Shown: positions 1-36,639 of the stretch, in pieces
Layout of the letters: every line of letters begins with the position of its first letter
Position numbering within the stretch: position 1 is the stretch's first letter
From: Aquificota bacterium
GTDB taxonomy: Bacteria > Aquificota > Aquificia > Aquificales > QOAS01
Assembly: GCA_013154305.1 (NCBI GenBank)
Contig: JAADCT010000021.1
Span: 1 to 36,639 of the forward strand
DNA: 36,639 nt
Direction of reading: 5' to 3'
Translations under genes and position numbers: made by a program
The notes under the pieces: generated by a model
What the model saw: only the letters and a program-made list of their open reading frames with translations
What the model was told of the DNA's origin: nothing
Database searches by the model: none

Positions 1-604
1 TTTGTATCAAAGCAACGCCGTCGCCGAGCGGCAGGATAACCGAATAGAGGTCGGGACGGGTCAAAACTTCGCGCCGAAAGAAGCGCAAGGCTTTTGCCTT
101 CAGGCTTTGGGGGTCCAGTTTGAGGTCCAAAAGGGCGTCGTCGGCCACCACCATACCGCCCCTTTTCAGTTTGGGCAAAACGAGGTCCAAGGTTTCGGAG
201 TAGTTTTGTTTTTCGTGGTCGAACACCACAAGGTCGAGGCTTTCCTTCTCAAACCCCTGTTGGACGAAGAGCGTTTGGGCCTCCCCGACGAGGTAGGTAA
301 TTTTCCCCTCCACCCCGAAGGTTTTAAAAAGTTTTTCGGCCCTTTTGCGGTTTTTTTCCTGGTAGTCGGTGCAGTAAATGCGGCAGTCGGGCGGACACGC
401 CAGCGCCATCCACAGGGCCGAATACCCGAAACCGCTTCCGAACTCAAAAACCTTTTTCGGTTTCAAAAGTCTTACCAGCAGGTAAAGGAGCGCCCCGACT
501 TCGGGCTCCACTACGGGAAACTTTTCCCTTCTCGCCTCCTCGTAAAGGTCCTTAAGTCTCGGGTCGGGAAACCTTACGGGAAGGGGGGAAAGGGGAAGAA
601 ACAT
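1..604 (-). CDS. Class I SAM-dependent O-methyltransferase (partial, C-terminus outside window)
   Basis: The frame begins at an ATG at 604-602 and runs off the left edge after about 201 codons without a stop. The protein reads as a Rossmann-fold methyltransferase of the O-methyltransferase family 3 / YrrM type. An N-terminal cap segment containing EPEVGALLYLLVRL is followed by the SAM-binding motif VFEFGSGFGYSALWMA at about residues 52-67, an acidic residue after the second strand (YCTDYQ), and a later DLVVFDHEKQNY strand with VVADDALL. This order is typical of the family, which methylates hydroxyl groups on small molecules or tRNA; the substrate cannot be read here. It lies 15 bases downstream of the aspartate kinase gene on the same strand and is probably co-transcribed with it. 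Confidence 0.8.
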   Translation of the reverse strand, partial: MFLPLSPLPVRFPDPRLKDLYEEARREKFPVVEPEVGALLYLLVRLLKPKKVFEFGSGFGYSALWMALACPPDCRIYCTDYQEKNRKRAEKLFKTFGVEGKITYLVGEAQTLFVQQGFEKESLDLVVFDHEKQNYSETLDLVLPKLKRGGMVVADDALLDLKLDPQSLKAKALRFFRREVLTRPDLYSVILPLGDGVALIQ

Positions 605-619
605 TTAAAGGAAAGGTTC

Positions 620-1861
620 TTAAGTTCCGTTTCCCACGAAGTTTACGGTTTCGTCCTCTATAAAGGCCTCGTGGAGGGCCCTGACGGCCAGCTCGGTGTA
701 CTTGCGGTCTATTAGGCAGGAAATCCTTATTTCCGAGGTGGAAATGGCCTTTATGTTGATGTTGTGTTTGGCCAGAATTTCGAACATTTTTCCGGCGACG
801 CCGTAGGCGCTCCTCATTCCCAATCCGACGACCGAAATCTTGGCGACGTTGTTGTCCATCAGAACCTTTTCGGCGCCGATGTCCCTGGCCACCTTTTCGA
901 CGATTTCCTTGGCGACGGGCGCGTCGGTTTCGGGTACCGTAAAGGACATGTCGGTATATCCGTCGACCGAAACGGTCTGAACTATCATGTCGACCGCAAT
1001 GTGGGCGTCGCCGAGGGCCTTAAAGATTTTGGCCGCTATACCGGGTTTGTCGGGAACCTTTACGACCGTAAATTGGACCTCCTTGTCGCTGGAGGTTATC
1101 CCCCTGACGGCGACCTTCTCCATTATTTCCTCCTCCGGGACTATCCAACTGCCCTCTTCGTCCTTAAAGGAGCTTCTGACGTGTATTCTAACGCCGTACT
1201 TGGAACCGAATTCGACGCTCCTTATTTGCATTACCTTGGCGCCGAGGGATGCCAGCTCGAGCATCTCCTCGTAGGAGATTTTCTTTATCTTCCGGGCGTT
1301 GGGAACTATCCTCGGGTCGGCGGTGTATATTCCGTCAACGTCGGTGTAAATTTCGCAAACGTCGGCCTTTAGGGCGGCCGCCAGGGCCACCGCCGAAGTG
1401 TCGGAACCGCCCCTTCCCAAGGTGGTAATCTCCCCGTCCTTGGTAACGCCCTGGAAGCCCGCCACTATCGGAACGTAGCCCCTCGCCAGAAGCTCCTTGA
1501 GCTTTTTGGTGTGAACCTCCTTTATGCGGGCCTTGGTGTGAACGTCGTCGGTAATTATCGGAACCTGCCACCCGCAAAGGGAAACGGCCTTGTAGCCCAT
1601 CTTTTGAAGGGTCATCGCAAAGAGGGCTATGGCCTGCTGCTCGCCGGTGGCCAAAAGCATGTCGAGCTCCCGCGGGTCGGGCAGGGGTTGGACCCGCTTG
1701 GCCAGTTCTATAAGGCGGTCGGTCGTTCCCGCCATCGCCGAGGATACGACCACAACGTCGTGGCCGGCCTCCTTTGCCTTGGCGACCTTTCGCGCCGCGT
1801 TTTCTATCCTTTCCAGGGAACCGACCGACGTGCCGCCGAACTTCTGAACTATCAAGGCCAT
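620..1861 (-). CDS. lysC: Aspartate kinase
   Basis: This enzyme phosphorylates L-aspartate, the first step towards lysine, threonine and methionine. The 413-residue length and architecture match the monofunctional aspartokinase II type. The amino-acid kinase domain opens with KFGGTSVG (residues 7-14), and the glycine-rich [16 protein letters not shown] segment follows at about 150. Two ACT regulatory domains occupy roughly residues 265-413 ([12 protein letters not shown] and [15 protein letters not shown]), so feedback control by an end-product amino acid is expected. The start is an ATG with no clear Shine-Dalgarno sequence; an AT-rich ATTTAAAATTGATA stretch lies 9-22 bases upstream. The 355-base region before it shows no recognisable lysine riboswitch. 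Confidence 0.95.
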
Positions 1862-1896
1862 TGGAGGGTATCAATTTTAAATCACCTTTTGCGGCC

Positions 1897-2127
1897 GTCC
1901 GCTTAGACCTCCGAGGGGACCTTCGCCCTGCCCCGTCAAGTGGCCGAAACCCTGAAGGTTCCAAAAGCGGGGGCTTAAAAGAAAGCGACTCCCGGGCGGG
2001 GGAATTTTCCCTAAGACCCTTCGGCGGGTCGAAAGAAAAACCCTCCCGGGGGTGGCCTTCGGACTTCCGTTTTGACCTTTTCAGGGTTTCCCGAGGACAC
2101 CCTTCGGCGGTCGGATGCGGACTTTTT
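1897..2127 (+). ncRNA. Candidate structured RNA (rod-like fold) in the lysC-thiC gap
   Basis: The 355 bases between thiC and lysC (1862-2216) hold no credible ORF. The plus strand can fold into a long rod. A closing stem pairs GTCCGC (1897-1902) with GCGGAC (2117-2122) and GACC (1906-1909) with GGTC (2109-2112). A large internal loop follows, with a small hairpin at 2091-2107. A long arm then starts with AAACCCTG (1947-1954) pairing CAGGGTTT (2082-2089), continues with AAGGT/ACCTT, CCCGGG at 1991 with CCCGGG at 2045, and ends in GACCC-TTCGGC-GGGTC (2015-2030). Five Ts follow the closing stem directly, as after an intrinsic terminator, which favours the plus strand. Stem, bubble and long arm recall 6S RNA, but I see no conserved primary sequence that proves it. 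It may instead be a leader of lysC on the minus strand. Confidence 0.35.
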
Positions 2128-2216
2128 CCCTTTAAGGAGAGACCCGTTTCGTAAAACCCTGCGAAGGAGGTGAAGGAAGGAAAAAACCGGTGCGGGAAGG
2201 GTCTTTTTAAAACCGC

Positions 2217-3692
<1,476 letters not shown>

Positions 3693-4379
3693 TTAATCAC
3701 ACTGATAGGGGTCGGGAATCTCGGTCCGCCAGGAGGAGGCCAGCGGGGTTCCGCTGAGAAGGACCACCCTCCAACCGAGAAAGGTAACGAGGTCCCTGTC
3801 GTGGGTAATTACCAAAACGGTCTTTTCGGTTTCGTTCAAAAAGCGGGCGACGCGCAGCCAGTTTTCCCTGTCGAGCCCGTTGGTGGGCTCGTCCAAAATC
3901 AAAAGTTCCGGCTCGGCGGTCAGGACGCAGGCGATGGAAACCAGCCGCCTTTGTCCGAAGGAGAGCGAAAAGGTGGGCTCGTCGAGAAGCTCCTCCAGTC
4001 CGAGCAGGGCGGCGGCCGCCTCCACGCGGCGGTTTACCTCCGCGGGGGAAAGACCGAAGTTGGCGGGCGCAAAGGCCAATTCCTCCCTTACGGTGGGCAT
4101 AAAGAGCTGGTCGTCCGGATTTTGGAATACGAAACCGACCTTTCTCCTCAGGAGTTTGAAGTCCTCCTTGGTCCTGACGGGACGACCGCGGTAAAGGAGC
4201 TCCCCCTCAAAGGGTAAAAATCCCAAAACTGCCTCGGCGAGGGAGGTTTTGCCAACGCCGTTGGGTCCGGCGAGGACGGCCTTCTCTCCCTCCTCCAGGA
4301 GGAGGTTGAAGTTTTTTACGACCTTTTTTCCCGAGCGGAGGACCGTGAAGTTTCGCAGTTCCAACAGGGGTGTTTTCAA
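3693..4379 (-). CDS. nikO: Nickel/cobalt ECF transporter ATPase (NikO/CbiO)
   Basis: This is the ATP-hydrolysing subunit of a group I energy-coupling-factor metal importer. The 228-residue protein has Walker A GPNGVGKTS (38-46), Q-loop FQNPDDQLF (85-93), signature LSFGQRR (139-145), Walker B LLILDEPT (159-166) and the switch histidine in ITHD (H193). Its start overlaps the end of nikQ by four bases, a sign of translational coupling. It is the last of five same-strand genes that together make a complete transporter. Nickel rather than cobalt is inferred from the accompanying NikK and NikL-type subunits. Confidence 0.93.
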   Translation of the reverse strand: MKTPLLELRNFTVLRSGKKVVKNFNLLLEEGEKAVLAGPNGVGKTSLAEAVLGFLPFEGELLYRGRPVRTKEDFKLLRRKVGFVFQNPDDQLFMPTVREELAFAPANFGLSPAEVNRRVEAAAALLGLEELLDEPTFSLSFGQRRLVSIACVLTAEPELLILDEPTNGLDRENWLRVARFLNETEKTVLVITHDRDLVTFLGWRVVLLSGTPLASSWRTEIPDPYQCD

Positions 4380-4945
4380 CCTTCCAACCCCCTCAGGGTC
4401 ATGGCTTTGTAAACTTCCTTTGCCTTCAGGAGGCTTTTGGCCGTCAGGGCGCCGAGGAGGTAGCCGTAGGTTCGGTAGGTCCGCAGGGAGGGGGAGGGTT
4501 CAAAGCCGCGGCAGGCGGCCGCGCGCTTCAGCTTTTCGTATTCGTCCCTTAGGGTGGTCAGGTAGCGGTAAGAGAGCAGGGCCAGCAAAACGAGCCGCTT
4601 GGGCAGTCCGAGGCCCTCGAGCGTTCTCAGCAACTCCAAAAGGCCCGCGGGTAAAACGAGGGCGAAGGTCAGAAGGAGCAGGGCGTTGGCCTTCAAAAAG
4701 ATTACGGCGGCGGTCCGAAGGTGGGCTATCGGGTCGGTAAAAAGCAATCCGGCAATCACCAGCAGGGTAAAGGCGTTGGCGTAAAGGAGACCTTTTAGGT
4801 AATTTCGCGGCGTCCTCAGGAGGAAAAACAAAAGTGACGAAAGGGCGAGGGCGAGCATGAGCGCGCGGACCGAATCGAGGGCGTAAATCAAAAGGGCCGC
4901 CGCCAAAAAGGCCAAGAGTCTAAGCCGCCCCCTTCCTTCGGCCAT
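4376..4945 (-). CDS. nikQ: ECF transporter transmembrane coupling protein (NikQ/CbiQ, EcfT)
   Basis: The 189-residue protein is mostly hydrophobic, with about four to five membrane spans in the first 125 residues. The cytoplasmic coupling region holds the two Ala-Arg-Gly motifs of EcfT proteins, AACRGF (143-148) and AMTLRGL (181-187), which dock onto the ATPase. It is somewhat shorter than typical CbiQ (about 225-265 residues). Its start lies inside the end of nikL with a 26-base overlap, and its stop overlaps nikO. The role is to couple ATP hydrolysis by NikO to metal release from NikM. Confidence 0.88.
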   Translation of the reverse strand: MAEGRGRLRLLAFLAAALLIYALDSVRALMLALALSSLLFFLLRTPRNYLKGLLYANAFTLLVIAGLLFTDPIAHLRTAAVIFLKANALLLLTFALVLPAGLLELLRTLEGLGLPKRLVLLALLSYRYLTTLRDEYEKLKRAAACRGFEPSPSLRTYRTYGYLLGALTAKSLLKAKEVYKAMTLRGLEG

Positions 4946-5384
4946 ACACCAGACTTAGGATACCAAAGAGGCCGAATATCCATCCGAGGCCGCAAAAGAC
5001 CTTTTGCCAGTCGGGGCCGGCCGGGCGGGGCCGGGCCGCCGCGGTTTGGTTTAAAACCCCGGCCGAAGGCCGGGCCCTTTCCTCTTTTAAAGAGTACGTC
5101 GTTTCGGCTTTGTGGCCCAGACCGGCGTAGAGTTCCACCTTAAGAAGCCCGGCGTCGGCCGGAGGGCTGAAGGTGAACTTCCCCTCCCGGTCGGTGGTTC
5201 CCTCCAGGAGGAGTTTCCCCTCGGGGGTGAGAATTCGGACTTTTGCCCCCTTGGCGGGGGTCCCGTCGGGATAGAAGGCCCAAACGACGAGGGAGCCGTT
5301 TTCCTCGGCCAGGAAGAGGTCGACGCGGTGGGCCCAAGCCGGTAGAAGAAGGAGCAATAGGGCCGCCGTCAGGAGTTTCTTCAT
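4920..5384 (-). CDS. nikL: Nickel transport accessory protein NikL-like (signal peptide, carboxypeptidase-regulatory-like fold, C-terminal TM)
   Basis: The 154-residue protein begins with a signal peptide (positive MKK, then a Leu-rich core ending AWA-H). Next comes a small beta-rich domain of the carboxypeptidase-regulatory / greatwall type (GTPAKGAKVRILTPEG then TDREGKFTF). A Pro/Ala/Arg linker follows, and a membrane helix lies at about 132-147 before an RRK stop-transfer. This is the topology of NikL, which takes the place of NikN/CbiN in some nickel ECF systems. The position between nikM and nikQ supports this. The His after the signal cleavage site may bind metal; that is inference. The linker is encoded partly by a GC hairpin (5058-5074). 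Confidence 0.75.
   Translation of the reverse strand: MKKLLTAALLLLLLPAWAHRVDLFLAEENGSLVVWAFYPDGTPAKGAKVRILTPEGKLLLEGTTDREGKFTFSPPADAGLLKVELYAGLGHKAETTYSLKEERARPSAGVLNQTAAARPRPAGPDWQKVFCGLGWIFGLFGILSLVYGRRKGAA
5058..5074. repeat. GAA-loop GC hairpin in nikL
   Basis: CCCGGCC-GAA-GGCCGGG is a perfect seven-pair stem with a three-base loop, inside the region encoding the NikL linker. It resembles, but is not identical to, the 15-base hairpin repeated in mnmA, uvrB and gcvT. Confidence 0.5.
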
Positions 5385-5983
5385 CGGTTTTCCTCCAAAA
5401 GGTCGGGGAAGTTCTTTTTTAAAAACTTCAGGAGGAAGGCGTAAACGAGACCCTCGGCGGCGGCCGTCGGCAGGTGGAGGGCCAAAACGAGCAGGGCGTC
5501 GGTCAAAAACTCTTCACCGGCCAGGGCCAGCTCGAGCGCCAGCAGCAGGCCCGAGCCGAGCACGGCGGTAAAGGCGGTTAAAAAGGCGCCTGCGTAAAAC
5601 TTGAGGCCCTCTTCTTTTATCCAGTTTCTGAAAAGTCGGCCGGCCAAAACGGCCGGAAGGGCCATGTTGAAGGCGTTTACGCCCAAAACGAGAAGACCGC
5701 CGAACTGAAACAGCACAGCCTGCAAAAAGAGGCCTACCAGCAAGGCGGGAAAGGCCCCCCAGCCCAGAAGCAGGCCCAGGAGGCCGTTAAAGAGCAGGTG
5801 GGCGCTGCCGACGCCGACGGGAACGTGAACCAGCGAGGCTACGAAAAAAAGGGCGGTCAGGAGGGCGGCCAGGGGCAACTTCTCCCCTTCCAGCTTTTTA
5901 AGGCCGACGGCGGTGCCGAGGGCCGTCAGGCCCCAGCCGAGGGCCACCTCCCAAAGCGGCAGCACCCCTTCCGAAACGTGCAT
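5381..5983 (-). CDS. nikM: Nickel ECF transporter substrate-binding membrane subunit (NikM/CbiM)
   Basis: NikM is the S-component that captures the metal. The protein starts with MHVSEG, the conserved N-terminus whose Met1 amine and His2 coordinate nickel or cobalt. Further conserved histidines lie in LVHVPVGVGSAHLLFNG (H53, H62). The remaining sequence forms about six to seven membrane helices over 200 residues, the normal CbiM length. It overlaps nikL by four bases and nikK by one base (TGATG), so all five genes are translated as a unit. There is no fused NikN domain; the separate NikL presumably serves that role. Confidence 0.9.
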   Translation of the reverse strand: MHVSEGVLPLWEVALGWGLTALGTAVGLKKLEGEKLPLAALLTALFFVASLVHVPVGVGSAHLLFNGLLGLLLGWGAFPALLVGLFLQAVLFQFGGLLVLGVNAFNMALPAVLAGRLFRNWIKEEGLKFYAGAFLTAFTAVLGSGLLLALELALAGEEFLTDALLVLALHLPTAAAEGLVYAFLLKFLKKNFPDLLEENR

Positions 5984-6711
5984 CAGCGGACCCCTTCGGG
6001 TTTGGGATGGGCGTAAATCCAGAGGACGGCGTCGAGCTCGAGGGGTTTACCTTCGTGGGTTTGTCCCTCGGTCAGGACCGAAAAGCCCCACCACCCGCTC
6101 CAGGGAAGGGTGTAGTAAAAGTAACCCCTCTCGTCGGTCTTCAGGGTTTGCGTTGTCAAAACGGGGACCGGATACTTCAGACCCCGGTCGTTGTAGTATT
6201 CGACCTCGACGGTGGCACCGGCCAAGGGTTTTCCGTCCTTGTAAACGCGCCCGACGAAGGTGTTTCCCTCCCACAGACCGAAGGGCCTGACCTGGGGAAC
6301 GACCTCAACTTTGAGACCGACGGGGCGGTCCCAGCCTTCCTCCCACCCGTAGGCGTCGACGAAAACTTTGGCCACCTGTTTGATGTAAAGACCTTCGCTT
6401 TCCTCCCAGTAGGGTTTTTGTTCGACCACGAGTTGGTAAACGCCCGGCCTTACGACCTTAAAGCTTCCCTCGTAGGTCAAACCTTTTTTCTCCAGCTTTA
6501 CGGGATAAAACTTTCCGTAGAGGTAAACGGTCGCCCTTTCGACCTCAAAGGGCATGGCGGGACCGCCTTCGGCCGGGTGGGTGAATTCGACCTTGAACTT
6601 TACCTCCCGCTTTTTGACAAAGTCGGCCTCGGGAACGACGGCCAAAAAGTGCCCCAGCGCCGGCACCGAGGCCCAAAGCGCGGTTGCCAAAAAAAGTCCC
6701 CTCAGCCCCAT
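5983..6711 (-). CDS. nikK: Periplasmic DUF4198-family nickel transport protein (NikK-like)
   Basis: The 242-residue protein has an N-terminal signal peptide (residues 1 to about 19) leading into HFLAVVPEADFV, the typical start of the DUF4198 domain. Two beta-sandwich repeats follow, the second with GKPLAGATVEVEYYN and DERGYFYYTLPWSGWWGF, and the C-terminus has LDAVLWIYA. DUF4198 proteins of this kind accompany NikM-L-Q-O and are called NikK; they are thought to act outside the membrane in nickel capture. It opens the operon. A -10-like TATACT lies at 6726-6731 on the minus strand, 14 bases before the ATG, so the 5' leader would be very short. Confidence 0.8.
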   Translation of the reverse strand: MGLRGLFLATALWASVPALGHFLAVVPEADFVKKREVKFKVEFTHPAEGGPAMPFEVERATVYLYGKFYPVKLEKKGLTYEGSFKVVRPGVYQLVVEQKPYWEESEGLYIKQVAKVFVDAYGWEEGWDRPVGLKVEVVPQVRPFGLWEGNTFVGRVYKDGKPLAGATVEVEYYNDRGLKYPVPVLTTQTLKTDERGYFYYTLPWSGWWGFSVLTEGQTHEGKPLELDAVLWIYAHPKPEGVR

Positions 6712-6751
6712 CGCAAAATACGAGAAGTATAAAAAGGTGAGGAGGATTAAA

Positions 6752-6765
6752 AACTTTCGAAAGTT
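6752..6765. promoter_or_regulatory. Palindrome upstream of the nik operon, operator candidate
   Basis: AACTTTCGAAAGTT is a perfect 14-base palindrome located 20 bases upstream of the putative -10 (TATACT, 6726-6731, minus strand) of nikK, so it would overlap the -35 region. It does not resemble the GTATGA-N16-TCATAC consensus of NikR. The adjoining bases extend it to contain CATTCGAAC on the minus strand, a string seen again on the plus strand at 27883. Confidence 0.4.
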
Positions 6766-6776
6766 CGAATGTTTCC

Positions 6777-7451
6777 TCAGCGGAGGAAGTCGGGCTTAAA
6801 GTCCTCGGGGAGGGAATTCCAATCCCTCAAAAACCTGTCGAGGCCTAAGTCGGTAAGGGGGTGTTTGAACAGTTTTTCGAGAACGGCGAAGGGAAGGGTG
6901 ACGATGTCGGCGCCGAGGAGGGCGGCCTGGCGCACGTGCTCGGGGTGGCGCACCGAGGCCACTATCACCTCCGTTTCAAATCCGTAGTGGGCGTAGATTG
7001 TGACGACCTCCTCTATCAGCTTCATTCCCTCCATCGATATGTCGTCGAGGCGGCCGACGAAGGGCGAAACGAAGGTCGCCCCGGCCTTTGCCGCCAGCAG
7101 CGCCTGCGCGGGCGAAAAGACCAAGGTAACGTTGGTCTTTATTCCCTCCTCCGAGAGGGTTTTAACCGCCTTGATACCTTCGGGGGTCATGGGAATTTTT
7201 ACCGCCACGTTGGGTCCCAGCTTGGCCAGCTCCCTCGCCTGGCGGACCATGCCCTCGTAGTCGGTCGCCACCACCTCGAGGGAAACGGGCCTTTCGGGAC
7301 CCAGAAGGTCGATAATCTCCTCGGCCACTTTGAGGAAGGGCTTTCCCGTTTTGGCCACCAGGGTGGGGTTGGTGGTAACGCCGTCGAGGAGACCCCAATC
7401 GTCGGCCCTCTTTATCTCGTCGATTATTGCCGTGTCGAGGAAGAACTTCAT
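6777..7451 (-). CDS. tal: Transaldolase (short TalC / fructose-6-phosphate aldolase family)
   Basis: The 224-residue protein belongs to the short transaldolase family, which transfers dihydroxyacetone units in the non-oxidative pentose phosphate pathway. It opens with MKFFLDTA, followed by GVTTNPTL (24-31). The Schiff-base lysine is K85 in VAVKIPMT, and the [17 protein letters not shown] and SPFVGRLDD segments are also present. Length is normal for this family. I cannot separate transaldolase from fructose-6-phosphate aldolase activity from sequence alone; transaldolase is usual in autotrophs. The ATG has no Shine-Dalgarno sequence and a TTAAAAT lies about 11 bases before it. The tRNA-Ser gene is immediately upstream on the same strand. 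Confidence 0.93.
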
Positions 7452-7487
7452 AGGGACTGTTTATTTTAAGGAGGCTTTTGGGACAGG

Positions 7488-7577
7488 CGGAGGGGGCGGG
7501 ATTCGAACCCGCGGGCGGGCTGGCGGCCCGCCAAGGGATTTCAAATCCCCCGCCTTCGTCCGCTCGGCCACCCCTCC
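7488..7577 (-). tRNA. tRNA-Ser (anticodon UGA)
   Basis: On the minus strand the acceptor GGAGGGG (7577-7571) pairs with CCCCTCC (7495-7489), with discriminator G at 7488. The D arm is GCCGAGCGGACGAAGGC. The anticodon stem GGGGA/TCCCT encloses loop TTTGAAA, giving anticodon TGA, which reads UCA serine codons. A long GC-rich variable arm marks a class II tRNA, and the T arm GCGGGTTCGAATCCCGC is canonical. The three bases after the discriminator are CCT, so the CCA end is not fully encoded. Confidence 0.95.
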
Positions 7578-7596
7578 GGCCGAAAGAATAAAGATA

Positions 7597-8625
7597 TCAG
7601 CCTATTATTCCGCCGGCAACCAGGTGCCCCTGCGGCGTGTAAAGCGCGCCCACCTGCCCCGGCGCAACGCCGAAAAAGGGCTCCTCGAAAACGACCTTTA
7701 GCCCCTCGGGGGAAAACTCCAAACTTTTGACCCTTTTGGGGGCGGTCCGATACCTCGGTTGACCCAAAAGGGTGAGACCTTTCAGTTCCTCCGGTTCCAA
7801 AAAGAGGTTGGGCTCCTTTAAAAGGAGGCGGTCCGAGTAGAGTTCCTCCCTGTCGCCCAAAATTACCAGGTTTTTCTCCGCGTCGAGGGCCTTGACGTAA
7901 ACCGGCCTTCCCAGACGAACGCCCAAACCCCGCCTTTGACCCACGGTAAAGCCGAAAATGCCGCCGTGCGTTCCCACCTTCTTTCCCTTGTAGAGGAAGT
8001 AGCCCGCCTTCGGCGGGAGGAACCTTTTCAAAAACTCCCTCGGCCTTTCGCCGCCCAGAAAGCAAACGTCCTGGCTTTCGCCGCGGTCTTTGGTGGGCAG
8101 ACCGAGCTCGCGCGCCGCCTTTCGGACCTCCTCCTTGGTCCAATCGCCGAGGGGAAACTCCACCTTCTTCAAAACCTCGGGCCGAAGGAGGGCCAGAAAG
8201 TAGCTTTGGTCCTTTTTGGCGTCGAGACCCCTCATCGGAACCTCGCGGCCCAGCAGGACGCCCTTCCTCGCGTAGTGGCCGGTGTAGACCTTTTCGAAAC
8301 CTTCGGAGGTAATCCGGTCGACCGCCTCGCCGAGTTTTACCAGACGGTTGCAGACGGCGCAGGGGTTTGGGGTTAGCCCCCGCGCGTAGGAGTTTACGAA
8401 ATAGTCGACCACCTTTTCCTTAAAGGTCTTTCGAAGGTCTACGACCTCGTGGGGGAGCTTCAAAAACTCGGCCACCTTTCGGGCGCTCTCGAGGTCTTCT
8501 TCGGCCCGGTCGTGGAGAAGGAGCGTAAAGGCCACCACCCGGGCGTCGGGATTTTGCCTCTTTACCAGGTGGGCCACCAGGGAGCTGTCGACCCCGCCGC
8601 TGAGCAAAACGGCCAACTTCCTCAC
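7597..8625 (-). CDS. mnmA: tRNA-specific 2-thiouridylase MnmA
   Basis: MnmA thiolates U34 of tRNA-Lys, -Glu and -Gln. The PP-loop SGGVDSS is at residues 9-15 and the catalytic cysteine pair is C89 (NPCAVC) and C188 (SQDVCFL). The central GQRRGLGV and the C-terminal beta-barrel with APGQVGALY are in the expected places. The length of 342 residues is typical. The start is a GTG at 8625. It diverges from ddl with only 50 bases between. One GC hairpin repeat (8003-8017) lies in the coding sequence and encodes part of PPKAGY, a loop region. Confidence 0.96.
   Translation of the reverse strand: MRKLAVLLSGGVDSSLVAHLVKRQNPDARVVAFTLLLHDRAEEDLESARKVAEFLKLPHEVVDLRKTFKEKVVDYFVNSYARGLTPNPCAVCNRLVKLGEAVDRITSEGFEKVYTGHYARKGVLLGREVPMRGLDAKKDQSYFLALLRPEVLKKVEFPLGDWTKEEVRKAARELGLPTKDRGESQDVCFLGGERPREFLKRFLPPKAGYFLYKGKKVGTHGGIFGFTVGQRRGLGVRLGRPVYVKALDAEKNLVILGDREELYSDRLLLKEPNLFLEPEELKGLTLLGQPRYRTAPKRVKSLEFSPEGLKVVFEEPFFGVAPGQVGALYTPQGHLVAGGIIG
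8003..8017. repeat. 15-base GC hairpin repeat, copy in mnmA
   Basis: CCCGCC-TTC-GGCGGG on the plus strand equals CCCGCC-GAA-GGCGGG on the minus (coding) strand. It is followed by CT, as in the copies at 18037 and 26416. Here it is read in a different frame from those two. Confidence 0.7.
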
Positions 8626-8675
8626 CGAAAGAAAGAAATTAAAAGCCCTCCGCGGGGCTATGCTAAGACTTTAAA

Positions 8676-9554
8676 ATGGCAAGGCGGATAGCCGTCGTTT
8701 ACGGCGGTCCCTCCTCCGAGTCGGCCGTTTCGGCAAAGAGCGCCCGCGCCGTTTTGGAGGCCCTCCGGCGCCTCGGTTTTGAGGCCGAGGGCTTTGAACT
8801 GGAGCCCGGGGTCTGCCGCCGCCTTTTGGAGTTTAAACCCGACAAGGTCTTTCCGGTCCTCCACGGTCGGCCGGGCGAGGACGGCTCCTTTCAGGGGATG
8901 CTGGAGATTTTGGGACTGCCCTTCGTGGGGGAGGGGGTGAAGGTTTCGGCCGTTTGTATGGACAAGGACCTTACCAAACGCCTTTTGGTTCAGGCCGGCC
9001 TTCCGACCCCCCGCTGGAAGACGCTGAGGAGTTTGAAGGACCTCGAGGGGCTTGAAGAACTTTTTCTGCCGGCGGTGGTAAAGCCGGCCGAGGAGGGTTC
9101 CAGCATCGGACTTTCGGTCGAAAGGACCGCCGAGGGGGTAAAAAGGAGCGCGGAAAAGCTCCTAAAGGCGGGCAAAAAGGTCCTGGTGGAGGAGTTTGTC
9201 CCGGGCCGGGAGTTTACCGCCGGCTTCGTCAAGGGCCGCGTCCTTCCGCCGCTGGAGATTAAACCGAAGGGGGGCCTCTACGACTTCAGGGCCAAGTACA
9301 CCGAGGGGCTGACCGAATTCGAGCCGGCGCCCGAGCCCCTGGCGTCCGAACTGCGAAAGCTTACGGAGGCGGTGGTCCGCACGCTCGAGGTAAGGGAGCT
9401 TTGCCGCGTCGACTTTCGCGTCGACCCGGAGGGCAGACCCTTCGTTTTGGAGGTAAACACCATTCCGGGACTGACGCCCACCAGCCTGCTTCCCAAAATG
9501 GCCGCCCTGGCCGGCCTCGACTTCGACCGATTGGTGTTTTTACTCGTAAACTAA
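8676..9554 (+). CDS. ddl: D-alanine--D-alanine ligase
   Basis: Ddl makes D-Ala-D-Ala for peptidoglycan precursors. The 292-residue protein has the N-terminal VVYGGPSSE loop, the ATP-grasp segments PAVVKPAEEGSSIGLS and VLVEEFVPGREFTAG, and the metal-binding C-terminus CRVDFRVDP...FVLEVNTIPGLTPTSLLP. The start has no Shine-Dalgarno sequence; TATGCT at 8659-8664 lies 11 bases before the ATG, as for a near-leaderless mRNA. It begins the ddl-ftsQ-ftsA-ftsZ division cluster, a standard arrangement. Confidence 0.95.
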   Translation: MARRIAVVYGGPSSESAVSAKSARAVLEALRRLGFEAEGFELEPGVCRRLLEFKPDKVFPVLHGRPGEDGSFQGMLEILGLPFVGEGVKVSAVCMDKDLTKRLLVQAGLPTPRWKTLRSLKDLEGLEELFLPAVVKPAEEGSSIGLSVERTAEGVKRSAEKLLKAGKKVLVEEFVPGREFTAGFVKGRVLPPLEIKPKGGLYDFRAKYTEGLTEFEPAPEPLASELRKLTEAVVRTLEVRELCRVDFRVDPEGRPFVLEVNTIPGLTPTSLLPKMAALAGLDFDRLVFLLVN

Positions 9555-9586
9555 AAACCTAATTATCATCAAACTCTTAGACGGCC

Positions 9587-10285
9587 ATGTTTTTCAAAAG
9601 GCGTTTTTCGCTCGAGGGGGGGCTCTTTCTCTTTCTGGTCGGGGGTGCCTTCTTCGTTATTTTATACAGTCCCACCCTGATAGAGGTCTTTCCCCTCTTT
9701 AAGGTCCGACACTTGGAGGTGAAGGTCTCCGACCCCTCGGTGGAGGAGGCCGTTCGGCGGGCCCTGGCCGAGTTTAAAAACAACTGGCTCCTCCTTAGGT
9801 TGAACTTCGAAAGGTTTGAAAACCGCGTTAGGGAAGAGACCGACTTTTACGCCGAAAGGGTTTTTCTCAAGCGTTTTGACCCCTTTGGGGGGAGGCTGGA
9901 GGTTGAGGTTTCCCTCAACCGGCCCGCGTTTTTGCTCAACGACCGCTGGCTGGTGGCCGAAAGCGGCCGGGTCTTTCGGGCGCCCCTTTCGGGCGAACTT
10001 CCCCGGATTTACGACCCCACGGGGGAGTGGAGACCGGGCGACCTCTACGGCGGTGAGAGGCTCAAACTCTTTTCCTACTGGAGGGAGCGCTTCGGCGTAA
10101 AAACCGTCGAGGTCGGGGAGGGTTTCGTCCGCGCCGAAGGTGAGAAGCTTTCCTTCAAGCTCCCCTCGGCGGAGCGGTTTCCCGCCGAAACGGTCAAACA
10201 AATCGAAACGATTTTTCCCGAAAGGAGGGTCTCCTTAAACCTTTACGGCTCTAAGAGTGCGGCGGTCAAAATATATAAGGAGTAA
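9587..10285 (+). CDS. ftsQ: Cell division protein FtsQ/DivIB-like
   Basis: Identity rests on position (between ddl and ftsA) and topology. A short basic N-terminus (KRR) is followed by one membrane helix at about residues 12-27. A POTRA-like periplasmic domain comes next (FPLFKVRHLEVKVSDPSVEEAVRRAL, about 35-65) with LEVEVSLNRPAFLLNDRWLVAESGRVFRAP, which matches FtsQ's conserved bridge between POTRA and beta domains. FtsQ links early cytoplasmic division proteins to septal peptidoglycan synthesis. Sequence similarity in this family is low, so the call is mainly structural. Confidence 0.8.
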   Translation: MFFKRRFSLEGGLFLFLVGGAFFVILYSPTLIEVFPLFKVRHLEVKVSDPSVEEAVRRALAEFKNNWLLLRLNFERFENRVREETDFYAERVFLKRFDPFGGRLEVEVSLNRPAFLLNDRWLVAESGRVFRAPLSGELPRIYDPTGEWRPGDLYGGERLKLFSYWRERFGVKTVEVGEGFVRAEGEKLSFKLPSAERFPAETVKQIETIFPERRVSLNLYGSKSAAVKIYKE

Positions 10286-10291
10286 ATAAAA

Positions 10292-11584
10292 ATGGGTAAA
10301 GTTGGAGTTGTAGACCTCGGTAGCGGATACTTCAAAGCGGTCATAGCGGACGAGCAGGCCAACGTCGAGGCCGCCTACGAACTTCGCTCGAGGGGCGTCG
10401 AAAGGGGCGCCGTGGTAAAAAGCTCGCTGGCGAGAAAGCTTCTAAAGGACGTAATAGTGGGGGCCGAGGCTTCGGTAAACGGTTCCAAGCCCGACGGCTA
10501 CCACGTCCTGCTCTCCCATCCCTCCCTCAAGTCGCAAAACGTCAGGGTTTCCCTCGACTTTCAGGACGAAATGCGCGAAATTACGGAGGCCGAAATCGAG
10601 GAGCTGGTTAAAAAGGCCAAGGCCAGCGCCGACGAGGTCGGCTACGAAATCGTCCACGTCGTTCCCCGTTACTTTCTCCTCGACGGGGAGCGCTACTTTG
10701 AGCCCTACGGCCTGGTGGCCTCCAAGTTTGAGGGAGAGTTTCACGTGGTGAAGTTGCCCGTTTCGGTGACGCGGAACGTTTCCCGCCTGCTTACGGGCAT
10801 CGGCTACAAGGCCTACGGCGTCTACTTTCCCGCGCTGATGGCCGGAAAGGCGGTCGAGGAGGGCGACGAGGTCGACTACAACACCCTTTTGATAGACCTC
10901 GGGCACACCACGACCGGCTTCGTCTTTTACGAAAAGGGTGCGCCCCTCGTTAGCGGCGTCGTGCCGGCGGGGGGCAAGGACCTCGTCCAGGCGGTGGCCA
11001 AAACCTTCCGCATTCCCGCCAAGGAGGCGGAAAGCCTGGTTCAGGACTTCGGAACGGTTTTACCCTACTCGGTTGAGGAAACGGAGGAGGTTTCGGTAAA
11101 GGTCCGGGAGGGCCGCGAGGTAAGCCTCAAACTCCGCGACCTGGCCTTCGTTCTCGAAAAGGAGCTCATAGCCCTGCTGGAGGAGGTTTTGCTTCGCCTT
11201 CACAAAAGCGGGGTAAACGTGGACGAGGAACTCGACAGGGTCGTTCTGGTCGGGGGCCTGACCCAACTGAGGGGGGTAAAGGAGCTCCTGGAGGAGGCCC
11301 TGGAGAGGGAGGTGGTCTTGGGCATTCCCTACGCGGCCGACCAGTTTTCGGGAAAGGTCCACAATCCGATGTTTGCCCCCGCGGTGGGAACGATTTTCTA
11401 CCTTCAGGACCTCAGCTGGAAGGTCGAGGACGGTTTGGGGGACCTGTTTGGCCTGCCCGAAACGGAGGCGGAGCCGCCCCTCGAGCCGCTGCCGCCGGCC
11501 GAAGGGGCGCCCGAGGAGCCCAAGAAAAAGGGCCTTTTCGGCAGGATAATAGGCTTCTTTAAGGGCATCTTTTCGGAGGACTGA
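10292..11584 (+). CDS. ftsA: Cell division protein FtsA
   Basis: FtsA is the actin-like membrane tether of FtsZ. The 430-residue protein has the phosphate-1 loop VGVVDLGSGYFKAV near the N-terminus, the phosphate-2 loop TLLIDLGHTTTGFV, and the adenosine loop VVLVGGLTQLRGV. An acidic, Pro-rich linker leads to a C-terminal amphipathic helix (GLFGRIIGFFKGIF) that should insert into the membrane. An AAGGAG Shine-Dalgarno sequence lies upstream, and ftsZ starts three bases after its stop. Confidence 0.95.
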   Translation: MGKVGVVDLGSGYFKAVIADEQANVEAAYELRSRGVERGAVVKSSLARKLLKDVIVGAEASVNGSKPDGYHVLLSHPSLKSQNVRVSLDFQDEMREITEAEIEELVKKAKASADEVGYEIVHVVPRYFLLDGERYFEPYGLVASKFEGEFHVVKLPVSVTRNVSRLLTGIGYKAYGVYFPALMAGKAVEEGDEVDYNTLLIDLGHTTTGFVFYEKGAPLVSGVVPAGGKDLVQAVAKTFRIPAKEAESLVQDFGTVLPYSVEETEEVSVKVREGREVSLKLRDLAFVLEKELIALLEEVLLRLHKSGVNVDEELDRVVLVGGLTQLRGVKELLEEALEREVVLGIPYAADQFSGKVHNPMFAPAVGTIFYLQDLSWKVEDGLGDLFGLPETEAEPPLEPLPPAEGAPEEPKKKGLFGRIIGFFKGIFSED

Positions 11585-11587
11585 GGG

Positions 11588-12697
11588 ATGGATAGCATAA
11601 ATCCGACCGTTATTAAGGTTATCGGCGTCGGCGGAGCCGGCTGCAACGCCGTCAACCGGATGGTCGAGGACGGCATCGAGGGGGTCGAGGTCTACGCCAT
11701 AAACACCGACGTTCAGCACCTCAGCACCCTGAAGGTTCCCAACAAAATTCAAATCGGAGAGAAGATAACGAGGGGTTTGGGCGCCGGTTCGAGGCCCGAA
11801 ATCGGCGAGCAGGCCGCCCTCGAGGACATCGACAAAATTAAGGAGATTATTCAGGACGCCGACATGGTGTTTATAGCCGCCGGTTTGGGCGGCGGAACGG
11901 GAACGGGCGCCGCTCCCGTCATCGCCCAGGTGGCAAAGGAGCTCGGAAAGCTCACCGTGGCGGTCGTTACCATGCCCTTTCGCTTCGAGGGCAAGCAGCG
12001 CATGGAGATAGCCAAAAGGGGTCTCGAGCGGATTAAGGAAACGACCGACGCCTACATAGTCGTTCACAACCAGCGGCTTCTCGAAATGGGCATGCCGGAC
12101 CTGAAGCTTTCGGAAGCGTTCCGCATGGTCGACCAGGTGCTCTCCAAGGCCGTCCGCGGAATAACCAAGGTGGTCGTGGAGCCGGCGCTCATCAACATAG
12201 ATTTTGCCGACGTTCAAACGGTTCTGCGCGACGGCGGGCTGTCGCTCATAGGTATAGGCGCCGCCTCGGGCGAAAACCGCATCGAGGAGGCCATCGACCA
12301 GGCCATCCGCTCGCCGCTTCTGGAGGGTGAAAGCATCAAGGGAGCCAGCAGGCTGATAGTCACCTTCTGGGCCGACGAAAACATCACCTTGGCCGACCTC
12401 GATTACGCGATGCAAAAGATTGAAAATGAACTGGCGACCGACAACCTCGTAGTCTTCGGCGCCACCCTGGTTCCCGAAACCGACAAGTTTGAGGTCACGA
12501 TTATAGCCACCGGCTTTGAGCAAACGCCGCCCTATCGCAAGGAGGGCCTGACCCAGAAGGTGGTCAAAAAGGCCGAGGAGGCCGCAAAGCCGGCCCAACC
12601 GGCCGAGGAAAAGCCCGCCGCCCAGCCGGTCCAAAGGAAAGAGGACCTCTCGGGTGAAATTCCCGCCATTTTGAAAAAGCTCCGCCGCATGCGCTGA
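11588..12697 (+). CDS. ftsZ: Cell division GTPase FtsZ
   Basis: This tubulin homologue polymerises into the division ring. The 369-residue protein shows IKVIGVGGAGCNAVNRM at the N-terminus, the tubulin signature GGGTGTG (101-107), and the T7 loop NIDFADVQTV needed for GTP hydrolysis. An Ala/Pro/Glu-rich linker ends in the basic C-terminal peptide EIPAILKKLRRMR, which would bind FtsA. Length and order are fully standard. Confidence 0.98.
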   Translation: MDSINPTVIKVIGVGGAGCNAVNRMVEDGIEGVEVYAINTDVQHLSTLKVPNKIQIGEKITRGLGAGSRPEIGEQAALEDIDKIKEIIQDADMVFIAAGLGGGTGTGAAPVIAQVAKELGKLTVAVVTMPFRFEGKQRMEIAKRGLERIKETTDAYIVVHNQRLLEMGMPDLKLSEAFRMVDQVLSKAVRGITKVVVEPALINIDFADVQTVLRDGGLSLIGIGAASGENRIEEAIDQAIRSPLLEGESIKGASRLIVTFWADENITLADLDYAMQKIENELATDNLVVFGATLVPETDKFEVTIIATGFEQTPPYRKEGLTQKVVKKAEEAAKPAQPAEEKPAAQPVQRKEDLSGEIPAILKKLRRMR

Positions 12698-12734
12698 CCC
12701 CTTTTCCTTTATCCGGTCTTTTTTCAAACCTTTC

Positions 12735-12748
12735 CCCTTTCGGAAGGG
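12735..12748 (+). terminator. Possible terminator after ftsZ
   Basis: CCCTT-TCGG-AAGGG forms a five-pair stem followed by CCTCTTTTG, 38 bases after the ftsZ stop. The T-run is short, so efficiency is uncertain. The rest of the ftsZ-tsf gap (12698-12837) holds a second hairpin and the tsf promoter candidate. Confidence 0.45.
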
Positions 12749-12789
12749 CCTCTTTTGAACCTTTTGTAGGGACGGGAGGCGCCGGAGCG

Positions 12790-12812
12790 CCCTTTCGGTC
12801 AAAGGGTAAAAT
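12790..12812 (+). promoter_or_regulatory. tsf promoter candidate with inverted repeat
   Basis: CCCTTT-CGGTC-AAAGGG (12790-12806) is a perfect six-pair inverted repeat directly followed by TAAAAT (12807-12812), a good -10 hexamer. No clear -35 is visible. The transcript would start near 12819 and place GGAGG (12823-12827) 10 bases before the tsf ATG. The repeat could be an operator or an RNA hairpin of a longer transcript. Confidence 0.35.
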
Positions 12813-12837
12813 AGTTCCTTTCGGAGGTAAAAGGGAC

Positions 12838-13728
12838 ATGGCAAAGGTTGACATGAACTTGGTCAAACAGCTCAGGGAGATGACGGGCGCCGGCATGCTC
12901 GACTGCAAGAAGGCGCTCGAGGAGGCCGGCGGGGACCTGGAAAAGGCGAAGGAAATTCTCAGGAAAAAGGGTTTGGCCAAGGCGGCCAAGAAGGCTTCGC
13001 GCGAGACCAAGGAGGGGTTGGTCGTTGCCGCCGGCGACGCCAAGAGGGGCGTTTTGCTGGAGGTGAACTGCGAGACCGACTTCGTCGCCAGAAACGAGCT
13101 CTTTCAGGACTACGTTAGGAAGATTGCCGAGCTGATTGCCCGCGAGGAGAAGTTCAAAAACGCGGGTCTCGGCGACGTTGAGGAGCTCAAACGCACCGAA
13201 ATAGAGCCGGGCAAGGACGTGGACACCTTCGTTAAGGAGGCGATAGCCAAAATCGGCGAAAACATTCAGATTAAGCGCTTTGCCCGCTTTGACGCCGAGG
13301 AGCCGGGCGCGACGGTGGCCACCTACATCCACCCGCCGGGAAGGATAGGGGCTATCGTCGAGGTCGTTTGCGAGCCGCCCGAGCTGTGCGAGCGGCCCGA
13401 GGTTCAGGAGCTCATCAAGGACGTGCTCCTTCAAATCGCCGCCATGAGGCCCGAATACCTCTCGCCGGAGGAGGTTCCCGCCGAGGTGGTCCAAAAGGAG
13501 AAGGAGATTTACGTCGAGCAGGCCCGCAGGGAAGGAAAGCCGGAACACATTCTCGAGCGCATCGCCGAGGGCAAACTCAAGAAGTTCTTCCAAGAAAAGA
13601 CCCTGCTGGAGCAACCCTTCATTAAGGAGGAGAAAAAGTCGATTAGGAAACTGGTCGACGAGGTTTCGAAGAAGGTCGGCGGTAAGGTGACCATTAGGAG
13701 GTTCGCCCGCTTCGAGCTGGGCCAGTAA
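12838..13728 (+). CDS. tsf: Elongation factor Ts
   Basis: EF-Ts recycles EF-Tu by nucleotide exchange. The 296-residue protein opens with a UBA-like domain (VKQLREMTGAGMLDCKKALEEAGGD), then the core with the classic CETDFVARN motif and the C-terminal EKTLLEQPFIK segment. It has a Shine-Dalgarno GGAGG. tsf usually follows rpsB; here rpsB is absent and tsf stands between ftsZ and kdsB with its own leader. Confidence 0.97.
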   Translation: MAKVDMNLVKQLREMTGAGMLDCKKALEEAGGDLEKAKEILRKKGLAKAAKKASRETKEGLVVAAGDAKRGVLLEVNCETDFVARNELFQDYVRKIAELIAREEKFKNAGLGDVEELKRTEIEPGKDVDTFVKEAIAKIGENIQIKRFARFDAEEPGATVATYIHPPGRIGAIVEVVCEPPELCERPEVQELIKDVLLQIAAMRPEYLSPEEVPAEVVQKEKEIYVEQARREGKPEHILERIAEGKLKKFFQEKTLLEQPFIKEEKKSIRKLVDEVSKKVGGKVTIRRFARFELGQ

Positions 13729-13756
13729 AGGGCCCCCTTTTATCCTTTTCCTCCCT

Positions 13757-14482
13757 ATGGAGGACTTTCTCGTCGTCGTTCCCGCCCGTTTGGGTTCGAC
13801 CCGTCTTCCCAACAAACCTTTAAAGGTCCTGGCCGGAAAGCCCCTGATTCGTTGGGTGGTGGAGAACTTGGTCCGCGAGGGGTTTAAGGTTTTGGTCGCC
13901 GCCGACAGTCAAAAGGTCGCCGAGGTCGTGAGGGACCTGGCGGAGGTGATTTTAACGCCGCCCGAACTGCCCAGCGGAAGCGACCGCGTCGCCTACGCCC
14001 TCCGAAAGAGGGGCTTTTTCCCCCCCTTCGTGGTGAACTATCAGGGCGACGAGCCCTTCGTCTACCGCGAGGACCTGGAGAGGTTGGTAAAAGCCCTCCG
14101 GGAGGGGGCCGAGGTTGCCACGCTGGCCACCCCGATAGCCGACGAGGAGACCTTCCGCGACCCCAACGCCGTTAAGGTGGTTTTGGACCAAAGGGACTTC
14201 GCCCTCTACTTTTCGCGGTCGCCGATACCCTATCCGCGAAGCGGCTTTTTTACCTCCCCTTTAAAGCACGTGGGCGTCTACGCCTTTCGGACGGAGGTGC
14301 TCTTTAAGTTCACCGAGGCCGACCCGACGCCGCTGGAGAGGACCGAAGGTCTGGAGCAACTGCGGCTTTTGGAAAACGGCTACCGCATAAGGGTGATTTT
14401 GACGGAAAACTACTACCGCGGCGTGGACACCGAGGCCGACGCCCGCGAGGTTGAAAGGGTCCTCAAAAAACTTTACGGGTAG
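13757..14482 (+). CDS. kdsB: 3-deoxy-manno-octulosonate cytidylyltransferase (CMP-Kdo synthetase)
   Basis: KdsB activates Kdo with CTP for the inner core of lipopolysaccharide, so the cell has an outer membrane. The 241-residue protein begins with the nucleotide-binding [14 protein letters not shown] (9-22), has [13 protein letters not shown] and [10 protein letters not shown] in the middle, [11 protein letters not shown] in the Kdo-binding half, and ends with [14 protein letters not shown], where Asp binds metal. There is no Shine-Dalgarno sequence before the ATG. Its last ten bases overlap the end of the opposing yidD gene. Confidence 0.96.
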
Positions 14483-14682
14483 TCGACGCCGCCGCGGCTC
14501 CAGGGGTGGCACCTCAAAATCCGCCAGAGGGCCTTCAGCGTCCCCTTAAGGGGTCCGTACTTTTTCAGCGCCAAAACGGCGTATTCGGAACAGGTGGGCT
14601 CGTAGCGGCACGAGTGGGGAAAGAGGGGCGAAATCGCCCTCTGATAGAACCGGATGAGGAGAACGAGCAGGCGGGTCACCAT
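14473..14682 (-). CDS. yidD: Membrane protein insertion efficiency factor YidD
   Basis: YidD is a small amphipathic membrane-associated protein that helps YidC insert inner-membrane proteins. The 69 residues contain the whole family signature: [24 protein letters not shown] near residues 12-35, LKKYGPLKG, and the C-terminal [15 protein letters not shown]. It follows murB on the same strand after 28 bases and converges with kdsB, overlapping it by ten bases. Confidence 0.95.
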
Positions 14683-14710
14683 CGGCGGTCTTTAAGGATT
14701 TTAAACCCTT

Positions 14711-15580
14711 TTAGGGGTCGCCGACGAGGCGGACCTCCTCCTCGAGGAGGACGCCGAAACTCTTTAGGACCCTTTCCTTGGCCAGTTCGAGGAGGTATAG
14801 GACCTCCGAGAGGGTGGCCGAGCCCGACAGGTTTACCAAAAAGTTGGCGTGTCCTTTCCAAAAGCAAAGTCCCCCCTCGGTGCAAAAGCCCTTCAGTCCG
14901 ACCTCCTCGAGGAGCCTTCCGGCGTAGAAACCTTTGGGGTTTTTGAAGGTGGAGCCGGCCGTGGGGAGGTGGAGGGGCTGGCTTTTTTTCCGGCGGCGGT
15001 TCAGTTCGCGCACCCTTTCGGCCACGGGAAAGTCGGCCTTTTTCAGCCCGAGGAGGACCGAGACGATTATCCCCTTTCGGGGAAAGGGGGAACTGCGGTA
15101 ACCGAAGGGGGGACTTTCCTCCTCGACGAGGTCCCCTTCGGGGGTCAGGTAGCGTACCCTCCGCACGAGCGGGCCGACCTCAAAGCCGTAGGCGCCGGCG
15201 TTCATGGCCGCGGCGCCGCCGACCGTTATCCGCGGAATGCCGAAGAGGCCCTCGAGGCCGGTGAGGTTGAGCTCCAAAACGGGTTTCAGGAGCTCCGAAA
15301 GGGGGGTTCCGGCGCCGGCCTCGATTAGAACCTCGTCCCCTTCGGGGTTTAGGACTTTTACCCACCGGAGGCGGTCGGTCCAAACTACGCAACCTTTGAA
15401 GTTTCCAAAGAGGGTGTTGGAACCCCCTCCGAGGAAAAAGAGTTCGTCCTCGGCCGCCAATTTGGGAAGGAGCTCCTTCAGCTCCCCTACGGAGGAGGGT
15501 CTGAAGAGGCGGCGGGCCCTTTGGCCTACGCGGGCGGTCGTCAGCGGTGCCAGCGGAAAGTCGCGGTAGAGGTTTTTCAT
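14711..15580 (-). CDS. murB: UDP-N-acetylenolpyruvoylglucosamine reductase MurB
   Basis: MurB reduces enolpyruvyl-UDP-GlcNAc to UDP-MurNAc with NADPH and FAD. FAD-binding features are GGGSNTLF (51-58) and GIPRITVGGAAAMNAGAYG; the catalytic region has PTAGSTFKNP and the C-terminus contains VNLSGSAT. I chose the ATG at 15580 (MKNLYRDFPLAP, 289 residues). The frame is open 23 codons further upstream, but that extension would run into the region before the divergent E1-like gene and does not resemble the family. The shortened C-terminal part suggests a type I/IIa variant. Confidence 0.94.
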   Translation of the reverse strand: MKNLYRDFPLAPLTTARVGQRARRLFRPSSVGELKELLPKLAAEDELFFLGGGSNTLFGNFKGCVVWTDRLRWVKVLNPEGDEVLIEAGAGTPLSELLKPVLELNLTGLEGLFGIPRITVGGAAAMNAGAYGFEVGPLVRRVRYLTPEGDLVEEESPPFGYRSSPFPRKGIIVSVLLGLKKADFPVAERVRELNRRRKKSQPLHLPTAGSTFKNPKGFYAGRLLEEVGLKGFCTEGGLCFWKGHANFLVNLSGSATLSEVLYLLELAKERVLKSFGVLLEEEVRLVGDP

Positions 15581-15614
15581 CGGTAGACGCAATCGAAACT
15601 TATTATGATTTCTG

Positions 15615-16361
15615 ATGGCGACGGGTGCGGGGGCGCTCCACCCCCACAACTTGGAGCTTTTGGGTAAGGAGGGGGCGGAGGCCCTGAAGGAGCTGAGGAT
15701 TTTGATAGTGGGAGTGGGGGGATTGGGGTCCTTTGCGGCGCTGGAGCTGGCCTACTTGGGCGCCGGACGCCTGATGCTGGTGGACAACGACCGCGTGTCC
15801 CCCTCCAACTTGAACCGCCAGGTTCTCTACGGGGCTTCCGACGTCGGAAAGAGCAAGGTTTTGGTGGCGGCCAAGAAGCTGAGGCAAATCAATCCCGCGT
15901 TGGAGGTGGAGGCCTTCGACGCGCGGCTGACCAAGGCCAACGGCGCCTATCTGGTGGAGCGGGCCGACGTGGTCTTCGACTGCACCGACAACTTCGAGAG
16001 CAAGAGGCTTTTGAACCTCCTTTGTTACAAAAAGCGCAAACCCCTCATCTCGGGCGCCGTGGGCGGTTGGGAGGGATGGGTGGCGACCTTCCCCTTCCAC
16101 AAGGAGGACGAAAGCGTTCCCTGCCTCGAGTGCCTCTTTCCGGGGGACCTGGAGACTTTGAGGGAGATTTCGGAAATTTCCGGTCCCACTTTGGTGACGA
16201 CGGTGGCGGCGGTGGCCAACTTTCAGGTGACCGAACTTTTGAAACTTTTGACCCAAAAGGGGGAGACCTTGGAGGGTAAAACCCTCATCGTGGACACGAA
16301 AAACTACCAGTGCGTTCCGGTTAGGTTGACCAAAAATCCCTCCTGCTCGGTTTGCTCCTAG
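15615..16361 (+). CDS. ThiF/MoeB/HesA-family adenylyltransferase (E1-like)
   Basis: Proteins of this family adenylate the C-terminal glycine of a ubiquitin-like sulfur carrier such as ThiS or MoaD. The 248 residues include the nucleotide loop VGVGGLGS (about 32-39), the arginine finger NLNRQVLY, DCTDNFESK, and a structural zinc site formed by PCLECLF and CSVC. No rhodanese domain is attached. The sulfur carrier itself is not in the window, so MoeB versus ThiF cannot be decided; thiC at 2.2-3.6 kb shows that thiamine synthesis exists. TATTAT at 15601-15606 lies only eight bases before the ATG, so the mRNA is probably leaderless. Confidence 0.9.
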   Translation: MATGAGALHPHNLELLGKEGAEALKELRILIVGVGGLGSFAALELAYLGAGRLMLVDNDRVSPSNLNRQVLYGASDVGKSKVLVAAKKLRQINPALEVEAFDARLTKANGAYLVERADVVFDCTDNFESKRLLNLLCYKKRKPLISGAVGGWEGWVATFPFHKEDESVPCLECLFPGDLETLREISEISGPTLVTTVAAVANFQVTELLKLLTQKGETLEGKTLIVDTKNYQCVPVRLTKNPSCSVCS

Positions 16362-17128
16362 AGCTCCAGCAGAAAGTTTTTTAGCTCGTCGGGCGAGTAA
16401 AAGGTCAGGTCCCCCCTCAGGTTCTCCCTCCGGTGGTCGGGCGAAAAGCTGCAGTGGGCGTAGGTCAGGTTCCGGTCGCCGTAAGCCTCCTTGTAGCCTT
16501 CGGCCATTCTCTTGTCGGAAACGGTGTCGCCGAAGTAATACTTTTCGTCGGCGGGCGAGGCCCCGAGCTTTTCCAGCGCCAGCTTGAGGGCGTAAGGGTT
16601 GGGCTTTTTGAGCTCCAGCTTTTCGATTGTGTCGTCGTGGACGATTGCGTCAAACTTGTCCAGCAGGTTGAACTTTTCGAACGAGTAGAGGAGGTCGGCC
16701 TCGGGCCGCCCGGTCACCACCCCGAGGCGGTACTTTTTTCTCTTCAGCCACTCGAAGACGAACGGCTCTATCAAAAGCCTCTCGCGGTCCTTGAGTTTTT
16801 CAAAGTGCCTTATAAAGGTTTCGGTGACCTCCTCGACCGAAAGGGGAATGTTGAACTCCTCCTTCAAACATTCGGCGACGGCGTTTTGACACCTCTTTGA
16901 GAGTTCGACGACCCTTTCGAAGGGCACGCCGTACTTGAGGTGGGCCAGCGCGGCGTAGGTTGCGTAGTAGTCGTTGTTTATGCCGAAGCCGAACTTCAGC
17001 CTCTTTACCTCCCCGAGGGGAACCTCCCTTTTCAGGTACTCCTCGAGGGTTTTCTTTATGGCGACGTGGTAGGTTTGCGAAACGTCGACGATGACCCCGT
17101 CGACGTCAAAGATGAGGACCTTTCCCAT
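16358..17128 (-). CDS. HAD-superfamily hydrolase (subfamily IA)
   Basis: The 256-residue protein has HAD motif [12 protein letters not shown] (7-17; nucleophile D8 and acid D10), motif II VVTGRPE, and motif [13 protein letters not shown] with [13 protein letters not shown]. The stretch after motif I ([19 protein letters not shown]) resembles the HAD group once annotated near histidinol/imidazoleglycerol-phosphate enzymes (the TIGR01548 type, from memory). A helical cap lies between motifs I and II. The substrate is unknown. It converges with the E1-like gene with a four-base overlap and diverges from acylphosphatase across 26 bases. Confidence 0.85.
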
Positions 17129-17154
17129 GGAAAGGTTTTAATTTATTCCCTTCG

Positions 17155-17436
17155 ATGGCCCAAAAGAGGCTCCACGCCTTTATTTCGGGACGCGTTCAGG
17201 GCGTCGGTTTTCGATACTACACCGAGCAGAGGGCCAACCTCTACGGCCTGACGGGGTGGGTGAGGAACCTGCCCGACGGCCGCGTCGAGGTGGTGGCCGA
17301 GGGCGACGAGGTTCTCCTCCGCGAGTTTTTGGAGGACCTCAAGAAGGGCCCTCCCCTGGCCCGCGTCGACCGAATTGAGGTCCGCTGGGAGGAGCCCACC
17401 GGCGAGTTTTTGGAGTTTTACATCCGCCGCGACTGA
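17155..17436 (+). CDS. acyP: Acylphosphatase
   Basis: Acylphosphatases cleave carboxyl-phosphate bonds such as that of acetyl phosphate. The 93-residue protein has the substrate-binding VQGVGFRYY with catalytic R20 and the second catalytic residue N38 in [17 protein letters not shown]. Length and fold signature match the single-domain family. It has no Shine-Dalgarno sequence; TAATTT at 17139-17144 precedes the ATG by ten bases. Confidence 0.96.
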
Positions 17437-17505
17437 ACCTTTTCTTGGTAAGTCGGCCCCTTTTTCCTTTCGTCGTCGACTCCTAATTTTTCTCCACTTG
17501 CGGCG

Positions 17506-19590
17506 ATGGGAAAGAGCCTTTTTAAACTCAAAACGGACCTGAAACCGGCCGGAGACCAACCGAAGGCGATAAAAAAGTTGGTCGAAAACCTGCGAAAGGG
17601 CGTAAAGGAGCAGGTCCTGCTGGGGGCGACGGGAACGGGAAAGAGCCTCCATCCCGACGAGCGCGTTTGGGTCGGCGAAAAAAGGGGGGAGGGGGTCGTT
17701 TGGTCGCCGACGACGATAGGGAGTTTCGTCGAAAAACTGCGCGGGGAACTGCCGACTTTGGACCTGGGCGGGGACCTTCTGGTTCCCCTTCCCAAAGGAA
17801 GGTTTTGGACGCTCTCTTTCAACCCCGAAAGCGGTGAGGTGGAACCTAAACCGCTTTACGCCGTTTCCCTCCACCGCGAGGAGGAGAGGCTTTTTGAGGT
17901 CCGACTGGCGGACGGAAGGAAGGTTCGAACGAGCGGGGACCACAACTTCTTCGCCCTGACGGGAAAGGGCTTGGTTCTGAAGCGGACGACGGAGCTAAGG
18001 AGGGGCGACCGCCTGCCGGTGCCGGCGGCCTTCTTCCCCGCCGAAGGCGGGCTTTCTTTCAAAAAGGAGGTTTTGGAGGAGCTGGGCCGCTTTGCGGTAT
18101 TCGGCGAGGGCGAGCCGCCGCCGCGGCTGAGAAACCTTTGCGTTTTGCCGGAGGGCGGCCGAAGGTTGCCGCCTTTTTGGGCCAACCTTTCGGCCGGGGG
18201 TTTGCGAAGGCTCCTAAAACCCCTTACGGAGGAGGGGCAGGTCCTTTTGAGGGACCGCCTTTTGGTCGAAGAGCTCCTTTACGCCCTTTCGGGGGCGGGC
18301 TTTGCCGCCAGGGTCCGAACGGAGGAAGGGGGTCTGAGGGTCGTCCTCGAAAAGGAGCTGGGGAGGCCCTCCCTCCTTTGGGTGGAGGTGGAGGAGGTTA
18401 GGGAACTCCCCTACCGGGGTTGGGTTTACGACCTTTCGGTGGAGGAAAACGAGACCTTTTTGGCGGGCTTTGGCGGACTCTTCGTTCACAACACCTTTAC
18501 CTTGGCCAACGTTATAGCCCAGTGGGGCCGCCCGACGCTGGTTATGGTCCACAACAAGATTTTGGCGGCCCAACTTTACAGGGAGTTTAAGGAGCTCTTT
18601 CCCGACAACGCGGTCGAGTACTTCGTTTCCTACTACGACTACTACCGGCCCGAGGCCTACATTCCGGAAAAGGACCTCTACATCGAAAAGGACGCGGCGA
18701 TAAACGACATACTGGAGCAGTACCGCCACAGCGCCACCAAGAGCGTTTTGGAGAGGAAGGACACCATAGTGGTGGCCTCCGTTTCGGCCATTTACGGTTT
18801 GGGTGCGCCCGAAAACTACATAAAGCTGCGGCTTCAGCTCCACCGGGGGCAGGAGTATCCGCTCAAAAAACTCCTAAAGCGGCTCGTCGAAATGGGCTAC
18901 AGGCGAAACGACTACGCCCTCAAGCGGGGAACCTTCAGCGTCAAAGGGGGCAACCTGGAAATCGTTCCCTCCCACACGGAGGAGGAGCTTATTCGAATCG
19001 AGTTTTGGGACGACGAGATAGACCGCATTCAGATTTTGGGAACCTTGAACCGGGAGGTGATAGCCGACGACCTCGAACAGGTGGTAATCTGGCCGGCCAC
19101 CCACTACTTGGCGCCGCGGCCGACCGTGGAGGAGGCCCTCAAGCAGATAGAGAGGGACCTAATCGAAAGGGTTGCCTGGTTTAAGGAGCGCGGCAAGGAG
19201 GTGGAGGCCCAAAGGCTCTTTCAGCGGACCTCCCACGACATTGAGATGATTAGGGAAACGGGAACCTGCAAGGGCATAGAGAACTACTCGCGTTACTTCG
19301 ACGGTCGGAAGCCGGGCGAGCCGCCCTTTACGCTTTTGGACTACTTTCCCGACGACTTTCTCCTGATAGTGGACGAGAGCCACCAAACCATTCCCCAGAT
19401 AAGGGCGATGTACGAGGGCGACCGCAGTCGGAAGCTCAAGCTGGTCGAGTACGGTTGGCGCCTGCCCTCGGCGCTGGACAACCGCCCGCTCAAGTTCGAC
19501 GAGTTTTTGAGCAAGCTCGACCGCGTCATCTACGTTTCGGCCACCCCCGGCGACTGGGAGCTCAGGCGCGTTTGCGAGGTAAACCGTTAA
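17506..19590 (+). CDS. uvrB: UvrB, interrupted by an intein in the P-loop and missing its C-terminal helicase half
   Basis: UvrB is the damage-verifying helicase-like subunit of nucleotide excision repair. Extein residues 1-46 and 330-694 align with UvrB from the N-terminus through [15 protein letters not shown] (beta-hairpin), [29 protein letters not shown] and YVSATPG. The Walker A GATGTGK is split by a 283-residue intein (47-329) from TFTLANVIA. After [10 protein letters not shown] the frame adds CEVNR and stops. About 250 residues of a normal UvrB of roughly 660 are missing: helicase motifs IV-VI and the UvrC-binding coiled coil. The other two downstream frames hold no UvrB sequence. The spliced product would have 411 residues. 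It is either a broken gene or one half of a split gene. The product is unlikely to work alone. Confidence 0.9.
17644..18492 (+). mobile_element. Intein in the UvrB Walker A motif, with a degenerate homing-endonuclease region
   Basis: The insert is 283 codons. It starts at Ser47 with block [13 protein letters not shown]. Block B is [13 protein letters not shown], and it ends with block [16 protein letters not shown] and block G FVHN, followed by extein Thr+1. These are the residues needed for class 1 protein splicing (Ser1, His in block B, His-Asn, Thr+1). About 120 residues between blocks B and F are too long for a minimal intein. They include a segment like the distal part of a LAGLIDADG domain ([19 protein letters not shown]), but no intact pair of LAGLIDADG motifs is visible, so the endonuclease looks decayed. 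Excision restores GATGTGK-TFT. Confidence 0.93.
18037..18051. repeat. 15-base GC hairpin repeat, copy in the uvrB intein
   Basis: CCCGCC-GAA-GGCGGG, preceded by TC and followed by CTTTC. It encodes PAEGGLS inside the intein. The 22-base context is identical to the copy in gcvT at 26416. Confidence 0.75.
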
Positions 19591-19608
19591 CTTTAGTTAG
19601 TTTGGGTC

Positions 19609-21318
19609 ATGAACTACTTCGGCTCGGCCTCCCTCGTCTTTTTGGCCCTCGTCCTGCTGGTGGTCGTTAACGCCTACTTTCTCGACCACTTTAAGAGCTA
19701 CCGAATAGACGACCTGCTGGTTCCTCTCTTTTTCTTCAACGCCAGCATACTGCTGGCCTTTTTCCTGACGCTGCTTTTGGCCAGGGCCGTTTACCGGAAG
19801 CTGAAGGAGCGCCCCTCGGAGCTTCACAAAAAGCTCTTTTTGCTCCTGCTTTTGGTCTTTTTCGTCCCCTCCCTCTTTCTGACCGTCGTGGCGGTGGTGG
19901 GCGAAAGCTCCTACCTCAGGGTCTTTACCGACGACACCCTAAAGAGGGTCGTCGAAAAACTGGAGGACCTGGAGGGGGAGCTGGAAACCTTCTCCCTGAC
20001 GCCGGCGGAAAAGGAGAGGCTCTACGAGCGGCTGGAGGAACTGAGGGAGGAGGCCTCCGGCGTTAGGGACCTCGTGCGGCAGCAGAAGTTGGTTTTGACC
20101 AACTTTTTGGTCTTTTTCCTGCTGGTGGCGGTGGCCGTTTTGGCCGGCGCGGTTTTGGCGGCCTCCTTTTTGGCGAGGGCGGTCACCGACGAGGTCGAAC
20201 GCTTCAAGGGGGCCCTCGAGCGGGTGGCCGCCGGCGACCTTACCGTGCGCCTCGACCCGGAGGAGGGGGCCTCGAGGTTTATTTCCGAACTGCGGTCCCT
20301 CGTTCGAACCTTCAACAAAATGGTGACGCGCTTTGCCCACCTCTACGGACGGGCCGAGCGCGACGGCGTGCTCTTTGCCAAAATTTTCGAAAAGGTCTCG
20401 ACGCCCATAGCCCTCTTTGACCAAAAGACGGGAGCGCTTTTAAAGTCAAACCCCGCCTATCGGCGGGAGGTAAACATCTCCTCCCTCGAAAAGCTCCGCG
20501 AGTGGGCGCGCCTGCGCGACCCCATACGCTACGAGGAGCATCCGCTGGGGGGTCTGGTTTTGGCCGTCGTGGAGGACCTAAAGCCCGTCCTCATTTCCAA
20601 ACGCTACAGGGCGTGGAGGGAAATCGCCTCCCGATTGGCCCACGACGTAAAAAACCCCCTCCACTCGATAATGATTTCGGTCGAAACCCTGACGACCCTC
20701 TTTCAGCGGTATCTGGAGGCCCAAAGGGAGGGCAAAGAGGCCGAGGCGCTTCGCCGGCTGGTGGAGGAAAAAGTTCCCGAGGAGCAACGCAAAATCGAAA
20801 AAAACGCCCGCTACATAACCGAGCTGATAAACGCCTTCAACAACCTCTCCTCCGAGGAGGAGGAGCTCAAAAGGGAAACCTTCTCCCTGCGGTCGCTGCT
20901 GTTTGAACTGAAGAGGATTTTCGAAACCGACCGATTTAAGGTCTACGTTGAGGTTTCGCCCTTTTACGTTTACGCCGACCGTCAGAAGTTGAGGAGGGTT
21001 TTTGAAAACCTGATAAAGAACGCCGCCGAGGCGACCGAACGGGCGGGTCTTCCGGTCGGAATAGTCCGCATAAGGACCGAGGGCAACCGAATCCACGTGG
21101 TGGACAACGGTCCGGGCATTCCCCCCGACAAGGTCGACAGCGTCTTTTTACCCTTTACCTCCACCAAGGGAAAGGGAAGGGGGCTGGGCCTCTTTATCGC
21201 CAAGAAACTCGTGGAGGAGCACGGCTGGAGCCTGTCGCTCCTTCCGCCCCGAAAAGGTGAGGGCGCCCACTTCGTAATAGAGGTAAGGCCCGAGGACCTG
21301 CGCCGCAGCGCCCGCTAA
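19609..21318 (+). CDS. NtrY-like membrane sensor histidine kinase
   Basis: The 569-residue protein has membrane helices at about 6-25, 37-62, 75-98 and 164-188, with a helical extracytoplasmic segment at 99-163. A HAMP domain follows (190-245), then a short degenerate PAS-like region (255-335). The kinase core has the H-box REIASRLAHDVKNPL (phosphorylated H345), N-box NLIKNAAEA, G1 VDNGPGIP and G2 TKGKGRGLGLFIAKKL. The architecture is that of NtrY/NtrB-related kinases, which usually partner sigma-54 activators. No response regulator gene is nearby, so its partner must be elsewhere. It starts 18 bases after the truncated uvrB without a Shine-Dalgarno sequence. Confidence 0.88.
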   Translation: MNYFGSASLVFLALVLLVVVNAYFLDHFKSYRIDDLLVPLFFFNASILLAFFLTLLLARAVYRKLKERPSELHKKLFLLLLLVFFVPSLFLTVVAVVGESSYLRVFTDDTLKRVVEKLEDLEGELETFSLTPAEKERLYERLEELREEASGVRDLVRQQKLVLTNFLVFFLLVAVAVLAGAVLAASFLARAVTDEVERFKGALERVAAGDLTVRLDPEEGASRFISELRSLVRTFNKMVTRFAHLYGRAERDGVLFAKIFEKVSTPIALFDQKTGALLKSNPAYRREVNISSLEKLREWARLRDPIRYEEHPLGGLVLAVVEDLKPVLISKRYRAWREIASRLAHDVKNPLHSIMISVETLTTLFQRYLEAQREGKEAEALRRLVEEKVPEEQRKIEKNARYITELINAFNNLSSEEEELKRETFSLRSLLFELKRIFETDRFKVYVEVSPFYVYADRQKLRRVFENLIKNAAEATERAGLPVGIVRIRTEGNRIHVVDNGPGIPPDKVDSVFLPFTSTKGKGRGLGLFIAKKLVEEHGWSLSLLPPRKGEGAHFVIEVRPEDLRRSAR

Positions 21319-21376
21319 AGTGCCTCCCTTTCAACCGGCGGGGGAAAACCGCCCGACCGATACCTTATTTGTTCTT

Positions 21377-22705
21377 ATGAACGGATACCTGCCCCACTCG
21401 CCCCGCGAAACGGAGGAAATGCTCCGCACCGTCGGGGCTTCTTCCTTTGAAGACCTCTATGCGCACGTTCCCAAGGAGCTCCTCTTTGAGGGCGAGCTCA
21501 AATTGCCCGACCCCCTTTCGGAGCCGGAGTTGGTCAGAAGGTTTGAGGAGCTGGCGGCCAAAAACCGGCGCCTGACGGTCTTTGCCGGGGCGGGGGCCTA
21601 CGACCGCTACGTTCCCCCCGCAATAGATTACCTCGTCGAAAGGGGCGAATTTTTGACCGCCTACACGCCCTACCAGCCCGAGGTGTCGCAGGGAACGCTC
21701 ACGGCCATCTTCGAGTATCAGACCGTCGTTGCCGAACTGACCGGGATGGACGCGGCCAACGCTTCGATGTACGACGGCGGCAGCGCCCTGGCCGAGGCGG
21801 TCCTCATGGCGAGGGCGATAAAGGGCAGGGGCGACACCGTCGTGGTCTCCTCCACCGTCCACCCCCTCTATCGGGAGGTGGTAAAAACCTACCTCTACGG
21901 TTATCGGGACCGCTACCTCGAGGTTCCCTACGACGAGAGGGGACTGACGGACCTAAACCTCCTCGAGGACCTATTAAAAAGGCACGAGGTCCACGCGTTG
22001 GCGGTCCAGTATCTAAACTTTTTCGGTTTCGTCGAGCCGCTTAAGGAAATAGGGGAGCTCGCCGGCCGCTACGGCGTTCCCCTCGTGGTGGTCGCCGAAC
22101 CGATTTCCCTTTCGGTTTTAAAACCGCCGGGCGAGCTCGGCGCCGACGTCGTGGTCGGAGAGGGCCAGCCCCTCGGAATACCGCTATCGTTCGGCGGCCC
22201 CTACCTGGGCTTTTTCGCCACCCGCCAAAAGTTCGTCCGAAAGATGCCGGGAAGGCTGGTCGGCATGGCCGAGGACGTCGAGGGAAAGAGGGCCTTTACG
22301 CTCGTTTTGCAAACCAGAGAGCAACACATAAGGCGCGAGAGGGCCACCTCCAACATCTGTTCCAACCAAAACCTGATGGCCCTGCGGGCGGTTATTTACA
22401 CCGCCCTGTTGGGACCCGAGGGCCTCAGGAAGGTGGCCGCCCTATCGGCCTCCAAGGCCCGCCACCTTTACAAAGAACTCCTCAAAAGGGGTTTTGAAAA
22501 TCCCTTCGACAACGAAAGGTTCCTGTGGGAGTTTCCCGTCCGCAGGGAGGACGCCCCCGAGGTCCGAAAGAAACTCCTCGGGGAGGGCTTTCTCTTCGGC
22601 GTCGACCTTAAAAGGTTTTATCCCGAACTTAAAAACGCCCTCCTCGTGGCCGTTACCGAAAAGCGGACCAAAGGGGAAATGGACCGCCTCCTTTCCCTTC
22701 TTTAG
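21377..22705 (+). CDS. gcvPA: Glycine dehydrogenase (decarboxylating) subunit 1
   Basis: This is the N-terminal half of the P-protein of the glycine cleavage system in its two-subunit form. I chose the ATG at 21377, which gives MNGYLPHSPRETEEML as in the family (442 residues), rather than an in-frame GTG 19 codons upstream. Family stretches include TAYTPYQPEVSQGTL, ANASMYDGGSALAEA, GEGQPLGIPLSFGGPYLGFFA and QTREQHIRRERATSNICSNQ. Subunit 1 lacks the PLP lysine, which is on subunit 2; gcvPB and gcvH are not in the window, while gcvT is 3 kb away. Confidence 0.95.
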   Translation: MNGYLPHSPRETEEMLRTVGASSFEDLYAHVPKELLFEGELKLPDPLSEPELVRRFEELAAKNRRLTVFAGAGAYDRYVPPAIDYLVERGEFLTAYTPYQPEVSQGTLTAIFEYQTVVAELTGMDAANASMYDGGSALAEAVLMARAIKGRGDTVVVSSTVHPLYREVVKTYLYGYRDRYLEVPYDERGLTDLNLLEDLLKRHEVHALAVQYLNFFGFVEPLKEIGELAGRYGVPLVVVAEPISLSVLKPPGELGADVVVGEGQPLGIPLSFGGPYLGFFATRQKFVRKMPGRLVGMAEDVEGKRAFTLVLQTREQHIRRERATSNICSNQNLMALRAVIYTALLGPEGLRKVAALSASKARHLYKELLKRGFENPFDNERFLWEFPVRREDAPEVRKKLLGEGFLFGVDLKRFYPELKNALLVAVTEKRTKGEMDRLLSLL

Positions 22706-22739
22706 TTTTTGCTTACCTACCTTCTTGACAAACTCATAC

Positions 22740-22763
22740 ATACGAGCCCCGTCATAGGCGTAT
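22740..22763 (+). promoter_or_regulatory. Inverted repeat before the V4R-like gene
   Basis: ATAC-GA-GCC...GGC-GTAT can form a seven-pair stem with a two-base bulge and an eight-base loop, ending ten bases before the ATG at 22774. TTGACA occurs at 22725-22730, but no -10 hexamer lies at the right distance. It could be an operator or an RNA hairpin limiting translation. Confidence 0.3.
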
Positions 22764-22773
22764 AGTTCCCCTT

Positions 22774-23292
22774 ATGGGAAACCTCACCGAAGAGCTGCTG
22801 GAGGACCTATACCGCCGCCTGGCCGACATTCTCGGCGAGAAAATGGTCCGCCTCTTTAAGAGGAAAATCTCCCAAAAGCAAATAACGCGCGTTCCCCAAA
22901 TCATTTTCGCCGTCGCCGGCGAAATGGAAAAGACGCTGGGGAGAATGGGCGCCTACGCGTCGCTGCGGGAGCTGGGCCGCTCGGTTGCCCGCGACCTGAT
23001 GGCCCAACATCCGAAGGAGGAGTGGGAAAAGATTTTCGAAGAGGGCCTGGCAATAATGGGTTTTGCCAAGGGCGTTCAGCGCGAACCCAATCGCGCCTGC
23101 ATCTGCTCGTGCATCTTTTACCCCCAATTTCTCTCCAAAAAGGGATTGCAACCGACCGAACACCCCGTCTGTTGGATAGGGTGGGGTTTTATAGAAGGCT
23201 TTATGAAGGAGTTTACGGGCGCAACCGGCGTCCGCTTCGCCGGCCGCGACTTTGAAAACGAACGTTGTTGGTTCGAGGTCGTCAACTATTGA
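22774..23292 (+). CDS. Cysteine-rich V4R-like putative sensor protein
   Basis: I do not recognise a firm family for this 172-residue soluble protein. A helical N-terminus (about 1-95) is followed by a cysteine-rich half: C109-x-C111-x-C113, then H130-x2-C133 and C165. The segment HPVCWIGWGFIEGFMKEFTGATG through ERCWFEVV resembles the end of V4R (4-vinyl reductase) domains, where a conserved His/Cys cluster and a C-x-F-x-V strand bind small hydrophobic molecules or metal. The C-x-C-x-C cluster suggests zinc, iron-sulfur or heme binding. It converges with the sensor-globin gene, overlapping it by seven bases, which hints at related roles in gas or redox sensing. That link is inference. Confidence 0.6.
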   Translation: MGNLTEELLEDLYRRLADILGEKMVRLFKRKISQKQITRVPQIIFAVAGEMEKTLGRMGAYASLRELGRSVARDLMAQHPKEEWEKIFEEGLAIMGFAKGVQREPNRACICSCIFYPQFLSKKGLQPTEHPVCWIGWGFIEGFMKEFTGATGVRFAGRDFENERCWFEVVNY

Positions 23293-23918
23293 CCCTTTAC
23301 CCCCAATTCTTTGAAACCCCTCAGCATTTTCTCCAACTCCATTTTCAACATCCGCTTGACCAGTTCCGGTTTCATGCCCAGGATGTCAAACAGCGCCTTT
23401 TTGAGGGTGAAGATGTAACCCTCGACGGTAAAGCCGACGAAGGCGGCCACTATCTTGCTGAAGGCCTGGTAGACCTCAAAGGCCTCGCCCTCTTCGAAGT
23501 TCTCGAGACAAAGCTGGAGAAACTTCCTCCTCAATACGTCGGCCATAAAAATCATCAGGTGGTTGTCCACGTCGTAGTAGATGTGAACCAGACCGACGTA
23601 AAACGAATAGCGGAAAAAGGCCTCGTCCACCTCACCCGAAACTATCATCTCGTACCAACGCTTATTGGTCCTTTTGAGCTTCTCTATCGGTATGTTGTTT
23701 TCCTCTATAATCCGCCGCGCCTTTTCGTTTTTAAGAAGCGTGTCGTAAAACTCGTCGACGATTTCGTCGGCCCAAGTTTTTAAAAACTCCTTGCGCAACT
23801 TCAAAATTTGAATGTCCCTTTCGGAAAAGTTGAGCAAAACCTTGGCGTCTTCCAAAATTTCCTTAATCAGTCGATAAGCTTCCTCTAACCTTTTTTGCAT
23901 TTCCTCCATGTTCCCCAT
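23286..23918 (-). CDS. Single-domain sensor globin (globin-coupled-sensor/protoglobin type)
   Basis: The 210-residue protein fits the globin-coupled-sensor fold. Helices DEIVDEFYDTLLKNEKARRII and ERTNKRWYEMI-type segments precede DEAFFRYSFYVGLVHIYYDVDNHLMIFM, where H112 in LVH is the expected proximal heme ligand. The remaining C-terminal part (about 125-210) is helical. There is no kinase, cyclase or methyl-accepting domain, so it is a stand-alone globin that could bind O2, CO or NO. A CRP/FNR-type box (23931-23944) sits 13 bases upstream of the ATG, and a TTGACA -35 candidate lies further out. It shares seven bases with the V4R-like gene at its 3' end. Confidence 0.78.
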   Translation of the reverse strand: MGNMEEMQKRLEEAYRLIKEILEDAKVLLNFSERDIQILKLRKEFLKTWADEIVDEFYDTLLKNEKARRIIEENNIPIEKLKRTNKRWYEMIVSGEVDEAFFRYSFYVGLVHIYYDVDNHLMIFMADVLRRKFLQLCLENFEEGEAFEVYQAFSKIVAAFVGFTVEGYIFTLKKALFDILGMKPELVKRMLKMELEKMLRGFKELGVKGQ

Positions 23919-23930
23919 CTCGATAATTAC

Positions 23931-23944
23931 TTGATGTTACTCAA
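23931..23944. promoter_or_regulatory. CRP/FNR-type box upstream of the globin gene
   Basis: TTGATGTTACTCAA has perfect TTGA and TCAA half-sites six bases apart, one base from the FNR consensus TTGAT-N4-ATCAA. It lies between a possible globin promoter (TTGACA at 23978-23983, minus strand, with TATGAA after 15 bases) and the globin ATG, a position that would suit repression. Confidence 0.5.
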
Positions 23945-23976
23945 ACTATGACGGCGATTCATAAAAACTTTAATTT

Positions 23977-23992
23977 GTGTCAACTTCGACAC
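23977..23992. promoter_or_regulatory. Inverted repeat in the divergent globin-HIT promoter region
   Basis: GTGTC-AACTTC-GACAC is a perfect 5-6-5 inverted repeat. It contains the minus-strand TTGACA (23978-23983) and abuts the plus-strand TTGACT (23993-23998) with TAAAAT at 24019-24024 in front of the HIT gene. It may be an operator shared by both divergent genes. Confidence 0.4.
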
Positions 23993-24034
23993 TTGACTTT
24001 AAACCCCGCTCGCGAAGTTAAAATTCCTAAAACT

Positions 24035-24373
24035 ATGTGCGTTTTTTGTAAAATCGTGGCCGGAGAGCTCCCGGCAAAGGTCGTCTACGAGGACGACCTC
24101 ATTATGGCCTTTCACGACATCAATCCCCGAAAGAAGGTCCACGTTCTCGTAATCCCCAAAAAGCACATTCCGTCGCTCAACGACCTGACGGAGGAGGACA
24201 AGGAAGTTATGGGCCACCTGGTGGTCAAAATTCCCGAAATCGCCAAAAAGCTCGGCATCGCCGAGGACGGCTACCGCGTAATAGTCAACACCGGCCGCCA
24301 CGGCGGTCAGGAGGTTTACCACGTTCACTTCCACCTGCTGGGGGGCGAACCGGTGGGTCCCATGACCTGCTGA
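24035..24373 (+). CDS. HIT-family (histidine triad) nucleotide hydrolase, HinT-like
   Basis: HinT-type enzymes split adenosine phosphoramidates. The 112-residue protein begins MCVFCKIVAGELPAK, with the C-x2-C often found in HinT orthologues. It has IPKKHIPSLNDL in the middle and the triad HVHFHLL (H96, H98, H100) near the end. I chose the ATG at 24035 because it matches family starts. An open stretch of 29 codons upstream covers the promoter region and has no similarity. A plausible promoter (TTGACT, TAAAAT at 24019-24024) leaves almost no leader. Confidence 0.94.
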   Translation: MCVFCKIVAGELPAKVVYEDDLIMAFHDINPRKKVHVLVIPKKHIPSLNDLTEEDKEVMGHLVVKIPEIAKKLGIAEDGYRVIVNTGRHGGQEVYHVHFHLLGGEPVGPMTC

Positions 24374-24384
24374 CGCCCCGGCGC

Positions 24385-25809
24385 CTACCTCCCCTTCCTC
24401 TCTACGAACTCGACCACCTTTAGTCTTCCGTCCTCGAGGCGGACCTTGGCGTCGAACTTTTTCCCCTTTTTGGAGCGAAGGCCCCGCAGCAAAACCGTTT
24501 TTCCTTCCAGCAGGGCCAGGGCCTGCTTTGCCGTAAGCCGCTTTCCCGAAAAGGTTTCCCACACAATCAGGCCGCAGGAGGGGCACCTCCAACCTTTGGA
24601 AAAGGGAACCACCCTCCCGCCGCAGCGGCAGGTTCCCAAACCCTCCTTCTCCCTTCGGAGGGCCTCCTCCAAAAACTCCTTTATCCGTTCGAAGGTTTTC
24701 TCTTTGGGAAGTTTGAGTCCCAGCTTTCGCGCCAGCTCGGAGGCCAGTTTCAGCATCTTCGGCGTTGCGGGTCGCTCCGACGGCTCTCGGGAAACCTCCT
24801 TCTCCTTCAGCCTTTTTACTTCCTCACCCGTAAAGGTCTTTATCGCCTCCAGAAACCTCTCGTAGCCCCTCTTTTTCAGGTCCTTTAGGTGTATTTCCTC
24901 CAGGCGCCTTTCCCACTCGGAGGTCATTTCGGGCGAGACGACCTTGGACCCCTCGAGGAAGGAAATCAGAGCAAACGCCTTTTGGGTGGGAACCAAGGTC
25001 TTTCCCTTTAAGAGGGCGTAGCCCCTCTTTTTCAAAGTTTCGATGATTTGGGCGCGGGTTGCCGGCGTTCCCAACCCCAGCCTTTCCATCTCCTTCAGGA
25101 GCGAGCCCTCGGTGTAGCGCGGCGGCGGTTGGGTCCTCCTCTTTTCCAACTTCTGGTCCACCTTTTTGACCTCGTCGCCCTCTTTGAGGGGCACCTCTTC
25201 GGTCTTGAACTCCTCCGAGTAGAGGGCCTTCCAACCCGGTTCGAGGTCCCTCCGCAGTTTTGAATAAAAGTAGTAGGGACCCACGCGCGTCAAAATCTTC
25301 CAAACTTCGTAGCGGTAGGGCGGGTAAAAGACGGCCAGAAAGCGCCTTTTTATCAGTTCGTAAATCTTTCTCTCTTCGGGGGAGAGCCCTTCGGGGGGAG
25401 GCGCCAGCGGAATTATCGCGTGGTGGTCGGTGAGCTTGGAGTCGTCAAAGACGCGCTTTCCGACCCTGGCGACCTCGGGAACGAGGTCCTCGCGGCCCAA
25501 AAGCTTCAAAACCTTTACCGCCAGCGGGCGGTTGGCCTCGGCCAGGTGGCGGCTCTCGGTCCTCGGATAGGAAACGACCTTGTGCTTTTCGTAAAGCCTC
25601 TGGGCCAGCTCCAAGGTCTTTTGGGCCGAAAAGCCGAAGAGGCGGTTGGCCTCCCTTTGGAGCGTGGTCAGCGAGTGGAGAGAGGGGGGCGGAACCTTTT
25701 TTAATTCCCTCTTTAGGGTCTCGACGACGCCCTTTTGGTACCGCCTGAGGTCGTCGAAAATCCTCCTTGCCTCCTCCTCGGTCAGGGCAAAGGGCGAGGG
25801 CCTCCCCAT
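24385..25809 (-). CDS. topB: Topoisomerase III (type IA) lacking the N-terminal TOPRIM half
   Basis: Type IA topoisomerases cut one DNA strand through an active-site tyrosine, here Y81 in VSYPRTESRHL. Family features follow in order: TDHHAIIPL, PPPRYTEGSLLKEMERLGLGTPATRA, TSEWERRLEEI. A C-terminal zinc region (CRCGG...CPSCG) ends in the TopB-type RLTAKQALALLEG...SKKGKKFDAKV. The protein has 474 residues. A full TopB has about 650-730, beginning with a TOPRIM domain that binds Mg2+. Here the ATG falls just before the TLREAN-type segment, and an in-frame TAA lies five codons upstream. The missing part is not elsewhere in the window. It is either a remnant or one subunit of a split enzyme. It diverges from gcvT over 27 bases. 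Confidence 0.88.
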   Translation of the reverse strand: MGRPSPFALTEEEARRIFDDLRRYQKGVVETLKRELKKVPPPSLHSLTTLQREANRLFGFSAQKTLELAQRLYEKHKVVSYPRTESRHLAEANRPLAVKVLKLLGREDLVPEVARVGKRVFDDSKLTDHHAIIPLAPPPEGLSPEERKIYELIKRRFLAVFYPPYRYEVWKILTRVGPYYFYSKLRRDLEPGWKALYSEEFKTEEVPLKEGDEVKKVDQKLEKRRTQPPPRYTEGSLLKEMERLGLGTPATRAQIIETLKKRGYALLKGKTLVPTQKAFALISFLEGSKVVSPEMTSEWERRLEEIHLKDLKKRGYERFLEAIKTFTGEEVKRLKEKEVSREPSERPATPKMLKLASELARKLGLKLPKEKTFERIKEFLEEALRREKEGLGTCRCGGRVVPFSKGWRCPSCGLIVWETFSGKRLTAKQALALLEGKTVLLRGLRSKKGKKFDAKVRLEDGRLKVVEFVERKGR

Positions 25810-25836
25810 TTTACGGAATAGAATTTAGACCTCCCC

Positions 25837-26889
25837 ATGAGGAGAACGCCCCTTTATCCGCTCCACCGCAGGATGCGCGCGCGCTTCGTTCCCTTCGCCG
25901 GGTGGGAGATGCCCCTTCAGTTTTCCTCCGTTTTGGAGGAGGCCAGGGCGGTCCGGAGGAAGGTCGGAGTTTTCGACGTTTCCCACATGGGGAGGATTTT
26001 CGTTTCGGGCCCCCGCGCGGAGGAATTCCTGGAGTGGGCCACCACCAACCGGGTTTCGAAACTGACCGAGGGCCGGGTCCAATACTCGCTCCTTCTCAAC
26101 GAAAGGGGCGGAACGCTCGACGACGTAACCGTCTACCGGCTGGGCCCGCGGGAGTTTATGCTGGTCGTAAACGCCGCCAACAGGGAAAAGGTTTTGAGAC
26201 ACCTTTCGGAGCTGAATTCGGACTTCGGTTGCCGCATCGGGGACAAAACCGAAGAGCTGGTCCAATTGGCGGTTCAGGGTCCCGAGGCAAAGGAGGTTTT
26301 GGAGGAGTTTTTCCCCGGCGTTTCGGAGCTGCGCTATTATTCTTTCGGCCGCTGGGGTGAGGCGCTGGTTTCGAGGACCGGCTACACGGGCGAGGACGGT
26401 TTCGAGGTCTACCTCCCCGCCGAAGGCGGGCTTTCGCTTTACGAAAAACTTTTGGAAAAGGGGGTAAAACCCTGCGGTCTGGGCGCGAGGGACGTCCTTC
26501 GGATTGAGGCGGGCTTTCCCCTCTACGGAAGGGAGCTGGGCGAGGACCTCGACCCGAGGGAGGCCAACCTCTCGCGCTTTATAGACCTGTCGAAGGACTT
26601 TTTCGGAAAGGAGGCCCTCCTTTCGCGGGAGCCCAAAAGGCGCCTGAGGGGTCTGATTTTGAAAGAGCGCCGCGTTGCCCGCGGCGGCGAGAGGGTCCTT
26701 CGGGGGGAGGTGGAGGTCGGGACCGTAACGAGCGGCACCTTTTCGCCCAACCTCGAAAGGTCGATAGCCCTCGCCTTTTTGGACCCTTCGGTGGAAACGG
26801 GTTCAGAGGTCCTGGTGGAGGTCCGCCAAAGGGCGGTTCCCGCCGAGGTGGTAAGGAGCCGCTTCGTGGACAACACCCTTAAAGGTTAG
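25837..26889 (+). CDS. gcvT: Aminomethyltransferase (glycine cleavage T-protein)
   Basis: GcvT moves the aminomethyl-derived one-carbon unit from H-protein to tetrahydrofolate. The 350-residue protein shows PFAGWEMPLQF, VGVFDVSHMGR, GRVQYSLLLNERGGTLDD, SRTGYTGEDGFEVY, LGARDVLRIEAGFPLYG and the C-terminal VGTVTSGTFSPNL, so folate-binding residues are in place. No Shine-Dalgarno sequence; TAGAAT at 25819-25824 lies 12 bases before the ATG. A GC hairpin repeat (26416-26430) encodes PAEGG in a surface loop before SLYEKLL. It overlaps the opposing radical SAM gene by four bases. Confidence 0.96.
   Translation: MRRTPLYPLHRRMRARFVPFAGWEMPLQFSSVLEEARAVRRKVGVFDVSHMGRIFVSGPRAEEFLEWATTNRVSKLTEGRVQYSLLLNERGGTLDDVTVYRLGPREFMLVVNAANREKVLRHLSELNSDFGCRIGDKTEELVQLAVQGPEAKEVLEEFFPGVSELRYYSFGRWGEALVSRTGYTGEDGFEVYLPAEGGLSLYEKLLEKGVKPCGLGARDVLRIEAGFPLYGRELGEDLDPREANLSRFIDLSKDFFGKEALLSREPKRRLRGLILKERRVARGGERVLRGEVEVGTVTSGTFSPNLERSIALAFLDPSVETGSEVLVEVRQRAVPAEVVRSRFVDNTLKG
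26416..26430. repeat. 15-base GC hairpin repeat, copy in gcvT
   Basis: CCCGCC-GAA-GGCGGG, preceded by TC and followed by CTTTC, identical over 22 bases to the copy in the uvrB intein. It encodes PAEGGLS in the same frame as that copy. Confidence 0.75.
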
Positions 26890-27845
26890 TTTCGGTCCTC
26901 ACCCGCGGGGGCCACGAACCTCCTTCCCCCGTGGGAAACGAGTTTCACCTTTCCCTCCCTTTGGAGTTTTTGAACGAGTCTTTCAAACTCCTCGTCGCCG
27001 AGCCTCAGGGCGGGCTTTAGCTCCTCGGGCGGGGAGGGACGGCGGCGGACCAGCTCGAGGAGACGCCTTTCGGCGTCGGAACCCCTTTTTACCCCGACGC
27101 TTTTGACCGGTATCATTCCGATGCCGACTACGTCGGTTTTGGGGTAGGCGACGAGCTCGGCGATTTTCAGCAGTTCCTCCTCGGTCAGGCCGCGGACGCG
27201 GTAGGCCGGCGGGCGGACCACGGTGTTTATCTGCCAGCGGTCGGGCTCCAGTTCGTGGACGAGCTCGCCTATCCTCTCGACCTCGGCGGGGTGGTCGTTT
27301 ATTCCCCTCACGAAGAGGGTCTCGAGCCAAACCTCCCCTTGGAAGTTTTCCCTGAGTTTTCGCAGCCCGCGCAGGACCTTTTCCAGCGTCAGACCTTCGG
27401 CGGGTCGGTTTATCTTTTTAAAGACCTCCTCGGAACCGGCGTCGAGGGAGGGCGAAATCAGGTCGAAAACTTCGAGCTCTTTGAGAACCTCGGGTTCGTC
27501 CAGCGTCGAGGCGTTGGTAAGGAGGGCCAGCCGCAGGTCGGGCCGAAGCTCCTTTACGAAGCGGGCCACCTCGCCAAAGCGCGAGTGGAGCGTGGGCTCC
27601 CCGTTTCCCGAAAAGGTGACGAAGTCGACCTCAAAAGAGGGGTCCGAAAGGAGGTATTCGAGCTCCCTCTTTACCTCGTCGGTGGGAACCCACTCCCTCC
27701 TTTCCAAGGTGAGGAGGCGGCGGGGCGTTTTCCCGCACTCGCAATAGAGGCAGTCCATCGAGCAAACCTTTTGGGGCGGCAACAGGTCCACGCCCAAAGA
27801 GAGGCCCAGCCGCCTCGACAAAACGGGTCCAAAGAGGTACTTCAT
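26886..27845 (-). CDS. Radical SAM protein (COG0731-like, TYW1-related)
   Basis: The 319-residue protein opens with FGPVLSRRLGLSLGVDLLP and the cluster motif C28-SMD-C32-LY-C35, spacing C-x3-C-x2-C. VTFSGNGEPTLHSRF, LLTNAS and SLDAGSEEVFKKINRP follow, a set typical of COG0731 proteins related to wyosine-base enzymes but common in bacteria with unknown function. The C-terminal 70 residues form a winged-helix-like unit (RRRPSPPEELKPALRLGDEEFERLVQKLQREGKV). That add-on may bind nucleic acid or a partner. The substrate is not known. Confidence 0.85.
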   Translation of the reverse strand: MKYLFGPVLSRRLGLSLGVDLLPPQKVCSMDCLYCECGKTPRRLLTLERREWVPTDEVKRELEYLLSDPSFEVDFVTFSGNGEPTLHSRFGEVARFVKELRPDLRLALLTNASTLDEPEVLKELEVFDLISPSLDAGSEEVFKKINRPAEGLTLEKVLRGLRKLRENFQGEVWLETLFVRGINDHPAEVERIGELVHELEPDRWQINTVVRPPAYRVRGLTEEELLKIAELVAYPKTDVVGIGMIPVKSVGVKRGSDAERRLLELVRRRPSPPEELKPALRLGDEEFERLVQKLQREGKVKLVSHGGRRFVAPAGEDRN

Positions 27846-27882
27846 CGAAAAGAAAAGGTTAAGGCCGCCGTCTTAAAAGACC

Positions 27883-27896
27883 CATTCGAACGAATG
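27883..27896. repeat. Inverted repeat between cooS and the radical SAM gene
   Basis: CATTCG-AA-CGAATG is a perfect inverted repeat, 38 bases before the radical SAM start and 52 bases after the cooS stop. On the minus strand it is flanked by GAC and GGGTC and followed by TTTT, so it may help terminate cooS. It shares CATTCGAAC with the nik operon upstream region. Confidence 0.4.
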
Positions 27897-27948
27897 TCCA
27901 ATTGCCCAAAAAGGAAAAGAGGAAAAAGGGGCGGGGAGGGAGACGGGG

Positions 27949-29874
27949 TTATACGGGGAGGCCGAGCTTCTCGCGCTTGGACAGGATGTGGCGCTCGATG
28001 CCGTCGGCGACGGCCACGGGGTCCTCGCCGAGGGCGATTTTTCCGCCGGTCAGCTTCTCCACCTCTTCGGTCAGGAGTTTGACGACCTTGTCGGAACCGG
28101 TGACCGGCGGAACGGGCGAAACGTGGGTGTAGAAGCCCATGGCAACGGCCGAAAAACCGTCGACGACGGCCTTTTGTTCCATGTATTCGGGGGCGGTGAC
28201 GGCGGCGGGAAGGTCGGCCGTGTCGACGCCGATGTAGTCGGCCAGCGCCACGGTGGTCATTATGACCCTACCGGTGTCGGTGCAAGTTCCGAACGACAGA
28301 ACGGGCGGAATGCCGAGCTGTTCGCAGAGCTCGCGCAGTTTGGGACCGGCCAACTTTTTGGCCTCGGGGCTTTCGAGGCCGGCCACCTGCATTCCGGCGT
28401 TTCCGCAACCGCCGCCCACCACCAAAATGTCCCTCTTGATTAGTTCCTTGGCCAGGTTTACGGTCAGGCTGTCGTGGGGACCGTTGGCGAGGGTGGTGCA
28501 GTTTATCAGGGCCACGATGCCCTTGATGTAGCCGTCCTTAATGGCCTGAACGATGGGCTCGAGCGAACCGCCCACGGCGTTTACGAGGGCCTCGGCCGAA
28601 AAGCCGGCGATAACCTTCCGGCGGAACTTCGACAGGTCGGCGGGTTTGATTTCGCCCTTTTTGATGCGCTCTTGGCGCTTGACGAAGTTTTCTATGGCGC
28701 GGTCGATAATCTTTTGAACGACCTCCTTCTCCTTGCCCGGCTTCCAGATAATCTTTTCCGAACCGGGAACGCCGATAATTTCGGTAACCGCAATCAGTTT
28801 GAACTGATACCTGTCGGCGTACTCCTTGAGGTTGGCCAGCGAACAGTTCATGTCCATTACGAAGGCGTCGACGGCACCGCTGGAGAGGAAGTACTCTATC
28901 GCTATCCAGTTGTGGGTGAGACCGGCAAAACCGTTGGGGCTGACGCGCTGGAGGAGCTCCTGACCGGTTTCAATCGAACCGACGACGCGGATGCCCTTGG
29001 CGCCGGCGCGGCGGGCTTTCTCCTGAACGGCCGGGTCGTTAATGGCCTCCAGCAGCGCAAAGGCCACAAACGGCTCGTGACCGTTGGGCAGGATGTTGAC
29101 GTAGTCGGGGTCGAGAACTCCGAAGTCGACCCAACCCTCGTGGGGAGTAGGCGTTCCGTAGAGGACGTCCTGAATCATTTCAAGGACGGCGGTGCTCTCA
29201 AAGGCCGAAGCCACGCCGTTTCTGAGGGCCGCCAGACCGAGCGATACGTAGTCGCCGTCGATGTTGGTCATCGAGCGGGCCACGTTGTCCACCAGTTCCA
29301 TCAGGGAACCTTTGGGGAAAATGCCCAGTTCCCTGAAAATTTGCTTGCGCTTTTCGGGAGCCAGACGCTCTACCAGCGTCGACTCGGTGGGTTCGGCCAG
29401 GTAGTAGAGGTACTTTTCGCCGACCTCAACGGCCAACTTGTCCGCCGGTTGGTTGGGGTCGACGCCCATAATCTCGGCCAAAAGCTTGAGTTTGGCCTCG
29501 TCCTTTATGGTAAAGGGCGTTTCGCCCTTACCGGTTTTTATCAAAGTCAGGGCCGCCTCGCGGGCGTGGTAGGTGTAGGCCGCCAGCCCCATGTTGGCCT
29601 TGATGAGGAGGTTACGCATAACTATACCGTGGGCGTCGATGCCGCAAACTCCGCGGGGAGTGGTGGGCGTAATTCGGCACGGTCCCATCGAACAAAGCTG
29701 GCAGGATACGCCCTCCTTACAGAACTTACAGCGGACCTTTTCCATAGCCTCGAAGCGGTCCGCCACGTTCGAGAGGCCCTCTTTGTGGACCCTCTCGTAC
29801 ATGTAGTTAACGCTGTCGTGGACCGAAATCTTTTTAACGACCTCTTCTTTTTTGAAGAGTTTTCCGAAGACCAT
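27949..29874 (-). CDS. cooS: CooS-type carbon monoxide dehydrogenase homologue with altered catalytic-cluster ligands
   Basis: The 641-residue protein aligns along its length with monofunctional Ni-CODH. Electron-transfer clusters: C49-x2-C52 (cluster D, short CX2C form), then C58, C61, C66 and C77 (cluster B). Catalytic cluster: H266 (NGHEP), C344 (DMNC), C459 (LINC), C490 (GGGC), C531 (FGTC) and the base K568 (EQKAV) are kept. At the place of the usual G-x-C-C-T-G motif it reads G-S-I-E-T-G (E302), so the cysteine ligand there is lost. Ni-CODH chemistry is therefore uncertain. I chose the ATG at 29874; an in-frame TTG lies three codons upstream. No cooF, cooC or acetyl-CoA synthase genes are adjacent. 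The leader has a hairpin and a CRP/FNR-type box. Confidence 0.9.
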   Translation of the reverse strand: MVFGKLFKKEEVVKKISVHDSVNYMYERVHKEGLSNVADRFEAMEKVRCKFCKEGVSCQLCSMGPCRITPTTPRGVCGIDAHGIVMRNLLIKANMGLAAYTYHAREAALTLIKTGKGETPFTIKDEAKLKLLAEIMGVDPNQPADKLAVEVGEKYLYYLAEPTESTLVERLAPEKRKQIFRELGIFPKGSLMELVDNVARSMTNIDGDYVSLGLAALRNGVASAFESTAVLEMIQDVLYGTPTPHEGWVDFGVLDPDYVNILPNGHEPFVAFALLEAINDPAVQEKARRAGAKGIRVVGSIETGQELLQRVSPNGFAGLTHNWIAIEYFLSSGAVDAFVMDMNCSLANLKEYADRYQFKLIAVTEIIGVPGSEKIIWKPGKEKEVVQKIIDRAIENFVKRQERIKKGEIKPADLSKFRRKVIAGFSAEALVNAVGGSLEPIVQAIKDGYIKGIVALINCTTLANGPHDSLTVNLAKELIKRDILVVGGGCGNAGMQVAGLESPEAKKLAGPKLRELCEQLGIPPVLSFGTCTDTGRVIMTTVALADYIGVDTADLPAAVTAPEYMEQKAVVDGFSAVAMGFYTHVSPVPPVTGSDKVVKLLTEEVEKLTGGKIALGEDPVAVADGIERHILSKREKLGLPV

Positions 29875-29884
29875 AGCCTCCAAA

Positions 29885-29926
29885 CCTCCGCTTGGTTTCC
29901 ACCTTTTAATGGTGGACCCTCGGAGG
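29885..29926 (-). promoter_or_regulatory. cooS leader hairpin that pairs the ribosome binding site
   Basis: On the minus strand, CCTCCG (29926-29921) can pair with CGGAGG (29890-29885), and TCCACC (29916-29911) with GGTGGA (29903-29898), around a seven-base loop ATTAAAA. The CGGAGG arm is the Shine-Dalgarno sequence ten bases before the cooS ATG. A second GGAGG (29881-29877) is only two bases from the ATG. The fold would block ribosome access. Confidence 0.5.
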
Positions 29927-30003
29927 CGGGTAGGCCTTAAATCCGATAAAAGGTCAAAAACCCCTCCCCTTTACCGCGGAGGGTCTTCCCCGGCCCCTTC
30001 CCC

Positions 30004-30017
30004 TTGAAGGGAATCAA
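30004..30017. promoter_or_regulatory. CRP/FNR-type box upstream of cooS
   Basis: TTGAAGGGAATCAA has perfect TTGA and TCAA half-sites six bases apart, one base from TTGAT-N4-ATCAA. It lies 130 bases upstream of the cooS ATG. A weak -10-like TAAAGG on the minus strand (29973-29968) is about 40 bases from its centre, roughly where an activator-dependent promoter would sit. It is 75 bases from dnaB on the other side. Confidence 0.5.
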
Positions 30018-30056
30018 GAAAAAAGGCTTCCCGAAACGGGACAACTGAGAGCATCC

Positions 30057-30071
30057 GCCCCCCGCGGGGGC
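30057..30071. repeat. GC-rich hairpin in the cooS-dnaB gap
   Basis: GCCCCC-CGC-GGGGGC, a perfect six-pair stem in the 217-base divergent region. No T-run follows on either strand. TATACA at 30082-30087, eleven bases further on, is the best -10 candidate for dnaB, four bases before its GTG. Confidence 0.4.
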
Positions 30072-30091
30072 AACTTAAATTTATACACCCC

Positions 30092-31513
30092 GTGAGGTCC
30101 CAAATCGTATACAATCCGGAGGCCGAGGACACCGTCATAGGGACCATCCTCTTTGAGGGCGACCTCTTTGAAACCGTCGTCGAGGAGGGCATTAAAGAGA
30201 CCCACTTTTTCGACCGCGTCAACCAACGCATCTTCGACGCGGCCCTAAAGCTTTGGACGTCCAAGGGAAGCGTCCTTACCTACGACCTGCTTTTGGAGGA
30301 GCTCAAAAAAGAGCGCGTAATTCCCGACCTCATCGACGAGGCGAGGCTTTTGGAGCGCTACGCCGGAAAGTTCGTCCGCTCGCGGGAGGTTTTGGCCGAA
30401 TACTGCAAGGTGGTAAAAAAGTACGCCCTCAAAAGGGAACTGGTCGAACTGGCCGAGGAAATCCTGTCCAAGGACTACAAGGACCCGGAGGAGCTCCTCA
30501 ACCAACTCTTGGACCGGGCCTTTGAACTTTCCTCCAAGAGGGAGGTGGTCCCCTACGTCTCCCTCGCCGACGTGGTTCCCGAGCTGAAGGAGACCATCGA
30601 GAGGTTCGCCAAGTCCACCTCCTACATTACGGGAATTCCCAGCGGTTTTCCCGACCTCGACCGGCTCACCACCGGCTTCCACGGCGGCGAGCTCATCATC
30701 GTGGCCGGAAGGCCGGGAATGGGTAAGTCGAGCTTTGCCCTCTCCATCGCCAAGCACGTGGCCCAAAAGGAGGGCCTGCCGGTTGGCATATTCTCGCTCG
30801 AAATGTCGAAGGAGCAGCTGGCGCTCCGCCTGCTTTCGTTTTTGTCGCTCATACCCCTCCACAACCTGCGGCTCGGAAAGCTGACCGAGGACGAAAAGCT
30901 CGTTCTGGAGGAGGCCCTAAAGCAGCTGGCCGAACTGCCCATTTACATCGACGACAGCGCCGCCCTGACCACGACCGAACTCCGCATAAAGGCCCTCCGC
31001 ATGAAAAAGGAGCGCGGAATAGAGCTGCTAATCGTCGACTACCTTCAGCTCCTGCGGGGGGTAAAAAAGTATTCGTCCCGTCAGGAGGAGGTGGCCGAAA
31101 TTTCGCGAAGCCTCAAGGCCCTGGCCAAGGAACTCGACATTCCCATAATAGCCTTGGCCCAGCTCTCGAGGCAGGTCGAACACCGCAGCGACAAGCGGCC
31201 CCAGCTGGCCGACCTGCGCGAAAGCGGCCAAATCGAGCAGGACGCCGACCTCATCATCTTCCTCCACCGCCCCGAGTACTACCTGAAGATTAAGAAAAAG
31301 GAGGTCCCGCCGGACCTCGTCGGCAAGGTGGAAATAATCGTCGCCAAGCAACGCCAAGGCCCGCAGGGCATCGTCGAGGCCAACTTCATCGAAAAGCTGT
31401 CGCTCTTTGAGCCCAAGGACCCGACCGACGAGCTCGGTCGCGTGGGCGAGGAGACGGCCGTCGAACCCGACCTCGACCTTTTGGAGGACGCCGACCTCGA
31501 CCTCGACTTTTAA
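30092..31513 (+). CDS. dnaB: Replicative DNA helicase DnaB
   Basis: DnaB is the hexameric helicase of the replication fork. The 473-residue protein has an N-terminal collar domain (EAEDTVIGTILFEGDLFE) and a RecA-like core. Walker A is GRPGMGKS (206-213); EMSKEQLALRLLSF, LLIVDYLQLL (Walker B), PIIALAQLSRQVEHR and DLRESGQIEQDADLIIFLHR follow. The C-terminal tail is acidic. The start is GTG, with a -10-like TATACA only four bases before it. DnaB is a common intein host but none is present here. Confidence 0.96.
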   Translation: MRSQIVYNPEAEDTVIGTILFEGDLFETVVEEGIKETHFFDRVNQRIFDAALKLWTSKGSVLTYDLLLEELKKERVIPDLIDEARLLERYAGKFVRSREVLAEYCKVVKKYALKRELVELAEEILSKDYKDPEELLNQLLDRAFELSSKREVVPYVSLADVVPELKETIERFAKSTSYITGIPSGFPDLDRLTTGFHGGELIIVAGRPGMGKSSFALSIAKHVAQKEGLPVGIFSLEMSKEQLALRLLSFLSLIPLHNLRLGKLTEDEKLVLEEALKQLAELPIYIDDSAALTTTELRIKALRMKKERGIELLIVDYLQLLRGVKKYSSRQEEVAEISRSLKALAKELDIPIIALAQLSRQVEHRSDKRPQLADLRESGQIEQDADLIIFLHRPEYYLKIKKKEVPPDLVGKVEIIVAKQRQGPQGIVEANFIEKLSLFEPKDPTDELGRVGEETAVEPDLDLLEDADLDLDF

Positions 31514-31515
31514 AG

Positions 31516-31544
31516 TTGATGTTTAAGGCCGCCAAAGGTAATAT
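31516..31544 (+). promoter_or_regulatory. Near-consensus sigma-70 promoter for the 54-residue membrane protein
   Basis: TTGATG (31516-31521), a 17-base spacer, then TAATAT (31539-31544). Transcription should start near 31551, giving a leader of about 30 bases with a strong Shine-Dalgarno sequence. This is the best-formed promoter in the window. Confidence 0.7.
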
Positions 31545-31582
31545 ATTTAGATGAGTTAAAACTTCGGGAGGAGGTGGCGAAA

Positions 31583-31747
31583 ATGAACGCTCTGATTATG
31601 GGACTCGTCGGAGTGATTTGGGCCAACATAGCCATAGTTGCGATGATTTTATCCTTCCTCGGCGGTGAAATTTTGGCCGCGTTGGTGTTCCTCGCGTTGG
31701 TCTTCTCGACGCCGTTCATCCTCAACAAGGTGGCCGAAATCTTTTAA
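31583..31747 (+). CDS. Small membrane protein (54 residues), unknown function
   Basis: ATG at 31583 follows GGGAGGAGGTGGCGAAA, a strong Shine-Dalgarno sequence at good spacing, and a near-consensus promoter lies upstream. The protein is almost all hydrophobic: one helix at about residues 4-26 (MGLVGVIWANIAIVAMILSF), a short GGE turn, and a second helix at 29-47, then a polar NKVAEIF tail. No family is recognised. The strong expression signals suggest an abundant product. Its last four bases overlap the end of the opposing TM2-domain gene. Confidence 0.7.
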   Translation: MNALIMGLVGVIWANIAIVAMILSFLGGEILAALVFLALVFSTPFILNKVAEIF

Positions 31748-31977
31748 CTTCCCCTCCTTTCGGCCCACTCCTTAATCTTTATTCCGTCGTAAATCCACAA
31801 TCCCACCAAAATCAGGAAGGTGAAGGCTCCCGGCCCCAGGTAGAGACCGAAAAACGTTAAAAACCAAAGCAGGGGATAAAGCCACCAACCTTCCTCGCCC
31901 AGGTAAAGCCGGTGGGCCCCTATGAGCCAGCCCAGCGTCAGCCAAAGCAGGTAGGCCACCTTCTTGCTCTTTGCCAT
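31744..31977 (-). CDS. TM2-domain small membrane protein
   Basis: The 77-residue protein (ATG at 31977; an in-frame TTG lies three codons further out) matches the TM2 domain. Basic MAKSKK is followed by a first helix with GWLIGAHRLYLGEEGW, then helices through LYPLLWFLTFFGLYLGPGAFTFLILVGLWIYDGIKI. The G-x2-R-x-Y-L-G between helices is the TM2 hallmark. Function in bacteria is unknown. It follows the dynamin-like gene by 34 bases on the same strand and converges with the 54-residue membrane protein gene. Confidence 0.8.
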   Translation of the reverse strand: MAKSKKVAYLLWLTLGWLIGAHRLYLGEEGWWLYPLLWFLTFFGLYLGPGAFTFLILVGLWIYDGIKIKEWAERRGS

Positions 31978-32011
31978 CGGTTCCAACGATTTTAAGCCAA
32001 GGAGGGAAAAG

Positions 32012-33604
32012 TCAGAGCTCTTTTACCACCCTCTCTTTCAGCTCCTCCACCCTCTTTAGGCGTTCGTAGAGGCGCTCAAAGCCCTCCGAAACGCGCGTCA
32101 GGTTCAGCTCCACGAACTCCAAAACCTTGTCAATCTTCTGCCGAAACTGCTCGTTGAAGTAGCCTTTGTAGAGCTTCGAGTAGTGACCGCGGAGGCGCTC
32201 CAGCCGCGAAAGGAGTTTCTTGCGCACCGCCGACTTCAGCGTCAGCAAGCGGTAAAGCGAACCGAAAACGGCCAGTGCGCCCAAGGCGCCGACGGCCGCC
32301 GCGTAGGCCGTTAGACCCGCAACCGCCAAGGCCGCCGCACCGACCAAGGCCAGCAGGCCGAAAACCAAAAAGACCTTCGCGTAGCGGCCCGGCCTTCCGA
32401 CGGTCTCCGGGAGGCGTTTGAGGTCGGCCTCCAGAGCCTCCCTCAATTCGCCCAAACGGGCGGGAATGGTCGGCTCGACGACCAGTTCGGGATAGAGCTT
32501 TTTGAGACGAACCACCGCCGGGCGGTAGTCGAGAAGGGCCTCGACCTCCGAGAGGGTTCCCGACCTCAAAATTCGAACCTCTACGGTTTCGAGAAGCTCG
32601 TCGACGAACCGCCGCGGGTCCCCCGCCAGCTGAAGGCTACCGTACTTGGCCAGGACCTCCTCAACCTCCTTTCGGAGTTCGGAAAAGAGGCGGTCCAAAA
32701 AGCGGTCGATTTGCTCCGCCCTCTCTTTCTCAACGCGCCCGGCGTATTGGGAAACCCTCTCTTTCAGCGTTTCCCAGCGCCGCTTTTCCTCGCCCAACCT
32801 TTCGAGCCGCGCCCTCTTTTCCAAAACCTCGGAGCCCGAAAGGAGCTTCAGCAGCTTTTCCTTGACGGAGGCAAACTTTATCTTCTTGGCCCTTTCGGCC
32901 ACCTCCTCGAAGATGAACCTCCTGAATTCCTCCCACTCGGCCGTCAGCGGTCCCTCCTTACCCGCGCGGACCAGCCTCAGGGAAAAGGCGAAAATCGGCG
33001 TGCGGTCGACGTCCTCGGCGCTGAGGACCGAGCGCAGTTTTTCCCTCACGAACTCCTTGAGGCGGCGAATTTTGTCGGGGTCCTCCTCGTAGACCGAGGG
33101 GTCCTCAAAGACGTTGATGACGTAGGCCAGTTGGGTGGTGTGCTTTTTGGCCAAAAGTTTTAAAAGTTCCTCAATCTCCTTCGTGTAGGGCTGATTGGAG
33201 GGGGCCACTATTACTATCAGGTCGGCCTTGTGGAGGTAGGTAAGGAGCGTCTCCTCGTGCTCTTTTACGGCCGAAGAGAGCCCCGGCGTGTCGACCAGAA
33301 TTACGTGCTCCAGTTTCGGGTCGTTAATGCAAACGAGCTCGGTGTGGGGGTCGAGCTTTTCCCTCTTTTCGACCGGACAGTGGGTGACGAGGACGATGCG
33401 GTTGGTCGTGGGAAGGTCCCTTTCGGCCACCACCTTTTTTCCGACGAGGGCGTTTATCAGCGACGACTTTCCGGCGTTGTACTCGCCCACGAAGGCGATG
33501 TGGACCTTGTCGACCGACTGGGTGATGTCCTCGACGTACTTTACCAGGTGGGGAAGTTCGAGTTCCTTTAGGAGGAGTTTGACGTCCTCGACCAGTTTTT
33601 CCAT
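32012..33604 (-). CDS. Bacterial dynamin-like GTPase
   Basis: Dynamin-like proteins remodel membranes using GTP. The 530-residue protein has G1 GEYNAGKSS (40-48), G2 threonine in LPTTNRIV, G3 VDTPGL (104-109) and a weak G4 (VINVFED at about 170, instead of N/TKxD). Long helical and coiled-coil segments (about 240-330 and 470-530) flank a hydrophobic hairpin (about 408-445, VFLVFGLLALVGAAALAVAG onwards) that should insert in the membrane. It is a single copy, whereas several bacterial systems use tandem pairs. The ATG has no Shine-Dalgarno sequence; TTTAAA lies 11 bases upstream. It diverges from the CNNM-type gene over 32 bases. Confidence 0.88.
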   Translation of the reverse strand: MEKLVEDVKLLLKELELPHLVKYVEDITQSVDKVHIAFVGEYNAGKSSLINALVGKKVVAERDLPTTNRIVLVTHCPVEKREKLDPHTELVCINDPKLEHVILVDTPGLSSAVKEHEETLLTYLHKADLIVIVAPSNQPYTKEIEELLKLLAKKHTTQLAYVINVFEDPSVYEEDPDKIRRLKEFVREKLRSVLSAEDVDRTPIFAFSLRLVRAGKEGPLTAEWEEFRRFIFEEVAERAKKIKFASVKEKLLKLLSGSEVLEKRARLERLGEEKRRWETLKERVSQYAGRVEKERAEQIDRFLDRLFSELRKEVEEVLAKYGSLQLAGDPRRFVDELLETVEVRILRSGTLSEVEALLDYRPAVVRLKKLYPELVVEPTIPARLGELREALEADLKRLPETVGRPGRYAKVFLVFGLLALVGAAALAVAGLTAYAAAVGALGALAVFGSLYRLLTLKSAVRKKLLSRLERLRGHYSKLYKGYFNEQFRQKIDKVLEFVELNLTRVSEGFERLYERLKRVEELKERVVKEL

Positions 33605-33636
33605 TTATAGGAAAAGTTTAAAATTGAGACCTCTCC

Positions 33637-34872
33637 ATGGTTGCCGGCGAGCTGGCCGTTTTGCTCTTTCTGCTGTTTCTGTCGGGATTTTTCGCCTCGG
33701 CCGAGGTTGCCTTTTTCGGCCTCAACGCCTTTTTGCTCGAGCGCAAAAAGGGCAAGGTCGTAAACCTGATAAAGCGGCTCCTCGAGAGGCCGGTCGACCT
33801 GATTATCACCATTTTGGTCGGAAACGAGGTCGTAAACATCCTCATTTCGGCCGTGGGAACCAAACTCCTCCAGGAGACGGTGGGCGACGCCGGAGTGGCC
33901 CTCGGAACGGTTCTGATTACCCTTGCCATTTTTTACTTCGGCGAGGTTATTCCCAAAAACGTCGCCCTTCAAATGCCCGGCCGGCTCGCCACCCTCTACG
34001 CCCTCCCCATATACCTCTTTCAGCAGGCGATATTTCCCCTGCGTTTCGTCTTTAAAAAGCTCTTCGGAAACCTCATAGAGAAGGTCGAAAGCGGTAAGGA
34101 ACAGGTCCTCTCGGTGGAGGAACTCCTGTTTCACCTGGAGGAGAACTACCGCCGCGGCCACCTATCGAAAGAAGAACTGGAGATGGTAAAGAGGGCCCTC
34201 GAAATTTCCGAAACCACCGTCGAGGAGATAATGACGCCGCGGACCGACATTTTTGCCCTCGAGGAGACCAAAAAGGTCGGGGAGGTCATCGACGACATAG
34301 TCCGCGAGGCCCACAGTAAGGTCCCCCTTTACTTGGAGAACCTCGACAGCACCACCGGAATTCTCTACACCAAGAGTTTATTGCCCGTCGAGGACAACCT
34401 CGAAAGGAGGCTGACCGAATTCCGACGCCCCGTCGGGTTCATTCCCCAGATTTTGACCCTCGAGGACCTCATTGAGGAGTTTAAGGCCAAAAAGACGCAA
34501 ATTTTCATGGTCGTCGACGAGCACGGCGGAACGGCCGGCCTGGTAACCTACTCCGACTTCCTGTCGTGGCTTTTGGGCGAAATGGTCGAGGAGTGGAACC
34601 GCGAACAGGAGATTAAAGAGCTGGGCCGCGGCGTTTACCTGGTCGACGCCTCGGTAAACATCGAGCTCCTGGCCGAGCGCCTGGGCCTTAAACTCCCCGA
34701 GGACTACGAATATTCGACCCTCGGCGGGTACCTGATAGCCCACTTTAAGGGTTTGCCGCCGAAGGGTGCCACCATAGAGGTGGGAGGCTTTCGCTTCACC
34801 GTTCAGGAGATAGAGAACAACCGCATTAAGTGGGTTAAGATAACCAGGCTCGGCGATGGGGGTGAAGGTTAA
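33637..34872 (+). CDS. CNNM/CorC-type hemolysin-family transporter (DUF21-CBS-CorC_HlyC)
   Basis: The 411-residue protein has three to four N-terminal membrane helices (DUF21 domain, about 1-140, with FASAEVAFFGLN). Two CBS domains follow (from VEEIMTPRTDIFALEE, about 200, to MVVDEHGGTAGLVTYSDFL, about 310), then a C-terminal CorC_HlyC domain. Homologues take part in Mg2+ or Co2+ homeostasis and Na+/Mg2+ exchange; the old hemolysin name is historical. No Shine-Dalgarno sequence; TAAAAT at 33619-33624 lies 12 bases before the ATG. Its end overlaps trpF by 17 bases. Confidence 0.92.
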   Translation: MVAGELAVLLFLLFLSGFFASAEVAFFGLNAFLLERKKGKVVNLIKRLLERPVDLIITILVGNEVVNILISAVGTKLLQETVGDAGVALGTVLITLAIFYFGEVIPKNVALQMPGRLATLYALPIYLFQQAIFPLRFVFKKLFGNLIEKVESGKEQVLSVEELLFHLEENYRRGHLSKEELEMVKRALEISETTVEEIMTPRTDIFALEETKKVGEVIDDIVREAHSKVPLYLENLDSTTGILYTKSLLPVEDNLERRLTEFRRPVGFIPQILTLEDLIEEFKAKKTQIFMVVDEHGGTAGLVTYSDFLSWLLGEMVEEWNREQEIKELGRGVYLVDASVNIELLAERLGLKLPEDYEYSTLGGYLIAHFKGLPPKGATIEVGGFRFTVQEIENNRIKWVKITRLGDGGEG

Positions 34873-35485
34873 AGTCTGCGGTTTGACGGACGCCGAGGAC
34901 GCCCTCTTTGCGGCCGAGGTCGGCGCCGACTATCTGGGCTTCGTCCTCTATCCCAAGTCGCCGCGTTTCGTTCCGCCCGACAGGGCGGCTTCGATTTTAA
35001 AACGGTTGCCCGAAGGGGTTAAAAAGGTTGCGGTGGTGGTAAACGCCGAACCCGAGTTTCTAAAACGCCTCCTCGACGCCGGTTTTGACCTGCTTCAGCT
35101 CCACGGCGACGAGGACCCCTCGATTTTAAAAGAGGTGCCCGCTTCGCGGGTAATAAAGGCCTTCCGCGTAAAAGGGGAGCTGGACGAGGCCCTCCTAAAG
35201 AGCTGGAGGGGCGTCCACGCCTACCTTTTGGACGCTTACAAAAAGGGAGCCTACGGGGGAACTGGTGAGACCTTCGATTGGTCGGTGGCGCGCCGGCTCG
35301 TCGAGAGGGGCTACCGAATTTTCCTCTCGGGGGGTCTGAAACCCGAGACCGTCGAGAGGGCCGTTTCCGAAGTTTGCCCTTATGCGGTCGACGCCTCCAG
35401 CGGCCTCGAAAGGGAAAAAGGTAAAAAGGACCCCCGAAAGGTGGAGCTCTTCGTAAAAAGGGCCAAAGGGGTTTCCTGCGGATAA
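34856..35485 (+). CDS. trpF: Phosphoribosylanthranilate isomerase
   Basis: TrpF performs the Amadori rearrangement in tryptophan synthesis. The 209-residue TIM-barrel begins VKVKVCGLT, whose Cys is the general base. YLGFVLYPKSPRFV, LLQLHGDED, YLLDAYKKGAYGGTGETFDW (Asp general acid and phosphate loop) and FLSGGLKPETV then VDASSGLERE follow. Length and motif order are standard. It is translationally coupled to the upstream transporter gene by a 17-base overlap, away from other trp genes. Confidence 0.96.
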   Translation: MGVKVKVCGLTDAEDALFAAEVGADYLGFVLYPKSPRFVPPDRAASILKRLPEGVKKVAVVVNAEPEFLKRLLDAGFDLLQLHGDEDPSILKEVPASRVIKAFRVKGELDEALLKSWRGVHAYLLDAYKKGAYGGTGETFDWSVARRLVERGYRIFLSGGLKPETVERAVSEVCPYAVDASSGLEREKGKKDPRKVELFVKRAKGVSCG

Positions 35486-35499
35486 CATAAATACTCCCC

Positions 35500-35841
35500 A
35501 TGGAAAACGGCACCGCTCAAACCGGCGGAGGGTTTGAAACCCTTCAGGAGGTCCTAAAGGAGTACGGTTTTGACGTGGGGTACGGCTTTTTCCTCGGTTG
35601 GGTCGTCGGCTTTGCGATAAAGAAGTTTTTTAAGTTCTTCGCCTTTGCCCTCGGCGTTTACGTTCTCAGTCTCATATGGCTCGACCACAGCGGTTTTATA
35701 ACCGTCCACTGGGACGCCTTCGGCCGCTGGATAGAGCAGGGTCAGCAGGAGTTTCAAAGCTGGATTAAGGCGCTCTTTAGCGCCCTGCCCTTTTCCGCCT
35801 CCTTTGCGGTGGGCTTTGCCGTGGGCTTTAAAATGGGTTAG
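35500..35841 (+). CDS. FUN14-family membrane protein
   Basis: The 113-residue protein has a polar N-terminus and a GYGFFLGWVVGFAIKKFFKFFAFALGVYVLSLIWL hairpin-like pair of hydrophobic segments (about 27-60). A soluble helix follows (about 75-92), and a final SALPFSASFAVGFAVGFKMG segment closes it. The G-rich helix and the C-terminal Pro-Phe-x-Gly-x-Ala pattern match FUN14 proteins. These are known in eukaryotes as mitochondrial mitophagy receptors, but bacterial members have no established role. aroE starts at the base directly after its stop. Confidence 0.85.
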   Translation: MENGTAQTGGGFETLQEVLKEYGFDVGYGFFLGWVVGFAIKKFFKFFAFALGVYVLSLIWLDHSGFITVHWDAFGRWIEQGQQEFQSWIKALFSALPFSASFAVGFAVGFKMG

Positions 35842-36639
35842 ATGCGCGTCGACGGAGGGGCCCTCCTTTACGCCGTCGTCGGCAATCCGATAAAACACTC
35901 CCTTTCCCCCGTCTTTCAAAACGCCGCCTTCGAGCGGCTGGGCCTTAACGCCCTCTACGCGCCCCTCGAACTTCCGGTCGAAACCTTTGAGGAAACCCTG
36001 AGGGGTCTTTTAAAAGTTTCCAACTTCGCCGGTTGCAACCTGACCGTTCCCTTCAAGGAGAGGGTTCTGGCCCTCGGCGACCGCCTGTCGGAGGAGGTTG
36101 AAAAAATCGGCTCGGCCAACACCCTTAAAAAGACCCCCGAAGGGACGGTCGAACTCTACAACACCGACTGGCTCGGATTTTTAAAACACTTTTCCGAACT
36201 CACCGACCCGAAGGGCAAAAAAGTTTTGGTCCTCGGGGCCGGGGGCACGGCAAGGGCCGTCGTCTACGCCCTAAAGCGCGCCGGCGCCCGCGTTTGGGTC
36301 TGGAACCGAACCCCCTCCAAGGCCCGAAAGTTGGCCTCCGACTTCGGCGTCGCCGTCGCCGACCGGCCCGACCCGCGGGGGTTTGACGCCGTCGTAAACA
36401 CGACCTCGGTGGGCATGCGACCCCAGGACCCCCCGCTGTTTGACTACTCTTTGATAGAACCGGGACAGGTCGTCTACGACGTCGTTTACGAAAAAACGCC
36501 CTTGGTCGAAGAGGCCAAAAGACGCGGCGCCAGGGCCGAAAACGGTCTGAAAATGCTCCTCTATCAGGGCGTGGAAAGCTTCAAAATCTGGACCGGCCTC
36601 GAACCCCCCGTCGGGGAGCTCTGGAAACTTTTAAAGGAG
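35842..36639 (+). CDS. aroE: Shikimate dehydrogenase (partial, runs off the right edge)
   Basis: AroE reduces 3-dehydroshikimate with NADPH in the chorismate pathway. 266 codons are visible, ending at the window edge without a stop, so only a few residues should be missing. The substrate-binding VVGNPIKHSLSPVFQN is at the N-terminus, followed by NLTVPFKE with the catalytic lysine. NTDWLGF, the NADP-binding VLVLGAGGTARAVVYAL with WNRTPSKA, VNTTSVGM, and the C-terminal ENGLKMLLYQGVESFKIWTG complete the family order. It starts on the base after the FUN14 stop and, with trpF just upstream, forms a small aromatic amino-acid group. Confidence 0.95.
   Translation, partial: MRVDGGALLYAVVGNPIKHSLSPVFQNAAFERLGLNALYAPLELPVETFEETLRGLLKVSNFAGCNLTVPFKERVLALGDRLSEEVEKIGSANTLKKTPEGTVELYNTDWLGFLKHFSELTDPKGKKVLVLGAGGTARAVVYALKRAGARVWVWNRTPSKARKLASDFGVAVADRPDPRGFDAVVNTTSVGMRPQDPPLFDYSLIEPGQVVYDVVYEKTPLVEEAKRRGARAENGLKMLLYQGVESFKIWTGLEPPVGELWKLLKE

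Follow-up and report, generated by a model that had tools for sequence, protein, structure and literature searches.

Known systems

The CooS-V (CODH-V) class of carbon monoxide dehydrogenase (CODH) relatives has already been described (PMC9311411, PMC6344411). The published CooS-V of Carboxydothermus has a Ni-free Fe-S-O cluster, and CO activity is absent. This hybrid cluster involves the residues His259, Glu295, Cys338, Cys449, Cys480, Cys521 and Glu556 (PMC9311411). A cluster of the same kind, with a similar ligand set, is found in the hybrid cluster protein (HCP).

A further member of the class is the type V CodH of Thermovibrio ammonificans. It was said to keep the NiFeS ligands, and it was suggested that it may reduce CO2 to CO (PMC5441870).

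The gene and its active site

The window, that is, the whole stretch of 36,639 nucleotides analysed from a heat-loving vent bacterium of the Aquificota (contig JAADCT010000021.1), encodes a protein of this class. The features of the gene are as follows.

27949..29874, minus strand: cooS-V-type gene, 641 aa, coordinates including the stop codon; open frame, Prismane PF03063 474 bits
29719..29730, minus strand: C49-x2-C52, type III D-cluster motif, equivalent to Cys38 and Cys41 of CooS-V, where the D cluster is a bridging [2Fe-2S] cluster
29575..29577, minus strand: Y100, replacing the acid-base His of active CODHs (translation and alignment)
28957..28980, minus strand: GSIETGQE motif, residues 299-306; E302 (28969-28971) replaces the C-cluster ligand Cys295
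28171..28179, minus strand: E566-Q-K568, hybrid-cluster Glu ligand (Glu556 of CooS-V) and conserved Lys

The preliminary description gave the interval 28960-29874, which lies within the gene but holds residues 1-305 only; the full gene is 27949-29874 on the minus strand. Translation bears out its reading of GSIETGQE at residues 299-306 in place of the GxCCTGNE of active Ni-CODHs, and H266, C344, C459, C490, C531 and K568 are each retained where it had placed them. The cluster D motif C49-x2-C52 is also as reported, and has the fuller form C49-x2-C52-x5-C58. The claimed loss of a Cys-Cys pair needs qualification. Both cysteines are gone, but of the pair only Cys295 (CODH-II numbering; E302 here) binds the cluster.

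Two departures had been overlooked. Y100 occupies the position of the acid-base His, and E566, two residues before K568, corresponds to the additional Glu that binds the hybrid cluster in CooS-V and HCP. In the alignment, the seven hybrid-cluster residues of CooS-V, in the order given above, correspond to H266, E302, C344, C459, C490, C531 and E566 of the window protein.

The protein contains 11 cysteines: C49, C52, C58, C61, C66, C77, the four in the active site, and C517, a position where two of the three aligned active CODHs have Cys as well. A cysteine ligand supplied from another position had been named beforehand as grounds for refutation, and none of the 11 is free to serve as one. What an active Ni,Fe-CODH requires is missing at two places, as the Cys295 site holds Glu with no spare Cys, and Tyr stands for the acid-base His. 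With active enzymes such as CODH-II and the D. vulgaris CODH the window protein shares the scaffold, the B and D clusters, the Lys and all but one of the six C-cluster ligands.

Glu is found at the Cys295 site in 93 sequences among all relatives fetched. Every one of the 93 keeps the hybrid-cluster residues and K568, as well as C52 and Y100 wherever these are covered; since the set was gathered by similarity to the window protein, this describes conservation inside the clade and not the clade's outer limits. Sequencing error, a pseudogene and chance were rejected as explanations, the frame being open and the residue set being kept in these 93 sequences.

Class and genome

The window protein is of the CooS-V type, structural group D-1 of clade D, and is not a new kind of protein. 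Its best solved relative is 7b7q, CooS-V with an oxidised hybrid cluster (668 bits; the next scores 427 bits). Identity is 50.7% to this protein, compared with 35-40% to three aligned active CODHs. In a quick tree made without bootstrap, the window protein groups with its genus and then with the Desulfurobacteriaceae, within the CooS-V clade (SH-aLRT 100 at each step). The AlphaFold model has a mean pLDDT of 92.3, and CooS-V ranks first for it in Foldseek (TM 0.95, rmsd 1.3). The earlier suggestion of a CODH-V-like, Ni-free variant thus holds as to clade, by sequence, tree and fold, and as to ligand set. Judged from the published CooS-V, the window protein would lack Ni and is almost certainly inactive towards CO.

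CooS-V of C. hydrogenoformans (7b7q, 7b9a) and the window protein have the same fold and all seven hybrid-cluster residues. They are also alike in the type III D-cluster motif, in Tyr for the acid-base His and in Glu two residues before Lys; the window protein has Thr303 where CooS-V has Ser. The hosts differ more, since C. hydrogenoformans carries four other CODHs and HCP, whereas the window genome, in Aquificota, has one prismane-family gene. The next closest relatives, at 68-72% identity and with an identical motif, are the type V CodH of T. ammonificans (PMC5441870) and those of other Desulfurobacteriaceae. The window protein is not a member of the HCP family, scoring 49.5 bits against a TIGR01703 cut-off of 360.8, and unlike HCP it retains the CODH scaffold and the interfacial D-cluster cysteines. 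The shared type of cluster suggests that it may nevertheless work in an HCP-like manner.

Two other families of the window's order (loci L092-L101, L118 and L120-L125) have a distinct CooS variant, which the quick tree places next to the CooS-V clade as its sister. It reads SLCTGQE, with Cys295 kept, and has Tyr for the acid-base His and Asp for the catalytic Lys. This combination is missing from Table 2 of PMC6344411.

TIGR01702 scores the window protein at 763 bits against a cut-off of 478, so that automatic annotation calls it a CO dehydrogenase. In the window genome (1.15 Mb, about 94% complete), cooS-V is the sole prismane-family gene, and neither HCP above cut-off nor a second CODH nor an acetyl-CoA synthase was found. 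The absence of acs, earlier noted for the surroundings of the gene, is true genome-wide.

The neighbours of cooS-V in the window are housekeeping genes (radical SAM, dnaB, gcvT, topoisomerase) and vary among congeners. No conserved neighbours of the window gene itself were found, which counts against a role in nitrosative stress. An operon with the downstream radical SAM gene was rejected, as the arrangement is not kept in the genus.

Two side observations concern other genes in the window. At 17506-19590 on the plus strand, UvrB is interrupted close to its beginning by N- and C-terminal splicing regions of intein type; its match ends at profile position 400 of 658, and the C-terminal third is missing from the frame. 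At 24385-25809 on the minus strand, a Topoisomerase III-like protein matches full-length models from about position 250, and its N-terminal Toprim part seems to be absent or in another frame.

Promoter box

HcpR of some deltaproteobacteria has the predicted site wyTTGACnnnnGTCAArw (PMC1274295). The box searched for here was TTGAYN4RTCAA, of the FNR/DNR/HcpR type. Two intervals in the window are of interest.

30004..30017, minus strand: candidate FNR/DNR/HcpR-type operator TTGATTCCCTTCAA in the gap that separates cooS-V from dnaB, 143 bases upstream of where cooS-V starts
23286..23918, minus strand: protoglobin-domain protein, 210 aa (PF11563, E 1e-20), with a TTGA-N6-TCAA palindrome just upstream at 23931-23944

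Of 17 cooS-V genes of Desulfurobacteriaceae, 15 have a perfect TTGAYNNNNRTCAA no more than 250 bases from their start; a shuffled control gave an expectation of 0.85 genes, even with up to one mismatch allowed. Fourteen loci, amounting to 193 kb, contain 15 perfect boxes, and every locus has one upstream of cooS-V. Twelve of these upstream boxes are within 250 bases and two are about 360-390 bases away, while the fifteenth site is inside the cooS-V gene.

The window box TTGATTCCCTTCAA has one mismatch to the search pattern. In the window's genus, all five cooS-V promoters contain TTGA-N6-TCAA, for which the background in the window genome is 15 sites per 1.15 Mb, or about 0.003 per 200 bases. 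When tried as the mark of a regulon across the window genome, this palindrome failed: the reversed control gave 19 sites and the palindrome 15. Outside Aquificota, a box precedes cooS-V in only 1 of 23 other bacteria and 1 of 25 archaea, and the regulatory claim is therefore limited to Aquificota.

One congener (G006) lacks cooS-V. Instead it has a short HCP (contig C31, locus L143, 1531-2976). A perfect TTGACTGCGGTCAA box precedes the start of this hcp by 41 bases, and a Crp/Fnr gene faces it. The same box before hcp in a genome without cooS-V is the best single hint that CooS-V and HCP share a job. No Aquificota genome was found with both HCP and cooS-V, a result that is not significant because only four genomes have HCP.

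It is weakly possible that the protoglobin-domain protein belongs to the same response as cooS-V. Its homologue in another congener (G004, locus L090) is about 2.5 kb from cooS-V, and the palindrome is missing from its upstream region.

ygbA and the candidate regulator

The layout around cooS-V is conserved in Desulfurobacteriaceae: cooS-V is followed after about 77 bases by ygbA, and then by a Crp/Fnr gene, which in most cases is encoded on the opposite strand. The ygbA assignment is based on PF11756 (E 2.5e-37) and on NCBIfam NF007714, which scores above its cut-off. In E. coli, YgbA is a member of the NO-responsive NsrR regulon (PMC1274295, PMC5320621). In the window genome both partners are on other contigs, with YgbA on contig C49 beside a peroxiredoxin-like gene.

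YgbA occurs in 27 of 136 Aquificota genomes, namely 26 of the 27 counted as cooS-V carriers (some from family scores, the rest by reading the motif) and one of the 109 others, the congener with HCP; as the genomes come from essentially two clades, these counts are not independent and the Fisher value is not usable as a probability.

A Crp/Fnr protein on contig C5 of the window genome is 41-44% identical to the Desulfurobacteriaceae regulator, compared with 25-28% for the genome's other Crp/Fnr protein, and appears by sequence to be its orthologue-like counterpart. The closest characterised solved relative of both regulators is DNR, a haem-based NO sensor. Most regulators adjoining cooS-V have the recognition helix ETVSR, which suits TTGA half-sites. 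Most also have no cysteine, and are thus unlikely to be FNR-type cluster proteins. Taken with the boxes, these sequences suggest that a DNR/HcpR-like Crp/Fnr regulator probably controls cooS-V transcription at the candidate TTGA-N6-TCAA box.

Also in Desulfurobacteriaceae (L009-L016, L104-L115), Nitro_FeMo-Co (NifX-like) and DUF1847 proteins are often encoded upstream of cooS-V and divergent from it, a possible link to cluster assembly.

Neighbours in other taxa

At about 45 diverse cooS-V loci, 123 neighbour proteins within 1 kb were compared with 124 proteins 3-6 kb away. The near set has eight proteins with 4Fe-4S ferredoxin domains, four Crp, four V4R, four flavodiiron-type (ODP), three HAO-type multihaem and two Rrf2 proteins; each of these families occurs at most once in the far set. 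The contrast is suggestive only (p ~0.02 for ferredoxins, p ~0.05 for the regulators combined).

Upstream of cooS-V, Methanosarcinales and ANME-type archaea encode a flavodiiron protein that is similar to the model for the NO reductase flavorubredoxin. At three archaeal loci (L054, L062 and L070), an HAO/HDH-like multihaem cytochrome lies directly downstream.

Proposed function and its rivals

With a probability of about two in three, the window gene encodes a CooS-V-type hybrid-cluster reductase that does not convert CO or CO2 and protects against nitrosative stress under DNR/HcpR-like control. What this analysis itself shows is the class of the protein, its ligand set and fold, the boxes in the promoters, and the genes that accompany cooS-V in relatives. 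By analogy with the published CooS-V, the protein would be a homodimer built on the CODH scaffold, and would carry a [4Fe-4S] cluster of the B type and a bridging [2Fe-2S] cluster. The seven residues aligned above would hold a Ni-free [4Fe-3S-nO] hybrid cluster where active enzymes have their Ni,Fe C-cluster, and CO and CO2 would not be interconverted. Most likely the protein would act as an HCP-like reductase, with clusters D and B relaying electrons to the hybrid cluster. There, NO-derived or other oxidised nitrogen species would be reduced, which would protect the cell from nitrosative stress.

Context is what points to this substrate and to NO as the signal. The preliminary description had suggested, from the active site, that the protein perhaps acts on small nitrogen or oxygen species. 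Action on nitrogen species gains independent if indirect support from the promoter boxes, ygbA, the DNR-like regulator, and the flavodiiron and HAO-like neighbours in relatives. Some observations count against it. Purified Carboxydothermus CooS-V is published to reduce hydroxylamine slowly, and NO reduction was not detected, which speaks against a role with NO. Neither NapA above cut-off nor NrfA was found in the genus, which makes an internal source of NO uncertain. The single mismatch in the window box and the palindrome's lack of enrichment in the window genome weigh against the role too. Furthermore, an FNR-type box alone does not identify the signal, which weakens a specific NO reading.

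The main rival would have the same hybrid-cluster protein deal not with nitrogen species but with oxygen or peroxide stress, or with general redox sensing, and its Crp/Fnr factor respond to O2 or to redox state. O2 sensors can read FNR-type boxes, and the [2Fe-2S] D cluster has been linked to O2 tolerance. The flavodiiron proteins and the V4R and Rrf2 regulators found close to cooS-V in other taxa can belong to such responses as well, and the peroxiredoxin-like gene beside YgbA in the window genome would fit them. We nevertheless consider this rival unlikely in view of the NO regulon to which YgbA belongs in E. coli, the adjoining regulators, most of which have DNR as their nearest relative and lack a cysteine that could bind an FNR cluster, and the HAO-like neighbours in archaea. 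A role of the hybrid cluster mainly as a redox-switching persulfide/sulfur or signalling site (e.g. S-nitrosylase-like), instead of a bulk detoxification catalyst, is quite improbable. It would fit the poor measured turnover on nitrogen substrates, and a persulfide Cys with a redox-driven move is described for CooS-V and the residue is conserved; but sulfur-metabolism genes do not recur beside cooS-V, and the redox-gated substrate channel suggests a reductase.

Least credible, and very improbable, is the reading as a genuine Ni-CODH that still converts CO and CO2 with Glu302 standing for Cys295, such as in carbon fixation, the role proposed for T. ammonificans. The CODH fold and the five remaining C-cluster ligands would allow it, and CodH, the proposed CO maker, is in the T. 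ammonificans proteome. However, CooS-V with the same ligands has neither Ni nor CO activity, and C295A/E variants of CODH-II are Ni-deficient and cannot oxidise CO. Acetyl-CoA synthase is likewise in no cooS-V genome of the phylum; one of the 136 Aquificota genomes has it, and that genome lacks cooS-V. Fixation of CO2 in T. ammonificans, by 13C tests, proceeds by the rTCA cycle only.

That sole acetyl-CoA synthase (CdhC, a 745 aa frame at G055:C86:1226-1708) is in a genome without a CODH match, and may be a binning error.

Implications for Thermovibrio ammonificans and Aquificota

The cooS-V of T. ammonificans (L114) reads GSIETGQE, i.e. it has Glu at the ligand site. Its CodH protein was detected in cells under nitrate-reducing conditions, and the rTCA-only result comes from a 2025 13C study (PMC12743299); both observations fit a role other than with CO. 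From its sequence, the published CO-forming role of this type V CodH does not fit.

For CooS-V, a structure has been solved and a function has been lacking. The box, the pairing with ygbA and the congener that has hcp instead lead to a concrete physiological assignment, which is testable in a cultivated organism, T. ammonificans. This evidence on the role is new, in that no earlier report of the links to the box, ygbA and hcp was found in the literature searched. It also corrects an annotation, as family models call the window protein a CO dehydrogenase above cut-off.

We are evenly divided over a wider proposal. In Aquificota, one box read by a DNR-like Crp/Fnr protein would drive either cooS-V (with ygbA) or hcp. 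CooS-V would then be an alternative to HCP in a nitrosative-stress regulon, a CODH scaffold recruited to NO defence, and the ancestral CO-forming step that deep-branching Aquificota were proposed to keep, on the strength of type V CodH, would be wrong. That type V CodH is a CO dehydrogenase is one of the premises of a published scenario of carbon fixation in early Aquificota.
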